Of a stretch of 64,000 nucleotides of DNA, positions 1-64,000 are shown piece by piece (position 1 is the first letter of the stretch; every line of letters begins with the position of its first letter). The position numbers were made by a program, and so were the translations under genes. Origin of the DNA: an uncultured Planctomycetota bacterium (lineage in GTDB: Bacteria > Planctomycetota > Planctomycetia > Pirellulales > Thermoguttaceae); NCBI GenBank assembly GCA_902796885.1, contig CADBQY010000078.1, positions 1-64,000 on the forward strand. Reading direction: 5' to 3'. The notes under the pieces are model-generated. The model ran no database searches and was not told the origin of the DNA. It was given only the letters and a program-made list of their open reading frames with translations.

Positions 1-657
1 AAGGTCGTCCTTTCCGCCCCGGCGAAAGACGATATCGACCTGACCTGCGTTCTGGGCGTCAACGACTCCGAACTGAAGCCGGAACACAAGTGCGTTTCGA
101 ACGCGTCCTGCACGACCAACTGCCTCGCCCCGATCGTGAAGGTTCTCGTCGACGAATTCGGAATTGACAAAGGCCTCATGACCACCGTCCATTCCTACAC
201 GAACGACCAGGTCGTTCTCGACATCCCCTACAAAAACATCTACCGCGGCCGCGCCGCCGGTCTGAACATCATCCCGACCACCACCGGCGCCGCCAAAGCC
301 GTCGGCAAGGTCATCCCCGAAGTCAACGGCAAACTGACCGGTATTTCGCTCCGCGTCCCGACCCCGACCGGCTCGATCGTCGACCTGACCTGCAACACCA
401 GTAAACCGGTCACCAAAGACGCCGTCAACGCCGCGATGAAGCGTGCCGCCGAAGGCCCGATGAAGGGGATCCTCGACTACAACGAAGACCCGATCGTCCT
501 TTCGGACATCAAAGGCGATTCGCACAGCTCGATCTTCGTTCCGGAATGGACCGACGTGATCGGCGACAACCTGATCAAGGTCCTCAGCTGGTATGACAAC
601 GAATGGGGTTACAGCTGCCGCGCCGTCGACCTGATCGAAAAGATGGCCAATATGTAA
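1..657 (+). CDS. gap: Glyceraldehyde-3-phosphate dehydrogenase, 5' end outside window
   Basis: Glycolytic enzyme that converts glyceraldehyde-3-phosphate and phosphate to 1,3-bisphosphoglycerate with NAD(P)+. The reading frame is open from base 1, so the N-terminal Rossmann half lies upstream. The catalytic signature [12 protein letters not shown] is visible, with the nucleophilic Cys codon at 109-111. It is followed by the catalytic-domain sequence ([34 protein letters not shown]) and the C-terminal WYDNEWGYS motif. The gene ends at TAA 655-657 and is followed by a long perfect hairpin. Nothing is odd apart from the truncation by the window edge. Confidence 0.97.
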
Positions 658-684
658 TCATCCCCGCCCGCTGCGGTAAAGTTT

Positions 685-719
685 AAGAGGCGCGCCGAAA
701 TGCTTTCGGCGCGCCTCTT
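685..719. terminator. Bidirectional intrinsic terminator after gap
   Basis: A 16-bp perfect inverted repeat (685-700 with 704-719, loop TGC) lies between the convergent gap gene and the PP-loop gene. A-rich and T-rich flanks on both sides suit termination in both directions. Confidence 0.85.
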
Positions 720-744
720 GATTTTGACGCGGGACTTTTCGGTG

Positions 745-1770
745 TCACTCTTCGATCAGGCGGAACGCCTCGGCCTTTTCGCTCGGACGGACGGCGACGA
801 CTTCGCGCTCGCCGGGCGCGCGGAAAAGGTTCGCTTCGGCCGGAGCGCCGATCTTGGCGACCTTTTCGGGGTTAGTAAAGCGGAGCATCAGGCTTCCGGC
901 CAGGGCGTAGTCGTCGTCGGTGAACGGCTCGCTTTCGGGGGAAGCGACGATCAGAACGCTCGGGCCCATAAAGTTTTCGGGGGTCATGAGAAACGAGGGG
1001 GAGCGGTCGGGCCGCGCGAAGTGGGCGACCGTCTTTTGACCGTCCGACTCGCGGCGCGAGACGATCGCCTTGATCCGCTCGTCGAGCCGGAGATGCCGCC
1101 CGAAAAGGAGCGCTTCGGCATCCCAGAGCGACGGTTCGGGGTTCCGTTTTAGCAGGTCGCGGATCCGGGGGGCGAACGATTTCTCGGCGAGGAGGCACCC
1201 CGTCGACGGCTGGGGGATCGGATGAATGTCGAACTGGGTCTTCGCGCGGCGGATCAGCTGACTGCGGCTTCGGCCGGTATACGAGAAGAGTTTTTCGCGA
1301 TCGACCAGACCCGATTCTTCCATCTCGGTCGGGGGGAGCGTCTTTGCCGAAAGGGGGCGGAGAAGCTTTCCGTTCAATCCGGATTTGCGCGAGATCAGTT
1401 CCAGTTGGTGAAGTTTCTGGCTGTTCGGCCGCTGCCCGGCGACTTCGCCGGTGGCGACGAAATCGGCACCCCGTTCCCGCATCAGTTCGGCGGCGGCCTG
1501 AAGCATCATGATTCGGCAGTCGATACAGGGGTTGATCGCTTTCCCGTATCCCCAATTCGGATTGGCCAGCATTTTGATGTATTCCGCCCCGAAACGCCGG
1601 GTGACCATTTCGATGCCGAATTTTTCGGCCCAGACGGCCGCCATGGGAGAGACGTCCTGAAACGGGGTTCCCAGATGCAGACCGATCACCTCGATCCCCT
1701 GAGACTGTAAAATGCGGGTCGTCAGGAGTGAGTCGAGCCCGCCGGAAAAAAGAACGATCGCTTTGGTCAT
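745..1770 (-). CDS. PP-loop ATPase, predicted tRNA thiolation enzyme (ThiI/MnmA-like)
   Basis: 341 aa. The N-terminus carries the PP-loop SGGLDSLL (residues 9-16) that adenylates a substrate base. Further on are a paired-cysteine motif NPCIDCR (about residue 80) and a GCLLAEKSF motif, both seen in the ThiI/MnmA-like tRNA sulfuration families. The C-terminal third resembles the small RNA-binding domain that accompanies this ThiI-like subgroup. The likely role is tRNA 2- or 4-thiouridine synthesis; the exact base cannot be read from sequence. It lies 18 bp downstream of rnc on the same strand, in a run of RNA-metabolism genes. A 7-deazaguanine-type PP-loop enzyme is a less likely alternative. 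Confidence 0.75.
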   Translation of the reverse strand: MTKAIVLFSGGLDSLLTTRILQSQGIEVIGLHLGTPFQDVSPMAAVWAEKFGIEMVTRRFGAEYIKMLANPNWGYGKAINPCIDCRIMMLQAAAELMRERGADFVATGEVAGQRPNSQKLHQLELISRKSGLNGKLLRPLSAKTLPPTEMEESGLVDREKLFSYTGRSRSQLIRRAKTQFDIHPIPQPSTGCLLAEKSFAPRIRDLLKRNPEPSLWDAEALLFGRHLRLDERIKAIVSRRESDGQKTVAHFARPDRSPSFLMTPENFMGPSVLIVASPESEPFTDDDYALAGSLMLRFTNPEKVAKIGAPAEANLFRAPGEREVVAVRPSEKAEAFRLIEE

Positions 1771-1788
1771 GTTCGAAACCTTGTCTGT

Positions 1789-2526
1789 CTACGGGAGGCG
1801 CGGCGGCGCAGTTCCGTCGCCGTCGGGCCAAGGGGGGGGATTTCCGGCGAGCTGCGCGACCGCGTTTTCCGCGGCTTTCTGTTCGGCGGCCTTTTTGGTA
1901 TTTCCCCACGCCGCCTGAAAAAACTGTTCGCCGATCTGAGCTTGGACTTTAAAGCATTTTCGGTGTTCCGGTCCCTGTTCGTCGAGGAGATGATAGATTG
2001 GTTTCAGCGCGCCCCCTTCGTGCTGCGTGAGGTTCTGGAGTTCCGACTTGTGATTGTCGCTGTCCATCGCGCGGCTCGCCGCCTCGAACTCGTCGTGAAA
2101 GAGCGCCTCGACAAGCCGCCGGGCCGGGTCGTATCCCCCGTCGAGATAGACGGCGGCGATGATCGATTCGATCGCGTTGGCGAGGATCGATTCGGGGATC
2201 GTATGGATTCCTTTTCCGAGGAAGAGGAATTCGGGCAGTCCGAGCTCGTGGGCGATTCGCGCGCAGGCGCGGCGGCTGACGACGCTTCCTTTAATGATCG
2301 AAAGGGGGCCTTCGCGCAGGTCGGGGAACGTGAGATAGAGTTTTTCTGTAATGACCAGCCCCAGAACCGCGTCGCCGAGAAATTCCATCCGTTCGTTCGA
2401 TTCGGACGGAGTGGGCGCGCCGGACGTGTGCGTGAGCGCGGTTTCGAGAAGTTTTTTCTCTCGAAAACGGTAGCCGATCGCGTCTTGGGCGCGCGCGATT
2501 TTTTCACTGCGTGTTAATCCGGACAT
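1789..2526 (-). CDS. rnc: Ribonuclease III
   Basis: 245 aa, usual length. It cleaves double-stranded RNA during rRNA and mRNA processing. The RNase III signature ERMEFLGDAVLGL (about residues 45-57) carries the metal-binding Glu and Asp, and a second acidic site lies in NAIESIIAAVYLDGG. A double-stranded-RNA-binding domain occupies the last ~75 residues (HKSELQNLTQ ... AEQKAAENAVAQL). The Pro-rich C-terminal tail (NPPPWPDGDGTAPPRLP) is short and unremarkable. It lies 64 bp downstream of the kinase gene, so read-through from the rluA-like promoter is plausible. Confidence 0.95.
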   Translation of the reverse strand: MSGLTRSEKIARAQDAIGYRFREKKLLETALTHTSGAPTPSESNERMEFLGDAVLGLVITEKLYLTFPDLREGPLSIIKGSVVSRRACARIAHELGLPEFLFLGKGIHTIPESILANAIESIIAAVYLDGGYDPARRLVEALFHDEFEAASRAMDSDNHKSELQNLTQHEGGALKPIYHLLDEQGPEHRKCFKVQAQIGEQFFQAAWGNTKKAAEQKAAENAVAQLAGNPPPWPDGDGTAPPRLP

Positions 2527-2590
2527 ATTTCCATTTTAATCTTTTTTACCGTTTTAAAAAGGGCGGAAAACCGGATCTTCGGCGGGAGCG

Positions 2591-4048
2591 TCAGCGGAAA
2601 AGGAGAACCGTAAAGAGCGCCAGAAGGAGCGCGGCGATAAACCAAAGCAGAGGAGCGAGCGCGGCGGCAAGGTCGGGCCCGGCCGGTTCGTCTTCAAGGG
2701 AGCCGCTTTCGGCGTCGTCCGGTACCGGGCCGTCAATCACCGGAGGGAGAATCTTGTCGATCGCCTCCTCGTCGGCGGAAAGATTGAGCGATGAGAGAGA
2801 TTCGGTGATTTCGTTCGAGAGGGCTTCGAGCAGAATGCTTTCCGAACCGTCGTCGATTTCGGGCGCGGCGGGCGCCGGTACGTAATGCGGTTTCGGGCCG
2901 GGCGCAAGCGACTCCTTTAAAAGACGTTTCAGCTCTTCCCGGCCCCCGGCGGCATAAGGGGCGAGCGACTTGATCACCTCTTCGGCCGACGCGGGGCGGC
3001 CGGCCGGGTCTTTGTCCATCATCGCCGAGATGAGCCGCGCCACGTCCCAGGGGAGCTCGGGGGAGTACATCTTCGGGTCGGGCGCTTCGGCCAGAAGATG
3101 GGCGTGAAGTTTCTGATGGGAGTTGCCGGAAGGGAAAGGAACGAAACCGGCGACCAGAAAGAAGAAGGTGCAGCCCAGGGAATAGATGTCCCACAGCACG
3201 TTCGGCGTACCGGGAGAGCGGATCTGGTCGGGAGAGAGATAGTCGCTCGTTCCGGCCAGACGCGACGTGCCGCCTTCGCCGCGGTAATCGTCCAAATGAC
3301 TCCCCAGAAGGGGACGGAACTTTTCGGTATCCATCGGAACCGCCAGACCCAGGTCGCCGAGTTTGACCTCGCCGCGCCGCGAAAAGAGAATGTTTCCCGG
3401 CTTGATATCGCGATGGATGAACCCGTGCTGGTGCAGGTGAAAGAGTCCCTTGGCCGTTTCGCTGACGATATACGCCGCCGTGCGTCCGGGCAGACGCTCC
3501 GTTTTGGCGACCAGCTGGAATGCCGATTTCCCGTCCATATACTCGTAGACGGCGTAATCGACTTTGGCGTCTTCCCCCGAGTCGAGGAGACGCACGAGAT
3601 TCGGGTGGAGAAAAAGACGGTTGATTTCGTTTTCGCGGCGGAATCGTTCGACCGCCCGCGGGCCGTGCCGTTCGGAGTGGATCAGCGTTTTGATCGCGCG
3701 GTCGTACGGCCGATGTCCGTCTGACTCGGCGACGCCGAAATTGGACGGATCGGCGTCGGTCCGCGCCAGAAAAACGTAGCCGTATCCGCCGGAACCGAGC
3801 GAGTCGATCACGCGGTAGCCGCCGAGCCGGAACCGGCTCCGGCCCTTTTTCAGCTGCGAGATCTGCCAGCGGTTTAAAAGAGCGTCCCGTTCGAGAAACG
3901 CCAGGAACGCGTCGTCGAATCCTTCCGGCGACGCGTGGTTTTCAAGCGCGTCGGCCGTCAGGAACTCGCCAAGCGCCGTTTGCAGGTCGCCCGCGGGGAT
4001 CAGGCGGCTCTTCCGAACCGTCTCGTAGACGGGAGGGGGTGAATTCAT
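2591..4048 (-). CDS. Membrane-anchored Ser/Thr protein kinase
   Basis: 485 aa Hanks-type kinase. A ~75-residue N-terminal extension precedes the glycine-rich loop GSGGYG (85-90). The catalytic Lys is K120 (AIK), the HRD loop is HRDIKPGN (D214), and the Mg-binding motif is DLG (232-234) instead of DFG, as is common in planctomycetal kinases. After the kinase domain a Pro/Asp/Glu-rich linker leads to one C-terminal transmembrane helix (about 463-484), placing the kinase in the cytoplasm on a C-terminal anchor. Its ATG overlaps the stop of the upstream rluA-like gene by 4 bp, indicating translational coupling. The substrate is unknown. Confidence 0.92.
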   Translation of the reverse strand: MNSPPPVYETVRKSRLIPAGDLQTALGEFLTADALENHASPEGFDDAFLAFLERDALLNRWQISQLKKGRSRFRLGGYRVIDSLGSGGYGYVFLARTDADPSNFGVAESDGHRPYDRAIKTLIHSERHGPRAVERFRRENEINRLFLHPNLVRLLDSGEDAKVDYAVYEYMDGKSAFQLVAKTERLPGRTAAYIVSETAKGLFHLHQHGFIHRDIKPGNILFSRRGEVKLGDLGLAVPMDTEKFRPLLGSHLDDYRGEGGTSRLAGTSDYLSPDQIRSPGTPNVLWDIYSLGCTFFFLVAGFVPFPSGNSHQKLHAHLLAEAPDPKMYSPELPWDVARLISAMMDKDPAGRPASAEEVIKSLAPYAAGGREELKRLLKESLAPGPKPHYVPAPAAPEIDDGSESILLEALSNEITESLSSLNLSADEEAIDKILPPVIDGPVPDDAESGSLEDEPAGPDLAAALAPLLWFIAALLLALFTVLLFR

Positions 4049-4725
4049 TGAACGCCGAGCTCTTTCCAGAATGCGGGCGGGTTTGCCGTAAAGGTGAGCC
4101 GCTCTTTGGTGGTCGGATGGTTGAGCGAAAGACTCCGCGCATGAAGGGCGATCCCCGCGTCGAGGAACGTGCGGCTGCCGTATTTGCGGTCCCCTTTGAT
4201 CGGGTATCCCATGTGGGAAAGCTGTACCCGGATCTGATGTTTGCGTCCCGTTTCGAGCCGAACTTCAAGAAGGGCGCCTTTCGCCGTGTGCGAAAGACGC
4301 CGGAAGTGAAGAATCGCCTCTTTCGCCGCGCCGCTCTGGTTGGTTTTTTCGTCCCCCCGGCGGGTCACGTAGCATTTGCGGTGCCGCTCGTCTTCTTTGA
4401 TCCAATCGCGGCAGGTTCCTTCGGGGGGGGGCGTGCCGTCGACCGCCGCGAGGTAGACCTTTTCGACCGTGTGCGCGCGAAACTGCTCGTTGAGCCGGTC
4501 GGCCGCCTTTGAGGTGCGGGCGAAGACGACAACTCCCGAGACCGGTACGTCGAGACGGCTCACCACCCCCAGGTAGACGTTTCCCGGTTTGTGGTATTTG
4601 GCGGCGATATAGGCTTTGGCGCGGGAGAGGAGCGTCTCTTCCCCGGCCGGGAGTCCCATCGTCGCCAAGCGGATCGGCTTGTTGACGACCAGGAGATGGT
4701 TGTCTTCGTAGAGAATGTCGAGCAT
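4045..4725 (-). CDS. RluA/RluD-family RNA pseudouridine synthase
   Basis: 226 aa. It isomerises specific uridines in rRNA or tRNA to pseudouridine. It starts MLDILYEDNHLLVVNKP, the typical first strand of RluA enzymes lacking an S4 domain, and has the catalytic motif SRLDVPVSGV with the active-site Asp. The C-terminal GRKHQIRVQLSHMGYPIKGDRKYG block is diagnostic. The frame stays open far upstream, but the family-typical start is ATG 4723-4725, just downstream of a good promoter. The short, S4-less form fits RluA or TruC-like enzymes; the target site is not deducible. Confidence 0.92.
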   Translation of the reverse strand: MLDILYEDNHLLVVNKPIRLATMGLPAGEETLLSRAKAYIAAKYHKPGNVYLGVVSRLDVPVSGVVVFARTSKAADRLNEQFRAHTVEKVYLAAVDGTPPPEGTCRDWIKEDERHRKCYVTRRGDEKTNQSGAAKEAILHFRRLSHTAKGALLEVRLETGRKHQIRVQLSHMGYPIKGDRKYGSRTFLDAGIALHARSLSLNHPTTKERLTFTANPPAFWKELGVQ

Positions 4726-4809
4726 CGAACCTATCGAACGGCGAAATCGGCGCGGGAGCCGGGGGTGGGACGAACGGACCGCCCTCCGCGCGCCCGCGAT
4801 CAAAATACC

Positions 4810-4838
4810 AGTATACACCAAAACCGATTTGGAGTAAA
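4810..4838 (-). promoter_or_regulatory. Sigma-70-type promoter for the rluA-like/kinase operon
   Basis: Read on the minus strand: -35 TTTACT (4838-4833), 17-bp spacer, -10 TATACT (4815-4810). It is located ~85 bp upstream of the rluA-like start codon. Confidence 0.55.
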
Positions 4839-4890
4839 ATAGAGGCGTGCCCCGCGCGCGGGGCAAACGCCAAAACAGGACAAAGGGGTT

Positions 4891-5328
4891 ATGTTGGAAA
4901 AAGAAGAAGTCTGGTTCAAAGAGGGACTCCGTTTCGGCTGCCGCCAGTGCGGTCGATGCTGCACGGGGGAGCCCGGATACGTCTGGGTGACCGAGGAGGA
5001 AATCGCCCGAATCGCCAAAGCGGTCGGTCTGCCGAAAATCATCTTTGAAAATCAGTTCGTCCGGCGCGTACGCGGTCAGAAGAGCCTGACCGAGTACGCC
5101 AACGGCGACTGCGTTCTCTACGACCCCGAAACGCGCGGATGCCGCGTCTACGAGACGCGCCCGGTTCAGTGCCGTACCTGGCCCTTCTGGGATAATAATA
5201 TCGATCTTCCGAACTCGTGGAAGAAGACCGCCAAGTTCTGCAAAGGGTGCGACAACCCGAAAGGTCGTCTTTATACGGTCGACGAGATTCTGGCCCAGCG
5301 GGACGAAAAGTTCGGCCCCCACGTTTGA
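4891..5328 (+). CDS. YkgJ-family CxxCxxCC zinc/iron-cluster protein
   Basis: 145 aa. The N-terminus carries FGCRQCGRCCTGEPG, the CxxCxxCC signature of the YkgJ/UPF0153 family, which is thought to bind a metal or Fe-S cluster. More cysteines follow in VYETRPVQCRTWPFW and the CKGCDNP motif near the end. The family has no firmly established reaction. The start ATG 4891 is preceded by AGGA and GGGG stretches suitable as a ribosome binding site. It is followed 66 bp later by nagA on the same strand. Confidence 0.85.
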   Translation: MLEKEEVWFKEGLRFGCRQCGRCCTGEPGYVWVTEEEIARIAKAVGLPKIIFENQFVRRVRGQKSLTEYANGDCVLYDPETRGCRVYETRPVQCRTWPFWDNNIDLPNSWKKTAKFCKGCDNPKGRLYTVDEILAQRDEKFGPHV

Positions 5329-5394
5329 GTCGCCGCGCGTTCGGCGATTGTGATTGAACCACGTTTGATGATATTGTGTTGCAGAAGGACTGAG

Positions 5395-6615
5395 ATGGAA
5401 TACGTCGCGAAACGTTACGACACCGGCCGACCGGTGAAAATTACCGTAAAGGGAACGAAAGTGCAGTCGGTGACTCCCGTCGCTGCGGGGGACGACCTGC
5501 CGACGGTCGCGCCGGGACTTTTCGATATTCAGATCAACGGCGGGCTCGGAAACGATTTCTCGTCGGAGACGATCACCGTCGACCAGGCGGCGGAAGTCTT
5601 TCGTCAGGTGATCGGCACCGGCGTTTTCCGCTTCTGCCCGACGATGATCACCAACTCGGCGGAGGCGTATCGTCACGGCGTGCTGACCTTGACGGAGCTT
5701 CTCGAAAAGTATCCGGAGTTCCGGCCGGCGATGGCGGGGATTCACCTGGAAGGTCCGTTTATCGCCAACGAGACGGGGCCGCGCGGTTCGCATCCGCCGA
5801 AGTACTGCGTCCCCTACAACGCCGAACTGATCGAAGAACTCCAACGGATTTCGTGCGGACAGATTCGGATCGTTACCCTTTCGCCGACCTACGACGGCGC
5901 CGCCGAGTTTATCGAGCGGCTCGGCGCCTTGGGGATTCTGGTCGCGACGGGGCATACCAACGCGACGCCGAACCAAATTTCCGAAGCGGCGGCCGCCGGC
6001 GCACGCCTGGCGACTCATCTGGGGAACGCTACGCACCACTTGATTCCGAAATGGGGGGACTACTTCTTCTCGCAACTGACCGACGATCGTCTGACGGCGA
6101 GTATGATCGCCGACGGGTTTCATCTTTCGCCGATGATGATGCGGACGATTCTCCGCACCAAAGGACTGGACCGAATGGTGCTGATCAGCGATCAGGCGGA
6201 CGTGGCGGGGCTTCCGCCGGGGAAATACAAGTCGGGGCCGTGCGCGCTGGAAGTCCTCGAAAACGGTAAAATCGCTCTGGCGGCGGACACGCATCTTCTG
6301 GCCGGCGCGTCGTATCCGCTCCATCGCGGGTTGTGCAACGTAATGGCGGCCGCCGGTCTGAGTTTGGCCGAAGTCTACCCGCTGGCGACCGCGCATCCCG
6401 CCGCCCTCTTAGGGGAGTCGGCGTTTTCGAACGGCGACGACGCCGACTTTCTGGCGGTCGGCAAACCGGCCGACTTCCTCGTCTTCCGGCACGAGCCGTC
6501 CCGCCTCGGGCCGATGGGGATCAGCGATTCCGAAAATCTCTCGGTCGGCCGATTCCACTTCGAGGCGATCGTCCGCCAGGGCGTCGAAGAGCCGATCTTT
6601 AAACAAAAGGTTTAG
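5395..6615 (+). CDS. nagA: N-acetylglucosamine-6-phosphate deacetylase
   Basis: 406 aa. It removes acetate from GlcNAc-6-phosphate in amino-sugar catabolism and cell-wall recycling. The amidohydrolase motifs are visible: FDIQINGG (the QxN form also found in E. coli NagA instead of HxH), HLEGPF, TGHTNAT, HLGNATHH and the catalytic-Asp region LISDQADVAG. The last is SDQ rather than the usual TDA, so the catalytic Asp is retained. The start is ATG 5395 behind AAGGA; a longer in-frame reading from 5350 lacks similarity. The gene ends at a strong bidirectional terminator. Confidence 0.9.
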   Translation: MEYVAKRYDTGRPVKITVKGTKVQSVTPVAAGDDLPTVAPGLFDIQINGGLGNDFSSETITVDQAAEVFRQVIGTGVFRFCPTMITNSAEAYRHGVLTLTELLEKYPEFRPAMAGIHLEGPFIANETGPRGSHPPKYCVPYNAELIEELQRISCGQIRIVTLSPTYDGAAEFIERLGALGILVATGHTNATPNQISEAAAAGARLATHLGNATHHLIPKWGDYFFSQLTDDRLTASMIADGFHLSPMMMRTILRTKGLDRMVLISDQADVAGLPPGKYKSGPCALEVLENGKIALAADTHLLAGASYPLHRGLCNVMAAAGLSLAEVYPLATAHPAALLGESAFSNGDDADFLAVGKPADFLVFRHEPSRLGPMGISDSENLSVGRFHFEAIVRQGVEEPIFKQKV

Positions 6616-6642
6616 CGGGCGGAACGCGGATAAAAAAGGAAT

Positions 6643-6688
6643 TTCCGTAAAAAATGCCGGGCAGACGCGCCCGGCATTTTTTACGGAA
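6643..6688. terminator. Bidirectional terminator between nagA and the glycosidase gene
   Basis: A 20-bp perfect stem (6643-6662 with 6669-6688), GC-rich at the tip and A/T-rich at the base, gives a U-run in both directions. It lies between the convergent nagA and glycosidase genes. Confidence 0.85.
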
Positions 6689-6705
6689 TGACGGTTTTTT
6701 CCGCC

Positions 6706-9117
6706 CTATTCTTTGTACCGATAGGCAAACCGGCCGTCGGGGGCGGCGTCGCCGTTTTCGTAGAAGTCGAGAACGTCCCCTTCGGCCTGCATGTTGTCGG
6801 ACCACTTGAAGCGCAGATCGACTTTGTTCGCCAGACCGCGGATCTTTTCGCGAGGGACGGCGACGGCCAGACGCGCGCCGCGGGCGCGGCGGGGAACCTC
6901 GCCGATTTCGGACCAGGCCCATTCTCCGTCTTTCCCCGCGTATTCTTTGAGAATCGCTTTCTCTTTGGTTTGCTCGACCATATACGAGAATCCGTTCCAG
7001 GAGTCGTTTTTGGTCTTTCCCGCGGGAGCGAAGAAGAGACGCATCCAGTTCGGCGATGAATAGCCCGAGAGTTTTTCCGCCGTTTCGACGTAGAAGTAGA
7101 GCGAATCGTCGTCGCGCGCGACGCGGCAAGAGACGATGTCGTTCCGCCCCGTCTGATTGACGTAATGCGACGTGCCGTAACCGGCGAAATCGCGGTGCGT
7201 CACGTCGCCGGGATAATCGCGGTATTCGGGGCGGACGTCGCTCCATTGCGACCACTCGCCTTCAAGGTCGATCGTCTTCGGCGCCGAGGAAGCGGGAAGG
7301 GGACGCGTCCCCTTGAACTTGCGGACATTGGCGACGAGCTGCATGTAGAACGTGTCTTTCAGTTTTCCCCGTTCCGGTTCGCAGTCGCGGCTGAACTCTT
7401 CGTTGTATTGGTCGGGAAACGCGTTGGGAAGCCCCTGCCAGTTGTCGTGCCGTCCGGCGACCCATTCGTTCCATCCTGTGACAAAGACGAAATCCGGGTC
7501 GATCTCGAAGGCGCGGCTCCACTGTTGCGAGAAATTTCCGCCCCGCAGAAACGCGTCGGGCTCGGCCGACGGTTCTTCACCGACGCGGTGCGCGCGGCCG
7601 AACGCGTCGCGGTCGTTCATTGCGTGCAGACCGGGCTTTCCGTCGACGGGATTGAGCGAATGGTTTTGCGCCACGCCGACGGTGACCATTTCGTAGGAAC
7701 CGTCGGTTCGACGGACGTATCCGTTTTGCGGGTAGACTTCGAGCCACCCCCAATCGTCGGGGCGTCTGGGACCGCCGACATAGGCGGGCTGACCCGATCG
7801 GAACGTGAAGAAGCCGAGAATTTCCTTAACTTCTTGAAGGTCGTCGCCGGCGGCGGTGGTCAGACGGCGGCTGATCGCGTCGGGATTGGCGTAGATGAGC
7901 GGTTTGCCGTTCCAGTAGAACCAGAGTTCCGGGTGGAGACCCGGTTTATAGATATCGCGATAGAGCTGCCGCAGCGACGTTTCGACGTAATCGAGGTTGA
8001 AAAAAGGGAGCATAAACGCGGTTTTCGGCGTTCGGACGCCGTCGGCGCGGGCTTGAGCCCACGTTTCGAAAAGGGGGATGACCGAGTCCATCCAGGTCAT
8101 CGTACCGTTGGTGGCGTCGAAGACGGCGACGTCGATATTCGCGTCGGCCAGGAGTTCGGCGTGTTTGCGCAAAATCCACGGGTCGCAGGTCGTGTAGTAA
8201 CCGTAAAGCGGTTCCCCCCAATGGTGCGGCGCAAAGAGAGGGCCCCAGGCGGGATGGTCGATGTTGCCGACCGCGTCGGGATGTTCGGTAATGATCTTGG
8301 TCACGTCGAAAGGACCGAACTTCGGATCTTGCGTCCGCGCCATCTCGTGCCAAGTCCAGTAGAAAATACCGACCTGTTTTCCGGGGCGAACCGGTCCGGT
8401 CTCGGAACGATTCGGGAGGACGCGCCCCAGGTCGTCGACGGCGTCCCACGTGTCGGGCATGACGTCCAGTCTGGCGAGCGCCGGATCGTCGTCCGGTTCG
8501 GGCGGAGAAGTCGTTTTGAGGGAAGCGATCCGGTCGTACTCTTCCGCCGTGCCGGCGAACGGGAAATCGGAGGGGGCCAGCATGTCAAATTCCCAGCAGC
8601 CGTCTTCGAGCATCTCGCCGTTAAAGAACGCGCGGGCGACGTCGGGCGTTTCGGCCGATTTCCAGAGCCCGACCTTTTCGCGCGCGCCGTCGGCCAGCCA
8701 GACGTAACGTCCCGGCTTGAGACTAACATAAAGGATGAGCTGGGTGTTGTCGGCGAAATCGGCGAACGTTTCGGTTGCCAGCGGCTTTTCGCCGAACGTC
8801 GACTCTAAGTCTCCTTTCCAACGGAAGATCGAAAGGGTCAGGTCGCCGATATTGTTCGAGTAACTGGGCGCCTGGACCGAGATCCCGGACAGAGGCTCGT
8901 CGGTCTTGAAGAGGCAGGCGGCTTCGTCCCCTTCGCGGATCTGTTTCGGGGAATGTTTGGCGCGGTCTTTAAAGACCGTAATCGTCCGCGTATATCTACT
9001 CCCTTGGGAACCGGCTTTCGCTCCCGCCGCCGCGGGCGCGAAAAGAAGGAGCGGCGCCAGAATGAAAATCGGGAAAAGGTGAAGGGAACGAAAGAAAAAG
9101 GATGCTTTTTGCGTCAT
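6706..9117 (-). CDS. Secreted glycoside-hydrolase-like protein (GH71/GH99-type fold)
   Basis: 803 aa. An N-terminal signal peptide (hydrophobic stretch about residues 11-30, ending in Ala-rich AAAGAKA) implies export. Residues ~30-200 look like an accessory beta-rich domain. The central part has glycosidase-like patterns: KQVGIFYWTWHE, VFDATNGTMTW and FVFVTGWNEWVAG, where the Asp and Glu are candidate acid/base residues. This arrangement is shared with bacterial proteins annotated as GH71/99-like. The C-terminus (from ~640) has the look of a CBM9-like sugar-binding domain. ATG 9115-9117 overlaps the nifU stop as ATGA. The substrate is unknown; an alpha-glucan or mannan is possible. Confidence 0.7.
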   Translation of the reverse strand: MTQKASFFFRSLHLFPIFILAPLLLFAPAAAGAKAGSQGSRYTRTITVFKDRAKHSPKQIREGDEAACLFKTDEPLSGISVQAPSYSNNIGDLTLSIFRWKGDLESTFGEKPLATETFADFADNTQLILYVSLKPGRYVWLADGAREKVGLWKSAETPDVARAFFNGEMLEDGCWEFDMLAPSDFPFAGTAEEYDRIASLKTTSPPEPDDDPALARLDVMPDTWDAVDDLGRVLPNRSETGPVRPGKQVGIFYWTWHEMARTQDPKFGPFDVTKIITEHPDAVGNIDHPAWGPLFAPHHWGEPLYGYYTTCDPWILRKHAELLADANIDVAVFDATNGTMTWMDSVIPLFETWAQARADGVRTPKTAFMLPFFNLDYVETSLRQLYRDIYKPGLHPELWFYWNGKPLIYANPDAISRRLTTAAGDDLQEVKEILGFFTFRSGQPAYVGGPRRPDDWGWLEVYPQNGYVRRTDGSYEMVTVGVAQNHSLNPVDGKPGLHAMNDRDAFGRAHRVGEEPSAEPDAFLRGGNFSQQWSRAFEIDPDFVFVTGWNEWVAGRHDNWQGLPNAFPDQYNEEFSRDCEPERGKLKDTFYMQLVANVRKFKGTRPLPASSAPKTIDLEGEWSQWSDVRPEYRDYPGDVTHRDFAGYGTSHYVNQTGRNDIVSCRVARDDDSLYFYVETAEKLSGYSSPNWMRLFFAPAGKTKNDSWNGFSYMVEQTKEKAILKEYAGKDGEWAWSEIGEVPRRARGARLAVAVPREKIRGLANKVDLRFKWSDNMQAEGDVLDFYENGDAAPDGRFAYRYKE

Positions 9118-10118
9118 ACCTGAACCACCCGAATCTTTTCGCTGACCTTGTTTTTGAGCATATCTTCGACGACGAACCGGATCGTTTGGGTCGCCGACGA
9201 GCAGTCGGCGCACGCCCCTCGCAACGAGACGAGGACCAGGTCGCCCTTGATATCGACGATTTCGATATCGCCGCCGTCGCTTTTCAGAAGAGGTCGAATC
9301 GTCTCTTCGATGATTTTTTCGATCTCTTTGGCTTGCCGATAGGGGGAAAGCTCTTCACTGGCCGCCTTTGGAGCCGACTCCGGAGCCTTCCGCGCGTTTG
9401 CCGGTTCGGTGAGCGACGCGAGCGGGACGAACGATTTCGGGGAAGCGGCACTTGGCACGTCGGCGGTCTCTTTTCCCCAGATGTCGTCGAGAATGTCCTG
9501 CAGACCTCCGGGGGCGTAACGGCAGGCGCCGCATGCGCCTCCGGCTTTGATCGCGCCGGTCAGGTCTTCGACCGTGTGAAGGTCAAGCTCTTTGATTTTT
9601 CGTCGGATGTACGGTTCGGTCAGTCCGAAGCATTTGCAGACGATCCGCCCTTCGTCTTCGTTTTGGATATTGACGGCGATACCGAGCGCCGCCAGGTCAA
9701 CGCCGCGCTTCTTGGCCCAATCGACCACCGCGGCTTCAAGCGCTTCGGCCCCCATGACCGAACAGTGAATCTTCTGCTGCGGGAGTCCGTCCAGGAATTC
9801 GACAATGTCGGCGTTGGTGATTTTGAGAGCTTCGATCGGGGTGACTTTGCGGTCTTCAATGATGCAGCAGAGCGCTTCGGACGCGGCGATGGCCGACGTG
9901 CATCCGAAAGTCAGATAGCGCGCTTCCACGATTCGGTCTTTGAGCGGGTCGTCGTTCTTTTCGACCCGGAACGAGAATTTGAGCGCGTCGCCGCAGGAAA
10001 TTGACCCGTGTTCGCCAATCCCGTCGGGATTTTCAATCTCACCCAGATGGGTTCCCGGTTTTCCGTGAACCGCGTCGAGAAAGAGCTGTTTCGTTTTTTC
10101 GCTATAATCCCAGCCCAT
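9114..10118 (-). CDS. nifU: Modular NifU Fe-S cluster scaffold protein
   Basis: 334 aa with the three-module layout of full-length NifU. Residues ~1-140 form the IscU-like scaffold (GEIENPDGIGEHGSISCGDAL, FGCTSAIAASEALC, HCSVMGAEAL). Residues ~160-215 form the BFD-like [2Fe-2S] domain (CKCFGL ... CGACRYAPGG). Residues ~265-334 form the NFU domain with GACADCSSA. It assembles Fe-S clusters and passes them to target proteins. No nifS or nif genes are visible here, so a general or oxygen-sensitive Fe-S assembly role is more likely than nitrogen fixation. The promoter is well formed, and the downstream glycosidase gene overlaps by 4 bp. Confidence 0.93.
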   Translation of the reverse strand: MGWDYSEKTKQLFLDAVHGKPGTHLGEIENPDGIGEHGSISCGDALKFSFRVEKNDDPLKDRIVEARYLTFGCTSAIAASEALCCIIEDRKVTPIEALKITNADIVEFLDGLPQQKIHCSVMGAEALEAAVVDWAKKRGVDLAALGIAVNIQNEDEGRIVCKCFGLTEPYIRRKIKELDLHTVEDLTGAIKAGGACGACRYAPGGLQDILDDIWGKETADVPSAASPKSFVPLASLTEPANARKAPESAPKAASEELSPYRQAKEIEKIIEETIRPLLKSDGGDIEIVDIKGDLVLVSLRGACADCSSATQTIRFVVEDMLKNKVSEKIRVVQV

Positions 10119-10217
10119 CGCCGATGAACTCCTTTTAATCCGTGAAATCCCGTTTGGTGCGGGTTCGTCAGTCTTGATGTACTTCGTTTGTTAAAAAACG
10201 ACATAGACCACCCATAT

Positions 10218-10245
10218 ATTATACTCTTATTCCCGTTTTTTCCAA
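10218..10245 (-). promoter_or_regulatory. Promoter for nifU
   Basis: Minus strand: -35 TTGGAA (10245-10240), 16-bp spacer, -10 TATAAT (10223-10218). The predicted leader is ~90 nt. No obvious IscR or iron box was recognised around it. Confidence 0.7.
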
Positions 10246-10276
10246 TATCCGCGGGTCCGTTCGACCGTATGGCTTG

Positions 10277-10307
10277 AACGCCGCCGCGGGCGTTTTGCGG
10301 CGGCGTT
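10277..10307 (-). terminator. Terminator of the methyltransferase/ZIP operon
   Basis: An 11-bp GC-rich stem (10277-10287 with 10297-10307) lies immediately downstream of the minus-strand methyltransferase stop. The U-run is weak on this strand. Confidence 0.55.
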
Positions 10308-10311
10308 TCTC

Positions 10312-10941
10312 CTAACTCGGTTTTCTTGCCGAAACCGCGATCCAGGGATTCTTCGGGTGATGGGCGGCCGACGTCTCCGAAAAACCGGCGGCGCGGAGCG
10401 CGTTTTCCAATTCTCCGGCGGTGTAGACCGTCATCGAGTCGATGATTTTTTCGAACTTGCGTCCTTTCGGATCGAGTCCGTCCGTCTCGTGGACGATCAG
10501 AAAGACCCCTTCCGGCTTCACGACGCGCGCCACCTGCTTAAAGCAGTGGATGAGATCCGGCCAGAAATAGACCGTTTCAAAGGCGGTGACCAGATCGAAT
10601 TTTTCGCTCGGCAAGGTAAGTCGGGAGACGTCGCCCTGCTGCGCCGCGCAGCGGCCGGCCTTGATAAACTCTCGGTTGAACCGTTTCGTCATTTCGACGG
10701 CCAGCGGCATATAGTCAATCCCGGTACCGTTGGCTTCGGGGTATTTCGTCAGCAGCGCGTAAAGGTGCCGTCCGCCGCCGCATCCGATGTCGAGTATCTC
10801 TTTCGGACGTTCCGCCCGAAGGTGCGACATTCCCCAGTCGGCCAACTCGGCGTGGCTAACGTTCATTCTTCGGAGAATACGCCGTCCGAAAAAACCTTTC
10901 GGTTTCGCGCACAGGTTAAGGAGTTTTTCACGAAATCCCAT
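10312..10941 (-). CDS. Class I SAM-dependent methyltransferase
   Basis: 209 aa. SAM-binding motif I is ILDIGCGGGRH (about residues 49-59), the acidic residue of motif II is in GTGIDYMP, and later motifs read FDLVTAFETVYFWPD and VVKPEGVFLIVHE. This is the Methyltransf_11/25 arrangement. The substrate cannot be predicted. It lies 3 bp downstream of a second, membrane-anchored methyltransferase and shares its operon with a ZIP transporter gene. Confidence 0.85.
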   Translation of the reverse strand: MGFREKLLNLCAKPKGFFGRRILRRMNVSHAELADWGMSHLRAERPKEILDIGCGGGRHLYALLTKYPEANGTGIDYMPLAVEMTKRFNREFIKAGRCAAQQGDVSRLTLPSEKFDLVTAFETVYFWPDLIHCFKQVARVVKPEGVFLIVHETDGLDPKGRKFEKIIDSMTVYTAGELENALRAAGFSETSAAHHPKNPWIAVSARKPS

Positions 10942-10944
10942 AGT

Positions 10945-11733
10945 TTACTTCTTTCCCGTTAAGAGCATCGAGCCGTAAAGTCCCAAAAGGAGACTTTCCC
11001 ATCTGTTCATAAACATGCCGTGTGAAGTTCTGATCAGTTTGACCTCCTGGTATCCCATTCCGCGCAGCGTGTCGGCGAATTGATCGATCTTTCCGTAGGG
11101 ACCTGGCGACATAATATCGTGAATGGCGAAATTCCCCCCTTTTTTCAGTGTTCGAAGTGTTTCCAGGAGAAGAGCCTGCCGGTTCGAAAAGTGAATGTTG
11201 TGATAGACGTAGTTACTTGTCACCGCGTCGAAGGTTTCATCCGGAAAATCAAGTTTTAGGGCGTTTCCCGGTTGGAATTCGACATTTTTAACACCTTCGG
11301 CTTCCGCATTTCGACGACAGAGTTCTTGAGAGAACAGCGCATAGCTCTTTTCCCAAGGATCGACACCGAGCATCGCCGCCTTCGGGTTCAATTTTGCACA
11401 CGCAATGGTGAGCGCGCCGCTTCCGCATCCCACATCGAGTCCAGTTCCTCCTTCCGGTAGACGGACAAATCCGGCGACCCCTTCGACAATCCGGCGTGCT
11501 ATCTGGCGTTTCCCATTGTAGGAGAATGCCCGATAAAGCGCCGAAACCCAGAGGGTGACGGCGACAAGAACGGATCCCGCGACTGAAAGTGTTGCGGTCA
11601 ACGCAGTCCTGAGAGTTCCTTTCGGCAGAAGCGGCAGAAGAAGGAATAGGAACGCACAAAGGAGGCAGGCTCCGAAGAGTGTTCCAAGGAGTTTAGGCGG
11701 TATCCAGTTTTTGTAATTCGGTTTTTGCGGCAT
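10945..11733 (-). CDS. Membrane-anchored SAM methyltransferase
   Basis: 262 aa. Two hydrophobic helices near the N-terminus (about residues 15-35 and 45-65) anchor the protein. They are followed by a class I methyltransferase domain with GLDVGCGSGALT (about 98-109), LGVDPWEKS, FDAVTSNYVYHNIHF and TLKKGGNFAIHDIM. The membrane anchor suggests a lipid or quinone-like substrate, but that is inference only. Sited between the ZIP transporter gene (12-bp gap) and a second methyltransferase gene (3-bp gap) in one operon. Confidence 0.8.
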   Translation of the reverse strand: MPQKPNYKNWIPPKLLGTLFGACLLCAFLFLLLPLLPKGTLRTALTATLSVAGSVLVAVTLWVSALYRAFSYNGKRQIARRIVEGVAGFVRLPEGGTGLDVGCGSGALTIACAKLNPKAAMLGVDPWEKSYALFSQELCRRNAEAEGVKNVEFQPGNALKLDFPDETFDAVTSNYVYHNIHFSNRQALLLETLRTLKKGGNFAIHDIMSPGPYGKIDQFADTLRGMGYQEVKLIRTSHGMFMNRWESLLLGLYGSMLLTGKK

Positions 11734-11745
11734 TGATTAATCCTT

Positions 11746-12540
11746 TTACCCCAGCGCGACGTCGAGCGCCATCATAAGGGTGAATCCGACGGCGAACATT
11801 AAAACGCCGACGTTCGAATGTTCTCCCTGCGACATTTCGGGAATCAGCTCCTCCACGACGACGTAGAGCATGGCGCCGGCGGCGAACGAAAGAAAATAGG
11901 GAAGCGCCGGGCCGATGACGTTCGCGGCGGCGACGGTCAGAAGCGCCGCCGCGGGTTCGACCGCCCCCGAAAGGACGCCGATCCAGAAGGCGCGGGATCG
12001 GCTTTTTCCCGCCGCGCGGAGCGGCATCGAGATGATCGCTCCTTCCGGAAAGTTCTGAATGGCAATCCCCATCGCGAGCGCCATTGCCGCGCCGGCGGTG
12101 ATTTCGCCGCAGCCGGAAAGGAGGGCCGCGTAGACGACGCCGACCGCCATCCCCTCGGGGATGTTGTGGATGGTGACCGCCAGGACCATCTTGGTGGTTC
12201 TGGCAAGGCGGCTTTGCGGTCCCTCCGACTTTTCGGTTTCCTGATGAAGGTGAGGGGTGACCGAGTCGAGAAAAAGGAGAAACGCGACGCCGAGCCAGAA
12301 GCCGATAAACGCCGGGAGGAATGAAAATTTGCCGAGAGAGACCGAACGGTCGATCGCGGGAACGAGTAGACTCCAGAAGGAGGCGGCGACCATCACGCCG
12401 GCGGCGAATCCCGTCAGGCTGCGGCGGACCGACTGACGAAACTGGCGGTTCATCAGAAAGACGCACGCCGAGCCTAGCGTGGTTCCGACGAAGGGGATCG
12501 TGATCCCCAAGAGAACGTTGATCGTATCGCCTTTGAACAC
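11746..12540 (-). CDS. ZIP-family divalent metal transporter
   Basis: 264 aa, about eight predicted membrane helices. It would import zinc or another divalent metal into the cytoplasm. The transport-site motifs HNIPEG and QNFPEG in consecutive helices and a His-containing cytoplasmic loop (DSVTPHLHQETEKSEG) are characteristic. The start is GTG 12538-12540. A perfect -10 hexamer TATAAT (12604-12599, minus strand) lies ~60 bp upstream without a convincing -35. First gene of a three-gene operon with two methyltransferases. Confidence 0.9.
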   Translation of the reverse strand: MFKGDTINVLLGITIPFVGTTLGSACVFLMNRQFRQSVRRSLTGFAAGVMVAASFWSLLVPAIDRSVSLGKFSFLPAFIGFWLGVAFLLFLDSVTPHLHQETEKSEGPQSRLARTTKMVLAVTIHNIPEGMAVGVVYAALLSGCGEITAGAAMALAMGIAIQNFPEGAIISMPLRAAGKSRSRAFWIGVLSGAVEPAAALLTVAAANVIGPALPYFLSFAAGAMLYVVVEELIPEMSQGEHSNVGVLMFAVGFTLMMALDVALG

Positions 12541-12681
12541 CTTTTGATTTCCCCTTTCCTAGTCCCGGAACGATTCTCTACGTTCAGCCCTGATCCTTAT
12601 TATATCCGGGATTTTTCTTTTCGAATAGGGTTCTTGGCGCTTTTCATGTCCTTGGCATAAGAATATAAGAGGTATAGAAAG

Positions 12682-12733
12682 AAAAACACTTGAACCTTTC
12701 CGAGAAAAATTTCGGAAAAGCCCAAGTGTTTTT
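12682..12733 (-). terminator. Intrinsic terminator after the first DUF1559 gene
   Basis: A two-part stem: outer arms 12682-12692 and 12723-12733 (11 bp), inner arms CTTTCCGA and TTCGGAAAG. It gives a U-rich 3' end on the minus strand, directly downstream of the DUF1559 stop. Confidence 0.8.
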
Positions 12734-12755
12734 GTTATGTTGCTAGGCGCGGAGA

Positions 12756-14081
12756 TCAGATGCTGGTCGATTCGCCGCTCGAACGGGTTCCGAGAGCGCC
12801 CCAGACTCCGTAGGGAGATCTTCCGGTCTGGTTCTCGTAGCAGTTCACTTTGGCGTCGGTATCGCCGCAGTCGACACTGTCGGTGATGAACCGAACCGAA
12901 CCGTCCATCATTCCGCAGTTGACGCCGCCCGAATGGTTCGACATCGCGCCGCCGGCAATGCTACCGCCGCGCCAACCGATACGATTGTCTTCCCATTCCA
13001 TGGTGCAGCTGACGGAGTTCGGGGGAAGACAGGTCGTCATGCCGTTGTTCATTGGCCGCCCTTCGAACCAGATCAGACCGCGCGTCGCGTAAAGGTTCGC
13101 TTTACCTGCGGTGATCATTGTGCGGTCGGTCGGATCGACGTAGCTAAGACATTCCGACGGTCTGGATGTGAAACCCGGACAGACTACGCCGCGTTTGACC
13201 GACGCGCGATCCGTTTCAACGATATCGTCGGTCAGAAGTTCGCAGCAACCGAGCGTGTTGCTCAGACCGTCGCGGATATCGGACTCGGAATTGAACCGCC
13301 CCGGGCCGAAAGAACCGCGGTAGATCCACGGCGTGAATCCATAAGAATCTGGAATCAAATTGGGATGGTAATAACGGCCAGTATTGTCACTTGCGAAGAC
13401 GCTCCCGTCGTCCATCGCGTTTTCGGCTTGTGAGTCTCCCAGGCAGAGCGCGATGTTCGTCCGGGCGAACGTGTAGGTCGAGGCGTCGTAGTTTTCAGGA
13501 TCACGGAAGTCGACATAAGCGCCGCTGCTGAACGAAAGGTCTCGACCGGTAAGGAGACGGGGGGTCTGGATGGTATTCGACTGACCGTCCGAAGGGCAAA
13601 TCAGACCGGTCATCGTGGCGCCGCCGGCCCAGTGGGTCGTGTTGGACCCCTTGTAGTAGTCAGACGGATTGTAGTAATCGGTATTAAAGTTGACCGGTTC
13701 CCAAACGTGCAAACGGTCGTTGTCTTTGGCGATTTGCGTGAATTGCTCGAAAATCTGCTGCTGTTCCATATAGGGACAGAGAAGGATCAGACCCGAGCAG
13801 GTAAGGGTCGACCCGCACGAGTTTTCGAAATAGGGCGCCGACGCAAACGAAGTATAACCGCCGTAGCCGAAAGAGAACGGGGGGAACGATTGGTTGGCGT
13901 CAAGGTAATTGTGACACGCCAGCATGACCTGCTTCATGTTGTTTGAGCATTTCATGCGGCGGGCGGCTTCCCGCGCGGCCTGGACGGCAGGGAGAAGCAG
14001 ACCGATCAGGATCCCGATAATCGCGATCACGACCAGGAGCTCAACAAGCGTGAACCCCTTCTTTCGCTCAAAATTGACCAT
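12756..14081 (-). CDS. DUF1559 pseudopilin-like surface protein
   Basis: 441 aa. The N-terminus [20 protein letters not shown] is a type IV prepilin/pseudopilin signal (cleavage expected between G and F). It continues with [20 protein letters not shown], the hallmark of the planctomycetal DUF1559 family. The C-terminus has the family's [19 protein letters not shown] motif (H..GG..DGS). The protein is probably inserted in the inner membrane and cleaved by a prepilin peptidase; its function is unknown. The second of two adjacent ATGs (14081) is better spaced from AAGGAG than the first (14084). It lies downstream of a small lipoprotein gene. Confidence 0.92.
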
Positions 14082-14177
14082 CATAAACTCCTTAGTAACT
14101 TGGGTATGAAATATGGATATAAAACTTGCAACGGCCGCCGTAACGAAATCCGAAAGCCGCGGCGCATAAATCAACCG

Positions 14178-14609
14178 TTATTGGGGATCTCCGACATCGA
14201 ACTGAACCGGTTCGAGCATTTTCTTGACAACTTCGAGCTTAAGCGGGGAAGTCGCCTTATCGGTGAACTGTTCCTCAACATGTTCGATCGAGATGGGGGG
14301 GAGGACGTGCGGTTCTTCAACCTTGGAAACCGTCACGGTATAGGACCCCAAAGGGGCGCCAAGGAAGGTTTGCGTCATCAGAACGACCTGCCCGTTGGCG
14401 TCGGTCCGGCCGACGATCGGCCACTTGGCCAGTTCCGGATCGTCGGCAAAGATCTTGACCGTCGCCCCTTCGAGCGCCTCGCCCCCCTGAATGATTTTCA
14501 GAGTGCAGGGGTAGAGTTTGGGGCATCCTTTCGGCCGATTCGGTTTGCAGGCCGTAACGGAGACCACTAGAAGAAGTGTCACGGACAGGATCAACATTTT
14601 TCGGAACAT
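14178..14609 (-). CDS. Small lipoprotein with carboxypeptidase-regulatory-like (Ig-like) domain
   Basis: 143 aa. Signal sequence MFRKMLILSVTLLLVVSVTA ends at a lipobox-like VTAC, so the mature protein is probably lipidated at Cys22 or nearby. The mature part (LKIIQGGEALEGATVKIF, GRTDANGQVVL, GAPLGSYTVTV) has the G-x-T-D-x-x-G pattern of carboxypeptidase regulatory-like beta-sandwich domains. Such lipoproteins often sit beside DUF1559 genes in planctomycetes. The start is ATG 14607-14609 with AAGGAT upstream. No enzymatic motif is visible. Confidence 0.75.
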   Translation of the reverse strand: MFRKMLILSVTLLLVVSVTACKPNRPKGCPKLYPCTLKIIQGGEALEGATVKIFADDPELAKWPIVGRTDANGQVVLMTQTFLGAPLGSYTVTVSKVEEPHVLPPISIEHVEEQFTDKATSPLKLEVVKKMLEPVQFDVGDPQ

Positions 14610-14725
14610 CGCTCGTATCCTTGCAAAGGCTAAAGTGGTTGGGAACTTTAAATTTCGGCTCGGCGGCACTATGCCGGGGCGCCGGTCGAAACGACTTTTG
14701 CGGCCGTTTGGGGTAAGGGCCGCGG

Positions 14726-14754
14726 AGTATAAAATACCGAAATTTCTTTGCGAA
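14726..14754 (-). promoter_or_regulatory. Candidate promoter for the lipoprotein/DUF1559 pair
   Basis: Minus strand: -35 TTCGCA (14754-14749, 4 of 6 to consensus), 17-bp spacer, -10 TATACT (14731-14726). About 117 nt upstream of the lipoprotein start. Confidence 0.35.
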
Positions 14755-14869
14755 ATTGCGTTAAAACGACGCTCGAAACTTCGGGCGGGTTATCCCGTAC
14801 CCTATAAGGTACCATAATCGGAATATGTTTGCAAGGGAAAGAAGGGGGGGATATTCTCTTTTTTCCCAA

Positions 14870-15055
14870 ATTCTCTCGATTTTTTTCGTTTCTTCGCTTT
14901 GGAGGGTATGGAGGGGACCGTAGGCGGCTCGGGAAGTCCCGTTTCGGGTTCCTCGCTGATGTGAGGAGAGCGGTAGGAGACTCTCTTTGGTTTCTTCGAC
15001 GTTCAGAAGGGGGGCCGGTCGAGTTGAGCTCGGCCGGGATGTTCCATTTGGCGCG
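14870..15055 (+). repeat. Imperfect direct repeat in a non-coding stretch
   Basis: The 560-bp interval between the lipoprotein and phoA has no credible gene. Two ~70-bp blocks (about 14880-14955 and 14983-15055) share the order TTTCTTCG, a G-rich run, a CTCGG core, then G-rich sequence ending near TTTCGG/TTTGGC. Identity is only moderate by eye. Confidence 0.3.
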
Positions 15056-15088
15056 CCGCGGTTTTTAAATTTTGCCGGGGCCGATTCC

Positions 15089-15117
15089 TTGATTTTCTTT
15101 CGGCTCCCCCCTATAAT
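15089..15117 (+). promoter_or_regulatory. Promoter for phoA
   Basis: -35 TTGATT (15089-15094), 17-bp spacer, -10 TATAAT (15112-15117). It leaves a ~105-nt leader that contains the dyad TCGGAATTTTCCGA (about 15140-15153). No clear Pho box was recognised. Confidence 0.75.
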
Positions 15118-15228
15118 ATCCTGAATCGGTACATCAGGGATTCGGAATTTTCCGAGATCGGGGGATTCCGTTCGGGGGAAGAACGGTTCGACGTCTTTCC
15201 CTTTCGGCAAAGCTTTGAGGAGTTTTTT

Positions 15229-16575
15229 ATGAAAAAATTTTACGTGACGTTTCTCTGGGCGGCAGCGCTCCTTCTTGGTCTTTCGACGGCCATCGCCGCG
15301 GAAAAACCAAAATATGTGTTCCTTTTCATCGGGGACGGGATGTCGATCCCGCAGCGGATGATGTCCGAGGAATTCAACATGCGTCTGAACGGGGAGGGGC
15401 TGACGATCAACTCGTTCCCGTACCAAGTGATGACGACCACGCGATCGGCGAATTCGTTCATTACCGACTCGGCGGCCAGCGGAACGGCGATCGCCTGCGG
15501 TGAAAAGACCGAAAACGGGACGATCGGGATGGACGCTTCGCGAACGCGCAACCTGGTTTCGACGGCCGAGGTGGCGCGCGACGCCGGGAAGAAGGTCGGG
15601 ATCATTACCAGCGTAACGATCAATCACGCCACGCCCGCTTCGTTCTACGGGCATAATCCGAGCCGCGGGAACGGCTATGAACTCGGCCTGGATCTGATTA
15701 AGTCGAACTTTGACTTCTTCGGCGGCGGCGGAGTCGACGGACATGGCGACGGCGACACCGACATCTACGACCTGGCGGCTCAGGCGGGGTATACCGTCCT
15801 TCACGACCCGCAGGAGCTTCTGAAACTTGAACCGGGCTGCGGAAAAGTTCTGGCGGTCCAAAAAGACGGCGCCCTCCCTTACGCGATCGACGATCCCGAC
15901 GGGTTCCGGATTGCCGACTATCTGCGCAAAGCGATCGAGCTTCTTGACGGCGACGAAGGTTTCTTCATCATGACCGAAGGGGGAAAGATCGACTGGATGT
16001 GTCACGCCAACGACGCGGGAACGACGATGCGCGAGGTGATCGACATGGACAAAGCCGTTAAGGTGGCGTGCGAGTTTGCCGAAAAACACCCGGACGAAAC
16101 GCTGATCGTCGTGACCGGAGACCACGAAACGGGGGGGCTGACCCTGGGGTTCGCCGGGACGGGGTACAATTCCTACATCGAACGGCTTCAGTATCAGAAG
16201 TGTTCGCAGGACGTCTTTTCGGGGAAACTCCGCGACGTGGCCGACGACTACGAAGGTGTGAAAGCGGCGATCACCGAATGGTTCGGTCTGAAATTTGACT
16301 CGGACGGCGACGATCCGATGAAACTGACCGATTCCGAGAAGGAAGAAATCCGCGCCGCCTACGACCGAAGTGGAGAAAATCATAAGGAAATTTCCCGCGT
16401 GACGCATACCGTCGTCAAGATTTTCGACAACAAGGCGGGGCTCGGCTGGACGAGCGGCGCGCATACCGCGTTGCCGGTCAATACTTCGGCGACAGGGGTT
16501 GGCGCCGACAACTTCAAGGGGATGATTGACAATACCGACATCGCCAAGAAGTTGAAAGCGCTTGTGGCGAAGTGA
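15229..16575 (+). CDS. phoA: Secreted alkaline phosphatase
   Basis: 448 aa. Hydrolyses phosphomonoesters outside the cytoplasm to supply phosphate. The signal peptide spans about residues 1-24 (LGLSTAIAA end). Metal and active-site motifs are visible: FLFIGDGMS (metal-binding Asp), TDSAASGTAIACG (nucleophilic Ser), GGKIDWMCHAND, VVTGDHETGG and the C-terminal SGAHTALPVN with a metal-ligand His. The length matches the family. The start follows GAGGAG. It is flanked by a strong promoter and a strong terminator, so it is probably monocistronic. Confidence 0.95.
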   Translation: MKKFYVTFLWAAALLLGLSTAIAAEKPKYVFLFIGDGMSIPQRMMSEEFNMRLNGEGLTINSFPYQVMTTTRSANSFITDSAASGTAIACGEKTENGTIGMDASRTRNLVSTAEVARDAGKKVGIITSVTINHATPASFYGHNPSRGNGYELGLDLIKSNFDFFGGGGVDGHGDGDTDIYDLAAQAGYTVLHDPQELLKLEPGCGKVLAVQKDGALPYAIDDPDGFRIADYLRKAIELLDGDEGFFIMTEGGKIDWMCHANDAGTTMREVIDMDKAVKVACEFAEKHPDETLIVVTGDHETGGLTLGFAGTGYNSYIERLQYQKCSQDVFSGKLRDVADDYEGVKAAITEWFGLKFDSDGDDPMKLTDSEKEEIRAAYDRSGENHKEISRVTHTVVKIFDNKAGLGWTSGAHTALPVNTSATGVGADNFKGMIDNTDIAKKLKALVAK

Positions 16576-16587
16576 CCTTTCCCCCGC

Positions 16588-16635
16588 ACGGAAGATCCCC
16601 GAAGCGCTTTTTCGGGCGTTTCGGGGATCTTCCGT
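16588..16635 (+). terminator. Intrinsic terminator of phoA
   Basis: A 16-bp perfect stem (16588-16603 with 16620-16635) starts 12 bp after the phoA stop codon. The following T-run is short (CGTTTG). Confidence 0.7.
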
Positions 16636-16686
16636 CGTTTGATCCCCCGTTCAAATCGGTAGAGGATACGTTTTGAGGGAGATGCC

Positions 16687-17838
16687 ATGACTCTTCTGCA
16701 AGTTTTTTTCCGCCGTAAGACGATCCCGGTGTGGATTACGCTCGGGGCCTGTCTCCTAACCCTCTTTTGCCGCTTCGAACCGCCGCGCAACCCGCCGCAG
16801 GGAAAAAAGGTTCCCGCGCGCGTTCTGGAAGTCGACGATGGGGGATTGATGCAGCTTGGGCTCCTGACCACCGGTCCGCAGCGGCTGAAAGTCAAAATCC
16901 TTTCTGGAGAACATAAGGGGGAAATTTTTGCCGCGACGAACCAGCTTCGCGCGCAGATCGATCTGGATAAGGTCTTCAAGCCGGGGGACACCGTTCTGGT
17001 CGGTCTCTATCACGGGGCGGTGCCGGGAGAGGCGACTCTGAACGCTCAGGATCACTATCGGATCGGATGGACGATTCTCCTCTTCGCCCTCTTTGCGCTT
17101 TTGCTGATCTGGTTCGGGGGGGTGACCGGGCTTCAGGCGCTCCTTTCGTTCATGTTCAGCTGCCTGGTGATCTGGAAGATTCTGGTCCCCGTCTGCCTAA
17201 AAGGTTTTAATCCGCTCCTTGTGTCGTTTATGGTGGTGGTGATCCTTTCGGCGGTGATCATCTTCCTGGTCGCGGGAGTGAACCGAAAAGGGGTGACCGC
17301 TTTCACCGGCGCGATCGTCGGGGTTCTGGCCAGCTGCCTGATGGCGTGGCTCTTTACCTGGCTCTTTAAGATCAACGGCGCGGTGATGCCCTATTCGCAG
17401 GCCCTCCTCTATTCCGGGTACGAGTCGCTCAATATCGCCGATATCTATATCGGCGGAATCTTTATCGGTTCGTCGGGGGCGGTCATGGATCTGGGAATGG
17501 ACGTGGCGGCGGGTATGAGCGAAGTTTTCGCTCAGAACCGAAATATTTCCCGCCGCGATTTGACGCGCGCGGGGATGCGTATCGGCCAGAGCGTGGTCGG
17601 TACGATGACGACCACGCTCCTTTTGGCCTATTCCGGCGGGTACCTGACGCTGATGATGACCTTCTGCGCCCAGGGGACCGAGCCGATCGACTTTATCAAC
17701 AATCCGTACGTGGCTTCGGAAGTGGTCAAGACGATCGTCGGTTCGTTCGGGCTGGTTCTGGTCGCGCCGCTGACGGCGTTTTGCGGCGGGTTCATCCTTC
17801 GCGGAGGCCGGCGGAAAGAGGAAGCGGAGAACGCGTGA
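16687..17838 (+). CDS. YibE/F-family membrane protein
   Basis: 383 aa. One N-terminal helix, then a ~100-residue extracytoplasmic domain (PARVLEVDDGG ... GEHKGEIFAATNQL), then about seven membrane helices. The sequence GGIFIGSSGAVMDLGMDVAAGMSE is the conserved YibE/F core. The family has no established function; some members have been proposed to act in transport. It lies 54 bp upstream of the dipeptide epimerase gene. No Cys or His cluster hints at a ligand. Confidence 0.85.
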   Translation: MTLLQVFFRRKTIPVWITLGACLLTLFCRFEPPRNPPQGKKVPARVLEVDDGGLMQLGLLTTGPQRLKVKILSGEHKGEIFAATNQLRAQIDLDKVFKPGDTVLVGLYHGAVPGEATLNAQDHYRIGWTILLFALFALLLIWFGGVTGLQALLSFMFSCLVIWKILVPVCLKGFNPLLVSFMVVVILSAVIIFLVAGVNRKGVTAFTGAIVGVLASCLMAWLFTWLFKINGAVMPYSQALLYSGYESLNIADIYIGGIFIGSSGAVMDLGMDVAAGMSEVFAQNRNISRRDLTRAGMRIGQSVVGTMTTTLLLAYSGGYLTLMMTFCAQGTEPIDFINNPYVASEVVKTIVGSFGLVLVAPLTAFCGGFILRGGRRKEEAENA

Positions 17839-17892
17839 CCGCCGTCCGAACCGGCGGCGGAAACTTTCAGTGTATTACAAACGAGGTGATCG

Positions 17893-19029
17893 ATGATCAG
17901 TCGGAGAAGTTTTTTGCGGTCGGGCGCCGCGATACTGACGGCGGGCGCGTGGCAGATTTTGCCGCGCCGATGTCGGGCGAACGCCCCGGCGCTCAGGCTT
18001 TCGTGGTATCCCTACGAGCTAAAACTTCGGCACATGTTCGGCGTAGCCGGCAGTTCGCGCACGACGACCCAGGGGGTTCAGGTGACGCTCGAATACGAAG
18101 GGGTGACCGGCTACGGCGAGGCGTCGATGCCCCCCTATCTGGGGGAATCGGCGGCGTCGGTGCAGGAGTTCCTCGGCCGGATCGACCTCGCCCCTTTCCG
18201 CGACCCGTTCGAAACGGAAGAGATTCTTGACTACGTCGATCGGATCGCCGAAAATAACGCCGCCGCCAAAGCCGCTGTCGATATCGCGCTTCACGATCTG
18301 GTCGGGAAACTGATCGGCCGCCCGTGGTACAAGATTTGGGGATATTCCGCCGAAAAGACGCCGACGACTTTCTATACCATTGGGATCGACGCTCCCGAAA
18401 AGGTCGCCGAGAAGACGAAAGAGGCGCCGGCGTTTCCGATCCTGAAAGTGAAACTGGGGCGAACGCCGAAAGAGGACAGGGAAATGATCGAGGCGGTCCG
18501 TTCGGTGACCGACCGCGCGATCGCCGTCGACGCGAACCAGGGATGGACCGAAAAGACGGCGGCGCTCGATATGATCGAGTGGCTTGCCGAAAAAGGGTGC
18601 GTCCTGGTCGAACAGCCGATGTCGAAACATCGGCCCGACGATATCGCTTGGATTACCGCCCGCAGTCCCCTGCCGGTGATGGCCGACGAGTCGCTCCAGC
18701 GTCTCTGGGATATTCCGGCCCTTTCGGGGGTCTTTTCGGGGATCAACATCAAACTGATGAAGTGTACCGGAATGCGCGAGGCGAAAAAGATGATCGACGC
18801 CGCGAGGACCCTGGGGATGAAGGTGATGATCGGTTGTATGACCGAGACTTCCTGCGCCATTTCGGCGGCGGCGCAGCTTTCCCCCGCGGTCGATTGGGCC
18901 GACCTGGACGGAAATCTTCTGATTGCCAACGATCTTTTCGACGGGGTCGGGGTTTCGGAAACGGGGAAAATTCTTCTTTCGGATCGGCCGGGGATCGGCG
19001 TGATTCCGAAAACGGACGGCCGTGAATGA
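17893..19029 (+). CDS. Tat-exported dipeptide epimerase (enolase superfamily)
   Basis: 378 aa. A Tat signal (SRRSFLRSGAAIL) at residues 3-15 indicates export of the folded enzyme. The enolase-superfamily sites are present in order: KVKLG (catalytic Lys pair), VDANQGW (metal Asp), VEQPM (metal Glu), ADESL (metal Asp) and NIKLMK (second catalytic Lys). This pattern fits muconate-lactonising-subgroup L-Ala-D/L-Glu epimerases, used in murein peptide recycling, though other dipeptides are possible. Export is unusual for a peptide-recycling enzyme and suggests action on peptides in the periplasm. The start follows GAGGTG. Confidence 0.85.
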   Translation: MISRRSFLRSGAAILTAGAWQILPRRCRANAPALRLSWYPYELKLRHMFGVAGSSRTTTQGVQVTLEYEGVTGYGEASMPPYLGESAASVQEFLGRIDLAPFRDPFETEEILDYVDRIAENNAAAKAAVDIALHDLVGKLIGRPWYKIWGYSAEKTPTTFYTIGIDAPEKVAEKTKEAPAFPILKVKLGRTPKEDREMIEAVRSVTDRAIAVDANQGWTEKTAALDMIEWLAEKGCVLVEQPMSKHRPDDIAWITARSPLPVMADESLQRLWDIPALSGVFSGINIKLMKCTGMREAKKMIDAARTLGMKVMIGCMTETSCAISAAAQLSPAVDWADLDGNLLIANDLFDGVGVSETGKILLSDRPGIGVIPKTDGRE

Positions 19030-19117
19030 CGCGCGCTCAACGGATTCCGTGTGTTCGGAGGATTTGGCGGAGCGGGGGAATCGGAAAAAATTTTTTTAGG
19101 GGAGACTAAATCCCCTC

Positions 19118-19146
19118 TTGACAGGTATTAAGTTTGGAAGTATATT
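19118..19146 (+). promoter_or_regulatory. dtxR promoter
   Basis: Near-consensus: -35 TTGACA (19118-19123), 17-bp spacer, -10 TATATT (19141-19146). The expected start is ~19153, inside the operator. Confidence 0.85.
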
Positions 19147-19167
19147 TTAGCCGAACCTAAAGTTTGG
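19145..19167 (+). promoter_or_regulatory. Candidate DtxR/iron-box operator, dtxR copy
   Basis: Contains the dyad TTTAGCCGAACCTAAA (19146-19161), overlapping the -10 box and transcription start. The 23-bp element matches the one upstream of feoB (20067-20089) at TTTTAG, C, CCTAAA and TTTG. The position predicts metal-dependent autorepression. The match to DtxR-family operators is by dyad shape and by the adjacent regulator gene. Confidence 0.7.
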
Positions 19168-19180
19168 CCGGGAGTTTTCT

Positions 19181-19738
19181 ATGGGTCAATCTCAGACAAA
19201 CCGCCTTTCCGACAGTCTTGAAGATTATTTGGAGGCGATTTATCGGATTATTCTTGAACGGGGACAGGTCAAGCCGAAGGACATTACGAAGGCGATGCGT
19301 GTGGCGGGGGCTTCCGTGACGGGAGCGCTTCGGACGCTGGCCGAAAAAGGCTTGATTCGTTACGCTCCCTACGACGAAATCTCGCTGACGCCGTCGGGGC
19401 TTTCGATCGCTCAAGACGTTTTCAGCCGCCATAAACGCCTTAAAGCTTTCCTGAAAAACATGCTTGATGTACCCGAGCAGGAAGCCGACGAGACGGCCTG
19501 CAAAATGGAGCATGTCATTTCGTCCGAAACGCTCGGTAAGTTGGTTCGTTTTGCCGAGTTTATCGAGTCGTGTCCTCGCGGCGGCCGTCTTTGGATCTCC
19601 GGGTTCGAACACCAGTGCGATCCGAAACATGCCCTTGACCGGTGCCGGGATTGCGTTTCGCTGGCGCTCCGTCGGATCGACCAAGAGCTGGAGGGTGCGT
19701 CGGAAGGCGCGAAATCACGAAGGAAAAACGAATCATGA
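19181..19738 (+). CDS. DtxR-family metal-dependent transcriptional repressor
   Basis: 185 aa. The N-terminal winged helix (DSLEDYLEAIYRII ... ASVTGALRTLAEKGLI, residues ~10-60) is followed by the metal-binding and dimerisation domain (HKRLKAFLKN, ADETACKMEHVISSETLGKL, residues ~85-130) with its Cys, Glu and His ligands. There is no C-terminal SH3/FeoA-like domain. The tail GFEHQCDPKHALDRCRDC is Cys-rich and may bind metal. It directly precedes feoA (64-bp gap), so the ligand is most likely Fe(II), though Mn(II) is the usual alternative in this family. Confidence 0.92.
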   Translation: MGQSQTNRLSDSLEDYLEAIYRIILERGQVKPKDITKAMRVAGASVTGALRTLAEKGLIRYAPYDEISLTPSGLSIAQDVFSRHKRLKAFLKNMLDVPEQEADETACKMEHVISSETLGKLVRFAEFIESCPRGGRLWISGFEHQCDPKHALDRCRDCVSLALRRIDQELEGASEGAKSRRKNES

Positions 19739-19802
19739 CGCCGCCTGTCGGCCGCGCGTCCGATTGAGCCGGCGGTTTACCCGTAATTTAGTGGAGAAGA
19801 CG

Positions 19803-20018
19803 ATGCTTTTGTCAAACGTTCCAAACGGAAAATTTGTGGTCATTGACAACATCAAGCTGGGCGAGGAATCGACGACGCGTCTTTCCTCCCTTGGTCTGGT
19901 TCCCGGGGCGCGGATTCGCGTTATCTACAACTCGACGCCGAAGACCTCGGTGGTCGAATGTCTCGGCGCGCGTCTGGCTCTCGGCCGCGGGATCCCCAAT
20001 TTTGTGGAAGTGCACTGA
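19803..20018 (+). CDS. feoA: FeoA-domain protein
   Basis: 71 aa, a single FeoA/SH3-like domain (KLGEESTTRLSSLGLVPGARIRVI ... VECLGARLALGRGIPNFVEV). FeoA supports Fe(II) uptake by FeoB at the cytoplasmic face. The start is ATG 19803 behind GGAGAAG; the longer in-frame reading upstream overlaps dtxR and is not credible. A terminator follows directly, so feoA is probably transcribed with dtxR rather than with feoB. Confidence 0.93.
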   Translation: MLLSNVPNGKFVVIDNIKLGEESTTRLSSLGLVPGARIRVIYNSTPKTSVVECLGARLALGRGIPNFVEVH

Positions 20019-20025
20019 ATTCTTC

Positions 20026-20058
20026 AAAAAGAAGGCTATTTTAACAGCCTTTTTTTTG
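20026..20058 (+). terminator. Intrinsic terminator between feoA and feoB
   Basis: Stem AAGGCT/AGCCTT (20032-20037 with 20046-20051), extended by A:T pairs with a GU wobble, followed by eight T. It separates feoA from the feoB operator. Confidence 0.75.
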
Positions 20059-20089
20059 AGCCTAAATTTTAGGCTTGCCTAAACTTTGT
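20059..20089 (+). promoter_or_regulatory. Double iron-box operator upstream of feoB
   Basis: Two overlapping perfect dyads: AGCCTAAATTTTAGGCT (20059-20075, 8-bp arms) and TTTAGGCTTGCCTAAA (20068-20083, 7-bp arms). The second matches the dtxR operator. A weak promoter may overlap it (TTGAGC at 20056, TAAACT at 20080), consistent with steric repression. Confidence 0.75.
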
Positions 20090-20154
20090 CTTGCCGTGCG
20101 TAAAGGCGAGTGCGTTTATCTGCAGAGGGTTTTGATTTAGATTCGAGGTCATTA

Positions 20155-22542
20155 GTGTCTGAACCGGTAAAAAAAATTAAGGTGGCGCTGGCGGGAAACC
20201 CGAACAGCGGGAAGTCGACGATTTTCAACTATTTGACCGGCGCGAAACAGTCGATCGGTAACTTTCCCGGCGTGACCGTCGAACGCTATGAAGGTCAGAC
20301 CCAATGCGACGGGGTCAAGGTGGACGTCATTGACCTGCCGGGTCTTTACAGTATCACATCGAAGACGGACGAGGAGAAAGTCGCGGGAGACTATCTTCGG
20401 AACGAGCCGTACGACGTGATCGTCGATATCGTCGACGCGTCGAATCTGGAACGGAACCTCTATCTAACCTACCAGCTCAAAGAGCTGAACCGCCCGACGC
20501 TGGTCGTACTGAACATGGTTGACGTGGCGCGCCGACGCGGCATCGAGATCGATACCGAAAAGTTGAGCGAGGCGCTCGGTATGCCGATCATCGAGACCGT
20601 CGGAAGCAAGGCGGTCGGCATCAAGGAAGTTTTAAAAAAGATGACGGAACTCGGCGTCGAAGGACGCCGCCGACCGCAGCCCGCGCCCGCCGCTTCCCAG
20701 GAGGGGGCGCAGGAAGAACTTGTTTCGAACGAAGATGTCGACTGCGCCGCCTGTGCCTGTCCCGGTTGTTCGAAGGGGTGCGCCAGGGTCGTCGCGCTCG
20801 ATATGGCCCGCTATAAGGAAATCAGCCAGGTCTGTAGCCGCGCGGTGCGGAACGTTTCCCCGTCGGGACAGACCTTCTCGGACCGCGTCGACGCGATTCT
20901 GACAAACCGTTTCATCGGAATTCCGATCTTTCTTGCGGCGATGTATTTCGTCTTCTGGCTGACGTTTACCGTCGGCGCCTATCCGATGGACTGGATCGAC
21001 GCCGGTTTCGGCTGGCTTGGCGACAAGATCGCCGGATTCTGGCCGGAGGGTTCCGAATCGTTCCTGAAATCGCTCATTCTCGACGGGATCATCGGAGGGG
21101 TCGGCGGCGTGATCGTCTTCCTGCCGAACATCGTCATCCTCTTTTTGGCGATCTCTTTCCTTGAAGATTCCGGTTATCTGGCGCGCGCCGCCCTTTTATG
21201 CGACCGGTGGATGAGCAAGCTCGGTCTTCCGGGACGGAGCATCGTTCCGTTCCTCGTCGGGTTCGGCTGCACGATTCCCGCGCTGATGGCGACGCGTATG
21301 CTGAACAACCGCAAAGAACGTCTGGTGACGCTGATGGTTTTGCCGCTTTTTAGCTGCGGCGCGCGTTTTCCGATTTACGCGCTTTTGATTCCCGCGTTCT
21401 TCGCCGAAAAGTGGCGGGCTCCCGTCCTTTGGATCGTCTATCTGGTCGGCATCGTTCTGGCGGTTGTGCTGGCTCGGATTTTGAGTCTTCTTTTGTGGAA
21501 GAAGGGGGAAGAAAACCCGTTTATCATCGAACTTCCTCCGTATCACCTTCCGACGTTCCGCACGGTCGGGATGAAAACTTGGGAACGTTCGCTCGGCTAC
21601 CTGAAAAAGGCCGGAACGGTGATCCTGGGCGCTTCGGTTTTGATTTGGTTCCTGACCACCTATCCGAAAGCGACTTCGGACGTCCACGACGAAATCAACG
21701 CTCGCCGCGACAGCGTCGCCGCCGCGCTTGAAGAGTTCCCCGAAGGGGATAACGCTCAGGTGGTCGGCGCGCTGAAGGCAAAAATCGGGGAGCTGGAACT
21801 GACCGATCTTGAAAAAGAGGAGCTGAACGAAGCGCTCGACGCGGCGGCGGAAAAAGTCGTCAACGTCGACGAACTGAAAGAAAAAATCGCCGCGCTCGCC
21901 ATGGCCGAAAGTGAGCGGGCCGCTGTCGTCGGCGCGCTCGACGGCGCTCTTGCCGAGGCTGAGGCCGAAGAGCCTGAACTCGCCGCCGGAGACGTCGCGG
22001 GACTTATCGAAGAACTTGAAGTCGCCGACGAGAGCGTCAAAGAAAAACTGGGGGGCTTGGTTGAAGAAACCGCCGCCGACCCGACCCTTGCGGCTGATGG
22101 GCTGGAAGAACAGCTTGGGGTGGTGTTTGATCGCGAGGAAAGTCAAGCAGACCTTGAAGCGAGTTTTGCCGGTCATATCGGCCGAGGGCTTGAACCGATC
22201 CTCAAACCCATGGGGTTTGACTGGAAAATCGGGACATCCCTGGTCGGGGCGGTGGCGGCCAAAGAGGTTTTCGTCGCGTCGATGGGGATCGTTTACTCGG
22301 TCGGCGGCGAAGAAGGCGACGAGGAGAGGCTTGGCGAAGTCCTTCAAAGTCAGTATACTTGGCTCACGGCGTTCTGTATCATGATCTTCGCGCTGATCGC
22401 GACTCCGTGCGCGGCGTCGCTGGCGGTGATGGCCAAAGAATCCGGGTCTTGGAAATTGGCCTGGACCCAGTGGATCGGTCTGACTGTGATCGCGTGGATT
22501 GTCACGACCCTGATTTACCAGATCGGGAAATATTGGCTGTAA
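20155..22542 (+). CDS. feoB: Ferrous iron transporter FeoB with unusual insertion
   Basis: 795 aa from GTG 20155 (GAGG upstream); a 5' GTG at 20110 would add 15 residues without similarity. The N-terminal GTPase has G1 GNPNSGKST, G2 NFPGVTVE, G3 DLPG and G4 NMVD. A cysteine cluster (DCAACACPGCSKGC, about residues 195-208) lies in the linker after the G domain. The membrane part has both Gate motifs (VGFGCTIPALMATR, PLFSCGARFPIYALL). Between ~505 and 670, after a membrane helix, is a long Glu/Ala-rich, probably helical insertion where most FeoBs have a few dozen residues. It imports Fe(II) across the inner membrane. Confidence 0.95.
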   Translation: MSEPVKKIKVALAGNPNSGKSTIFNYLTGAKQSIGNFPGVTVERYEGQTQCDGVKVDVIDLPGLYSITSKTDEEKVAGDYLRNEPYDVIVDIVDASNLERNLYLTYQLKELNRPTLVVLNMVDVARRRGIEIDTEKLSEALGMPIIETVGSKAVGIKEVLKKMTELGVEGRRRPQPAPAASQEGAQEELVSNEDVDCAACACPGCSKGCARVVALDMARYKEISQVCSRAVRNVSPSGQTFSDRVDAILTNRFIGIPIFLAAMYFVFWLTFTVGAYPMDWIDAGFGWLGDKIAGFWPEGSESFLKSLILDGIIGGVGGVIVFLPNIVILFLAISFLEDSGYLARAALLCDRWMSKLGLPGRSIVPFLVGFGCTIPALMATRMLNNRKERLVTLMVLPLFSCGARFPIYALLIPAFFAEKWRAPVLWIVYLVGIVLAVVLARILSLLLWKKGEENPFIIELPPYHLPTFRTVGMKTWERSLGYLKKAGTVILGASVLIWFLTTYPKATSDVHDEINARRDSVAAALEEFPEGDNAQVVGALKAKIGELELTDLEKEELNEALDAAAEKVVNVDELKEKIAALAMAESERAAVVGALDGALAEAEAEEPELAAGDVAGLIEELEVADESVKEKLGGLVEETAADPTLAADGLEEQLGVVFDREESQADLEASFAGHIGRGLEPILKPMGFDWKIGTSLVGAVAAKEVFVASMGIVYSVGGEEGDEERLGEVLQSQYTWLTAFCIMIFALIATPCAASLAVMAKESGSWKLAWTQWIGLTVIAWIVTTLIYQIGKYWL

Positions 22543-22586
22543 GAGCCGGTTTCTTCCGGTTCGTACACCGGAATTCGCATAACGTT

Positions 22587-22634
22587 GTTGGCGCTTCCCT
22601 TTCGGTCGGAAAGGGGAGCGTCAACAATTTTTTA
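22587..22634 (+). terminator. Intrinsic terminator of feoB
   Basis: A 17-bp stem with two wobbles (22587-22603 with 22609-22625), followed by AATTTTTTA. Sits 44 bp after the feoB stop. Confidence 0.75.
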
Positions 22635-22668
22635 GGGAGTGTCGCGTCACTTTTTTCGGAGGCTTAAA

Positions 22669-23541
22669 ATGAAACGATTTTTTAGCGTCTTCTTCCTGGC
22701 GGTGATTTTGGGCGTTTCGGCGGTCTCGACGGCCGAGGAACTAAAGGTTCTGATGATCGGCAACAGCTTTACGAAGTCGCTCGTCGGGATGCTGGAACCG
22801 GTCGTCGCGTCGGTTCCGGATTGCGGGATCGTTCTCGAAAGCGTGTATATCGGCGGCTGTTCGATGGAACGGCACTGGAATAACATCGTCGCCGAAGAGG
22901 CGAATCGGGACGATCGTTATTTTCCCGACTTCACGTATCGCGAAAAGCTGGAGAGCCGCGATTGGGACTACGTTTCGATTCATCAGCAGAGCGGCCTGAG
23001 TCGAATCCCCGAATCTTTCTGGCCGTGGGCCGAGAATCTGACGGACTACATTCACCGATACGCGCCGAGCGCCGAGGTGATTTTGCAGCAGACCTGGTCG
23101 TACCGGCCCGACGATACTCGGCTGGCGGAATGGAATCTGACCCAGGACGAAATGGACGAGAAGCTTTTTGAAGCTTACCGTCAGGCGTCCGAAAAACTCA
23201 ATCTGCGCGTCATTCCGGTCGGACTGGCGGTGAAACTCGCCCGCGCCGAGCAGCCGGGCGGATACAAAGCGTTCGATCCGGCCGACTATACCTATCCCGA
23301 TCTTCCGTCGCTCGACAAATTCTTCATCGGGAAAGTGAAATGGTCCGACGACCGTACCAGAATTGAAGGGGACTCGTACCATCTGAACCTGCGCGGGCGC
23401 TATCTGCAGGCGTGCGTCTGGTTCGCGTTCCTCTACGGCCGGAGCGCCGAAGAGATTCGCTACGTGCCGGACGGAATCAGCGAAGAGGACGCCGTTTTTA
23501 TGCGGAAAATCGCCGATAAGGCGCTGCGCGAGTACCGCTAA
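22669..23541 (+). CDS. Secreted DUF4886 (SGNH-hydrolase-like) protein
   Basis: 290 aa. Signal peptide MKRFFSVFFLAVILGVSAVSTA, then KVLMIGNSFTKSL, an SGNH-like first block with the candidate Ser in GNSF. YVSIHQQSG corresponds to a later block, and the C-terminal SYHLNLRGRYLQ supplies a possible catalytic Asp/His region. DUF4886 proteins are predicted esterases or deacetylases acting on carbohydrates, but the substrate is not known. ATG 22669 is preceded by GGAGG; an upstream in-frame ATG at 22639 is less likely. Confidence 0.8.
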   Translation: MKRFFSVFFLAVILGVSAVSTAEELKVLMIGNSFTKSLVGMLEPVVASVPDCGIVLESVYIGGCSMERHWNNIVAEEANRDDRYFPDFTYREKLESRDWDYVSIHQQSGLSRIPESFWPWAENLTDYIHRYAPSAEVILQQTWSYRPDDTRLAEWNLTQDEMDEKLFEAYRQASEKLNLRVIPVGLAVKLARAEQPGGYKAFDPADYTYPDLPSLDKFFIGKVKWSDDRTRIEGDSYHLNLRGRYLQACVWFAFLYGRSAEEIRYVPDGISEEDAVFMRKIADKALREYR

Positions 23542-23547
23542 ACCCCC

Positions 23548-23575
23548 TTGCCGAAATTTGAAACGGGGGTATAAT
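23548..23575 (+). promoter_or_regulatory. Promoter for the small basic protein
   Basis: -35 TTGCCG (23548-23553), 16-bp spacer, -10 TATAAT (23570-23575). It is ~65 nt upstream of the small ORF and just after the DUF4886 stop. Confidence 0.65.
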
Positions 23576-23643
23576 GATCGAAATCTTTGTTTTGTAAGAG
23601 ATTTACCGTAAACAGTACCCAAGAGATTTCGGAGAGTTATACC

Positions 23644-23742
23644 ATGTCGAAACCCGGACGTACGCTCAAAAAAGCGAATCACGGTAAACGGCCCGCCAAC
23701 GCCAAAGCCCGCAAAGCGAAGCGGCACGCGGTCAAGACCTGA
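23644..23742 (+). CDS. Very small, highly basic protein, possibly ribosome-associated
   Basis: 32 aa, about one third Lys or Arg (motifs KKANHGKRPANAKARKAKR). It has its own promoter, a GGAGA ribosome binding site, and a terminator directly downstream, so it forms a complete tiny transcription unit. Composition and size resemble small ribosomal proteins such as bTHX, but no family signature is recognised. DNA or RNA binding is the obvious inference from charge. The alternative is a non-coding RNA that happens to contain an ORF. Confidence 0.6.
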   Translation: MSKPGRTLKKANHGKRPANAKARKAKRHAVKT

Positions 23743-23780
23743 GTTTCGCCCTTCCTTTGAGGAAGGTCGTCCTGTCATAA

Positions 23781-23834
23781 AAGAGGAGTGATCGTTTCCT
23801 TTCTTTTCAGGGAAAGAAAACGATGACTCTTTTT
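23781..23834 (+). terminator. Intrinsic terminator after the small basic protein
   Basis: An extended, slightly interrupted stem (23781-23803 with 23812-23834) whose 3' side ends in a run of T. Confidence 0.7.
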
Positions 23835-23889
23835 TTATGCTGTCGGAAGTTAAGTGATTTTTCTTTCACCCTTTACCCGAGACCGCCGT

Positions 23890-24396
23890 ATGGTTAAAAA
23901 AGAACTTCTGGTTTCACCCGAGTTGTACGACTTAGAAAAGCCGATCGCCCGGCTGGAAGAGATCGAAAAGTATAATCCCCAGCGTTTCGAGATGGAGCAG
24001 CTCACGGCCATCGTCTACGAGAACGCCGAAGATTTTACCTGCGTCGGCTACAAAGATATGACCGACGGGGAGTTTTGGGTTCGCGGCCATATTCCGGGAA
24101 ACCCAATTCTGCCCGGTGTCATCATCTGCGAGGCGGCGGCGCAGCTGGCGAGTTATCTTTCGGGGAAACTCGAGCTTGCCGAGGGGGCGATGATGGGGTT
24201 CGCCGGGCTCGACGAGGTAAAATTCCGCGGTTTGATCCGTCCGGGGGACCGCCTGGTGATTCAGGCGAAGATGATCAAAATGCGCAAGTTCCTGATCACG
24301 GCGCGGTTTATGGCGCTGGTCGGCGACGATATCGTGGCCGAAGGGATCATCAAGGGATTCCCCCTTTCGAAAGAACTTCTCGAAGGCCAGGCGTAG
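23890..24396 (+). CDS. FabZ-like 3-hydroxyacyl-ACP dehydratase
   Basis: 168 aa hot-dog-fold protein. GHIPGNPILPGVIICEAAAQLA (about residues 61-82) contains the FabZ catalytic His and Glu. It dehydrates 3-hydroxyacyl-ACP in fatty-acid elongation. A ~45-residue N-terminal extension (VSPELYDLEKPIARLEEIEKYNPQRF) is longer than in FabZ of E. coli and is common in planctomycetal homologues. ATG 23890 is preferred over an upstream GTG at 23854, but ribosome binding sites are weak at both. It lies 17 bp before trmB. Confidence 0.85.
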   Translation: MVKKELLVSPELYDLEKPIARLEEIEKYNPQRFEMEQLTAIVYENAEDFTCVGYKDMTDGEFWVRGHIPGNPILPGVIICEAAAQLASYLSGKLELAEGAMMGFAGLDEVKFRGLIRPGDRLVIQAKMIKMRKFLITARFMALVGDDIVAEGIIKGFPLSKELLEGQA

Positions 24397-24413
24397 AAGG
24401 GGAACGATCGGCG

Positions 24414-25169
24414 ATGGGGCGGCGCAGTTTTGCCAAGATTATCGGTCATTTAGATCTCTCGGATCGGATCAGGAAAGGGGACGAGATTCCCCGCCCGTGG
24501 AATCCCGCGCTTCTTTTCGGGCGGGATGCGCCGATCGAGTTCGAGATCGGGTCGGGGAAAGGGATGTTTCTGGCCAACGCCGCCGCCGCTCAGCCGCGTC
24601 ACGATTTCATCGGCGTCGAGGTCGCCTATCGTTACGCGCTGATGGCCGCCGCCGGCCTGGCCAAGGCGAACATTTCCAATGCGGTCATGCTTTGCGCCGA
24701 CGCCGCGGCGCTTCTGGCCGACTGGATTCCTTCCGCGTCGCTTGCCGCCGTCCATATCTATTTTCCCGACCCCTGGTGGAAGAAGTCGCACCGGAAACGG
24801 CGGATTGTCCGCGCCGACGTCGTGAAGATGATCGAAGACCGTCTGATTCCGGGGGGAAAACTCTGGCTGCGGACCGACGTCGAAGAATATTTCCACGAAT
24901 CGCTCCGCGTGATCGCTTCCGAAACGAGTCTTCTGGGACCGGAAGCCGATCCGCGTCTTCCCGCCGATCCAAAAGCTGTCGCCGAAGGGGATCATTTTCG
25001 TTCGGGGGAAAAAGAGAATCTTCCCTATTACGGCGAGAACGGAAATCAGAACCCGCCGGTACCCCGCGCGGGACGGGGGGATTTCCTTTCGCACTTCGAG
25101 CGGCGAACCCGGCTCAACGGTTTGCCGGTCTGGGGCGCCGTTTTCGAAAAACGTCCGTCGAACGAGTGA
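24414..25169 (+). CDS. trmB: tRNA (guanine-N7-)-methyltransferase
   Basis: 251 aa. It methylates G46 of tRNA using SAM. Visible motifs are FEIGSGKGMFLANAA (SAM site, residues ~43-57), FIGVEVAYRYAL and the diagnostic VHIYFPDPWWKKSHRKRR (substrate-recognition region). The late RTDVEEYFHESL block and a C-terminal FERR motif fit the family. The start at ATG 24414 gives a family-typical N-terminus; the frame is open further upstream but overlaps the fabZ-like gene. Confidence 0.93.
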   Translation: MGRRSFAKIIGHLDLSDRIRKGDEIPRPWNPALLFGRDAPIEFEIGSGKGMFLANAAAAQPRHDFIGVEVAYRYALMAAAGLAKANISNAVMLCADAAALLADWIPSASLAAVHIYFPDPWWKKSHRKRRIVRADVVKMIEDRLIPGGKLWLRTDVEEYFHESLRVIASETSLLGPEADPRLPADPKAVAEGDHFRSGEKENLPYYGENGNQNPPVPRAGRGDFLSHFERRTRLNGLPVWGAVFEKRPSNE

Positions 25170-25194
25170 GACGGAATCGTCAAATTGAAAAATG

Positions 25195-25227
25195 AAAAAG
25201 GGGTGCGAAAGATCGCACCCCTTTTTT
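25195..25227. terminator. Bidirectional terminator between trmB and a hypothetical gene
   Basis: A 14-bp perfect stem (25195-25208 with 25213-25226) with AAAAA on one side and TTTTTT on the other lies between convergent genes. Confidence 0.9.
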
Positions 25228-25251
25228 GTAGGCGTCCGGCAAAGCGTTTCG

Positions 25252-25752
25252 CTATTCGCCCTTTTTGGTGGTCATCGGGACGTCGGGGGCGTTCCCCAGC
25301 TGTGCTAAGACCTGCAGGAGCGAATTGAGATGAATGACGCGCGGACCGAACTTATCGACGAATTCGCCCAGGGCGAAATCGCCGTCTTGCAGAACGTCGT
25401 AGTTGACGTCGATTTCGTCGGAAAGGGAATCGATGAAATCGGTTTGAATCTGCGCGAGTTTTTCGGCGGCGTCTTTGCAGGCGCGCGCCAGACGCGGATT
25501 CGACTTTTTCCATTGCGCCAGTTCCATCGCCTTCTGTCGGCCGGCGGCGGTGAACTGATTGATCAATTCGGTTAAAAGCTCGTTCTGTCGGTTCTGCGCC
25601 GCCAGGGTACGATCCTGCAGCTGAACCGACTTGCGGGTGAGGGCGATCAGTTCGGCCAGGTCGTTTGTTCGGGGGATTGAAGAAGCAGACGTGTCAACCT
25701 GAGCATTGACCGGACGGACCGGAGTGCTGTCATTGAGAATGTATCTGGTCAT
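25252..25752 (-). CDS. Hypothetical protein, helical
   Basis: 166 aa, not recognised. No signal peptide or membrane helix. The middle (LAELIALTRKSVQLQDRTLAAQNRQNELLTE and following) looks like an amphipathic coiled coil. The stretch AMELAQWKKSNPRLARACKDAAEKLAQIQTDFIDSL is charged and helical. The codon pattern matches neighbouring genes. A perfect -10 hexamer TATAAT (25898-25893, minus strand) lies ~140 bp upstream without a good -35. It is a lone gene between two terminators. Confidence 0.7.
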   Translation of the reverse strand: MTRYILNDSTPVRPVNAQVDTSASSIPRTNDLAELIALTRKSVQLQDRTLAAQNRQNELLTELINQFTAAGRQKAMELAQWKKSNPRLARACKDAAEKLAQIQTDFIDSLSDEIDVNYDVLQDGDFALGEFVDKFGPRVIHLNSLLQVLAQLGNAPDVPMTTKKGE

Positions 25753-26005
25753 TGTTTTCCCTGCGCGCTTAAAGCCGCTTTATAGGATCGGAGAAGCGTT
25801 TATCGGAGCCTCTCCCACATACGTTCATTACGATCTTAAAAGAAGGGCGCAAACGGATCCGAACCGAGCCGCGCCCCGAACGCTTCCCTTTCATTATAAC
25901 CAAAACGGAGATTTTTACCCCCCTACTTATCGAGAATTTGGATAATTTTCATAGAATTTTTTAGAGGAAACCGCCGGTTTTCGGCGGAAGGGAACATTTC
26001 AAAAC

Positions 26006-26033
26006 GCGGGGCTTCTCCATAAGGAAGCCCCGC
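26006..26033 (-). terminator. Intrinsic terminator of the fucose-isomerase-like gene
   Basis: A 10-bp GC-rich stem (26006-26015 with 26024-26033), followed on the minus strand by CGTTTTG. The remaining ~230 bp up to 25752 hold only the candidate -10 of the hypothetical gene. Confidence 0.65.
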
Positions 26034-26059
26034 GGGCGGTTCGTCCGGCGCGTAAGGGA

Positions 26060-27676
26060 TTACTTGCCGCTGCCGACGATATTGACCTTAAATCCCAGGG
26101 CGTGGGCCATGGAGGCCTTGACCGCCAGGGCGCGGTCGGCTTGGGCGGCGGTGCCGGGATAGGATATCTGGATATGGTTGGCGCGATGGCGCCCCATAAA
26201 CTGGTCGCGGCTGACGCCGTAGAGGACGGCGTTGACGATCGGCCAGGTGGGGGCGCATTCGTTCAGACGGCGTTGGACTTCGGCCTGGGGAAGATCGAGC
26301 GCGCGGCCGCGGCCGATGTCGATACCGAGTTTTCCCTTTTCGACGAAGGTACGGGACCAGAGAATTTCACCCTCTTTGCAGACGCCGCCGAGCGTTCCTC
26401 CGCCGGAGGGGAAGTACATCGGCGCCTGACGCCAGCTCTGCGCTCCTTGCCAGCCACCCTTGAAATGGGCCGGCGGGGCGGCGCCGCTGATCTGGAAGAC
26501 CCAGACGAATTGATCGCTCGTGCCGCTCTTGTCGGCGTCGCCCCAACGGACGTCGTGCAGGGTCGTCTCGCACGGGTAGCCCAGACGCGAAAGGACGCGG
26601 TTGTCGAGGAGGGCGTCCAGCGCGGCGCATTCGTCGACTTCGTTAAAGTGGAGGTAAGGTTTCCCCTCCTTGATGACGCGGCCGTCGGCGGCGGTGACCG
26701 CGGGCCGGTCGGCATTGTTCAGAATTCCCTCGACCAGGTCGCTCGCCGGCAGGAGGTCTTTCAGCCCCTGCTGATACTGGATACCGAAGAGCTCGACGCC
26801 GAACCGGTCGGCGATCCGCGCGGCGGCCAGGTACATCTTACACTGGAGAAGCACCTGGTTTTTGGTCAAGTCGGTCTTTTCGTTTTTCCCGAAGTGGAAT
26901 TTTACGCCCTTGTCGACCAGCCACTTGAAGACCTTTTCGGCCTCCGCGTTCGGCGTGTTGACCGTCTCGTAATAGAGAGCCGACTGGTTGAGACGCTCTT
27001 TGTAGATCCCCAGCGGGAAGAGGAGCTCGTCCGGGACGATGGCGTTATACATCCCCATACAGCCTTCGTCGAAGATTCCCATGATGACCTTCTGTTTGAC
27101 GAGATCGGCGGCAAGTTTTTCGCCGATCGCCCGATCGGTTCCTTTCACCGAAGCCGGGTCGAAGGGGTGGACGTGCGAGGTGTCGTGTTTGATGACCTTT
27201 CCCGTTTCGAGCCACTTCTTCAAACGGGTCAGGAACCAAGAGTCGGTGAAGTCGACGCTCCAGAGAGTCGAGAACTGCCGGCCGGCTTTCGTCAGACAGG
27301 CGTTGATGTTGAGCATTCCGACCAGCCCCGGCCAGGTGCCGGACCAGTTGGCGATGTTCAGGATCGGGCCGCGGTGGGTCAAAAGACCGGGATAGATGTG
27401 ATGCGAGTATTCCCAGACCGATTCGGCGACGATGATCGGCGCGTCGGGATCGAGACGCGAGAAGATTTCGATTCCCTCTTTCTGTGAGCCGATAAAGCCG
27501 TGTTTCTCGTCGGGTTTGTAGGGGTGGGCGCGGACGATTTGATACCCCATCTTGCCGACCGCCTTTTTGAGCGCCTCTTCCATTTTGGCCTGTTCGGCCC
27601 AGCAGGTTTGGTTCGTCGGCAGACGCAGGTCGCCGCTCGCCGCCAGGTAGACTTTTTTCGCACCGAGTTTCGCCAT
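26060..27676 (-). CDS. L-fucose/arabinose isomerase-like protein
   Basis: 538 aa, about the size of L-fucose isomerase. The N-terminal Rossmann-like part has SRLDPDAPIIVAESVWEYSHHIYP and HRGPILNIANWSGTWPGLVGMLN. The middle DEGCMGMYNAIVPDELL carries acidic residues where the family places its metal site, and the C-terminus has GRHRANHIQISYPGTA. The general fold assignment is good. Whether it isomerises a sugar, and which one, is uncertain; no kinase or aldolase gene of a fucose pathway is adjacent. A strong AAGGAG site precedes the ATG. Confidence 0.75.
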   Translation of the reverse strand: MAKLGAKKVYLAASGDLRLPTNQTCWAEQAKMEEALKKAVGKMGYQIVRAHPYKPDEKHGFIGSQKEGIEIFSRLDPDAPIIVAESVWEYSHHIYPGLLTHRGPILNIANWSGTWPGLVGMLNINACLTKAGRQFSTLWSVDFTDSWFLTRLKKWLETGKVIKHDTSHVHPFDPASVKGTDRAIGEKLAADLVKQKVIMGIFDEGCMGMYNAIVPDELLFPLGIYKERLNQSALYYETVNTPNAEAEKVFKWLVDKGVKFHFGKNEKTDLTKNQVLLQCKMYLAAARIADRFGVELFGIQYQQGLKDLLPASDLVEGILNNADRPAVTAADGRVIKEGKPYLHFNEVDECAALDALLDNRVLSRLGYPCETTLHDVRWGDADKSGTSDQFVWVFQISGAAPPAHFKGGWQGAQSWRQAPMYFPSGGGTLGGVCKEGEILWSRTFVEKGKLGIDIGRGRALDLPQAEVQRRLNECAPTWPIVNAVLYGVSRDQFMGRHRANHIQISYPGTAAQADRALAVKASMAHALGFKVNIVGSGK

Positions 27677-27876
27677 CTTTGAGAATCTCCTTCTTCACAA
27701 CGCGTTTTACAAAATGATACGAACGGGTTCGTTCGGCCGGGAACAGACGGAAGCGTGAATCGGAAATCTCCGGCGCTCTTGACCGAACGGTTGGGATTAA
27801 CAGTTCGAAAACGAAATCACCACGTCCTTCATTATCGAAATTCCACGGGGAAAAACAAGAGGAGACGCGTTGCTTT

Positions 27877-27902
27877 TGAAAAAGAGAAGCGGCGCGCCGC
27901 GC
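27877..27902 (-). terminator. Possible terminator downstream of gspJ
   Basis: The GC palindrome at 27889-27900 is followed on the minus strand by TTCTCTTTTTC, ~20 bp after the gspJ stop. The loop is too tight for a classic terminator, so confidence is low. Nothing else is seen between 27677 and 27918. Confidence 0.35.
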
Positions 27903-27918
27903 GTTGTGTGACGAATGC

Positions 27919-29316
27919 TCAGCGCCCGCCTCGAAGCCATCCCTGCTGAATGCCGATCGGAGCGGCCGCCGGGCGATCGGTCTCGGTCGGCGTCGGTGTG
28001 CCAGCGGGGGCCGCGACCATCCCCGCGGCTCCGGTGCCGGCCGCCGGATCGAATCCGCTCAGGAGAGAGTCGACGCGACCGAACGGGGAAGGGGACGCGG
28101 TCTGCCCGGGAACGAGGAGACTGCCGAACGTCTCTTCGTCGCCCGGAAACGTTCCGATTGCAGGGAAAAGGTCGCCGCTGCCGGTGACGTTTCGTCCGCC
28201 GATCAGACCGCCTGAGGGGACCGCGCGGGACGCCGACCCGGCGCCGGTTTGCGCGCCGACCTCCCCTTTGACCGCGGGGAGCGGCTTGCGCCGTGCGGGG
28301 GAACGATGCGCGGCCAGCGGGGTGATCGGTATTTGCGCGATCACGCGGCGTGTCATGACGGGCGAAAGTTTCAGAGTTTCGGCCGCCGATTCAAGGGTGA
28401 GCGCCCCGCCGGGCGGGGTCTGGTTTACGTAGTCGTCGAACCGGTTCGGCGGGTAGACCAGGCGGGTCAGAAGGGGGGAGGCGCGAAGTTCTTCGACATC
28501 GTCCAGCGGAAGGAGTTTGATGTCCGCTTCGATCGCGGTCGGCAGAGCGTTTCTCTTGATACTGTCCCACGACGAATACCACCGCGTCCCGTCGTAGTAG
28601 CGGAGCCGGAAATCGACCACCTCGGGAATCCAGACGGCACGGTCGTCGTCGATCAGGAGCGCAAGTTGAGCGGCGGTCAGCGGCTCTTCGATTTGCGGGG
28701 GAGGCGTCGGCGAGCCGTTCCCGACCGTACCGTTCGACGTATTCGGGCCGCTCGGGTCGGAACCGGGGGAATCGGTTTCGGGAGCTTCGTAGCTTAACTC
28801 TTTGCGCGAAAGACCGTATTTCCGTACCGGGGTCAGAACGGCGTTTCCCGTCCCGCCGGGCGCGGCGAGTTTTTCGGAGGCCCCCGGCGAGACGAACCGG
28901 TAAAAGACGGTTTTCAGTTCGGGAACCTGCGGTCGGGCCGGTTTCGACGATGAAGGCGCCGCGGCGCGGTTTTCGGCCAGGGTCGCCGTTTCGACCAGAA
29001 GGTTCGGCTGAACCACGTCGATCTGAAGAGATGTGGCGTCTCCCCGCAGACCGAACCGGCGGACATAAAAAGTTTCTTTCGTCGAACGGTCGATCGGATG
29101 GACCGGGTCTTGGACCGCCGCGCTTAGATCGTCTCCGAGCATTTGCGAGACCGAACGGACAAGCTGCGCGCGATTGCCCCTCTTTTCCCCCGCCAGGTAA
29201 TCGGTTGAAAAGAGGGTGACCATTCCCCAGACGAACCCCAGGAGAACGACCATCAGGCTCAGAGCGATCAGGATTTCAAGGAGGGTCATTCCTCCGGGGC
29301 GGGAAGAGCGTTTCAT
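27919..29316 (-). CDS. gspJ: GspJ-like minor pseudopilin
   Basis: 465 aa, about twice the usual GspJ length. The prepilin signal PGGMTLLEILIALSLMVVLLGFVWGMV has Met at the first mature residue and Glu at position 5 of the mature protein. The body contains VVDFRLRYYDGTRWYSSWDS, typical of GspJ C-terminal halves. Extra length comes from Pro/Ser/Gly-rich linkers (PGSDPSGPNTSNGT) and a low-complexity C-terminus. It is the last gene of the pseudopilus operon and overlaps gspI by 4 bp. It probably forms part of the pseudopilus tip. Confidence 0.8.
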   Translation of the reverse strand: MKRSSRPGGMTLLEILIALSLMVVLLGFVWGMVTLFSTDYLAGEKRGNRAQLVRSVSQMLGDDLSAAVQDPVHPIDRSTKETFYVRRFGLRGDATSLQIDVVQPNLLVETATLAENRAAAPSSSKPARPQVPELKTVFYRFVSPGASEKLAAPGGTGNAVLTPVRKYGLSRKELSYEAPETDSPGSDPSGPNTSNGTVGNGSPTPPPQIEEPLTAAQLALLIDDDRAVWIPEVVDFRLRYYDGTRWYSSWDSIKRNALPTAIEADIKLLPLDDVEELRASPLLTRLVYPPNRFDDYVNQTPPGGALTLESAAETLKLSPVMTRRVIAQIPITPLAAHRSPARRKPLPAVKGEVGAQTGAGSASRAVPSGGLIGGRNVTGSGDLFPAIGTFPGDEETFGSLLVPGQTASPSPFGRVDSLLSGFDPAAGTGAAGMVAAPAGTPTPTETDRPAAAPIGIQQGWLRGGR

Positions 29317-29966
29317 GGCGACGGAATCCCTCCGTTCTGTTCGGGCGGGGTTTCGAAGCCGCTGGCGGCGAACGGGTCAAACGGAGCCGTGAGGGAACCG
29401 AATCCCCGCTGATCCCCTTCGATTGCGGCGAACGGATCCGGCGCGGGGGGGGCGGACAGGGAGCCGATCAGTCCCCCGTCGTACCCGTCCGATCGACGCC
29501 GGCGTGGGAGGGCGTCGTCTTGCGGCGCGGCAGGCGTTCGGCCGGCGATACGAATCCGGTCGGGGTCGGCCCATTGGGCGACGACGACCTCGGCCAGCGG
29601 TTTGCGAACCATATCGAAGACGCCGGGCCGGTCGGAGGGGACGCGGGTGTATTCCGATTTACGCGCGACGATCCGGATCACGATCAGTCCCGGCAGAGGG
29701 GCGGGACGGTACTGTGCCATGAAGGACCAGTCGTTAAATTCGGGAACGGGGTTTTCCTGATTGGGAACCAGTTCGGTCATTCCGGTCAGTATTTTTTCGA
29801 GTTCGTTCTGACAGAGGACCTGGATCGACGTTTTCTCTTCGGCTTCGGCCGATTCTTTGAGCGCCGAGGTTTGCAACTGAGCGAGCGCCGTGAACCCGGC
29901 GATCAGGATCGCCAGGACCACGAGAACTTCCATTAGGGTGAATCCGCCCGTTTGGGATCGCGTCAT
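29313..29966 (-). CDS. gspI: GspI-like minor pseudopilin
   Basis: 217 aa from ATG 29964-29966, overlapping the gspH stop as ATGA. The N-terminal signal TGGFTLMEVLVVLAILIAGFTAL is a prepilin motif with Glu5, then a short GspI-like core (SIQVLCQNELEKIL). The C-terminal half is Pro/Arg/Asp-rich and poorly conserved-looking. Longer in-frame readings (to 30224) overlap gspH and are rejected. Predicted minor pseudopilin of the type II secretion tip. Confidence 0.8.
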   Translation of the reverse strand: MTRSQTGGFTLMEVLVVLAILIAGFTALAQLQTSALKESAEAEEKTSIQVLCQNELEKILTGMTELVPNQENPVPEFNDWSFMAQYRPAPLPGLIVIRIVARKSEYTRVPSDRPGVFDMVRKPLAEVVVAQWADPDRIRIAGRTPAAPQDDALPRRRRSDGYDGGLIGSLSAPPAPDPFAAIEGDQRGFGSLTAPFDPFAASGFETPPEQNGGIPSP

Positions 29967-30703
29967 GGTTTCGCTCCCCGTCGATTCGGCGCCGCATTCG
30001 GTCCGCTCATGAGCCGGGCGAACGCCTGGGGAGAGAGGACGCTCGGAAACTCGGGCGATCCGGGCGGATAGACCGAAATTGACGAAACGCGCGCCGAACC
30101 GGTCATTCCCCGGAACGAGATTTCGGAATAGTAGGTCTGTTTTCCCTCTTCGGGGCGGCTCTGCAGAAAGATGACCGCGGTCGACGTCCGCCCGTTCGGA
30201 AAGAAGAGGATCGGTTCGGACCATTCCGCCGCCTTGTCGGCGGGCGAGAAGGCGTTTTCGACCGCGCCGAAAAGGTCGTCCTCGCGGGTCGGCGGCGAGG
30301 TGAGCGAGCCGACCGCGTCCCCTTCGCGTGGGGCGGAGCTCCGCTGCGGTGCGTTCTGGAACGACTGGCCGTCGAGCGTCGCGCCTCCCATAAAAAGGGT
30401 GTCTTCGGAAAGCGTTTGCGTCGCTGTTGGTACGGGAATCGCGTTCGGTGCGGACTCGGCGGGGATTCTTGGAAAAATTTGATATTCCCCCGTATTGGAT
30501 CGGTAGCGGAAGACGAGAGCGGTTCCTTCTTTCATCGCGCGGGATCGGGTACGGACAAGTTCGGCCTGAAGGTTTAAAACGCCGTCGCGGAATCGGGAGC
30601 GATCGAGGAGCTGAACGACGGACGGAGTGCCGACCGCCGTCACCATAATGATCACGGCCAGGACGATCAGCAGTTCCATTAGTGTAAAACCGAGACGTTT
30701 CAA
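29963..30703 (-). CDS. gspH: GspH-like minor pseudopilin
   Basis: 246 aa. Prepilin signal MKRLGFTLMELLIVLAVIIMV with cleavage after G5 and Glu at mature position 5. It then has LLDRSRFRDGVLNLQAELVRTRSRAMKEG, the helix and SRA motif common to GspH/FimT. A low-complexity, acidic middle (REGDAVGSLTSPPTREDD) follows. The order gspF-gspG-gspH-gspI-gspJ matches type II secretion operons. It is separated from gspG by a strong hairpin, which would lower its expression relative to gspG. Confidence 0.82.
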   Translation of the reverse strand: MKRLGFTLMELLIVLAVIIMVTAVGTPSVVQLLDRSRFRDGVLNLQAELVRTRSRAMKEGTALVFRYRSNTGEYQIFPRIPAESAPNAIPVPTATQTLSEDTLFMGGATLDGQSFQNAPQRSSAPREGDAVGSLTSPPTREDDLFGAVENAFSPADKAAEWSEPILFFPNGRTSTAVIFLQSRPEEGKQTYYSEISFRGMTGSARVSSISVYPPGSPEFPSVLSPQAFARLMSGPNAAPNRRGAKP

Positions 30704-30730
30704 GGTGCCTGGCCCCCGGTTAAAAAGAGA

Positions 30731-30778
30731 TGAAATTTCGCGGCTTCCCCGCCAAGGCGGCGCCGCCGCGAAATTTCA
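30731..30778 (-). terminator. Hairpin between gspG and gspH
   Basis: A 14-bp perfect stem (30731-30744 with 30765-30778) enclosing a second GC-rich inverted repeat. There is no long U-run on the minus strand, so it may act as a partial terminator or as a 3' stabiliser of gspG mRNA. Confidence 0.6.
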
Positions 30779-30842
30779 GGCGCGGCTGTCATGAATCGGC
30801 CGATGACCGGCCGCCGCGGATATCGGGTGCGAAAGGGGGAGA

Positions 30843-32297
30843 TCAGCCGTTTCTCCCGCCGTTGTTCCCTCCGCCGCCGTTGTCGCCTCCGCCGAAGTTT
30901 CCGCCGCCGTTATTGAAATCGTTCCCCCCGCCGTTGAAACCGCCTCCGTTGGCTCCGCCGTTATCGCCGCCATTCCAACCGCCGTTGTTCCCGCCGCCGT
31001 TGAAACCGTTGTTGTTTCCCCAGTTGCCGTTGCCGCCGTTGAAATTGCCGTTGTTCCCGCCGCCGTTCCAGCCGTTGTTGTTTCCGTTGTTGAAATTGCC
31101 GTTGTTATTGTTTCCCCAACCGCCGTTGTTGCCGTTGTTGAAACCGTTGTTGTTCCAGTTCCCCCCTCCGTTATTGCCGCCGTTATTCCAGTTTCCGTTG
31201 TTCGACCGGTCGTTCGGATCCCAGCTGATGATGTCGTCGTCGGTGCCGTCGATGCCGTCGGGACCGGGAGACCAGATCGCCGGTTTGGTGCCGTCCCCCT
31301 TATTGGTTGGCCATTCGTAACGGTAGGAGTTTCCCCACTGATCAAGCGGGATTTCCTTGAACTTATCGAAGTAACTGGTCAGGTTCCGAGGACGCATATA
31401 AACGCGGTTATTCTGCTGATTCTGGTTGTTGTAGTTCTGGTTCGGTCCGTTGAAATTGTTGTTCGGGCCGTTGAAGTTCTGGTTCGGGCCGTTGAAGTTC
31501 TGGTTCGGTCCGTTGAAGTTGTTGTTCGGGCCGTTAAAGTTCTGATTCGGCCCGTTGAAGTTGTTGTTCGGGCCGTTGAAGTTCTGGTTCGGCCCGTTGA
31601 AGTTGTTGTTCGGGCCGTTGAAATTATTGTTGTTATTCGGCCCCTGACCGAATTCCTGATTTTGGTTCTGGCCGAAATCCTGATTCGGCGTATTGTTGTT
31701 TTCGGCGGGAGGATTGCCGCCTTCACCGCCGTTGTTTTCGGGATTGAATTCCTGCTGATAGGTTTGGTTCATATTGCTCTGCTGGAAGTTTCCCTGACCG
31801 AAATCGCCGCCGTTGTTTCCGCCGCCGTTATTTCCGCCGCCATTGAAATTGCCGTTGTTTCCGCCGGCGTTCCAGCCGTTGTTTCCGTCGCCGTTGAAAT
31901 TACCGCCGCCGTTGAAGTTGCCGTTGTTGCCGTTCCAGCCGTTGTTGTTGAAATTATTGTTGTTCCCCCAGTTATTTCCGTTGTTGCCGCCGTAATTGCC
32001 CCCCTGCATTTGGTTCCCGTAGATGTTCGGGTTGTTGATCCGGCCCAGGAGGATATCGAGTCCCTCTTCCTGATAGGGGTACCGGCCGTTGTCGATCCGG
32101 AACCGTTCGAGTCCGTTCATCAGGTCGGCGATTTGGAGCTGGGTTGACTTGATCTTGGCGCTCTGCCAGGAGCTCATCACCGAGGTTCCAACGATGCCCA
32201 GGATTACGACCAAAATCGCCAGAACGATCAGCAGCTCCATCAGCGTAAAGCCTTTACGGGCTGAGGGGCGAGTGCGGAAACGGTTGAACGTCGTCAT
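30843..32297 (-). CDS. gspG: GspG-like major pseudopilin with Asn/Gly-rich repeats
   Basis: 484 aa, about three times normal GspG. Residues ~1-75 are a canonical GspG start (KGFTLMELLIVLAILVVILG, then LMNGLERFRIDNGRYPYQEEGLD). The canonical C-terminal block (IPLDQWGNSYRYEWP ... WSPGPDGIDGTDDDIISW) is at ~310-365. Between them lies ~220 residues of Asn/Gly/Gln/Pro-rich sequence with nine tandem copies of [NQ]NFNGPN (31441-31629), and after them a ~120-residue Asn/Gly tail. It has its own promoter and is flanked by hairpins. Predicted major subunit of the pseudopilus with disordered surface extensions. Confidence 0.85.
   Translation of the reverse strand: MTTFNRFRTRPSARKGFTLMELLIVLAILVVILGIVGTSVMSSWQSAKIKSTQLQIADLMNGLERFRIDNGRYPYQEEGLDILLGRINNPNIYGNQMQGGNYGGNNGNNWGNNNNFNNNGWNGNNGNFNGGGNFNGDGNNGWNAGGNNGNFNGGGNNGGGNNGGDFGQGNFQQSNMNQTYQQEFNPENNGGEGGNPPAENNNTPNQDFGQNQNQEFGQGPNNNNNFNGPNNNFNGPNQNFNGPNNNFNGPNQNFNGPNNNFNGPNQNFNGPNQNFNGPNNNFNGPNQNYNNQNQQNNRVYMRPRNLTSYFDKFKEIPLDQWGNSYRYEWPTNKGDGTKPAIWSPGPDGIDGTDDDIISWDPNDRSNNGNWNNGGNNGGGNWNNNGFNNGNNGGWGNNNNGNFNNGNNNGWNGGGNNGNFNGGNGNWGNNNGFNGGGNNGGWNGGDNGGANGGGFNGGGNDFNNGGGNFGGGDNGGGGNNGGRNG
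31441..31629 (-). repeat. 21-bp tandem repeats inside gspG
   Basis: Nine in-frame 21-bp units encode [NQ]NFNGPN. Wobble positions differ between copies (for example gaaatt versus gaagtt), so this is selected protein repetition or repeat expansion, not a CRISPR array. Confidence 0.85.
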
Positions 32298-32373
32298 AGC
32301 AATATCTCCTATGCTGTGGGAGAAAGGGATTTTGCGGTTCCCCTTTCTCGGTTTCTTTTATGCGCTTCCCGCT

Positions 32374-32402
32374 ATTTTAATCGCATTTACCCGAAATTCC
32401 AA
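32374..32402 (-). promoter_or_regulatory. Internal promoter for gspG
   Basis: Minus strand: -35 TTGGAA (32402-32397), 17-bp spacer, -10 TAAAAT (32379-32374). It lies ~75 bp before the gspG start, so the major pseudopilin can be expressed apart from gspF. Confidence 0.65.
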
Positions 32403-32467
32403 GCTATGCCCGTCGTTTCCGGGCGGAAATTTCTTCGGAATTCGGGACGCGGCGTTTATTTTTCCGG

Positions 32468-32495
32468 GTTTCGGCGCGAGGATTCGCGCCGAAAC
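32468..32495 (-). terminator. Hairpin after gspF
   Basis: A 12-bp perfect stem (32468-32479 with 32484-32495) 6 bp after the gspF stop. It lacks a good U-run; processing or partial termination is possible. Confidence 0.5.
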
Positions 32496-32501
32496 GGCGG
32501 T

Positions 32502-33716
32502 TCAGATATTTTCGGTCATCTTAAAGACCGGAAGAAGGAGTCCGACGATGATAAAAAAGACCCCGCCGGCCAGAAGGAGAAGCATCATCGGTTCGAGGAG
32601 GCTGACCAACACGTCGAGTTTTTTGGCGATCTCCTTTTCGATACTGTCGGCGATATTGACCAGGACCGTTTCGAGCGAGTTCGACTCCTCGGCGATGGTG
32701 ATCATCGCCATCACCTGCGGAGGGAGGAGTTCGGCGTTGGCCAGCGGCCGCGAAAGGGGTTCTCCCGACGAAACCGATTCGGCCGACTTTTCGACCGCCT
32801 CTTCCAAAAGGGAGTTTCCGGTCGAATGACTGCTGATTTCCAGGGCGCGGAGAATCGGTACGCCGTTTTCGAGGAGAGTTCCCAGCACGCGGCAAAATCG
32901 CGAGACCGCCGAGCGGAGAACGATCGGTCCGATGAGCGGGATTTTCAGTTTCCACTGATCGAAGAAACGGCGACCCTTTTTGGTCATCGTCAGGAAACGG
33001 AGATAGAGAACCAACCCGACCAGCCCGATCAAGACGTAGAACCCGTATCTTCCGATAAACCCCTTGAACGCCAAAAGAGCGGTCGTCGCGCCCGGAAGCT
33101 GTCCGCCGCTGTCGATGATCGAGTCGAAGATCGGCTGGAATTTCGGAACGAAGAAGACCATCAGAACCGTCAGAACGATAACCCCGACGACGCAGAGGAT
33201 CGTCGGATAGATCATCGCGCCGATGATTTTTCCTTTCAGTTCCGCCTGCTGTTCCATAAACCGGGCGGTACGCTTTAACGAGTCTTCCAGGAAGGCCCCT
33301 TCCGTTCCCGCCTGGATGACGCTCAGCGTCAGGTCGTTGAATATTTTCGCGTGGGCGGCGAATGCCGAGTCGATGGCTTCCCCTTCGGAAACGCGTTCGT
33401 AGATATCGCCGATCACCTCCTTGAGAACCGGATTCTGTTCTTGTTTTTCGAGAACCTGGAACGCGGTCAGGACCGGTACGCCGTTGTCGAGAAGTTCGGC
33501 CAGCTGCCGGAGGAACGCGGCGACAACGCCGTCGGGGGGGCGGCGGGCGAACCATTTGCTGATGTCGATTTCCCCCTTGTTGGCGTCTTCGACCGAGATC
33601 GGAAAGAGATTCTGACGCGCGAGCATTTCGAGCGCGTCCTTTTTGGTGTTCGCGGCGATCTGCCCCGAAACCTCTTTTCCCCCTTTATTGCGAGCCTTGT
33701 ATTTGAAATCGGGCAT
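32502..33716 (-). CDS. gspF: GspF/PilC inner-membrane platform protein
   Basis: 404 aa, standard length. It begins MPDFKYKARNKGGKEVSGQI, the typical GspF start, and has two repeated cytoplasmic domains with LLDNGVPVLTAFQVL and LLENGVPILRALEI. There are three membrane segments (~170-195, ~215-240, and the C-terminal MMLLLLAGGVFFIIVGLLLPVF). It couples the GspE ATPase to pseudopilus assembly. It lies 4 bp after the EF-hand gene, and a hairpin follows it. Confidence 0.93.
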   Translation of the reverse strand: MPDFKYKARNKGGKEVSGQIAANTKKDALEMLARQNLFPISVEDANKGEIDISKWFARRPPDGVVAAFLRQLAELLDNGVPVLTAFQVLEKQEQNPVLKEVIGDIYERVSEGEAIDSAFAAHAKIFNDLTLSVIQAGTEGAFLEDSLKRTARFMEQQAELKGKIIGAMIYPTILCVVGVIVLTVLMVFFVPKFQPIFDSIIDSGGQLPGATTALLAFKGFIGRYGFYVLIGLVGLVLYLRFLTMTKKGRRFFDQWKLKIPLIGPIVLRSAVSRFCRVLGTLLENGVPILRALEISSHSTGNSLLEEAVEKSAESVSSGEPLSRPLANAELLPPQVMAMITIAEESNSLETVLVNIADSIEKEIAKKLDVLVSLLEPMMLLLLAGGVFFIIVGLLLPVFKMTENI

Positions 33717-33720
33717 CGGT

Positions 33721-34959
33721 CTATTCCGCCGCTTTTTCTTTCGGGCGCGGTCCTTTGGCGAGATATTCGCGCACTTCGTCGGGAGTGATCAGTCCGTCGC
33801 CGTCGGCGTCGAGCCGGCCGAAAAACGCGGTCGATTCGAGAGAGAGGGAGGGTGAGAATTCGCGCAACGTCAGCTGGCCGTCCCCGTTGGCGTCGCGCGC
33901 CAGGAACCAGCGGGGGATTCCCGCGGTTTCGTTTGCCGAGGGGGCGAATTCCCGCACGGCGGCCGCCGAGGCGCCGTTTTCCTGCGTGAGAATTCCGAAA
34001 AGTTCCGGTTCCTCCTCCGTGCCGGCCCCTTGATCGGCGTCGGCGACAATTTGCGCGAACTCTTCGGGACTGATGTCGGCGGGCTTCTGCGCCGGATCGA
34101 GTTCTTCCTCGTCGGCGGCGGCTTTGCGGATCGGCGCCGAGATCGGACGGATCAGAATCGGTCCGTCGGTCTTAAGCGCGGTTTGCGCCGCGTTCAGACG
34201 CCGCGGCGGAACCGGATGGGTGACCGTTCGCCCCTTGGCATAGGCGGCCAGGTTATAGAGAAGTTCGTAATCTTCGAGGACGAAATCGCCGTTCAGGTCG
34301 AACGATTGCGGACGCCCGGGCATCGACGCCCATTCTTCGCGCTGAAGTTTACCGTCTCGGTTCGCATCATACTTTTTGAGGACGTGGTCAACGTAACGGC
34401 GGATGACCAGCGACGTGTTCGGAATCCCTTCGGCGTCGCGCCGGTTCAGAGTGATCGGGTCGAACGTGTCGCCGATCGCGTCTTCGTCGTAAGCGCCGGG
34501 GAGTTCCGGTACGCTATCCCTTGTTTGATTGGAAAGATAGGTGATCAGATCGGCCGGTTTCTGCGGGGTGTCGGGACCGGAAGGAACCGCGACCGTACCG
34601 TCCCCGTCCGGCGAGCCGGTCAGCGCGGCTTCATAAGCTTCGCGGATGGCCGCGGCCATGGTCGGATGAAGACCGTGTACACCTTGTAATTGTTCAAGGG
34701 CCAATTCGAGTTCCGCCCGATTGGTAATGACGACCGGATCGGGATCGGCTTTGTCCAATTCGGTCGTGATCACCAAATCTTCGGCCGGGTTGGGGTGCCC
34801 CGGGGCGGGAGGGGCGGCGCTGTGCGGCGTGGCGAGGAGCGCGGAATTTGTTTCGACGTCGTCCGAGACCTTCGGCAACGCGGGGGGCTGTGCCGACGCG
34901 CCCGCCGCCAGCAAAAGCGCCGCAAGGAGATAAACTGAGAATCGGATCGGTTTCGTCAT
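33721..34959 (-). CDS. Secreted EF-hand calcium-binding protein
   Basis: 412 aa. Signal peptide ~1-23 (LLAALLLAAGASAQ). It has three good EF-hand loops: DANRDGKLQREEW, DANGDGQLTLREF and DADGDGLITPDEV, with a degenerate fourth, DLNGDFVLEDYE. Linkers are Pro/Ala-rich. EF-hands are frequent in planctomycetal exported proteins. As the first gene of the pseudopilin operon it may be a secretion substrate or a calcium-responsive accessory; calcium is known to stabilise GspG pseudopilins, which makes the pairing sensible. No catalytic motif is visible. Confidence 0.8.
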   Translation of the reverse strand: MTKPIRFSVYLLAALLLAAGASAQPPALPKVSDDVETNSALLATPHSAAPPAPGHPNPAEDLVITTELDKADPDPVVITNRAELELALEQLQGVHGLHPTMAAAIREAYEAALTGSPDGDGTVAVPSGPDTPQKPADLITYLSNQTRDSVPELPGAYDEDAIGDTFDPITLNRRDAEGIPNTSLVIRRYVDHVLKKYDANRDGKLQREEWASMPGRPQSFDLNGDFVLEDYELLYNLAAYAKGRTVTHPVPPRRLNAAQTALKTDGPILIRPISAPIRKAAADEEELDPAQKPADISPEEFAQIVADADQGAGTEEEPELFGILTQENGASAAAVREFAPSANETAGIPRWFLARDANGDGQLTLREFSPSLSLESTAFFGRLDADGDGLITPDEVREYLAKGPRPKEKAAE

Positions 34960-35044
34960 GTTTTTCGCCTGATTCCCGCTTCGCGCGGTTCGTGCAAACA
35001 GTTTCTGTTCCTCAGCCGACGCCGGGAACCGTTTCTTCTCGTAG

Positions 35045-35086
35045 TATAGTATACTATATTTAACCGGATTCGGTTTTCTCTGTCAA
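35045..35086 (-). promoter_or_regulatory. Promoter and palindrome for the EF-hand/gspF operon
   Basis: Minus strand: -35 TTGACA (35086-35081), 17-bp spacer, -10 TTAAAT (35063-35058). A perfect 14-bp palindrome TATAGTATACTATA (35045-35058) abuts the -10 and covers the expected start site, so it may be an operator. Confidence 0.6.
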
Positions 35087-35121
35087 TTTGGGACAAAGAG
35101 AGAAAAAGGGGTAATTTCCGC

Positions 35122-35149
35122 TTGAGTTTTCTCTCTGACCCCTTAAAAT
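35122..35149 (+). promoter_or_regulatory. Promoter for gspE
   Basis: -35 TTGAGT (35122-35127), 16-bp spacer, -10 TAAAAT (35144-35149). A 10-bp inverted repeat AGAGAGAAAA/TTTTCTCTCT (35097-35106 with 35127-35136) overlaps the -35 element. Confidence 0.6.
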
Positions 35150-35230
35150 CGAGATACCGCGTTATCCGACGTTCCGTTCGCCATTTCGTGCGGCCGGGCG
35201 GTCTGCGGTCAATCGAAAAGGAAAAGGTTT

Positions 35231-36934
35231 ATGGCGATCCGTTATTTTGAAAAGGAGGAGGAACTCACTCCTCTGAATCCGGTTCAGATGAATATTGCGC
35301 GCGAGGCGCTCGAATCGGACGGGCGGCTGACCGCCGTTTTAAACCAACTCGGCGTGAAGACCGAAGAGGACGCTCTTTTTCTGATCGCCCGAAAGTTGGG
35401 GGTTCCGATGGCCGATTTGGCGAAATCGGAGGTTCCCGACGAGGTCTTGGACGGTTTTCCGGTGAAAGCGGTTCATCAGTACGGGATCTTTCCGATCGGC
35501 CGCGGCGAGGACGGTTCGCTTTTGATCGCGACCTGCAATCCGTTCCGGCCGGAACCGATCGACGCGTTGGCCGCCGCGCTCCATCAGCCGACCCTTCCGG
35601 TCGTCGTCCTTCCGGGGGAACTGGCTAAACTGATCAAAAACCGTTTGGGAGTCGGCGCCGAGACGGTCGACGGGCTCCTGGCGCAGGCCGACGACGAGGA
35701 CGGGGTTCAGGTTCTGGAAGACATTGACGTCGATCAGTCTCCCGAAGCGACGATGGCTCAGGAAGCGACGGTCGTGCGTCTGGTCAACGAAATTCTGACC
35801 GAGGCGGTCGAGTCGGGCACGAGCGACATTCATATCGAAGCGCAGGAGTCCGGGATGAAGATCCGCTACCGGATCGACGGTGTTTTGCAGACGCAGCCGA
35901 TGCCTCCCGAAATTAACCGCTTCCAGTCGGCGATCGTCAGCCGACTGAAAATCATGGCGCGTCTGAATATTGCCGAAAAGAGGATTCCGCAGGACGGGCG
36001 AATTAAAATCCGCGTCGCCGACCGCGCGGTCGATATTCGTCTTTCGATCATCCCGATGCTTCACGGCGAGGGGATCGTGATGCGTATTCTCGATAAGGAC
36101 CGGATGAACTTTACCCTGCGCGGGATCGGGATGGACACCGATATTTACGAGATGTTCGGTCAGCTGATCAAACTGCCGCACGGGATCATTCTGGTGACCG
36201 GCCCGACCGGTAGCGGGAAGACGACGACTCTGTACAGCGCGTTGAACGAAATCAAAAGCGACGATACCAAGATCATCACCACCGAAGACCCGATCGAATA
36301 CCAACTGGACGGTATCAACCAGATTCAGGTGAATACGAAAGTCGGGCTGACGTTCGCCGCCAGTCTGCGCGCGATTTTGCGTCACGACCCCGACGTGGTT
36401 CTGGTCGGCGAAATTCGTGACTTCGAAACCGCCGAAAACGCGATTCAGGCGTCTCTGACCGGGCACCTGGTTTTCAGCACCCTTCACACGAACGACGCCG
36501 CCGGCGCGTATACCCGTATGATCGATATGGGGATCGAGCCGTTTTTGGTTTCGACGACGGTCGAGGGGATCATGGCCCAGCGGCTGGTCCGCCGCCTCTG
36601 CCCCCACTGCAAAGAGCCGTATATCCCCGCCTCCGACGAGGTGCCGAGCGATTTTCCGTTGGATCGGCTTCTCGATTCGAAAGAGAAAATCTTCCGGCCG
36701 GTCGGATGCCGCCAGTGCCGCCAGACCGGATACGCCGGCCGGGCAGCTCTCTACGAGCTCCTGATACCGAACGACGATATCCGCCGACTCGCCGGTCAGA
36801 AGGCGCCGTCGAACGAGATCAAGAAGATCGCCCGCGCCGCCGGGATGGATACCCTGCGCGACAACGGTTGGAAAAAGGTTCTCAACGGGTTTACTTCGAT
36901 CGACGAAGTGGTACGTACCGCGAAGATGGACTGA
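35231..36934 (+). CDS. gspE: GspE/PilB-type secretion ATPase
   Basis: 567 aa. N-terminal MshEN-like domain (~20-140), then the ATPase: Walker A GPTGSGKTTTLYSAL (about 325-339), Asp box and Walker B DPDVVLVGEIRD, His box STLHTNDA, and a tetracysteine zinc site (CPHC ... CRQC). It powers pseudopilus assembly at the cytoplasmic face of the inner membrane. It is transcribed away from gspF-J across a 271-bp shared regulatory region. No gspD, K, L or M is in the window. Confidence 0.95.
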   Translation: MAIRYFEKEEELTPLNPVQMNIAREALESDGRLTAVLNQLGVKTEEDALFLIARKLGVPMADLAKSEVPDEVLDGFPVKAVHQYGIFPIGRGEDGSLLIATCNPFRPEPIDALAAALHQPTLPVVVLPGELAKLIKNRLGVGAETVDGLLAQADDEDGVQVLEDIDVDQSPEATMAQEATVVRLVNEILTEAVESGTSDIHIEAQESGMKIRYRIDGVLQTQPMPPEINRFQSAIVSRLKIMARLNIAEKRIPQDGRIKIRVADRAVDIRLSIIPMLHGEGIVMRILDKDRMNFTLRGIGMDTDIYEMFGQLIKLPHGIILVTGPTGSGKTTTLYSALNEIKSDDTKIITTEDPIEYQLDGINQIQVNTKVGLTFAASLRAILRHDPDVVLVGEIRDFETAENAIQASLTGHLVFSTLHTNDAAGAYTRMIDMGIEPFLVSTTVEGIMAQRLVRRLCPHCKEPYIPASDEVPSDFPLDRLLDSKEKIFRPVGCRQCRQTGYAGRAALYELLIPNDDIRRLAGQKAPSNEIKKIARAAGMDTLRDNGWKKVLNGFTSIDEVVRTAKMD

Positions 36935-36971
36935 CGGTTTCCCGTGCCGAACCGAAACGGTCCGTCTTCTC

Positions 36972-37000
36972 TTGACGGGGGACTACGGTATATTTAGAAT
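36972..37000 (+). promoter_or_regulatory. Promoter downstream of gspE
   Basis: -35 TTGACG (36972-36977), 17-bp spacer, -10 TAGAAT (36995-37000). It rules out a translation start at TTG 36972, which is part of the -35 box. Confidence 0.7.
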
Positions 37001-37040
37001 ACGAGAGGGGACGTGGTTTGAATTTCGGGATGAAAACGGT

Positions 37041-37775
37041 TTGAACTTGAACAGAATCGGCGCGTTGATTTTACTGGTGATTTTTCTGGCGCTTCCGGCG
37101 TTTCGGGGGGAGTCTGTTCAAAAGCCGAACGTTGTACGGCTCGGAACCGCCGAGGGGGACGCCGCGCTCCGTCGGCGTGCCGACGACTACCTGCGGCAGA
37201 CCCGCCGCCTTCTGGGAGAACGATTTCAAGAGGAGTTTTACCGCTCGGCCGTCGAAACGCGCCTGGCCGGTTTTTCGGTTGCCGCGGAAGCGTCCCGATC
37301 GGCCGATCGGCATTGTTTCGATTTTTTAATCGCGGATTCCGATCCTTGCGCCGACGAGGTCTTCGCGTTTCTCGACCAGTTCGAACGCCAAATGTCGGCA
37401 CCGTCGGACGACGTCCTTTACCAGGCGGGGAATCCGCTGAACGCCTATGCCGCGCGGCTGGCCCTTTCACCGGCGGCGCCCGCGACCCGCGGCGTTTTCC
37501 GGCACGGCCTTCAGACGCCTCCGATTTCGCTTTGGGCGGGGCTGGCCATTTCGCTGTTCACTCTTGTGGGATCGGTTTTTTCCGCCGTACCTCCGGTCGG
37601 CGGCGCGGCGGGACCGGCGGGACTGTCGTTCCGAGAATTATTTCGATTGATGGCGAGGCGTCTCTGTTTTCTGTTTCTGCTTTTGCGCGGGCGGGCCGTT
37701 CGATGCGGCATGTCGGCGATTCTTCCGCGCTCGATGGCGCTTGAGGAGAAAAAAAGCGTCTGTCTTCTCCGTTGA
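37041..37775 (+). CDS. Hypothetical exported or membrane protein
   Basis: About 244 aa, not recognised. The N-terminus RIGALILLVIFLALPAFRGE is a signal peptide or anchor. The middle is charged with Arg-rich helices (ADDYLRQTRRLLGERFQEEFYRSAVETRL). A second hydrophobic segment lies at ~160-180 (ISLWAGLAISLFTLVGSVFSA), with a third possible near the C-terminus. No ATG is available in frame; TTG 37041 or 37047 is the best start, with a weak ribosome binding site. Codon use is like neighbouring genes. It lies between gspE and a DUF1559 gene, so a link to pseudopilin biology is possible. Confidence 0.55.
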   Translation: MNLNRIGALILLVIFLALPAFRGESVQKPNVVRLGTAEGDAALRRRADDYLRQTRRLLGERFQEEFYRSAVETRLAGFSVAAEASRSADRHCFDFLIADSDPCADEVFAFLDQFERQMSAPSDDVLYQAGNPLNAYAARLALSPAAPATRGVFRHGLQTPPISLWAGLAISLFTLVGSVFSAVPPVGGAAGPAGLSFRELFRLMARRLCFLFLLLRGRAVRCGMSAILPRSMALEEKKSVCLLR

Positions 37776-37849
37776 TTCGCGGCGCGTTGCGCCATGACGG
37801 CGGAACGTATTCGATTTCACGCGAAGAAAACAACGAAGCGGAGAACGCA

Positions 37850-38842
37850 ATGAATTGCACAAGAAAACAAACGGGGCGTCGGCGCGCCTTTACCCTGGTT
37901 GAACTTTTGGTGGTGATCGCCATCATCGGGATTCTGATCGGTCTTCTCCTGCCGGCGGTGCAGGCGGCTCGGGAAGCCGCCCGCCGGATGAAATGTTCGA
38001 ACAACGTCAAGCAGATCGTGCTGGCGTTTCACGCCTTCCACGATACGCACGACGAGCTTCCGCCGGAATGCAAGCTCGACGCGTCCAAACGGACGAGCGA
38101 GGGGTACGGAATCCTGACCAAGGTGCTTCCTTATATCGAACAGGGTAGCATTTACAGTCAGATCGACTTTAAGAAGGATTACGAGGAAGACGAGGGGGAC
38201 GAAGATTACGGCGGAACCGAAGGGTTGGCAAAAGTTCGCGTTCCCGCGTTTCTCTGTCCGAGCTGTTCAAACGAAGAGTCGAGTATGAAACAGTACGGCC
38301 AGGAGCTGGAATGTATTACGTCGCACTACTACGGAATTTCCGGCGCGGTCGGCAAGAGAAACGAAACGTCCGAGTATCACCTCGCGCGTTCGAAAGAAGA
38401 GAACAGTATCAATTTCTACGGACAGGAAATGAGCGGCGGTCCCTGCGCCGATAACGGCGTTTTTTTCGAGAACAAAGGGGTGCGTTTCGGCGATATCACC
38501 GACGGGCTTTCGAACACGATCGGAATCGGCGAGATCGCCCATAAGGATTACGAGGGGTATTTTGCCTGGATTCGGGGCGGCTACTACTTTATGGGCGGCC
38601 CGGTGATCTATGTCAGCTCGAAAAATGTCGAGTGGGACCTGAACGCGATCAAGGATCAAAAAGACGAGAATCACGACCAGTACAAGACGTTTTACAGCAC
38701 CGGATCGTTCTCGAGCCATCATCCCGGAGGGGTGATGTTCGGAATGATGGACGGAAGCGTGAGGTTTGTAAACGACACGGTCAACAAGAAGGCGCTTCTG
38801 AGCGCCGCCAGCCGTAAAGGACATGAGCCGAACTCTCTGTGA
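37850..38842 (+). CDS. DUF1559 pseudopilin-like surface protein, second copy
   Basis: 330 aa. The N-terminus [20 protein letters not shown] with [20 protein letters not shown] is nearly identical to that of the 12.8-14.1 kb protein. Here the residue before the mature Phe is Ala instead of the canonical Gly, so prepilin cleavage efficiency is an open question. The C-terminus [18 protein letters not shown] is the DUF1559 end motif. The bodies of the two proteins differ strongly. ATG 37850 is preceded by GGAG; the in-frame upstream extension is spurious. It is followed 19 bp later by the prenyltransferase-repeat gene. Confidence 0.9.
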   Translation: MNCTRKQTGRRRAFTLVELLVVIAIIGILIGLLLPAVQAAREAARRMKCSNNVKQIVLAFHAFHDTHDELPPECKLDASKRTSEGYGILTKVLPYIEQGSIYSQIDFKKDYEEDEGDEDYGGTEGLAKVRVPAFLCPSCSNEESSMKQYGQELECITSHYYGISGAVGKRNETSEYHLARSKEENSINFYGQEMSGGPCADNGVFFENKGVRFGDITDGLSNTIGIGEIAHKDYEGYFAWIRGGYYFMGGPVIYVSSKNVEWDLNAIKDQKDENHDQYKTFYSTGSFSSHHPGGVMFGMMDGSVRFVNDTVNKKALLSAASRKGHEPNSL

Positions 38843-38861
38843 TCGAAGGAAAGGGACTTTT

Positions 38862-40028
38862 GTGAAACGCGGTTTTTTCATTCCGGCGCTGATTGCCGCG
38901 CTGTTATGCGCGATTTTGTCGGTCGGCGCGCCGCTTCTCGGCGGCGACGGAGGCGAAGTGGTCGTTTCGGGGGAACCGACTCCGGAGGCGCGCGCGGCGT
39001 GGGAGAACACCCGCCTTGAGATGACCGCGTTCGGCGCGGAATACCTCCGTCGGAACCAGGAGGAGAACGGCGGCTGGACGACCGAAAAGGGAATCGGCAC
39101 GAGCGTGGTCGTTCTCCTGGGGCTTCTGCGCGCCGGTTACCCGATGGAGGACCCCGCGGTGGAACGCGGCCTGGATTACGTACTGCGCGCCGTGCAGGCC
39201 GACGGCGGGATCTATACGCCCGGAGGACATATCCCCGTCTACGAGTCGTGTCTGGCGCTCTCCTGCTTCGCCTACGCCAAGAGCCGGTTCGGCACCGATC
39301 GGTTCGACGCGATTTTAGAGAACGGCGAGGCGTTCGTGCGCGGGCAGCAGTATTCGGAAGAGAACGGAACCTCGCCCGACGACAAAGCTTACGGCGGACT
39401 CGGATACGGAAAGAAGTCGCGCCCTGACCTTTCGAACACGCAGTTCTTCGTCGACACCTTGCGCGACTTGGGCGCCGACTTTAACGACGAGGCGATTCAG
39501 CGCGCGGTGACTTTCGTCGAACGATGTCAGAACTATCCGTCCGGAGACGAAAACGAGACGGCGCCGATCGACGAAGACGACGCTGGCGGATTCTTTTATA
39601 CGTGCATGGCAAATGAGAATCCCGCCGGACAGGAGACCGACGGAGGTCTGCGCAGTTACGGGAGCATCACCTACGCGGGTCTTAAAAGTCTGATTTACGC
39701 CGGACTGACCGAGTCGGACCCGCGCGTCGAGGCGGCGGTCGGCTGGATTCGGAAGAATTACTCGACCACGAAAAATCCGGGGCTGGGACTCCGCGGTTTA
39801 TACTATTACTATCACACGATGTCGCGCACGATGGACGTGTTGGGCGGCGAATATTTCGCCGACGACGCGGGAGTTTCCCATTTTTGGAAAGGGGAGCTGA
39901 TCGAGGTCTTTTCGCGACGGCAGCGGCCCGACGGTTCGTGGGCGAACAGTAATCCGATGTGGTTCGAGTCGGATCCGAATCTGGTGACCGGCTACGCGCT
40001 GATCGTTCTTTCGTACTGCGCGCTGTAG
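38862..40028 (+). CDS. Secreted prenyltransferase/squalene-cyclase-repeat protein
   Basis: 388 aa from GTG 38862 (AAAGGGA upstream). Signal peptide KRGFFIPALIAALLCAILSVG. The mature protein is an alpha/alpha-toroid of QW-type repeats: LRRNQEENGGWTTEKGIGTS, VQADGGIYTPGGH, DKAYGGLGYGKKSRPDLSNTQF and RQRPDGSWANSN. A catalytic DxDD motif of hopene or squalene cyclases is not evident, so this is a toroid-fold protein of unknown function rather than a terpene cyclase. Such proteins are abundant in planctomycetes. It is 19 bp after the DUF1559 gene. Confidence 0.8.
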   Translation: MKRGFFIPALIAALLCAILSVGAPLLGGDGGEVVVSGEPTPEARAAWENTRLEMTAFGAEYLRRNQEENGGWTTEKGIGTSVVVLLGLLRAGYPMEDPAVERGLDYVLRAVQADGGIYTPGGHIPVYESCLALSCFAYAKSRFGTDRFDAILENGEAFVRGQQYSEENGTSPDDKAYGGLGYGKKSRPDLSNTQFFVDTLRDLGADFNDEAIQRAVTFVERCQNYPSGDENETAPIDEDDAGGFFYTCMANENPAGQETDGGLRSYGSITYAGLKSLIYAGLTESDPRVEAAVGWIRKNYSTTKNPGLGLRGLYYYYHTMSRTMDVLGGEYFADDAGVSHFWKGELIEVFSRRQRPDGSWANSNPMWFESDPNLVTGYALIVLSYCAL

Positions 40029-40150
40029 TCACCCGTTTAAATTCAGCGGTTCGGTTTTCCGCAGCGGAAGCCGAAATGACCAAGCCTTGGAGTTTCCGGG
40101 CTGAATTTAAATTTTCCTCAGACGGAAACTTCAAGCCGATTCGCCACGCC

Positions 40151-40939
40151 ATGAAACGAAGAGATCTTTTACTCGGCGGCCCCGCCGTCGTCGGTGCGCT
40201 TCTGACCGGCGGCGCGGCCGCCGCCGACGCGGACGACGCCGCGCCCGTCTGGACCTACGAGCCGCTCGATGGCGCCGAAACGGCGCAGCGCGCCTACGAC
40301 CTGTACAGCGACGGAAGTTGTATGTACGCCGCGTTCCGTTCGATCGTGGGGTTGGTCGGCGAAAGACGCGTGGCGAAACACGCGGGCGAGTCGGTGCAGT
40401 GGAACGGTTTCCCCTACTACATGATGAAATACGGAAAAGGGGGCGTCCACGACTACGGGTCGCTTTGCGGAATTCTGAACGGTTGCGCCGCGGCGATCGC
40501 GCTTTTCGTGACCGAAAAGAAAGACGCCGCCCGCATGACGCACGACCTGTTCAACTATTACGAATCGACGGAACTTCCGATTTTCGTTCCCGCGGAAACG
40601 AAGTTCGGCGAGATTCCGACGTCCCTTTCCGAGTCGGTTCTCTGCCACATTTCGGTAACGCGCTGGGCGGTCGAGGCGGACGAAACCGCCGAATCGCCGC
40701 GACGGAAGGAGCGTTGTAAGCGTCTGGTCGGCGATCTGACCGCCAAGACGGTCGAGATGCTCAATAGTTATTTTGCCGCGGGAAAGAAATGCCCCGCACG
40801 TGACGAGACGGCGTGGGCCGGACCGGCGTCCGGATGTGTCGAATGCCACAATCCGGAAGGGAGCCGTCCGCAGGTGAACGTCAAGATGAACTGCGCGCCG
40901 TGTCACGGCGATATGCCTCCCGGCCACGGAATGGAATAA
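40151..40939 (+). CDS. Tat-exported C_GCAxxG_C_C redox protein with two CxxCH motifs
   Basis: 262 aa. Tat-like signal MKRRDLLLGGPAVVGALLTGG. The core has SCMYAAF and YGSLCGILNGCAAAIALF, the C_GCAxxG_C_C pattern found in split-Soret cytochrome c. The C-terminus has two c-type haem attachment motifs, CVECH and CAPCH, close together. Predicted periplasmic di-haem redox protein; cytochrome maturation genes are not in the window. An in-frame upstream extension to 39959 overlaps the previous gene and is rejected. The partner and electron donor are unknown. Confidence 0.8.
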   Translation: MKRRDLLLGGPAVVGALLTGGAAAADADDAAPVWTYEPLDGAETAQRAYDLYSDGSCMYAAFRSIVGLVGERRVAKHAGESVQWNGFPYYMMKYGKGGVHDYGSLCGILNGCAAAIALFVTEKKDAARMTHDLFNYYESTELPIFVPAETKFGEIPTSLSESVLCHISVTRWAVEADETAESPRRKERCKRLVGDLTAKTVEMLNSYFAAGKKCPARDETAWAGPASGCVECHNPEGSRPQVNVKMNCAPCHGDMPPGHGME

Positions 40940-40972
40940 GCCGGATCGAAGAAAGGATCGTCGTTTTTCGTT

Positions 40973-41007
40973 TTCCCCCGCGCCTTTCGGTTCGGGGGGA
41001 TTTTTTT
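40973..41007 (+). terminator. Intrinsic terminator after the C_GCAxxG gene
   Basis: C-run/G-run stem (40974-40980 with 40993-40999) followed by seven T. Its T-run touches the stop codon of the convergent glcD-like gene. Confidence 0.75.
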
Positions 41008-42422
41008 CAGAAGATCTTGCCGGGATTCATGATTCCGTTCGGGTCGAGCGCGTTTTTGATCGCGCGGAGCGTGTCGAGGAATTCGGGGCTGACGACCGAC
41101 TCCATATACGGCTTACGCTTACACCCGATCCCGTGTTCGCCGGATATACGTCCGCCGAGCCTCGCCACTTCGGCGTAGAGTTCGCGCAGGAGGTTTGGAA
41201 GGGTCGCGTCCCATTTTTCATCGGACCAGTCGGCCGGCGCGCAGACGCGGCTGTGCACGTTTCCGTCTCCCGCGTGGCCGTAGCAGGGAATCGCCACGCC
41301 GTATTTGGCGGCCAGTTCGCCGCACTTGGCGACGACGTCGGGGATTGACGCGCACGGTACGACGATATCTTCCCCCGACTGCCGCGGGTAGAGCTGGCTG
41401 AACGCTTCGGGAATCGAACGGCGGATCTTCCAGATTCGTTCCGACTCGGCCTTCGTATCGGCGGCGTAGATTTCGTCGGCGCCCTCTCGTTTCAGATAGA
41501 CGCCGAGCGCCTCGCACTGGTCGGCGAGCGTTTCGGGATCGTTCCCGTCGACCGAAACCAGGAGAATCGCTCCCGATCGGCCGAGCGGGAGCGGGTCGTT
41601 CAGCCAGTGACACCCCTGCCGAAACGCTTCGCCGTCCATGAACTCGATCGAGACGGGGGTGATTCCGGTACCGGTGATCATCGCCGGGACCGCCGCGACC
41701 GCCTGGCCGCGGGTCGGAAAGAGCGCCAGAAGATCGTGCTGATACCGGGGGCGGGGGATCACTTTGAGGATGATTTTCGTAAAGACGCCGAGCGTTCCCT
41801 CCGAGCCGACCAACAGCGGAATCAGATTGTAGCCCGTCACGTCTTTGAGGAGTTTTCCGCCCAGGTTCAGAACGCGTCCGTCCGGAAGAACCGTTTCGAG
41901 TCCCAGGACGTAACGGGAGGTCACGCCGTATTTCACCGCTTTTCCGCCGCCGGCGTTTTCGGCGACGTTGCCGCCGATCTGGCACATCTCGACGCTCATC
42001 GGATATCCGGCGTAGAAGAGACCGTGCGGTTTTAAATACTCGTTGATGTCGTTGGCGATCACTCCCGGCTCGACGGTGATCGTCATATTTGCCGTATCAA
42101 GCTCGACGATTTTATCGAACCGGTCCATCGCCATCACGATCCCGCCAAAAACGGGAACCGCGCCGCCGGAAAGTCCCGATCCCGCGCCGCGCGGCGTGAC
42201 GGGGACGAGATTTTCGTTGGCCAGACGCATGATCGCGGCGACCTCGTCGGTTGACGACGGGCGAACGACCAGGTCGGGCATTCGGCGGTAATGCGTGCCG
42301 GGGATCTCGTCTCGGGAGTACGGTTCGAGACGTTCGGCGTCGCGGTAAATGACGTAGGGGGCGCCACAGATTTCGGCGAGCCTTCGTGCGATTTCGGGAG
42401 TGACCGGATTGTATTTTGTCAT
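41007..42422 (-). CDS. FAD-linked lactate/glycolate dehydrogenase (GlcD/LctD family)
   Basis: 471 aa. N-terminal PCMH-type FAD-binding domain with VTPRGAGSGLSGGAVP (FAD pyrophosphate site) and CQIGGNVAENAGGGKAVKYG. The C-terminal FAD-oxidase domain contains CYGHAGDGNVHSRV and GRISGEHGIGCKRKPYM, with the conserved catalytic-region His residues. It oxidises a 2-hydroxy acid, D-lactate or glycolate. It lies downstream of etfB-etfA, the same order as the lctBCD electron-confurcating lactate dehydrogenase of acetogens, so electrons probably pass to the Etf. No [4Fe-4S] GlcF partner is adjacent. Confidence 0.9.
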   Translation of the reverse strand: MTKYNPVTPEIARRLAEICGAPYVIYRDAERLEPYSRDEIPGTHYRRMPDLVVRPSSTDEVAAIMRLANENLVPVTPRGAGSGLSGGAVPVFGGIVMAMDRFDKIVELDTANMTITVEPGVIANDINEYLKPHGLFYAGYPMSVEMCQIGGNVAENAGGGKAVKYGVTSRYVLGLETVLPDGRVLNLGGKLLKDVTGYNLIPLLVGSEGTLGVFTKIILKVIPRPRYQHDLLALFPTRGQAVAAVPAMITGTGITPVSIEFMDGEAFRQGCHWLNDPLPLGRSGAILLVSVDGNDPETLADQCEALGVYLKREGADEIYAADTKAESERIWKIRRSIPEAFSQLYPRQSGEDIVVPCASIPDVVAKCGELAAKYGVAIPCYGHAGDGNVHSRVCAPADWSDEKWDATLPNLLRELYAEVARLGGRISGEHGIGCKRKPYMESVVSPEFLDTLRAIKNALDPNGIMNPGKIF

Positions 42423-42464
42423 GGATGTCTTCGCCGCTTGTTTTTCGTCGGCTGAATTGCTGAA

Positions 42465-43448
42465 TTATTTGGTTTTTGGGGAGAACTCGTCGATCAGGCG
42501 GGGAACGACTTCGAACAGATCGCCGACGATTCCGAGATCGGCAACCTGAAAGATCGGCGCGTCGGGATCGGTATTGACCGCGACGATCTTTCGGGCCGTC
42601 CGCATACCGGCCAGATGTTGTACCGCGCCGGAGATTCCCAGGGCGATATAGAGCTCCGGAACGACCGTCTTACCGGAAAGACCGATCTGAGCCGAGTAGG
42701 GGAGCCAGCCGCGGTCGACGACCTCGCGGGTCGCGCCCAACGCGGCGCCGAGACGGCTTGCCAGACGGCGCGCCAGGTCGATGTTCCCCTCGCGTTTGAT
42801 TCCCTTGCCGACCGCGACGATCCGGCGCGCGTCGGCGATTTCTTCGCCATGCGTCAGCCGAATCGAAGCGGTGACGCGCGGCGCGCCGGGGAGAGACTGC
42901 GAGTCGGGAGCGGGAAATCGCGTGATCGACCCCGGTTCGCCGCCATAGGGGGGGAGTTCCGGCGCCGACCTTGGACGGACGGTCGCCATCTGCGGTTTAT
43001 GCGACGGCGTTTTGATGACCGCCATGACGTTCCCGCCGATCGCCGGCCGGGTCTGAAGGAGGAGACCCGTCTGGCGATCCGTTTCAAGGCCGGTGCAGTC
43101 GGCGGTCAGCCCGGTTTTCATCCGCATGGCGGCGTAGGGAAAAAGAGCCCTGCCGAAAACCGAGGCGGCGCCCAACAGGACGTCCGGCCGGTACGTTTCG
43201 CAGAACGATTGGAGAATCGCCGCACAAGCGGGGATATCGGCGCGGTCGAGCGCGGGGGATTCGCAGAGGAAAACGTGTCGCGCGCCGGACGATACGAGCT
43301 TTTGAAGCTGCGCTTCTTCAATCGACGGGGTGACGATGACGGCGGCGGTCTTTTCCGGCGCGGCGAGCGTCCGGCTCCACGCAAGGAGTTCCCATGCGCC
43401 GCGGGTGATCTTTCCGTCCGCCGTTTCCGCGAAAAAGGCGACTTTCAC
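42465..43448 (-). CDS. etfA: Electron transfer flavoprotein alpha subunit
   Basis: 327 aa. The N-terminal domain (MKVAFFAETADGKI ... LGAASVFGRALFP) and the C-terminal FAD domain (VAVGKGIK, GATREVVDRGWLPYSAQIGLSGKTV, YIALGISGAVQHLAGM, VAVNTDPDAPIFQVADLGIVGD) are both complete. It has no N-terminal ferredoxin-like domain, unlike LctC of Acetobacterium. It forms a heterodimer with EtfB. Its ATG overlaps the etfB stop by 4 bp. Confidence 0.94.
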   Translation of the reverse strand: MKVAFFAETADGKITRGAWELLAWSRTLAAPEKTAAVIVTPSIEEAQLQKLVSSGARHVFLCESPALDRADIPACAAILQSFCETYRPDVLLGAASVFGRALFPYAAMRMKTGLTADCTGLETDRQTGLLLQTRPAIGGNVMAVIKTPSHKPQMATVRPRSAPELPPYGGEPGSITRFPAPDSQSLPGAPRVTASIRLTHGEEIADARRIVAVGKGIKREGNIDLARRLASRLGAALGATREVVDRGWLPYSAQIGLSGKTVVPELYIALGISGAVQHLAGMRTARKIVAVNTDPDAPIFQVADLGIVGDLFEVVPRLIDEFSPKTK

Positions 43449-44245
43449 GAGGGACCTCCTTCTTCGACGAGGGCGCGAAGACGCGCCGCGGCGCGGTCGA
43501 GCGCGTTCGGCTCGGTTAGGCTAATCCGTTCTCCTCCGCGTGCCAGACGGGGGTGGAGAATCTTCACCACGCGGGTCGGCGAGGCCTTTAAACCGACTTC
43601 GTCCGGCCGAAGACCGAGATCGGCGGCGGTGACCGCGGCGACCGGCTCGCGCCGAGCCCACGACTTACGCGTAAGGGTCGGAAGCGGCGCCGGGCCGATC
43701 CCCTTGGCGACGCAAACGACCGCCGGGAGGGAAAAGCGGATCGTCTCGGTTTCGGTCTCGGTCACGCGGTCAATTTCGAATTCCCCGGAATCGAGCCGCC
43801 GGAGCGCCTCGGCGCCGGTTACGACCGAAAGTCCGAGCCGGGCGGCGATTTCCGGCCCGACCTGGCCCGTCTCGCCGTCCGAGGCGCGCAGGCCGGTCAG
43901 GATAAGGTCAAAGGGCCCGAACTTCTCGAGCGCGGCGGCCAAAACGATCGCCGTGACGTAGGTGTCGCTCCCGGCACAGGCGCGGTCGCAGACGAGAATC
44001 CCCCGCGCCGCGCCGAGCGCCATGGCGTGGCGCAGCGTCTGTTCGGCGCCGGCCGGCCCCATCGAAACGGCGGTGATATCCGTTTCGGGGAACGATTCGG
44101 CCAGCCGTACGGCCGCGCCGAGCGCGCAGAGGTCGAGCGGATTGGTGACCGCGTCGGCGGGATCGCGAATCAGCGTTCCCGTATCCGGGTCGAGCCGAAC
44201 CGACTGCGAGTCGGGAACCTGTTTTAAAAGGACGGCGATGTTCAT
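43445..44245 (-). CDS. etfB: Electron transfer flavoprotein beta subunit, bifurcating-type sequence
   Basis: 266 aa. It starts MNIAVLLKQVPDSQSVRLDP then DTGTLIRDPADAVTNPLD, the pattern of the anaerobe/bifurcating EtfB group (as in Clostridium EtfB and LctB). It continues with MALGAARGILVCDRACAGSDT and DGETGQVGPEIAARLGL. It binds the second flavin or AMP at the dimer interface. First gene of the etfB-etfA-dehydrogenase operon. The assignment to the bifurcating group rests on motif resemblance only. Confidence 0.92.
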   Translation of the reverse strand: MNIAVLLKQVPDSQSVRLDPDTGTLIRDPADAVTNPLDLCALGAAVRLAESFPETDITAVSMGPAGAEQTLRHAMALGAARGILVCDRACAGSDTYVTAIVLAAALEKFGPFDLILTGLRASDGETGQVGPEIAARLGLSVVTGAEALRRLDSGEFEIDRVTETETETIRFSLPAVVCVAKGIGPAPLPTLTRKSWARREPVAAVTAADLGLRPDEVGLKASPTRVVKILHPRLARGGERISLTEPNALDRAAARLRALVEEGGPS

Positions 44246-44386
44246 GGGGTTTCGTTGTTTTCGCAGGGTTAAATGATTTCGGGTGTTTCGAAGGGCGCCC
44301 CCTCCGTCCTCTTATTTTATCGGCGAAAAGCGTTTTACCAAGACGCAGGGCCATTGGATCAAGGTGCTGCAAAGGGAACGGAAAGC

Positions 44387-44395
44387 TGCTATAAT
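44387..44395 (+). promoter_or_regulatory. Extended -10 promoter for the helicase gene
   Basis: TGCTATAAT (44387-44395) is a perfect extended -10 element; no strong -35 is needed. It is ~53 bp upstream of the start codon. Confidence 0.6.
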
Positions 44396-44448
44396 CTCGT
44401 AAGATACGCGGTCAACGCCAATCATGAATCTTTCAAAGGATTTAACCG

Positions 44449-47400
44449 ATGCTTAAACCCGGTCTTTACGAAAAGGTTGTCAATAAGGATGTCTCCAATG
44501 AGATTGAAATCAGCCTGCAGGAGATGCTCGTTGAGAAAAAGGAGATCGATAGAGTCCAAGAGCCGCGTATTCTCTCCGAATACCTGGCTCATGTTATCGA
44601 AAAGGGGCTGGCGGCACTCCCCGAAAGCGAACAGGCGAGACGGCTCGAATTGGTCAACCGGATCGTTCAGGATGTCACTTCTCTGACCGGAGACGACGAC
44701 TTCGACGGGATGCGCGTCAGCGATCCCGCGGAACTTCTTTTGGCCGCGGCGCTGAAAATGAACAATCCGGACGTCTTGAACGGAAAGATTTCAGTGCCGC
44801 GTCCGGAGACCTCGTTGGCGCAGAGTTCGCTTTTTACCGGCGCGGAACACGAACCGCAATTAATGACCGAACTGAAAAAGGAGATCGCCTCGGCAAACCG
44901 GATCGATATGCTCGTCTCGTTTATCCGTTGGAGCGGACTGAGACTGATCATCGACGAACTGAAGCAGTTTAACGACCACGGGGGGAAACTTCGAGTGATT
45001 ACGACCTCGTATATGGGGGCGACGGAGTTCAAAGCGGTTGAAGAGCTTTGCAAGTTGTCAAACGCCGAGATAAAGATCTCTTACGACACCAAGCGAACAC
45101 GGCTTCACGCCAAATCTTATGTCTTTAAGCGGGAGACCGGGTTTTCCACCGCGTATATCGGTTCGTCGAATATGTCAAATGCCGCGATGACAAGCGGACT
45201 GGAATGGAATTTAAAGATCACCGCCAACGATCAGCCTTACACCGTTGATAAAATTCAAGCGACCTTTGAGAGCTACTGGAACAGTCCCGATTTTGTTCGC
45301 TATACAGAAAATGAGCAGTCGCGGCTTCGCGAAGCATTGAAATCGGAACAGACTTCGTCCGGAGAGACACCTTATTTGTTCGATATCCGCCCGTTTGCCT
45401 ATCAGCAGGAGATTCTCGACCACTTGGAAGCCGAGCGGACCATCCGAGGCTACAACAGGAACCTGGTCGTGGCGGCGACGGGAACGGGAAAAACGGTCGT
45501 TTCGGCATTTGACTATCGACGATTCCGGCAGGGAACCGAGAGGGCGAACCTTCTGTTTGTCGCTCATCGCAAAGAGATTCTTGATCAGAGCCAGCGTTGT
45601 TTTCGCGGCGTGCTTCGCGACACGAATTTCGGCGAACGTTTTTACGGCGGTCAAGAGCCGAGTTCGTGGAACCATCTGTTTATGTCGATCGACACGTTCA
45701 ATTCTCAGAAGTTTTACGAGAAGACGACTCCGGACTTCTATGACTTTATTGTCGTCGACGAGTTCCATCACGCCGCGGCTCCCTCGTATCAGCGGCTTTT
45801 AGAGTATTACAAACCGAAAGTCCTTCTCGGTCTTACCGCGACTCCCGAACGAATGGACGGGAAAGACGTTACGCGTTATTTCGACAATCGAATCGCCGCC
45901 GAAATACGGCTTCCGGAGGCGATTGATCGAAAACTCCTCTGTCCGTTTCACTATTTCGGCGTCTCGGACAGCGTCGATTTGAGTCAAGTCAAATGGACCC
46001 GAGGCGGATACGATGCCGAAGCCCTTTCGAGTCTTTATACCGGAAACGATCAGCGTGTGGATCAGATCATCGCGCAGTTGAAAAAATACGCGTCCGACCT
46101 GGACGGCGTGAAAGGTTTGGGATTCTGCGTGTCCAAAGATCACGCGCGGTACATGGCGGACAGGTTCAACAAGGCGGATATTCCCTCCATGGCTCTGACG
46201 TCGGAGAGCCGGCGTGCCGATCGTGAATCGGCCCAGAAGAAATTGGGGGGCGGAGAGCTTCGGTTTATCTTTGCGGTTGACCTTTACAACGAAGGGGTCG
46301 ATATTCCGGAAATCAATACCGTGATGTTTCTTCGGCCGACCGAAAGCCTGACGGTTTTCCTGCAGCAACTCGGCCGCGGCTTGCGTCTTGCCGAAGGAAA
46401 AGAGTGTTTGACGGTACTCGACTTTATCGGTCAGGCGCACGCCAAATATGATTTTGCATCCAAATTCGCCGCGCTGTTGGGCAACGGACGTCGAAGCGTG
46501 AAGAAAGAGATCAAAAAGGACTTTCCTCTTTTGCCGAAAGGGTGCTATATCAAGCTCGAAAAACAGGCGCGAAGCTATATTCTCGAGAATATCGAAAAAG
46601 CTTTGCGCGGCCAGAAAGGGATCGTTGAAAATCTCAAAACGTTTAAAGAGGACAGCGGTAAGGATCCGACGTTCGCCCGGTTCCTGAAATATCATAATCT
46701 GAATCCACATTCGATTTACAAAACGAAGTGCAGTTTCGCTCGGCTCTGCGCCAATGCCGGAATTGTCGACGATTTCGAGGAAGAGGTCGAAGACGACGTG
46801 ACCAAGGCGCTCCCGCGGCTGGCGAACATCGACTCGCGCCGTCTGATCGAGTTTGTCCGCCGGTATCTGCCGACCGCCGCCGATCAATCGGCCACATACG
46901 ACGAACTTCAGCGGAAAATGTGGAATATGCTCCAGTTCACGATCTGGCAGAAATCGTATGAAGAATGCGGATTTCACGACCGGATGGAGGGGTTCCGCAA
47001 GATTGCCCGCTCTCCGATGATGCTCAAAGAAATCATCGATTTACTGAACTACCAATATGACGAAATCGATTTTATCGACGAAACGGCGGATGTCGGCTAC
47101 GCGTGTCCGCTCGACGTGCATTGTCGTTATTCCCGAGACCAGATTTTGGTCGCGCTCGATTTTATGAAACCGAGTTCGATTCGCGAAGGAGTGAAATACA
47201 TCGAGGAGAAGAAGACCGATCTTCTCTTTGTCACGCTGAACAAATCGGACGCCGACTATTCTCCGACGACGATGTACAACGATTATTCGATCAACAGCGA
47301 ATTGTTCCATTGGCAGAGCCAGAGCACGACTGCCGAAAAGAGTAAGGCGGGGCAACGGTATATTAATCAGCCGCGGGATAAAACGCACGTGATGATCTTC

Positions 47401-47571
47401 GTTCGCGAGAACAAAAAGGATCAATACGGGAACGTCGCGCCTTACACCTTTCTGGGGCTCGCCGATTATGTCGAACATAAAGGTTCCAAACCTATGGACG
47501 TGATCTGGAAACTCCGAACTCCGATTCCGGCCAAATACCTGAAACAGACGAATCAACTCGCGTCCGGATGA
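44449..47571 (+). CDS. PLD-nuclease/SF2-helicase/DUF3427 fusion protein
   Basis: 1040 aa. Residues ~130-265 are a phospholipase-D-like nuclease domain (LHAKSYVF with HxK, GSSNMSN). Residues ~315-700 are a superfamily 2 helicase: motif I ATGTGKT (~343), DEFHH (motif II), LTATPERMDG (motif III region), QQLGRGLR (motif VI). The rest is a DUF3427-type C-terminal domain. Such proteins are widespread, often on mobile or defence-associated loci, with no settled function; DNA repair or phage defence are candidates. It is a solitary transcription unit ending at an 18-bp terminator beside tRNA-Pro. Codon use looks slightly more AT-rich than its neighbours. Confidence 0.88.
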   Translation: MLKPGLYEKVVNKDVSNEIEISLQEMLVEKKEIDRVQEPRILSEYLAHVIEKGLAALPESEQARRLELVNRIVQDVTSLTGDDDFDGMRVSDPAELLLAAALKMNNPDVLNGKISVPRPETSLAQSSLFTGAEHEPQLMTELKKEIASANRIDMLVSFIRWSGLRLIIDELKQFNDHGGKLRVITTSYMGATEFKAVEELCKLSNAEIKISYDTKRTRLHAKSYVFKRETGFSTAYIGSSNMSNAAMTSGLEWNLKITANDQPYTVDKIQATFESYWNSPDFVRYTENEQSRLREALKSEQTSSGETPYLFDIRPFAYQQEILDHLEAERTIRGYNRNLVVAATGTGKTVVSAFDYRRFRQGTERANLLFVAHRKEILDQSQRCFRGVLRDTNFGERFYGGQEPSSWNHLFMSIDTFNSQKFYEKTTPDFYDFIVVDEFHHAAAPSYQRLLEYYKPKVLLGLTATPERMDGKDVTRYFDNRIAAEIRLPEAIDRKLLCPFHYFGVSDSVDLSQVKWTRGGYDAEALSSLYTGNDQRVDQIIAQLKKYASDLDGVKGLGFCVSKDHARYMADRFNKADIPSMALTSESRRADRESAQKKLGGGELRFIFAVDLYNEGVDIPEINTVMFLRPTESLTVFLQQLGRGLRLAEGKECLTVLDFIGQAHAKYDFASKFAALLGNGRRSVKKEIKKDFPLLPKGCYIKLEKQARSYILENIEKALRGQKGIVENLKTFKEDSGKDPTFARFLKYHNLNPHSIYKTKCSFARLCANAGIVDDFEEEVEDDVTKALPRLANIDSRRLIEFVRRYLPTAADQSATYDELQRKMWNMLQFTIWQKSYEECGFHDRMEGFRKIARSPMMLKEIIDLLNYQYDEIDFIDETADVGYACPLDVHCRYSRDQILVALDFMKPSSIREGVKYIEEKKTDLLFVTLNKSDADYSPTTMYNDYSINSELFHWQSQSTTAEKSKAGQRYINQPRDKTHVMIFVRENKKDQYGNVAPYTFLGLADYVEHKGSKPMDVIWKLRTPIPAKYLKQTNQLASG

Positions 47572-47572
47572 C

Positions 47573-47615
47573 AAAAAACCCGCGAAAAGGGAAACATCCC
47601 TTTTCGCGGGTTTTT
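47573..47615 (+). terminator. Terminator of the helicase gene
   Basis: An 18-bp stem (47574-47591 with 47598-47615) with A-run and T-run flanks. It is two bases beyond the stop codon and also immediately after the minus-strand tRNA, so it may serve both. Confidence 0.9.
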
Positions 47616-47617
47616 CA

Positions 47618-47693
47618 TCGGGGCAACTGGATTCGAACCAGCGACCTTTTGACCCCCAGTCAAACGCGCTAAACCAGACTGCGCCATGCCCCG
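47618..47693 (-). tRNA. tRNA-Pro (GGG)
   Basis: Cloverleaf read on the minus strand: acceptor CGGGGCA pairs with TGCCCCG over 7 bp, D-stem GCGC, anticodon stem TTTGA/TCAAA with loop CTGGGGG (anticodon GGG at 47657-47655), T-arm GCTGG-TTCGAAT-CCAGT. The C1-G72 pair with discriminator A73 is the bacterial proline identity feature. CCA is not encoded. Confidence 0.95.
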
Positions 47694-47730
47694 TCGGCGG
47701 GCGTTCCCGCCGGTGTGCCGACCGTTTAAA

Positions 47731-47755
47731 ACGAAAAGGGTGCGAAACCGCACCC
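47731..47755 (-). terminator. Terminator of the PTPS-family gene
   Basis: Stem GGGTGCG/CGCACCC (47738-47744 with 47749-47755), followed on the minus strand by TTTTCGTTTT. Confidence 0.65.
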
Positions 47756-47809
47756 CGCCGGACACGTGGTCTATTATAGCGAATTCTTCGCGAAAGGGAA
47801 GGGGGATTC

Positions 47810-48349
47810 TTAAAGGGTCACGACCGCCTTCATTCCGGGATACTCTTCGAGGGTGAGAGTCAGAAGCGGCCTTTGCGCATCGGCGGGAATCAGACCCGCC
47901 GACGTCAGCTTCTTGTCGAGGCGGCTCGCGATGTGAAGCGCGATCAGCTCGGCGCTGGCGTTGTTTTCCGGGAGAAGCACGGCTTGTTCGGCGGGGACGG
48001 TCAGGCGTTTGGCGGATTCTTTTCTCGTATGAAGGTCGGTGGCGGTGAATTCGACGCGAATACGGTTCGAATCCGTCGTTATTTCGACGCCTTTTTGGTT
48101 TTCCGCCAGGAATGTCTTGCGATGGCAGGCGTTTAGAATCTCTTTCAGTATCGCGTGCACCGCATGGAAGTCGATCAGAAGCCCTTCGTCGTTTAAGACC
48201 CCGCGTATCTGCGCGGTGACGCGGAACCGATGCGCGTGAAACGGCTCGACGACGAGCCCTTTTTCGGGGAGGGAGAGTGTGATAGAATGTCGAGCGGTAA
48301 AGGCCAGGTCTTTACCGTCTAAAAGAATCGAAAAAATGGGGGCTGGCAT
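47810..48349 (-). CDS. 6-pyruvoyltetrahydropterin synthase family protein, Cys-less variant
   Basis: 179 aa. The zinc-binding histidines are in FTARHS and FHAHRFRV, and the downstream GLLIDFHAVHAILKEIL block is typical of PTPS/QueD. In QueD and PTPS a catalytic Cys precedes the HGH motif. Here the stretch is VEPFHAH, so the equivalent position holds Glu (ExxHxH). This is the arrangement described for PTPS-III proteins, which can replace FolB in folate synthesis. A folate rather than queuosine role is therefore plausible but unproven. Start ATG 48347-48349; a longer reading overlaps its own promoter. Confidence 0.8.
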   Translation of the reverse strand: MPAPIFSILLDGKDLAFTARHSITLSLPEKGLVVEPFHAHRFRVTAQIRGVLNDEGLLIDFHAVHAILKEILNACHRKTFLAENQKGVEITTDSNRIRVEFTATDLHTRKESAKRLTVPAEQAVLLPENNASAELIALHIASRLDKKLTSAGLIPADAQRPLLTLTLEEYPGMKAVVTL

Positions 48350-48407
48350 AGAAGGCTCTTTCCCGTTCGTAAGAAACGTCAAACGCGCCCGGTGCGCTTC
48401 GGCCCCC

Positions 48408-48435
48408 ATTATAGTGGGCCGGCGCGAAATTTCAA
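48408..48435 (-). promoter_or_regulatory. Promoter for the PTPS-family gene
   Basis: Minus strand: -35 TTGAAA (48435-48430), 16-bp spacer, -10 TATAAT (48413-48408). It excludes the upstream in-frame start at 48409. Confidence 0.7.
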
Positions 48436-48471
48436 GCGTTTTCTTCCGTGAACCATTCTTAGGAAACGTCG

Positions 48472-48942
48472 ATGCCGACCGAACTTGATATTCTGTTTAT
48501 GCGCGAGGCGATCGCCGAGGCGCGCCGTGCCGCCGACGAGGGGGAAGTCCCGATCGGCGCGGTGATCGTTCGCGGCGACGAGGTGATCGCCCGGGCCCAT
48601 AATCGGAAAGAGTCGGACCGCGATCCGACCGCCCACGCCGAGATTCTGGCGATTCGGCGGGCGGCGGAGCATTTTCCTTCATGGCGGATCGAGGATTCGA
48701 CGCTTTATGTCACGATGGAGCCTTGCCCCATGTGCGCCGGCGCGATCCTTTCGGCACGGATCGGGCGGGTGGTTTACGGTACAGCCGATTATAAAGCGGG
48801 GGCGGTTCGGACCCTCTATCGTCTTCTGGAAGACGAACGGCTGAACCATCGGTGCGAGGTGGTTCCCGATCTTCTGGCCGAAGAATGTCGCGCCCTGTTG
48901 CGCGACTTCTTCCGCGAGCAACGCGAGCTCGGAAAAAAATAA
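48472..48942 (+). CDS. tadA: tRNA-specific adenosine deaminase
   Basis: 156 aa. It deaminates A34 to inosine in tRNA-Arg(ACG). The zinc site is complete: HAE (catalytic Glu) and PCPMCAGA with both Cys ligands. EVPIGAVIV and ARIGRVVYG blocks complete the fold, and the length is usual. A terminator-like hairpin lies ~135 bp downstream. Confidence 0.95.
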   Translation: MPTELDILFMREAIAEARRAADEGEVPIGAVIVRGDEVIARAHNRKESDRDPTAHAEILAIRRAAEHFPSWRIEDSTLYVTMEPCPMCAGAILSARIGRVVYGTADYKAGAVRTLYRLLEDERLNHRCEVVPDLLAEECRALLRDFFREQRELGKK

Positions 48943-49074
48943 CTGTTTTGTAAAGAGGTTTCATCAGTTTTGACCGGTGTTCCGGCTACCATAAGCAAAA
49001 AACGCCTGTTTCCGCCCGTTTTTCAACTTCCCTAAGGTGACTTTCGAGGGACGGTCTCCTGGTTTTTCACGGTG

Positions 49075-49116
49075 AAAAAAGCCGAAAAAAGCTTTCCTGT
49101 TTTTCGGCGGTTTTTT
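49075..49116 (+). terminator. Terminator downstream of tadA
   Basis: Stem GCCGAAAAA/TTTTTCGGC (49081-49089 with 49100-49108) followed by GG and six T. The surrounding stretch 48943-49264 is AT-rich and holds no credible gene; a 70-codon ORF there is low-complexity Phe/Lys. Confidence 0.65.
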
Positions 49117-49264
49117 AGTTTTGGCCGCATAATCGGCATTTTTTTCTCAAATTCACCCGTCGAGATTGAAAATTTTAAAAAATTTTTTCGGCGTCAGACC
49201 CTTGTTTTTAAGGGATTTAACGGGGAGGATAAAAAATTTTTTCTAAAACCGCCTCTTCGAACCC

Positions 49265-49292
49265 TTGACCTCTATTTGTCGTGACCTATAAT
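49265..49292 (+). promoter_or_regulatory. Promoter for the 73-aa protein
   Basis: -35 TTGACC (49265-49270), 16-bp spacer, -10 TATAAT (49287-49292). The predicted untranslated leader is long (~160 nt) and contains GC-rich inverted segments around 49350-49385. Confidence 0.7.
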
Positions 49293-49458
49293 AACCAGAT
49301 GTCGGTAGATCTCATCCTTTCCCCAGTATGCCTTATGGTCGCGCCGCGAATTTTCCGGCGTCCGTCGGCGGGGGAGAGGGGAGAATTAAAACTACTGAAG
49401 ACGTTATAAGTATTTGTAATGTTTTGGCCTTAGCGCTCTAAGAAAGGAGAGTGCAACG

Positions 49459-49680
49459 ATGATCCGTAACGTTTTTGATGCGATTCTGGAAACCGGTCAC
49501 GACGAAAATTTCGAACCCACCATTACCGATGAGTTCTGCCCGACCGACGCTCCCGCCGGCTCTTCCGCCAAGGTTGAAGTCCTTTCCGAACGTATTCGCA
49601 AAGGTCTCCCCCTCTGGCATCCGGAAGATCGTGTTTCGTTCAACACCGCCGCGTCGAGTATTCTTCGTGTAAGAAACTGA
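49459..49680 (+). CDS. Small conserved-looking hypothetical protein
   Basis: 73 aa. A GGAGAG ribosome binding site precedes ATG 49459, with its own promoter upstream and terminator downstream. The segment DAPAGSSAKVEVLSERIRKG followed by LPLWHPEDR has the look of a short motif that recurs in small planctomycetal proteins of unknown function (recollection, not a search). No membrane segment or Cys pair beyond one Cys. Its expression design (strong promoter, long leader) suggests regulated, possibly high expression. Confidence 0.7.
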   Translation: MIRNVFDAILETGHDENFEPTITDEFCPTDAPAGSSAKVEVLSERIRKGLPLWHPEDRVSFNTAASSILRVRN

Positions 49681-49747
49681 CCGTTTCCCACATTCGCTGT
49701 ATTCTTCCCCTAGTGACATAGGAGACAGTTGAATGGGAAGTTCTAAA

Positions 49748-49797
49748 GAGTAAAGGGGTAATTGGGGCGTAGTTGCCGCGATTACCTCTTTTTTTTC
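49748..49797 (+). terminator. Terminator after the 73-aa protein
   Basis: Two stacked stems (AAAGGGGTAAT with ATTACCTCTTT, inner GGGGC with GCCGC-like pairing), followed by eight T (49789-49796). Confidence 0.7.
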
Positions 49798-49841
49798 GCC
49801 TAAACCCGCTTTTCCCGCCGGACCTGAAACGGATTTGTTCG

Positions 49842-50846
49842 ATGAATCACCGATCTCTTGATTTTTCTCCCACGACTTCGATCGAGACGCTGAAAGCGCG
49901 CGCTTCTCTTTTGAGGGAACTCCGCGCATTTTTCGATACTCGCGGTTTTTTTGAGGTGCAGACGCCCGTTCTTTCGCACGACGTGTTGGTCGACCGATAT
50001 ATCGATCCGATTTCGGTTTCCATCGGGCGGGAGACGCTCTATCTGCAGACCTCGCCGGAATTTGCGCTCAAACGGCTTCTGGCGGCGGGATGTCGGCGCA
50101 TCTATGAAATCACTCCCGCGTTTCGGCAGGGGGATCGCGGGCCGCTGCATAACGTGGAGTTCACGATTCTGGAATGGTACCGCGCCGGGGACGGGTATCG
50201 GGAGGGAATCGGTCTTTTACTCGAACTGGCCGACGCGTTTCTCTCTCCGGCCGAAGGACCGAAGGCGGTTTGCCGTTCGTTCGGGGCGCTTTTTAACGAA
50301 AAGACCGGGGTGAACCCGCACGGGGCGAGCTGTGAGGAGCTCCGCGCCGCCGCCGATCGGCTCGCCCCGAACTATCCGGAAAGCTACGTCGCCGGCGACG
50401 CCCCGGCGACCGCCGACGACTGGATCGATTACCTCTTTGAAGAAACCGTTCAGCCGACTCTGGGGCTCGACGCGCCGGTCGTCGTCTGCGATTATCCGGT
50501 CGGTCAGGCGCAGCTGGCCAAGGTCGGAGAGCCTCTCGACCCCGACGGCGGGGCGCGGGAAGTGACCCGCCGGTTCGAGCTGTTCGGCGCGGGCGTCGAA
50601 TTGGCCAACGGATACGACGAGTTGACCGATCCGGCGGTTCTGCGAGCGCGGTTCGCCGAGAACGCCGCCGCGCGGCGCGTGCGCCGCGCGGCGGCGCTTC
50701 CGACCGAAAGCCGTCTTCTGGCGGCGATGGATGCCGGACTCCCGAAATCGAGCGGGTGCGCGTTGGGGGTTGACCGCCTTTTGATGCTCCGGCTCGGTCT
50801 GAAAAGAATCGACGACGCGATTCCGTTCCCGACCGAGATCGCGTAG
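49842..50846 (+). CDS. epmA: EF-P lysine lysyltransferase EpmA (GenX/PoxA)
   Basis: 334 aa, a class II lysyl-tRNA-synthetase-like catalytic core without the anticodon-binding domain. Motif 2 region is YEITPAFRQGDRGPLHNVEFTILEWYR; motif 3 is GCALGVDRLLMLRLG. It attaches beta-lysine to elongation factor P to relieve polyproline stalling. EpmB and EF-P genes are not in this window. The start at ATG 49842 is chosen over 49773 because residues before it lack family character. Confidence 0.92.
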   Translation: MNHRSLDFSPTTSIETLKARASLLRELRAFFDTRGFFEVQTPVLSHDVLVDRYIDPISVSIGRETLYLQTSPEFALKRLLAAGCRRIYEITPAFRQGDRGPLHNVEFTILEWYRAGDGYREGIGLLLELADAFLSPAEGPKAVCRSFGALFNEKTGVNPHGASCEELRAAADRLAPNYPESYVAGDAPATADDWIDYLFEETVQPTLGLDAPVVVCDYPVGQAQLAKVGEPLDPDGGAREVTRRFELFGAGVELANGYDELTDPAVLRARFAENAAARRVRRAAALPTESRLLAAMDAGLPKSSGCALGVDRLLMLRLGLKRIDDAIPFPTEIA

Positions 50847-51112
50847 GTTTTGACGCGGGTTTCGATTGCCGTGAAACCTGTTTCTTCACCAACGTTTCCT
50901 CCGCGTCTTTCCGCTGACGGTCGCCCGAGAAGAGTCTTCGAAAATTCCCGTTGATTCAAAATGCGAAAAAGACGATGATCTCCCGTCAATCAAGGGCGTT
51001 TCACGGACCGACGGCGGAACTGTCGTTCGCCGAATCGTTTTGCGGTTCACGAGAAACGCGTCTCGGGGCGGTTTCGCCGCCTTTTTCCGTATCGTTCGGG
51101 TTTGGAAAGTCG

Positions 51113-52165
51113 ATGGGGTTTCTGTTTCACAAAGGGCTGGCTCTGGCGGGGTGCCGCGATAATCCGCAGCGGCGCCGGAAGCTCTTTGAGCATTTCGGGG
51201 GGGGTGACGACCTGCGCCGTCTTTGTACCGAAATGGACGCGGCGGCCGATATGTCGGAATTAAACGCGGCCGACCCGTTCGACACCTCGTTCCCCGATCC
51301 GAATCTTATCGCCGGTTATTTCGACGAGCCTTCGGCGCGGAGCGATTATCAGCGCCGTTACGAAGAGGCGTGTCAGGATTCGAAACAGCTTTTAAACGAG
51401 GCGGCGTCGACGGCGCAGATTTTGCGCCTTTTTGAGGAAGAACCGACCAGCGCGCCGAAATCATGTCGGCAGCGCGCCTATCAGGTCGGGGAATCGGTTC
51501 GGGAAAAAACGGCGCCTCCGTCTCGAAAACCGGGGATGTTCTCGTCGATCTTCCGATCGCGACGCGGATTCCGGACGGGGGACGAAAGTGCTTCCGACGA
51601 GCTGTCGCGGTTCGAAGCGTCTCGCGCCGCCGCGTCCGCCGCGCGGCCGAAAGAGACGCCGCGTCCGGCAGAAACCGCCGCGCCGCCGGAGCCCGCTTCC
51701 GCGCAAACCGAGCCGGACGAAAAGAGACGCGGAATTTTTCTGCCGTTTATCTGCGCCGCGATCGCCGCCGCGCTTCTGTTTCACTTCTATCCGGTTCTTC
51801 ATCCGACGCCGACCCGCCGCACGCCGCAAACGATGGAAAACGGTTTTCCTCCCGCGGAAAACGTTTTCGTTCCTTCGGAAAACGAACTTCTTCCCGAGGC
51901 GGCCGAATCGGACGCCGATCCGGGCGCCGTCGGGCCGAGCGAGTTTGAAGAGGCGCCGATGTACGACAAGATCGCCACCCCGCCGCAACCGGGGTTTGAA
52001 CCGGCCGAGTCTTATTTCCCGTCGGAGGAGGCGTTTGCCTGGCGCGATCTTTCGCTCCTGTCCGATCCGGAAAAGGCCGAAATGAACGGCGCGCGCCCGG
52101 CGTTGCGTCCGATGCGACGCGGGATGAAGACGGACGTGGTGACCGCGATCCCCGTCGGTGAGTAA
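51113..52165 (+). CDS. Hypothetical single-pass membrane protein
   Basis: About 350 aa from ATG 51113 (GGAAAG upstream); the frame is open from 50951. Not recognised. The cytoplasmic N-terminal half begins MGFLFHKGLALAGCRDNPQRRRKLFEHF, then a charged region with QRRYEEACQDSKQLLNEAAS. An Ala/Pro/Glu-rich linker leads to one membrane helix (IFLPFICAAIAAALLFHFYPVL, ~residues 213-234), and a Pro/Glu-rich tail follows outside. The layout (N-terminal folded region, linker, helix, acidic tail) recalls planctomycetal anti-sigma-like or regulatory membrane proteins, without a motif to prove it. Confidence 0.65.
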   Translation: MGFLFHKGLALAGCRDNPQRRRKLFEHFGGGDDLRRLCTEMDAAADMSELNAADPFDTSFPDPNLIAGYFDEPSARSDYQRRYEEACQDSKQLLNEAASTAQILRLFEEEPTSAPKSCRQRAYQVGESVREKTAPPSRKPGMFSSIFRSRRGFRTGDESASDELSRFEASRAAASAARPKETPRPAETAAPPEPASAQTEPDEKRRGIFLPFICAAIAAALLFHFYPVLHPTPTRRTPQTMENGFPPAENVFVPSENELLPEAAESDADPGAVGPSEFEEAPMYDKIATPPQPGFEPAESYFPSEEAFAWRDLSLLSDPEKAEMNGARPALRPMRRGMKTDVVTAIPVGE

Positions 52166-52191
52166 CGCGACTTTTCGCTTACGGTTTTTCT

Positions 52192-53901
52192 TTAGCGACT
52201 TTGAACGCCGAGTCTCTTCGCGGCGATTTCGGAGAGTTTTTCACGATTGATCTTCGCGTTGTGCCGCACGTCGACCGGCAGCGGCGCCAGAATGAGAAAA
52301 TGTTCGATCCGCTCGGTGACCGGCGACGCCGCCGCCATGGCGCGGACCGAGTCGAGAAGCGCTTTTTTTTCGGTTTCGGTGCGGGGATATTTTTCCGGTT
52401 TCGGTTCCAGGAAGATAACCGGCACTCGACATCCCGCCTCGGCGGCGGGAACGCCCGCCAAAGCCGTGCGAGCCAGGTCGGGGTGCCGGTTCAGGATCGT
52501 TTCGCACGGCACGGAAAAAAGAGGGCCTTCGGGCGTTTCGACCCGGTGCGCCTTCCGGCCGCAGAACCAGAACCTGTTTTTGTCGTCGAGCCAGCCGACG
52601 TCGCCGATCCGATGCCAGACGCGGCCTTGCGCGTCCCGGATTTTGGCGTAACGGTTCGCCTCGACTCGCGTGACGTATTCGCGCGTAACTTGCGGTCCGG
52701 TCAGAGCCAGTTCGCCGATTTCGCCCGGAGGAAGCGGAGCGACCGATTCCATCGCGTCGATCGGCTCGTCGGTGATCGGAATGACCCGCCAGTCGATCTG
52801 TCCGAACGGCCGGCCGACGCAGGTGCCTTTTCCCTGCAGCGAAAGAGGGGCGGTTTCGGCGAGGATTTCGCGCGCGCCGATCGACGCGGCGGGAAGCGAT
52901 TCGGTCGCGCCGTACGGCGTAAAGACGTCTCCTTCCGGATGGAGAATTTTCAGAAAATCGGGGAGAAGGTCGGCGGGGAACGGCGCGCCCGCCGAAATGG
53001 CGCGGCGCAGCGTGGGAATTGCTGTTCCCGTCTCGCGGCAGTGGCGAACCACGCGCCGCCAGACCGCCGGAGAGGCGAACGACTGGGTGATCCGCCATTG
53101 ATTCGCCACTTCGACGAACGCCGCAGGGTCGACCGTGCCGGGATGCGTGGTGTCCATGTCGGGAATGACGGTGAGCGATCCCATCGCCGCGTTAAAGAGT
53201 CCGAAGAAGGGGAACGCCGCCAGATCGACGGTTCCCGGCTCGATGTTATACATCTTTCGGATCTCTTCGACCTGGGTGTTGATCACGCGGTGTGTGTAGA
53301 GAACCCCTTTCGCCGGGCCGGTCGAGCCGCTCGTGAAGACGATCGCCGCCGGGTCGTCGGGGGCGACCGCCGCGCACGTCGGCGCGCTTCCCTGGAATCG
53401 TTTGAGAAGTTTGTTCAGCGTCAGGCGTCGGGGAAAGAAGGTCTCGCCGACGGTCAGGTTCAGTTTGGCGCGGGGGAACGAGCGGCGCATCAAGGCGCGG
53501 GCGGTCTGTACCGCGGGGATTGCGGCGAACCCGTCCGGTTCGACGGCGCGCAGACAGCCGACCACCTGTTTCATTCCTCCGCCCGGATCGATCAGAACCA
53601 GCGTCGCGCCCGCTTTAAAAAGGGCGTAGACGAGCGTGATGAAGTCGATCCCGTGCCGAACCATCAGGACGATTTTCATCCCCGGCGTCAGGCCCGCGGC
53701 GCGGAGTCCCGCGGCGGCGGCGGAGCTTCGCCGATCGAGTTCGGCGAAGGTGATCGTTTCGAAAAGGCGGTTTCCCCGCCGGTCGCGGAGGGTTTTCTTC
53801 CCGCGTTTCACCGGCTGGGCGACGGCGATCGCGTCGGGGTACTTCTCGGCGATTCGGGTCAGACAGGACCCGGCGTTATTCGAAGGGTTCTTTTCGTCCA
53901 T
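52192..53901 (-). CDS. OleC-like fatty-acyl AMP-dependent synthetase
   Basis: 569 aa ANL-superfamily ligase. AMP-binding motif FTSGSTGPAKGVLYTHR, TPYGATES (A5) and GRKAH near the hinge are present. LMVRHGIDFITLVYALFKAG with LIDPGGGMKQ and the C-terminal VDVRHNAKINREKL match the OleC beta-lactone synthetase and related fatty-acid CoA ligase group. No oleA, oleB or oleD lies nearby. The partners may be elsewhere, or it may act as an acyl-CoA ligase. Last gene of an operon with a BASS transporter (3-bp gap) and an amidohydrolase. Confidence 0.8.
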   Translation of the reverse strand: MDEKNPSNNAGSCLTRIAEKYPDAIAVAQPVKRGKKTLRDRRGNRLFETITFAELDRRSSAAAAGLRAAGLTPGMKIVLMVRHGIDFITLVYALFKAGATLVLIDPGGGMKQVVGCLRAVEPDGFAAIPAVQTARALMRRSFPRAKLNLTVGETFFPRRLTLNKLLKRFQGSAPTCAAVAPDDPAAIVFTSGSTGPAKGVLYTHRVINTQVEEIRKMYNIEPGTVDLAAFPFFGLFNAAMGSLTVIPDMDTTHPGTVDPAAFVEVANQWRITQSFASPAVWRRVVRHCRETGTAIPTLRRAISAGAPFPADLLPDFLKILHPEGDVFTPYGATESLPAASIGAREILAETAPLSLQGKGTCVGRPFGQIDWRVIPITDEPIDAMESVAPLPPGEIGELALTGPQVTREYVTRVEANRYAKIRDAQGRVWHRIGDVGWLDDKNRFWFCGRKAHRVETPEGPLFSVPCETILNRHPDLARTALAGVPAAEAGCRVPVIFLEPKPEKYPRTETEKKALLDSVRAMAAASPVTERIEHFLILAPLPVDVRHNAKINREKLSEIAAKRLGVQSR

Positions 53902-53904
53902 GGG

Positions 53905-54918
53905 TCACGACGGTTGATCGCCGGACTCCGTGTTCTCTTGCGACGGAGAGACGGCGTTTTCGGTCCGTTTGGTTTTGAGGTAATCGGTAAAACGGAACGA
54001 TTGCGCGACGAGGATGCCGGTAAACATGCATCCGAACGTGTAGAGGGCGCAACAGAGAGCCGCTCCCGGCTTGTCTTCGAAATAGTTGCGGGCGATCGTC
54101 GCGCCCAGTCCGGCGTTCTGCATTCCGATTTCCAGAAGGAGGGCCCGGCACATCCGGGAGTCGAGCCCGATCGCTTTGCCGCCGAGCATTCCCGCGGAAT
54201 AACCGCCAAGGTTCAGGAAAACGAGCGGCGGAATCAGGAAAAGGATGTTCGAGCCAAACCCGCCGCGATTGACAGCCACGACAGCCGAAATGATCCAAAT
54301 GATCACGATGTTCCCCACCACTTCGCCGATCGCCTGAGCGCACTTGTTCCAGAACGCGAAAATCCGCGAGAGGGTGAACCCGACGACGACCGGCATGACG
54401 ACGGTCAAGAGAAGATCGAGCATCATCGGAGCCACTTCGGGCGCGACGTCGGCGCCCAGAAGGAGTCGGAGCAGAAGCGGGATCGTGAACGGGGAAAAGA
54501 GGGTCGCCGACGTGGTCAGCCCCACCGAGTAACTGGTGTTTCCCCCCGCCAGCATGGTGAGCAGGTTGCTGGCCATCGCGCCCGGCACCGCGCCGGCCAG
54601 GATCAAACCCGTGTAATACGGGTCTTCGATATGAAAAATCCTGGCCGCGGCGAACGCCAAAAGGGGCATCGCGGTGAACTGAATCGCGGTGCCGGCGATG
54701 ATCAGGTGCCAGCGTTTGGCGACCATCTTGACCTCGTCCAGCGGCAGGAGCGATCCGATCACCAGCATCGCCAGAGAGATCAGGATTTTCATTTCGTCGC
54801 CGTTCAGATCGAACGGATCGGGAAAACGGTCGATCCCGGGAATACGGGGCCAGAAGAAGGAAAGGATGCAGGTCAGCGTCAGCCAGACCAACAGGTACTT
54901 CGTTAAAATTTTACGCAT
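53905..54918 (-). CDS. BASS-family (bile acid:Na+ symporter-like) transporter
   Basis: 337 aa, nine to ten predicted membrane helices. Characteristic features are GAVPGAMASNLLTMLAGGNTSYSVGLTTSATLFSP and LEIGMQNAGLGATIA, the two crossed-helix regions that hold the sodium sites in BASS proteins. Substrates in the family include bile acids, pantoate and 2-keto acids; here it is unknown. The C-terminal tail is hydrophilic. It lies between an amidohydrolase gene (27-bp gap) and an OleC-like gene. Confidence 0.88.
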   Translation of the reverse strand: MRKILTKYLLVWLTLTCILSFFWPRIPGIDRFPDPFDLNGDEMKILISLAMLVIGSLLPLDEVKMVAKRWHLIIAGTAIQFTAMPLLAFAAARIFHIEDPYYTGLILAGAVPGAMASNLLTMLAGGNTSYSVGLTTSATLFSPFTIPLLLRLLLGADVAPEVAPMMLDLLLTVVMPVVVGFTLSRIFAFWNKCAQAIGEVVGNIVIIWIISAVVAVNRGGFGSNILFLIPPLVFLNLGGYSAGMLGGKAIGLDSRMCRALLLEIGMQNAGLGATIARNYFEDKPGAALCCALYTFGCMFTGILVAQSFRFTDYLKTKRTENAVSPSQENTESGDQPS

Positions 54919-54945
54919 GGTTTGATCTTTTCCGTAACCTAAAAT

Positions 54946-56754
54946 CTAACGTTGCCAGACCGGTTTGCCGTCGAGCCAGGTTTCGAGGACCGCGGTCTGT
55001 GCGATTGACTCGGCCGGGCAGGCTAAAATGTCGCGGTCGAGAAGAATGAAATCGGCGTATTTTCCCGGCTCGAGACTTCCGAGGACGTTTTCGCGGTTCA
55101 GGAGCCAGGCGTTCCAATTTGTATAGAAGCGTATCGTCTCTTCGCGCGTGACCCGTTGTTCGGGATGGATCGCTTCGTCGGTCCATCGGGCGCGGCGGGT
55201 CAGCATCGTTTCGATCGCCAGGAAGGGGGAGTAAAGATTCGAGGAACGTTCCGGTTCCATTTTGAGCATGTGGTCGCTTCCCCCGCCGATGCGGACGCCC
55301 GCGTCGATCAGCGTGCGGTACGGTTGGAAGTGGGCGAGCCGATCCTGACCGAAATGGGCCAGGAGCGTGGCACCGTCCATAAAGAGCCAGGCCGGCTGCA
55401 TGTCGAGCGCGATCCCGGTTTCGGCGATTTTCGGGATCAGGTCAAACGGAACGAAGTTCGCGTGCGAGAGGCAGGGGCGGAACTCGGCGATCGGCCGCTC
55501 CTTGGCAACGGCGATATAGGCTTCGGCGAGCGTCTTGACGGCCTCGTCCCCCACGGCGTGGGCGGTCGGCTGAAGTCCGCGGTCGAAGACGGCGCGGACC
55601 AGATCGGCGGTCTTTTCGGCGTCGATGAAAAGGATTCCCCGGTATTTCGGATCGGTGATCCCGTAGACGGAGCTGATGCCGTACGGTTCGAGAAAACGTG
55701 CCGAACCGGTCAGCATACCGCCGTCCATGTAGAATTTGATCCCCTGGAGCCAGAATTCGTCGCTTGTGCGGGAGAGCCCCCGGGCGACGATTTCGTCGAG
55801 CCGCGCGTTGATCCCTTCGATCGGGAGTCCCTGATCGAGGTTCATCATGACCGGGCATCGGCAGGTGAGGCTCCCCGTTCCGAGCAGACCTGTATAAAGC
55901 GACTTCCAGAGTTCGATATCGCCGTCGTATTCGTCGCGGGGCGAAACGGTCGTGAACCCGACCGAGTTGTAGCAGGCAAGCTGCCGAGCGAGCCGGGCTT
56001 TGCGGTCGGCGGGCGCGGCGATTTTCAGGGAAGGGGAAACAAACGGTTCTTTTTCCGGCGGAACGGAACCGTTTTTTTGGTATTCCGCAGTAGCTTCGGT
56101 GATCAGAACCGACATGGCGGGGACTTTTCGAAGAAGGCCGGTTGGCGTGCCGTCCGGCGCGGTTTCGACGCGGCCGACGTCGATTCTCGGTATGCCGCCG
56201 AGGAATCCGAGCCGTTTCAGCGCCGCAGTGTTCAGCACCATATCGGGCCCGGTATTGAAGTAGATCGGATGGGCTTGCGAGACGGCGTCCAGTTCGACGC
56301 GGGTCGGATACCGCCTGTCGCGCAGGCGGGTGACGAACATGTAGTCGATTCCGATCCAGTCCCCTTCGGGAACTTCGGCGGCGCGCTTTCGGAAGAAAGC
56401 CAACAGGTCGCCGATCGTTTCGATTTCGGGGACGGAGTGGTCGAACTCGTAGTCGGCCGCCATGATGGGGTGCAGGTGCGAGTCGATCAGGCCGGGCAGT
56501 ACCGTTTTTCCCTCCAAGTCAACGACGCGGGCGCTTTTTCCCGCCGCGGCGGAAACGGCGTCGGCCGCGCCGACCGCCAGGATTCGGTTGCCGCGGATCG
56601 CCATCGCCGGAGCGACCGTGAAGGCGGGATCGGACGTGATGATTTTGCCGCCGGTCAACAGGAGCGTTTCGTCGGAATCGTCGCCGGCCCACGCCGCCGC
56701 GCCGGCGGCGGCAAATCCCAGAGAAGCCGCTTTTAAGAATTCACGTCGTTTCAT
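54946..56754 (-). CDS. Tat-exported YtcJ-like amidohydrolase
   Basis: 602 aa. Tat signal MKRREFLKAASLGFAAAGAAAWA. The amidohydrolase start TVLPGLIDSHLHP holds the HxH metal ligands. Later ligands are likely in QPTAHAVGDEAVKT and HANFVPFD, and the catalytic Asp in GGGSDHML. The C-terminal NVLGSLEPGKYADFILLDRDIL strand is typical of Amidohydro_3/YtcJ proteins. It probably hydrolyses an amide or cyclic amide in the periplasm, with the product taken up by the adjacent BASS transporter (inference from the operon). Confidence 0.85.
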   Translation of the reverse strand: MKRREFLKAASLGFAAAGAAAWAGDDSDETLLLTGGKIITSDPAFTVAPAMAIRGNRILAVGAADAVSAAAGKSARVVDLEGKTVLPGLIDSHLHPIMAADYEFDHSVPEIETIGDLLAFFRKRAAEVPEGDWIGIDYMFVTRLRDRRYPTRVELDAVSQAHPIYFNTGPDMVLNTAALKRLGFLGGIPRIDVGRVETAPDGTPTGLLRKVPAMSVLITEATAEYQKNGSVPPEKEPFVSPSLKIAAPADRKARLARQLACYNSVGFTTVSPRDEYDGDIELWKSLYTGLLGTGSLTCRCPVMMNLDQGLPIEGINARLDEIVARGLSRTSDEFWLQGIKFYMDGGMLTGSARFLEPYGISSVYGITDPKYRGILFIDAEKTADLVRAVFDRGLQPTAHAVGDEAVKTLAEAYIAVAKERPIAEFRPCLSHANFVPFDLIPKIAETGIALDMQPAWLFMDGATLLAHFGQDRLAHFQPYRTLIDAGVRIGGGSDHMLKMEPERSSNLYSPFLAIETMLTRRARWTDEAIHPEQRVTREETIRFYTNWNAWLLNRENVLGSLEPGKYADFILLDRDILACPAESIAQTAVLETWLDGKPVWQR

Positions 56755-56792
56755 TCCATAAGTTTACTTCCAAAACGCTAAAAAGGAACCCC

Positions 56793-56821
56793 TTGAAATT
56801 CCGCGGATTCCGATTTATAAG
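56793..56821 (+). promoter_or_regulatory. Promoter of the first Tat/TIM-barrel paralogue
   Basis: -35 TTGAAA (56793-56798), 17-bp spacer, -10 TATAAG (56816-56821). The spacer ends in TCCGATT, identical to the second paralogue's promoter. Confidence 0.7.
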
Positions 56822-56886
56822 AAATGGGACGGGATAAAGCGGCCGACAGGCGCGGAACGAAGTTTACTCGAACAAGGGAGAAAACG

Positions 56887-57909
56887 ATGACAGAAAAAAT
56901 GACCAGACGAGGCTTTTTCAAAGGGACCGCGGCGCTCGGAGCCGCTCTTTCGACGGCGGGAATGGCGAAAGCCGAATCTGCCGCGCCGAAATCGTACAAG
57001 ACCGAACTTCATAAAGCTTTCATTTCTTTTCAGCCGAACGACGAGAGCTTTAAAGCTCACGCCGACGCCGGATTCGAAGGAGTCGAACTGACCAATCGCG
57101 GGCAGAGCGACGCGGAGGTTGAGGCGGATATCCGTCTGGCCGAAAAGTATGGGTTGCGGATTCATTCGATGATCGGAGGGGGCGCGGATTTCAACAGCGA
57201 GGATCCCGCCGTACGCGCCGCCGGACAGGAGAAGCTCCGCCGCGCGATTCAAGTGATCTCCCGTTACGGCGCCGACACTCTTCTGTTGGTTCCCGGCCGG
57301 ATCGGCGGTCAGACCGAACTTCCGGTTCCGAATCCCGGAGATCTGAAGATCTCGTTCGATCCGGCAACGCTCAAAATCACGAGCGTCGCCGACGGCGACA
57401 ATACTCCGTATCGGGCGTACATCGACGCGCACAACCGTTCGGCCGAACTCATCTTCGGCGAGGTGGAGAAGCTGATTCCCGTCGCCGCGTATTACGGTGT
57501 TCTTATCGCGATCGAAAACGTCTGGAACAATCTCTGGCTGCAGCCGGAGATATTCGCCGCTTACATCGAGAAGTTCGACGATCTGTGGGTCAAAGCCTAT
57601 TACGACATGGGGAACCACGCCAAATACGCGCCGACGAGCCGATGGCTGCGCGTCTTAGGGAAACGGCGTCTGGCGAAACTCCACTTGAAAGATTTCGCGA
57701 TTCAGGAAGGGGTCCCGAACACGATGGGAGAAGGTTTCTGCCCGCTGGGAACCGGTACGATCGACTGGTTCGACGTGCGCGATACGATCGAGGAGGTCGG
57801 CTATAACGGCTGGGTCTCGTACGAGGAGGAGTGCCAGACCGATTATACTCCCGCCGATTACGGCAGGATGATGGACCGCTGGTTCGCCGGTCAGCCGATA
57901 CTCGGCTGA
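56887..57909 (+). CDS. Tat-exported sugar-phosphate isomerase/AP-endonuclease-type TIM barrel, paralogue 1
   Basis: 340 aa. Tat signal MTRRGFFKGTAALGAALSTAG. The TIM barrel has HADAGFEGVELTN (first strand), GADTLLLVPGRIG, AIENVWNNLWLQPE (metal-ligand Glu), YYDMGNHAKYAP (Asp and His ligands), KLHLKDF (His/Asp) and GWVSYEEE (final Glu). This is the xylose-isomerase-like metal site found in sugar epimerases and isomerases. It probably acts on a sugar in the periplasm. It is ~65% identical by eye to the next gene. Start ATG 56887; an upstream in-frame ATG overlaps the promoter. Confidence 0.88.
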   Translation: MTEKMTRRGFFKGTAALGAALSTAGMAKAESAAPKSYKTELHKAFISFQPNDESFKAHADAGFEGVELTNRGQSDAEVEADIRLAEKYGLRIHSMIGGGADFNSEDPAVRAAGQEKLRRAIQVISRYGADTLLLVPGRIGGQTELPVPNPGDLKISFDPATLKITSVADGDNTPYRAYIDAHNRSAELIFGEVEKLIPVAAYYGVLIAIENVWNNLWLQPEIFAAYIEKFDDLWVKAYYDMGNHAKYAPTSRWLRVLGKRRLAKLHLKDFAIQEGVPNTMGEGFCPLGTGTIDWFDVRDTIEEVGYNGWVSYEEECQTDYTPADYGRMMDRWFAGQPILG

Positions 57910-58061
57910 TTTCCGGAAAGGGACGGGGCGTGCCGACCGCGCGTCCCGCCTCTCTTATGCTTTTTATCTTTTTCGTTTTCCCGCGTCTTTCCTCTGAGAT
58001 TATTCGGATAATCCCAACCTCTTTTCCAAGTTTATCTGTAAAATTAGGTAAAAGAAACTAC

Positions 58062-58090
58062 TTGAATTCGTCCGGAGTCCGATTTATAAA
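58062..58090 (+). promoter_or_regulatory. Promoter of the second Tat/TIM-barrel paralogue
   Basis: -35 TTGAAT (58062-58067), 17-bp spacer ending TCCGATT, -10 TATAAA (58085-58090). It matches the first paralogue's promoter through the following GCGGCC. The leader here is ~190 nt instead of ~60. The rest of the 57910-58283 interval shows no gene. Confidence 0.7.
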
Positions 58091-58283
58091 ATAGGGGGGC
58101 GGGTGAAAGCGGCCCGCGTTTTATCCATCTCTCTTAACAGAAGGCCTTGCCGATCGTTCGGCGGACTTGATCAGGAGTTTGGCGTATCATGGGGCGGAGG
58201 CGTTTGAATCCGGCGGAAAAGCGCCGACACAAAACAGAGAGCGTGGGAGTCAGAGAATCCTACAAGATTGAGGAGCAGATCCG

Positions 58284-59315
58284 ATGATGAATTTAACATT
58301 GACCCGACGCGGGTTCTTGGGCGCGACGGCGGCGATGGGCGCCGCTTTTACGACGATGGGTGCCGGCGCGCTCAGCGCCGCGCCCGCCGCGAAGAAATTT
58401 AAGACCGAGCTGCATAAAGCGTTTATCTGCGACAAACCGACCGAAGAGAACGTGAAAGCGCACGCCGAGGCCGGGTTCGAGGGGTTCGAGGTCACCAATT
58501 GGGGAATGTCCGACGACGAAATCAAGGCGAGTAAAAAACTGGCCGACGACTACGGACTTCGTATTCATTCGGTTATGCGCGGCGGCTGGGATCTGCCGTT
58601 CAACGGGGGAGACGACGCCTATCGGGAAGTCTGTAAGGAATCGGTTCGAAAATCGCTCCGTGCCGCGTCCCTTTTGGGTGCCGACACCATCCTTCTGGTT
58701 CCCGCCCGGATCGGCGCGCTCGACGGAACGGCGTATCCGATCCCGAATCCCGGCGACCTGAAGATCGAATTCAATCCCGACACCCTCGAAATCACCAAAG
58801 TCGTGGACGGGGACAGCGCCCCGTATCAGGCGTACATCGACGATCACAACCGCACTTCGGCGATCGTGACCAAAACGGTGGAAGAACTGATCCCCGCCGC
58901 CGCTTATTACGGCGTGATCATCGCGATCGAAAACGTCTGGAACAACCTCTGGCTCCAGCCCGAAATCTACGCCGCCTACGTTCGCCGGTTCGACGACCTG
59001 TGGGTCAAGGCTTATTACGATATGGGGAACCACGCCAAATACGCGCCGACGAGCGAATGGCTCCGCGCGCTGGGGAAAGACGTGATCGCGAAGCTCCACC
59101 TGAAAGACTTCGCGATCGAAGAGGGGAACCCGAACACGATGTTCGACGGGTTCTGCGGATTCGGAACCGGTACGATCGACTGGGCCGACGTGCGGAATAC
59201 CATCGAGGAGATCGGCTACAACGGCTGGGTTTCCTACGAGGAGAACGCTTATTCTCCCGAAGGGTATGGCAAGCGAATGGATCAGTGGATCAACGGCCAG
59301 CCGATCACCGGCTGA
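58284..59315 (+). CDS. Tat-exported TIM-barrel isomerase-like protein, paralogue 2
   Basis: 343 aa. Tat signal LTRRGFLGATAAMGAAFTTMG. It keeps every metal-site segment of paralogue 1: AIENVWNNLWLQPE, YYDMGNHAKYAPTSEW, KLHLKDFAIEEG and GWVSYEEN. The two differ mostly in the barrel's substrate side (for example MRGGWDLPFNGG versus MIGGGADFNSED), suggesting related but distinct sugar substrates. Tandem duplication including the promoter is evident. GAGGAG precedes ATG 58284. Confidence 0.88.
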   Translation: MMNLTLTRRGFLGATAAMGAAFTTMGAGALSAAPAAKKFKTELHKAFICDKPTEENVKAHAEAGFEGFEVTNWGMSDDEIKASKKLADDYGLRIHSVMRGGWDLPFNGGDDAYREVCKESVRKSLRAASLLGADTILLVPARIGALDGTAYPIPNPGDLKIEFNPDTLEITKVVDGDSAPYQAYIDDHNRTSAIVTKTVEELIPAAAYYGVIIAIENVWNNLWLQPEIYAAYVRRFDDLWVKAYYDMGNHAKYAPTSEWLRALGKDVIAKLHLKDFAIEEGNPNTMFDGFCGFGTGTIDWADVRNTIEEIGYNGWVSYEENAYSPEGYGKRMDQWINGQPITG

Positions 59316-59394
59316 TCGCGACGACGGAGGCGCGGTTTTGGCTTTCGCCGGGGCCGCGCGGAAATTTGACGAGTAGACGAAACGGAGAGTCGTA

Positions 59395-60192
59395 ATGTGT
59401 TGTTGCGGTTCTAAAAGTTCTGGAACAATCGGTGACATCGTTAAAGAGGTGATGATTATGTGTTGCAGTAAGAAATGTCTGGCGGAGTTCATCGGAACTT
59501 TCTGGCTTGTTTTGGGCGGCTGCGGAACGGCGGTTCTTGCCGGCGAAAAGGTCGGTTGGATCGGCGTCGCGCTCGCTTTCGGTCTGACCGTTCTGACGAT
59601 GGCGTACGCCATCGGTCCGATTTCGGGGTGCCATCTGAATCCCGCAGTTTCGGTCGGCTGCTTCACCGCCGGTCGGATGAAGTTCTGCGAGTGCGCCGCG
59701 TACATCATCGCGCAGATCGCCGGCGCCATCTTGGCGGCGTACGTCCTTTCGCTCATCGTGACCCACGGCGGGAGAGAGATCGGCGATTTCGCCGCGAACG
59801 GTTACGACGATCATTCTCCCGGCGGTTACGATAAGACCGCCGCGATCCTGGCCGAAGGGATCGGCACGTTCATTTTCCTCATCGTCATTCTCGGCGCGAC
59901 CGCGCGCAAGGCGTTCGCCGGTCTGGCCGGCGTGGCGATCGGTCTCTGCCTGACGCTGATTCATCTGCTCACGATTCCGGTGACGAACACGAGTGTCAAT
60001 CCCGCCCGTAGCATTTCGCAGGCGGTGTTCGTCAAAGGCTGGGCGATCGATCAGCTGGGACTTTTCATCATCGTTCCGATCTGCGGCGCGATCGTCGCCG
60101 GTATCGTCTGGCGCTTCTTCGAATGCGGCTGCTGCGACGATAAGGCCGAAGGCGGAGCGAAAGAAGAATGCTGCTGCAAGAAAGCCGAATGA
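59395..60192 (+). CDS. aqpZ: Aquaporin Z-like channel with Cys-rich termini
   Basis: 265 aa, six membrane helices. Both pore motifs are present: GCHLNPAVS and TSVNPARS. The region from AEFIGTFWLVLGGCG to IPVTNTSVNPARS closely follows AqpZ. Unusual features are cysteine clusters at both cytoplasmic ends: MCCCGSK and MCCSKKC at the N-terminus, and ECGCCDDKAEGGAKEECCCKK at the C-terminus. Two starts are plausible: ATG 59395 (GGAG upstream) and ATG 59458 (GAGG upstream, family-typical length). Both begin Met-Cys-Cys. Confidence 0.92.
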   Translation: MCCCGSKSSGTIGDIVKEVMIMCCSKKCLAEFIGTFWLVLGGCGTAVLAGEKVGWIGVALAFGLTVLTMAYAIGPISGCHLNPAVSVGCFTAGRMKFCECAAYIIAQIAGAILAAYVLSLIVTHGGREIGDFAANGYDDHSPGGYDKTAAILAEGIGTFIFLIVILGATARKAFAGLAGVAIGLCLTLIHLLTIPVTNTSVNPARSISQAVFVKGWAIDQLGLFIIVPICGAIVAGIVWRFFECGCCDDKAEGGAKEECCCKKAE

Positions 60193-60230
60193 GATAAAAT
60201 CCGCCTTTCCGGCGGAGCGTATTTTACAGG

Positions 60231-60273
60231 AAATCCCCCGCGCTGTTTGGAAAAACGGCGCGGGGGATTTTTT
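60231..60273. terminator. Terminator between aqpZ and pepF
   Basis: A 13-bp perfect stem (60231-60243 with 60258-60270) with A and T flanks, between the convergent aqpZ and oligoendopeptidase genes. Confidence 0.88.
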
Positions 60274-60291
60274 CGGGCGCGGGGTTTGGCC

Positions 60292-62133
60292 TCAGCTTTC
60301 CGCTTCGAACCGGTCGAGGAGTTCTTCGAAGTAGCGCATCGCCTCGTCGACGGCGGTCGGCTGAAGCATATCGACTCCGGCGCGGCACAAGAGTTCCAGC
60401 GGCGGGGCGCTGCATCCCCCTTCGAGCATTTTGAAGTAATCGAGCCGCTCGGCCTCGCCGCCCCGGCGGACGCGCCGCGCCAAGGCGATCGCCGCCGACA
60501 TGCCGGTTGCGTACTTATAGACGTAGAACCCGCGGTAGAAGTGGGGGATTCGCAGACATTCCAGTTCCAGGTCGTCGTCCAGGGTGAACGCGGGGCCGAA
60601 ATAGGTCTCGAGGAGCTCGCGGTAGATTTTGCGGATCGGCGCGATTCCGAGCGGCTCGCCCCGCTGGGCGGTTTCGTGAATCCGCTGTTCGAATTCGGAG
60701 AACATCGTCTGCCGGAAGATGGTGGCGCGGATCGCGTCGATCTGGCGGTTGATCAGCCAGAGGCGGAGCCGCTTTTCCTTGGCGTGTTCGATCAGATGTT
60801 CGGCCAGGAGCTGTTCGTTGAACGTGCTGGCGATTTCGGCGAGAAAGATGACGTAGTTGTAATCTTCGTACGTCTGACGTTTCGCCGAAAGGTAACTGTG
60901 CATCGAGTGTCCCCCCTCGTGCGCCATCGTGAAGACGCTTTCGATCAGGTCGGGCTTGTAGTTGATCATGATATAGGGGAGCGTGTCGTAACCGCCGTAA
61001 CTGAACGCCCCGCTCTGCTTGCCGGCGTTTTCGTAACGGTCGGCCCAGCGGCCGACGGTGAGCCCTTTTTGCAGGGTGCGGACGTACTCGGTTCCCAGCG
61101 GGGCGAGAGCTTGACCGATCAGATCGACCGCCTCGTTCCATGTGTAGTGAATTTTAACGTCGCTTTGGATCGGAACGTAGGTGTCGTAGAAATGAATCTT
61201 CGAAAGACGCATCTTTTTGCGGCGAAGTTCGTAGTAGCGGTAGAGGGTCGGCAGGGCGCGGCGGATCGATTGAATCAGATTTTCGTAGACCCGCGCGGGG
61301 ATGTTTTCGGCGAAGAGCGCCGCGTCGAGCGCGCTTTCGTAGTTTCGCGCCTTCGCGTGGAAGATGTCGCCACGAACCGATCCTTCGAGGAGGGCGGCGA
61401 GCGAATTTTTATGCCCGTCGAACGTCTTGTAGAATGTCTCGAACGCTTTTTTACGCACCGCGCGGTCGGGGGAATGTAGGAAGAGCGAGAAGGTCTCGTG
61501 AGTGAGCGGTTTTTCGACGCCGTTTTCGTCTTTGACCGTCCCGAACGTGAAATCGGCGTCGGTCAGGAGACGAAACGCCTTCGAAGGCGTCTGTCCCATT
61601 TCGGCGGAAAGGGCGATGATCCGTTCCTCTTTCCCGCTCAGCGAGTGCGGTTTCATTCGAAGCAGCTCCGACAGGACGCGGTGCCATCGGGCCAGGCGGG
61701 GCGACGCCATCCGCTCTTTCCAAACCGATTTGGGGGCGGCCAGGATTTCGGGACGCGCGAAGCTGGCGGCCTGCCCCGCCGCGGCCAGCGCCATGCTGAT
61801 CTCGTCTTTCATTCCCTGGTAAAAGGAATTCGTCACGTCTTCGACCGATTTTAAGTAGGCGTAAAGGAGAAGCTTTTCGCTCTGCCGGTCGAAGTCGGAA
61901 TCGAAGGTGAGAAACGCTTCGAGACCGTCCAATGTGCCGAGTTTCCCTTTAAACGTTTCGTAGCGATCGATTTTGCCGCGCCATGCGGTAAACGTCCGGC
62001 GCCAGGCGGCGTCGGACGGAAAGATCTTTTTCAGATTCCATTGGTCCTGCGGCGCGACCTTGTCGCGGGAGGGGAGGCGGCCGGACGGGCCGGAGGTCTC
62101 TTTCGCGAAAAGAAATTTGGGCGGAGTCATCAT
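60292..62133 (-). CDS. pepF: M3-family oligoendopeptidase F
   Basis: 613 aa. A zinc metallopeptidase that degrades short peptides in the cytoplasm. The zinc motif HEGGH lies in FTMAHEGGHSMHSYL, and the downstream Glu is in FLAEIASTFNEQLL. The GGYDTLPYIMINY segment and the C-terminal YKYATGMSAAIALA are M3B family features. Start ATG 62131-62133 (a second ATG follows directly); longer in-frame readings run into the upstream intergenic region. Confidence 0.93.
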   Translation of the reverse strand: MMTPPKFLFAKETSGPSGRLPSRDKVAPQDQWNLKKIFPSDAAWRRTFTAWRGKIDRYETFKGKLGTLDGLEAFLTFDSDFDRQSEKLLLYAYLKSVEDVTNSFYQGMKDEISMALAAAGQAASFARPEILAAPKSVWKERMASPRLARWHRVLSELLRMKPHSLSGKEERIIALSAEMGQTPSKAFRLLTDADFTFGTVKDENGVEKPLTHETFSLFLHSPDRAVRKKAFETFYKTFDGHKNSLAALLEGSVRGDIFHAKARNYESALDAALFAENIPARVYENLIQSIRRALPTLYRYYELRRKKMRLSKIHFYDTYVPIQSDVKIHYTWNEAVDLIGQALAPLGTEYVRTLQKGLTVGRWADRYENAGKQSGAFSYGGYDTLPYIMINYKPDLIESVFTMAHEGGHSMHSYLSAKRQTYEDYNYVIFLAEIASTFNEQLLAEHLIEHAKEKRLRLWLINRQIDAIRATIFRQTMFSEFEQRIHETAQRGEPLGIAPIRKIYRELLETYFGPAFTLDDDLELECLRIPHFYRGFYVYKYATGMSAAIALARRVRRGGEAERLDYFKMLEGGCSAPPLELLCRAGVDMLQPTAVDEAMRYFEELLDRFEAES

Positions 62134-62304
62134 GGGCTTTCTTTCTCGTTCGGTTTCGTACTTCGGCCGGAAAATGCGCCGGCGGAATGGTTCGCGGCCG
62201 ATTTTAGCCGATTTCGCCGCCCCGGACAAGGCGAATGCGCGGACAGGACGAACGGAACCGAAAGGCTCGGCGTTAAATAATAAAAAATTTTCAGAAAGAT
62301 TGCC

Positions 62305-62332
62305 TTGACGTTTTTTTCCGTTTTGCTAGAAT
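62305..62332 (+). promoter_or_regulatory. Promoter of the aromatic operon
   Basis: -35 TTGACG (62305-62310), 16-bp spacer, -10 TAGAAT (62327-62332). Start expected near 62339, giving a ~250-nt leader before DAHP synthase. Confidence 0.75.
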
Positions 62333-62391
62333 GGGTACTGTTCCGGCGATGTGCCGGGGGTGTTTTGTCACTCAGCACGAAATTTGATTCG

Positions 62392-62451
62392 ATGAAGACT
62401 TTCGCGTTTACCTTTGCTTACTATTATTACTTTACTCCCCCGCGGGCGTAA
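62392..62451 (+). CDS. Phe/Tyr-rich leader peptide of the aromatic operon
   Basis: A 19-codon ORF encoding MKTFAFTFAYYYYFTPPRA. Eight of 19 residues are Phe or Tyr, including four consecutive Tyr codons. It lies ~50 nt after the predicted transcription start and ~40 nt before an intrinsic terminator that precedes DAHP synthase. This is the layout of amino-acid attenuators such as pheL of E. coli. There is no clear Shine-Dalgarno. A possible ribosome-stalling role of the Pro-Pro near the end is speculative. Too short for standard ORF calling. Confidence 0.8.
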   Translation: MKTFAFTFAYYYYFTPPRA

Positions 62452-62489
62452 GGGTAATTTGTGTGTGCAAAGAAACGTTTCAATGTTAC

Positions 62490-62523
62490 AGGCGGCACAG
62501 GTTATCCTGAGCCGCTTTTTTTG
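62490..62523 (+). terminator. Attenuator terminator upstream of DAHP synthase
   Basis: Stem GCGGC-A-CAGG / CCTG-A-GCCGC (62492-62501 with 62506-62515), loop TTAT, then seven T (62516-62522). It ends ~70 nt before the DAHP synthase start. The left arm is also complementary to 62464-62468 (TGTGC) and to 62350-62356 (TGTGCCG), giving possible antiterminator pairings. Confidence 0.8.
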
Positions 62524-62591
62524 TTTTCCGAAAGACGAAGAAGTTACGATTGTTTTTGATAAACGTCTAAACCGAGTAAGGAGCAGAAAGA

Positions 62592-63593
<1,002 letters not shown>

Positions 63594-63652
63594 ACGTTCC
63601 TTCGACGGGTGATTTAGTGTAAAATGGAATGAATACGAAAGCAGGAACAGTG

Positions 63653-64000
63653 ATGATCGTCGGAATTGTGGGATTGGGACTGATCGGCGGGTCGTTCGCC
63701 AAGGCGTATACCGAGGCGGGGCATGACGTGCTGGGAATGGAGAAGGACGTTTCGGTTTTGCAGTTCGCCCGCATGTCGGAAGCGGTGCGGGGTGAGCTGA
63801 CCCGAGAGAACGTCGGAGAGTGCGACTTGGTTCTCCTCTGCGTCTATCCCGCCGCCGCGCTGGAAGTGATGAAAGAGCTCGGCCCGGCGATCGGGAAAAA
63901 GCCGCTGGTGATCGACTGCTGCGGGACGAAACGGGTGATCGTCGAACCGGGAATGAAAATCGCCGAGAAGTACGGCTTCACCTACGTCGGGGGGCACCCG
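63653..64000 (+). CDS. tyrA: Prephenate dehydrogenase, truncated by window end
   Basis: 116 codons visible, 3' end outside. The NAD(P)-binding start MIVGIVGLGLIGGSFAKAY has the GxGxxG Rossmann motif. It is followed by CDLVLLCVYPAAALEVM and IDCCGTKRVIVEPG, with the catalytic-site GGHP just reached. It oxidatively decarboxylates prephenate to 4-hydroxyphenylpyruvate in tyrosine synthesis (arogenate dehydrogenase is the alternative). AGGA precedes ATG 63653; the gap to aroF is 59 bp, consistent with one operon. Confidence 0.9.
   Translation, partial: MIVGIVGLGLIGGSFAKAYTEAGHDVLGMEKDVSVLQFARMSEAVRGELTRENVGECDLVLLCVYPAAALEVMKELGPAIGKKPLVIDCCGTKRVIVEPGMKIAEKYGFTYVGGHP

Follow-up and report, generated by a model that had tools for sequence, protein, structure and literature searches.

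Three groups of described regulators come close to the system analyzed here, each in a different respect. IdeR and DtxR of Actinobacteria share with its repressor the two-domain core and a Cys residue in the primary metal site, and TTAGGNNNNCCTAA makes up half of their 19-bp box; this 14-bp form has also been proposed as the site of a single IdeR dimer (PMC8464063). MntR of Bacillus and the MntR-like DR2539 of Deinococcus, likewise composed of two domains without SH3 and with Asp and Glu at the positions of D8 and E11, are its closest solved structures. With respect to the targets, the nearest likeness is to the Fur regulons of delta-proteobacteria, which include feo genes, a flavodoxin and a P-type ATPase, and in which an iron-repressed flavodoxin has been predicted for Desulfovibrio (PMC545781).

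The planctomycete locus described below, located in a 64-kb stretch of DNA analyzed as a whole (the window), departs from all of them. Compared to IdeR and DtxR, its repressor lacks the SH3-like domain, carries Asp instead of Met in the primary site and Gly at the position of Gln43, and has an added four-cysteine tail, and there is no 19-bp two-dimer box. Unlike MntR and DR2539, it has Cys in place of Glu99, and both operator and regulon are of the iron-uptake type; from the delta-proteobacterial systems, whose box is WTGAAAATNATTTTCAW, it differs in the regulator family and in the box. A search for DtxR together with feoB in planctomycetes retrieved no description among the papers covered. 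Judging from the sequence, the boxes constitute a conserved DtxR-type iron regulon of an ordinary kind, i.e. a familiar mode of control predicted in a new group.

Boxes, promoters and genes of the locus

Scoring TTAGGNNNNCCTAA at every position of the window returned a full match (10/10) at 20069 and 9/10 at 19096 and 19147, with all other positions of the 64 kb reaching at most 8/10. The boxes at these three positions (A, B and C in Table 1) are genuine. Two of the dyads, at 19147 and 20069, and their shared TTTG flanks had been recognized in the first-pass annotation and are indeed present, but the third, at 19096, had been missed; moreover, the box assigned there to the dtxR start site lies in fact 20-35 bp upstream of the ATG codon (19181), adjoining a sigma70-like -10 hexamer. 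The 23-bp surroundings of boxes B and C are identical at 18 of 23 sites, the flanking TTTG among them. The placement of these two boxes relative to the promoter is also the same (TATATTTTAG for dtxR, TAAATTTTAG for feoB), with each -10 ending on the base with which its box begins. No riboswitch in the leaders was matched by Rfam. The 19-bp two-dimer box is absent, as the registers 5 bp away from the boxes score 2 to 6 of 10; the possibility that another dimer overlaps the one at box B or C was considered and rejected (best register 6/10).

Table 1. Features of the dtxR-feoA and feoB units (coordinates refer to the window)
Feature	Position	Strand	Remarks
Box A, TTTAGGGGAGACTAAA	19095..19110	+	predicted dtxR-feoA operator, 5' of the -35; 9/10 vs TTAGGNNNNCCTAA
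dtxR-feoA promoter, sigma70-like	19118..19146	+	TTGACA-17-TATATT; 11/12 matches
Box B, TTTAGCCGAACCTAAA	19146..19161	+	predicted operator over the dtxR transcription start; first base common with the -10
dtxR-family metal-dependent repressor, 185 aa	19181..19738	+	PF01325, PF02742; Foldseek
feoA	19803..20018	+	PF04023
Intrinsic terminator 3' of feoA	20023..20060	+	hairpin with T run
feoB promoter, sigma70-like, weak	20041..20068	+	TTAACA-16-TAAATT; 9/12 matches; -10/box register as in box B
17-bp perfect dyad, AGCCTAAATTTTAGGCT	20059..20075	+	best read as -10 hexamer beside the left arm of box C
Box C, TTTAGGCTTGCCTAAA	20068..20083	+	predicted feoB operator; 10/10
feoB	20155..22542	+	GTG start; TIGR00437, PF02421, PF07670, PF07664

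The Feo system is complete, comprising a FeoA domain protein and the FeoB GTPase-permease, the latter matched by TIGR00437 with 579 bits (cut-off 316); the GTG start codon of feoB is replaced by ATG in the relatives. FeoB contains a CAACACPGC cysteine cluster (20743-20769) as well as a charged insertion some 110-140 residues long (21691-22110), which finds no alignment in the FeoB proteins of the genus members G002 and G006. The terminator after feoA, already pointed out in the first-pass annotation, is present (predicted RNA fold -17.4 kcal/mol, z -5.4) and conserved: hairpins follow feoA in three relatives, and in G004 the stem is altered on both sides. Upstream of feoB, the terminator stem, the poly-T run and box C are all retained, and the -35 of the feoB promoter sits inside the hairpin.

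The repressor and its metal

The protein encoded by dtxR belongs to the DtxR family: both the N-terminal winged-helix domain (PF01325, 54.5 bits) and the metal-binding dimerization domain (PF02742, 67.6 bits) score above the cut-off, the top Foldseek matches are MntR, DtxR and IdeR, and no SH3/FeoA-like domain was matched within the 185 residues. Its putative ligands Asp15, Glu18, His84, Cys107, Glu110 and His111 correspond to D8, E11, H77, E99, E102 and H103 of MntR, so that the set is MntR-like except for Cys107, at the position of MntR Glu99 and DtxR Cys102. Of the two sulfur ligands of DtxR, Met10 and Cys102, the Cys is thus present and the Met is replaced by Asp.

It must be considered whether the regulator is a Mn(II) sensor of the MntR type, with feo under the control of manganese or of both metals. 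The best NCBIfam matches are MntR models (albeit far below their cut-offs), MntR provides the closest Foldseek structures, and Asp15 and Glu18 match D8 and E11. However, Glu99 of MntR is replaced by Cys, as in DtxR; the predicted regulon, described below, comprises feo and flavodoxin, and none of the exact sites was found to precede a Mn transporter. Of the 139 homologues with Cys, 77 have feoB within the retrieved locus and 48 have a box upstream, whereas the 16 with Glu have neither (0/16 for both), although the flanks of the latter are often shorter. Manganese sensing is therefore an unlikely explanation, and on the strength of Cys107 and the regulon we favor Fe(II) over Mn(II) as the probable metal. 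Sulfur ligands of the DtxR type have been described as increasing the selectivity for Fe(II) (review: PMC10317159).

The C-terminal tail (19571-19654, residues 131-158) displays the pattern CPRGG..W...F...C........C..C. The C-x14-C-x8-C-x2-C arrangement is found in many homologues across phyla, including many from Desulfobacterota; since the rows of our alignment A3 were partly picked for the Cys tail, its invariance there does not count as independent evidence. The tail could possibly bind a further metal ion or an Fe-S cluster, but the predicted structure has pLDDT of about 50-70 beyond residue 130, and for this reason we do not claim a fourth metal site. The same genome encodes a PerR-like member of the Fur family, and Fur-family proteins are found in six of the seven genus members; the PerR-like protein may contribute to the control of iron.

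Conservation and the control of feoB

The alignment of the regions upstream of dtxR from five species reveals invariance of TTGAC of the -35, TATATT of the -10, the box arms and, in box B, TTTAGxxGAACCTAAAGTTTG, against a variable promoter spacer. Box A retains its arms (with one change in G000) around a variable N4, and its distance to box B is 51 bp in all five species, while a feoB box occupies the place of box C in all seven genus members. The comparison proposed in the first-pass annotation, which looked for conservation restricted to the dyads, thus finds it limited to the dyads and the promoter hexamers.

The same annotation had read an additional, overlapping 17-bp dyad as evidence for tighter, double-site control of feoB. 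This dyad is present and perfect in the window's own genome, and its extra left arm is retained as CCTAAA in three of the five species (GCTAAA in another one). However, the arm contains the -10 hexamer, and in G004, where it reads ACTATA, the dyad is broken, with the hexamer turned into TATAGT; in addition, shifting the register by 5 bp to the left or right of box C yields scores of just 3 and 4 of 10, and the extra half-site lacks a partner at the spacing required by a DtxR dimer. All this favors the interpretation of the arm as a probable -10 hexamer over that of a second operator, although it may also act as an additional half-site, and makes double-site control of feoB improbable. We assign the two-box control to dtxR-feoA instead, to which two conserved boxes belong, leaving feoB with one.

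As for the proposed split of feoAB, feoB does have a separate promoter and box after a conserved terminator, but this is hardly a peculiarity of the locus. Boxes also intervene between feoB and a preceding feoA, or DtxR-FeoA fusion, in loci from another Planctomycetia MAG, Acidobacteria, Cloacimonadota, Coatesbacteria and Deferribacteraceae, and this occurrence in several phyla indicates that the split control is a recurrent, common arrangement. Three loci from other genera or families (L014, L184 and L185) encode DtxR repressors of about 250 aa. The one in L014 carries a fused FeoA-type domain, with a separate feoA match downstream, which suggests that FeoA and the repressor have become fused or separated.

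Sites in the genome and in related genomes

The assembly from which the window derives (3.14 Mb, 81% complete) was analyzed by pattern searches. The exact form TTTAG-N6-CTAAA occurs in it five times, twice before dtxR and once each before feoB, a flavodoxin gene (G000:C84) and a P1B-type ATPase gene (G000:C114), the last two identified by PF00258, PF00122 and TIGR01525; three of the five sites, boxes A, B and C, fall within a single 1-kb stretch. Among the five close species (G000, G001, G003, G004 and G005), 23 of 24 exact sites precede these four units, and G004 retains the ATPase without a box. The two most distant members of the genus also possess exact-form sites outside the assignments to dtxR-feoA, feoB, flavodoxin and ATPase. 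The further sites that the first-pass annotation had suggested looking for thus exist, and they precede iron-linked genes.

The placement of the sites is best described simply as far beyond chance, since the estimate takes sites and genomes to be independent and the flavodoxin and ATPase targets were found through the motif itself; the description already holds for dtxR-feoA and feoB, named beforehand, which account for three of the five sites. The idea that the boxes are no more than A+T-rich repeats arisen by chance, or merely parts of terminators or promoters, agrees with genome-wide totals of the degenerate pattern that do not exceed the reversed control, but since the signal resides in the placement (5 of 5 exact sites for the window's own genome, 23 of 24 for the five species) and in the conservation, it deserves practically no credence.

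In the five species, a single exact site falls elsewhere than before the four units: TTTAGGCAAGCCTAAA (G003:C303:2285; L080:2285), a perfect box 5' of a small ORF. The boxes that the window's own genome carries close to lysC, within a phage-like ORF and elsewhere in coding sequence look like chance occurrences. Another box, TTTCGGCTTGCCTAAA, is located about 240 bp upstream of a nuoE-like gene (G000:C204:50756; L087:2757) and is kept in four genomes; as a divergent oxidoreductase gene faces it as well, we leave it as a candidate. In Saccharopolyspora, the reported single-dimer target of IdeR is the promoter of complex I (nuo) (PMC8464063).

Covariation of the operator with the recognition helix

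Within the genus, the position of Gln43 is occupied by Asn in G002 and G006 and by Gly in the close species, and TTTAGA/TCTAAA is found in both boxes of G002 and in the feoB box of G006. Across the homologues, the half-site tends to read TTAGG with Gly or Ala at this position, TTAGA with Asn, Val or Ser, and TTAGC with Lys or Arg (loci with the box 5' of dtxR: L012, L013, L015, L128, L171, L182, L223 and L232). The grouped residue and the base are associated in 48 box-bearing loci (permutation p 0.0002, uncorrected for relatedness and with groups set after seeing the data), and an upstream box is present in 35 of the 81 Gly-type loci, versus 0.46 in shuffled sequence. In IdeR, the Q43A and C1-to-T1 changes were of little effect (PMC8464063), so a residue-base code would be unexpected, and we regard the covariation of the Gln43-position residue with the first half-site base pair as a lead only. 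It is tempting, if rather speculative, to imagine that the Cys-tailed iron sensors of the DtxR-like type form a clade extending across several phyla, that the residue at the Gln43 position dictates the first base pair of the half-site in their single-dimer operators, and that the four C-terminal Cys residues make up an additional metal or Fe-S site.

Proposed mechanism and implications

With consensus score, conservation and placement in agreement, the DtxR-type operators postulated in the first-pass annotation find ample support, and we consider it very probable that the boxes are operators of the Fe(II)-dependent repressor encoded at the locus, each bound by a single dimer in keeping with the 14-bp consensus put forward for IdeR. 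Under this model, the Fe(II)-loaded repressor would place one dimer on each TTAGG-N4-CCTAA box, covering the start of dtxR-feoA at box B and that of feoB at box C; because both boxes abut the -10 in the same register, binding would block RNA polymerase by promoter occlusion. Lying about five helical turns 5' of box B, box A would accommodate a second dimer at dtxR-feoA, and the position of the boxes supports the negative autoregulation of this unit suggested in the first-pass annotation. The terminator after feoA, together with the separate promoter and box, would place feoB under separate control. Under iron scarcity, the repressor would leave the DNA and allow FeoA, FeoB, the flavodoxin and the P1B-ATPase to be made. 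Flavodoxin can substitute for iron-sulfur ferredoxin. For the ATPase, iron repression is at odds with the role of a simple iron exporter.

The four units would constitute a compact predicted iron regulon of anaerobic gut-type planctomycetes, in which the 14-bp single-dimer DtxR box appears as the main form of the operator rather than an exception. Within one genus, recognition helix and operator have changed together, which raises a directly testable question of specificity in the DtxR family.
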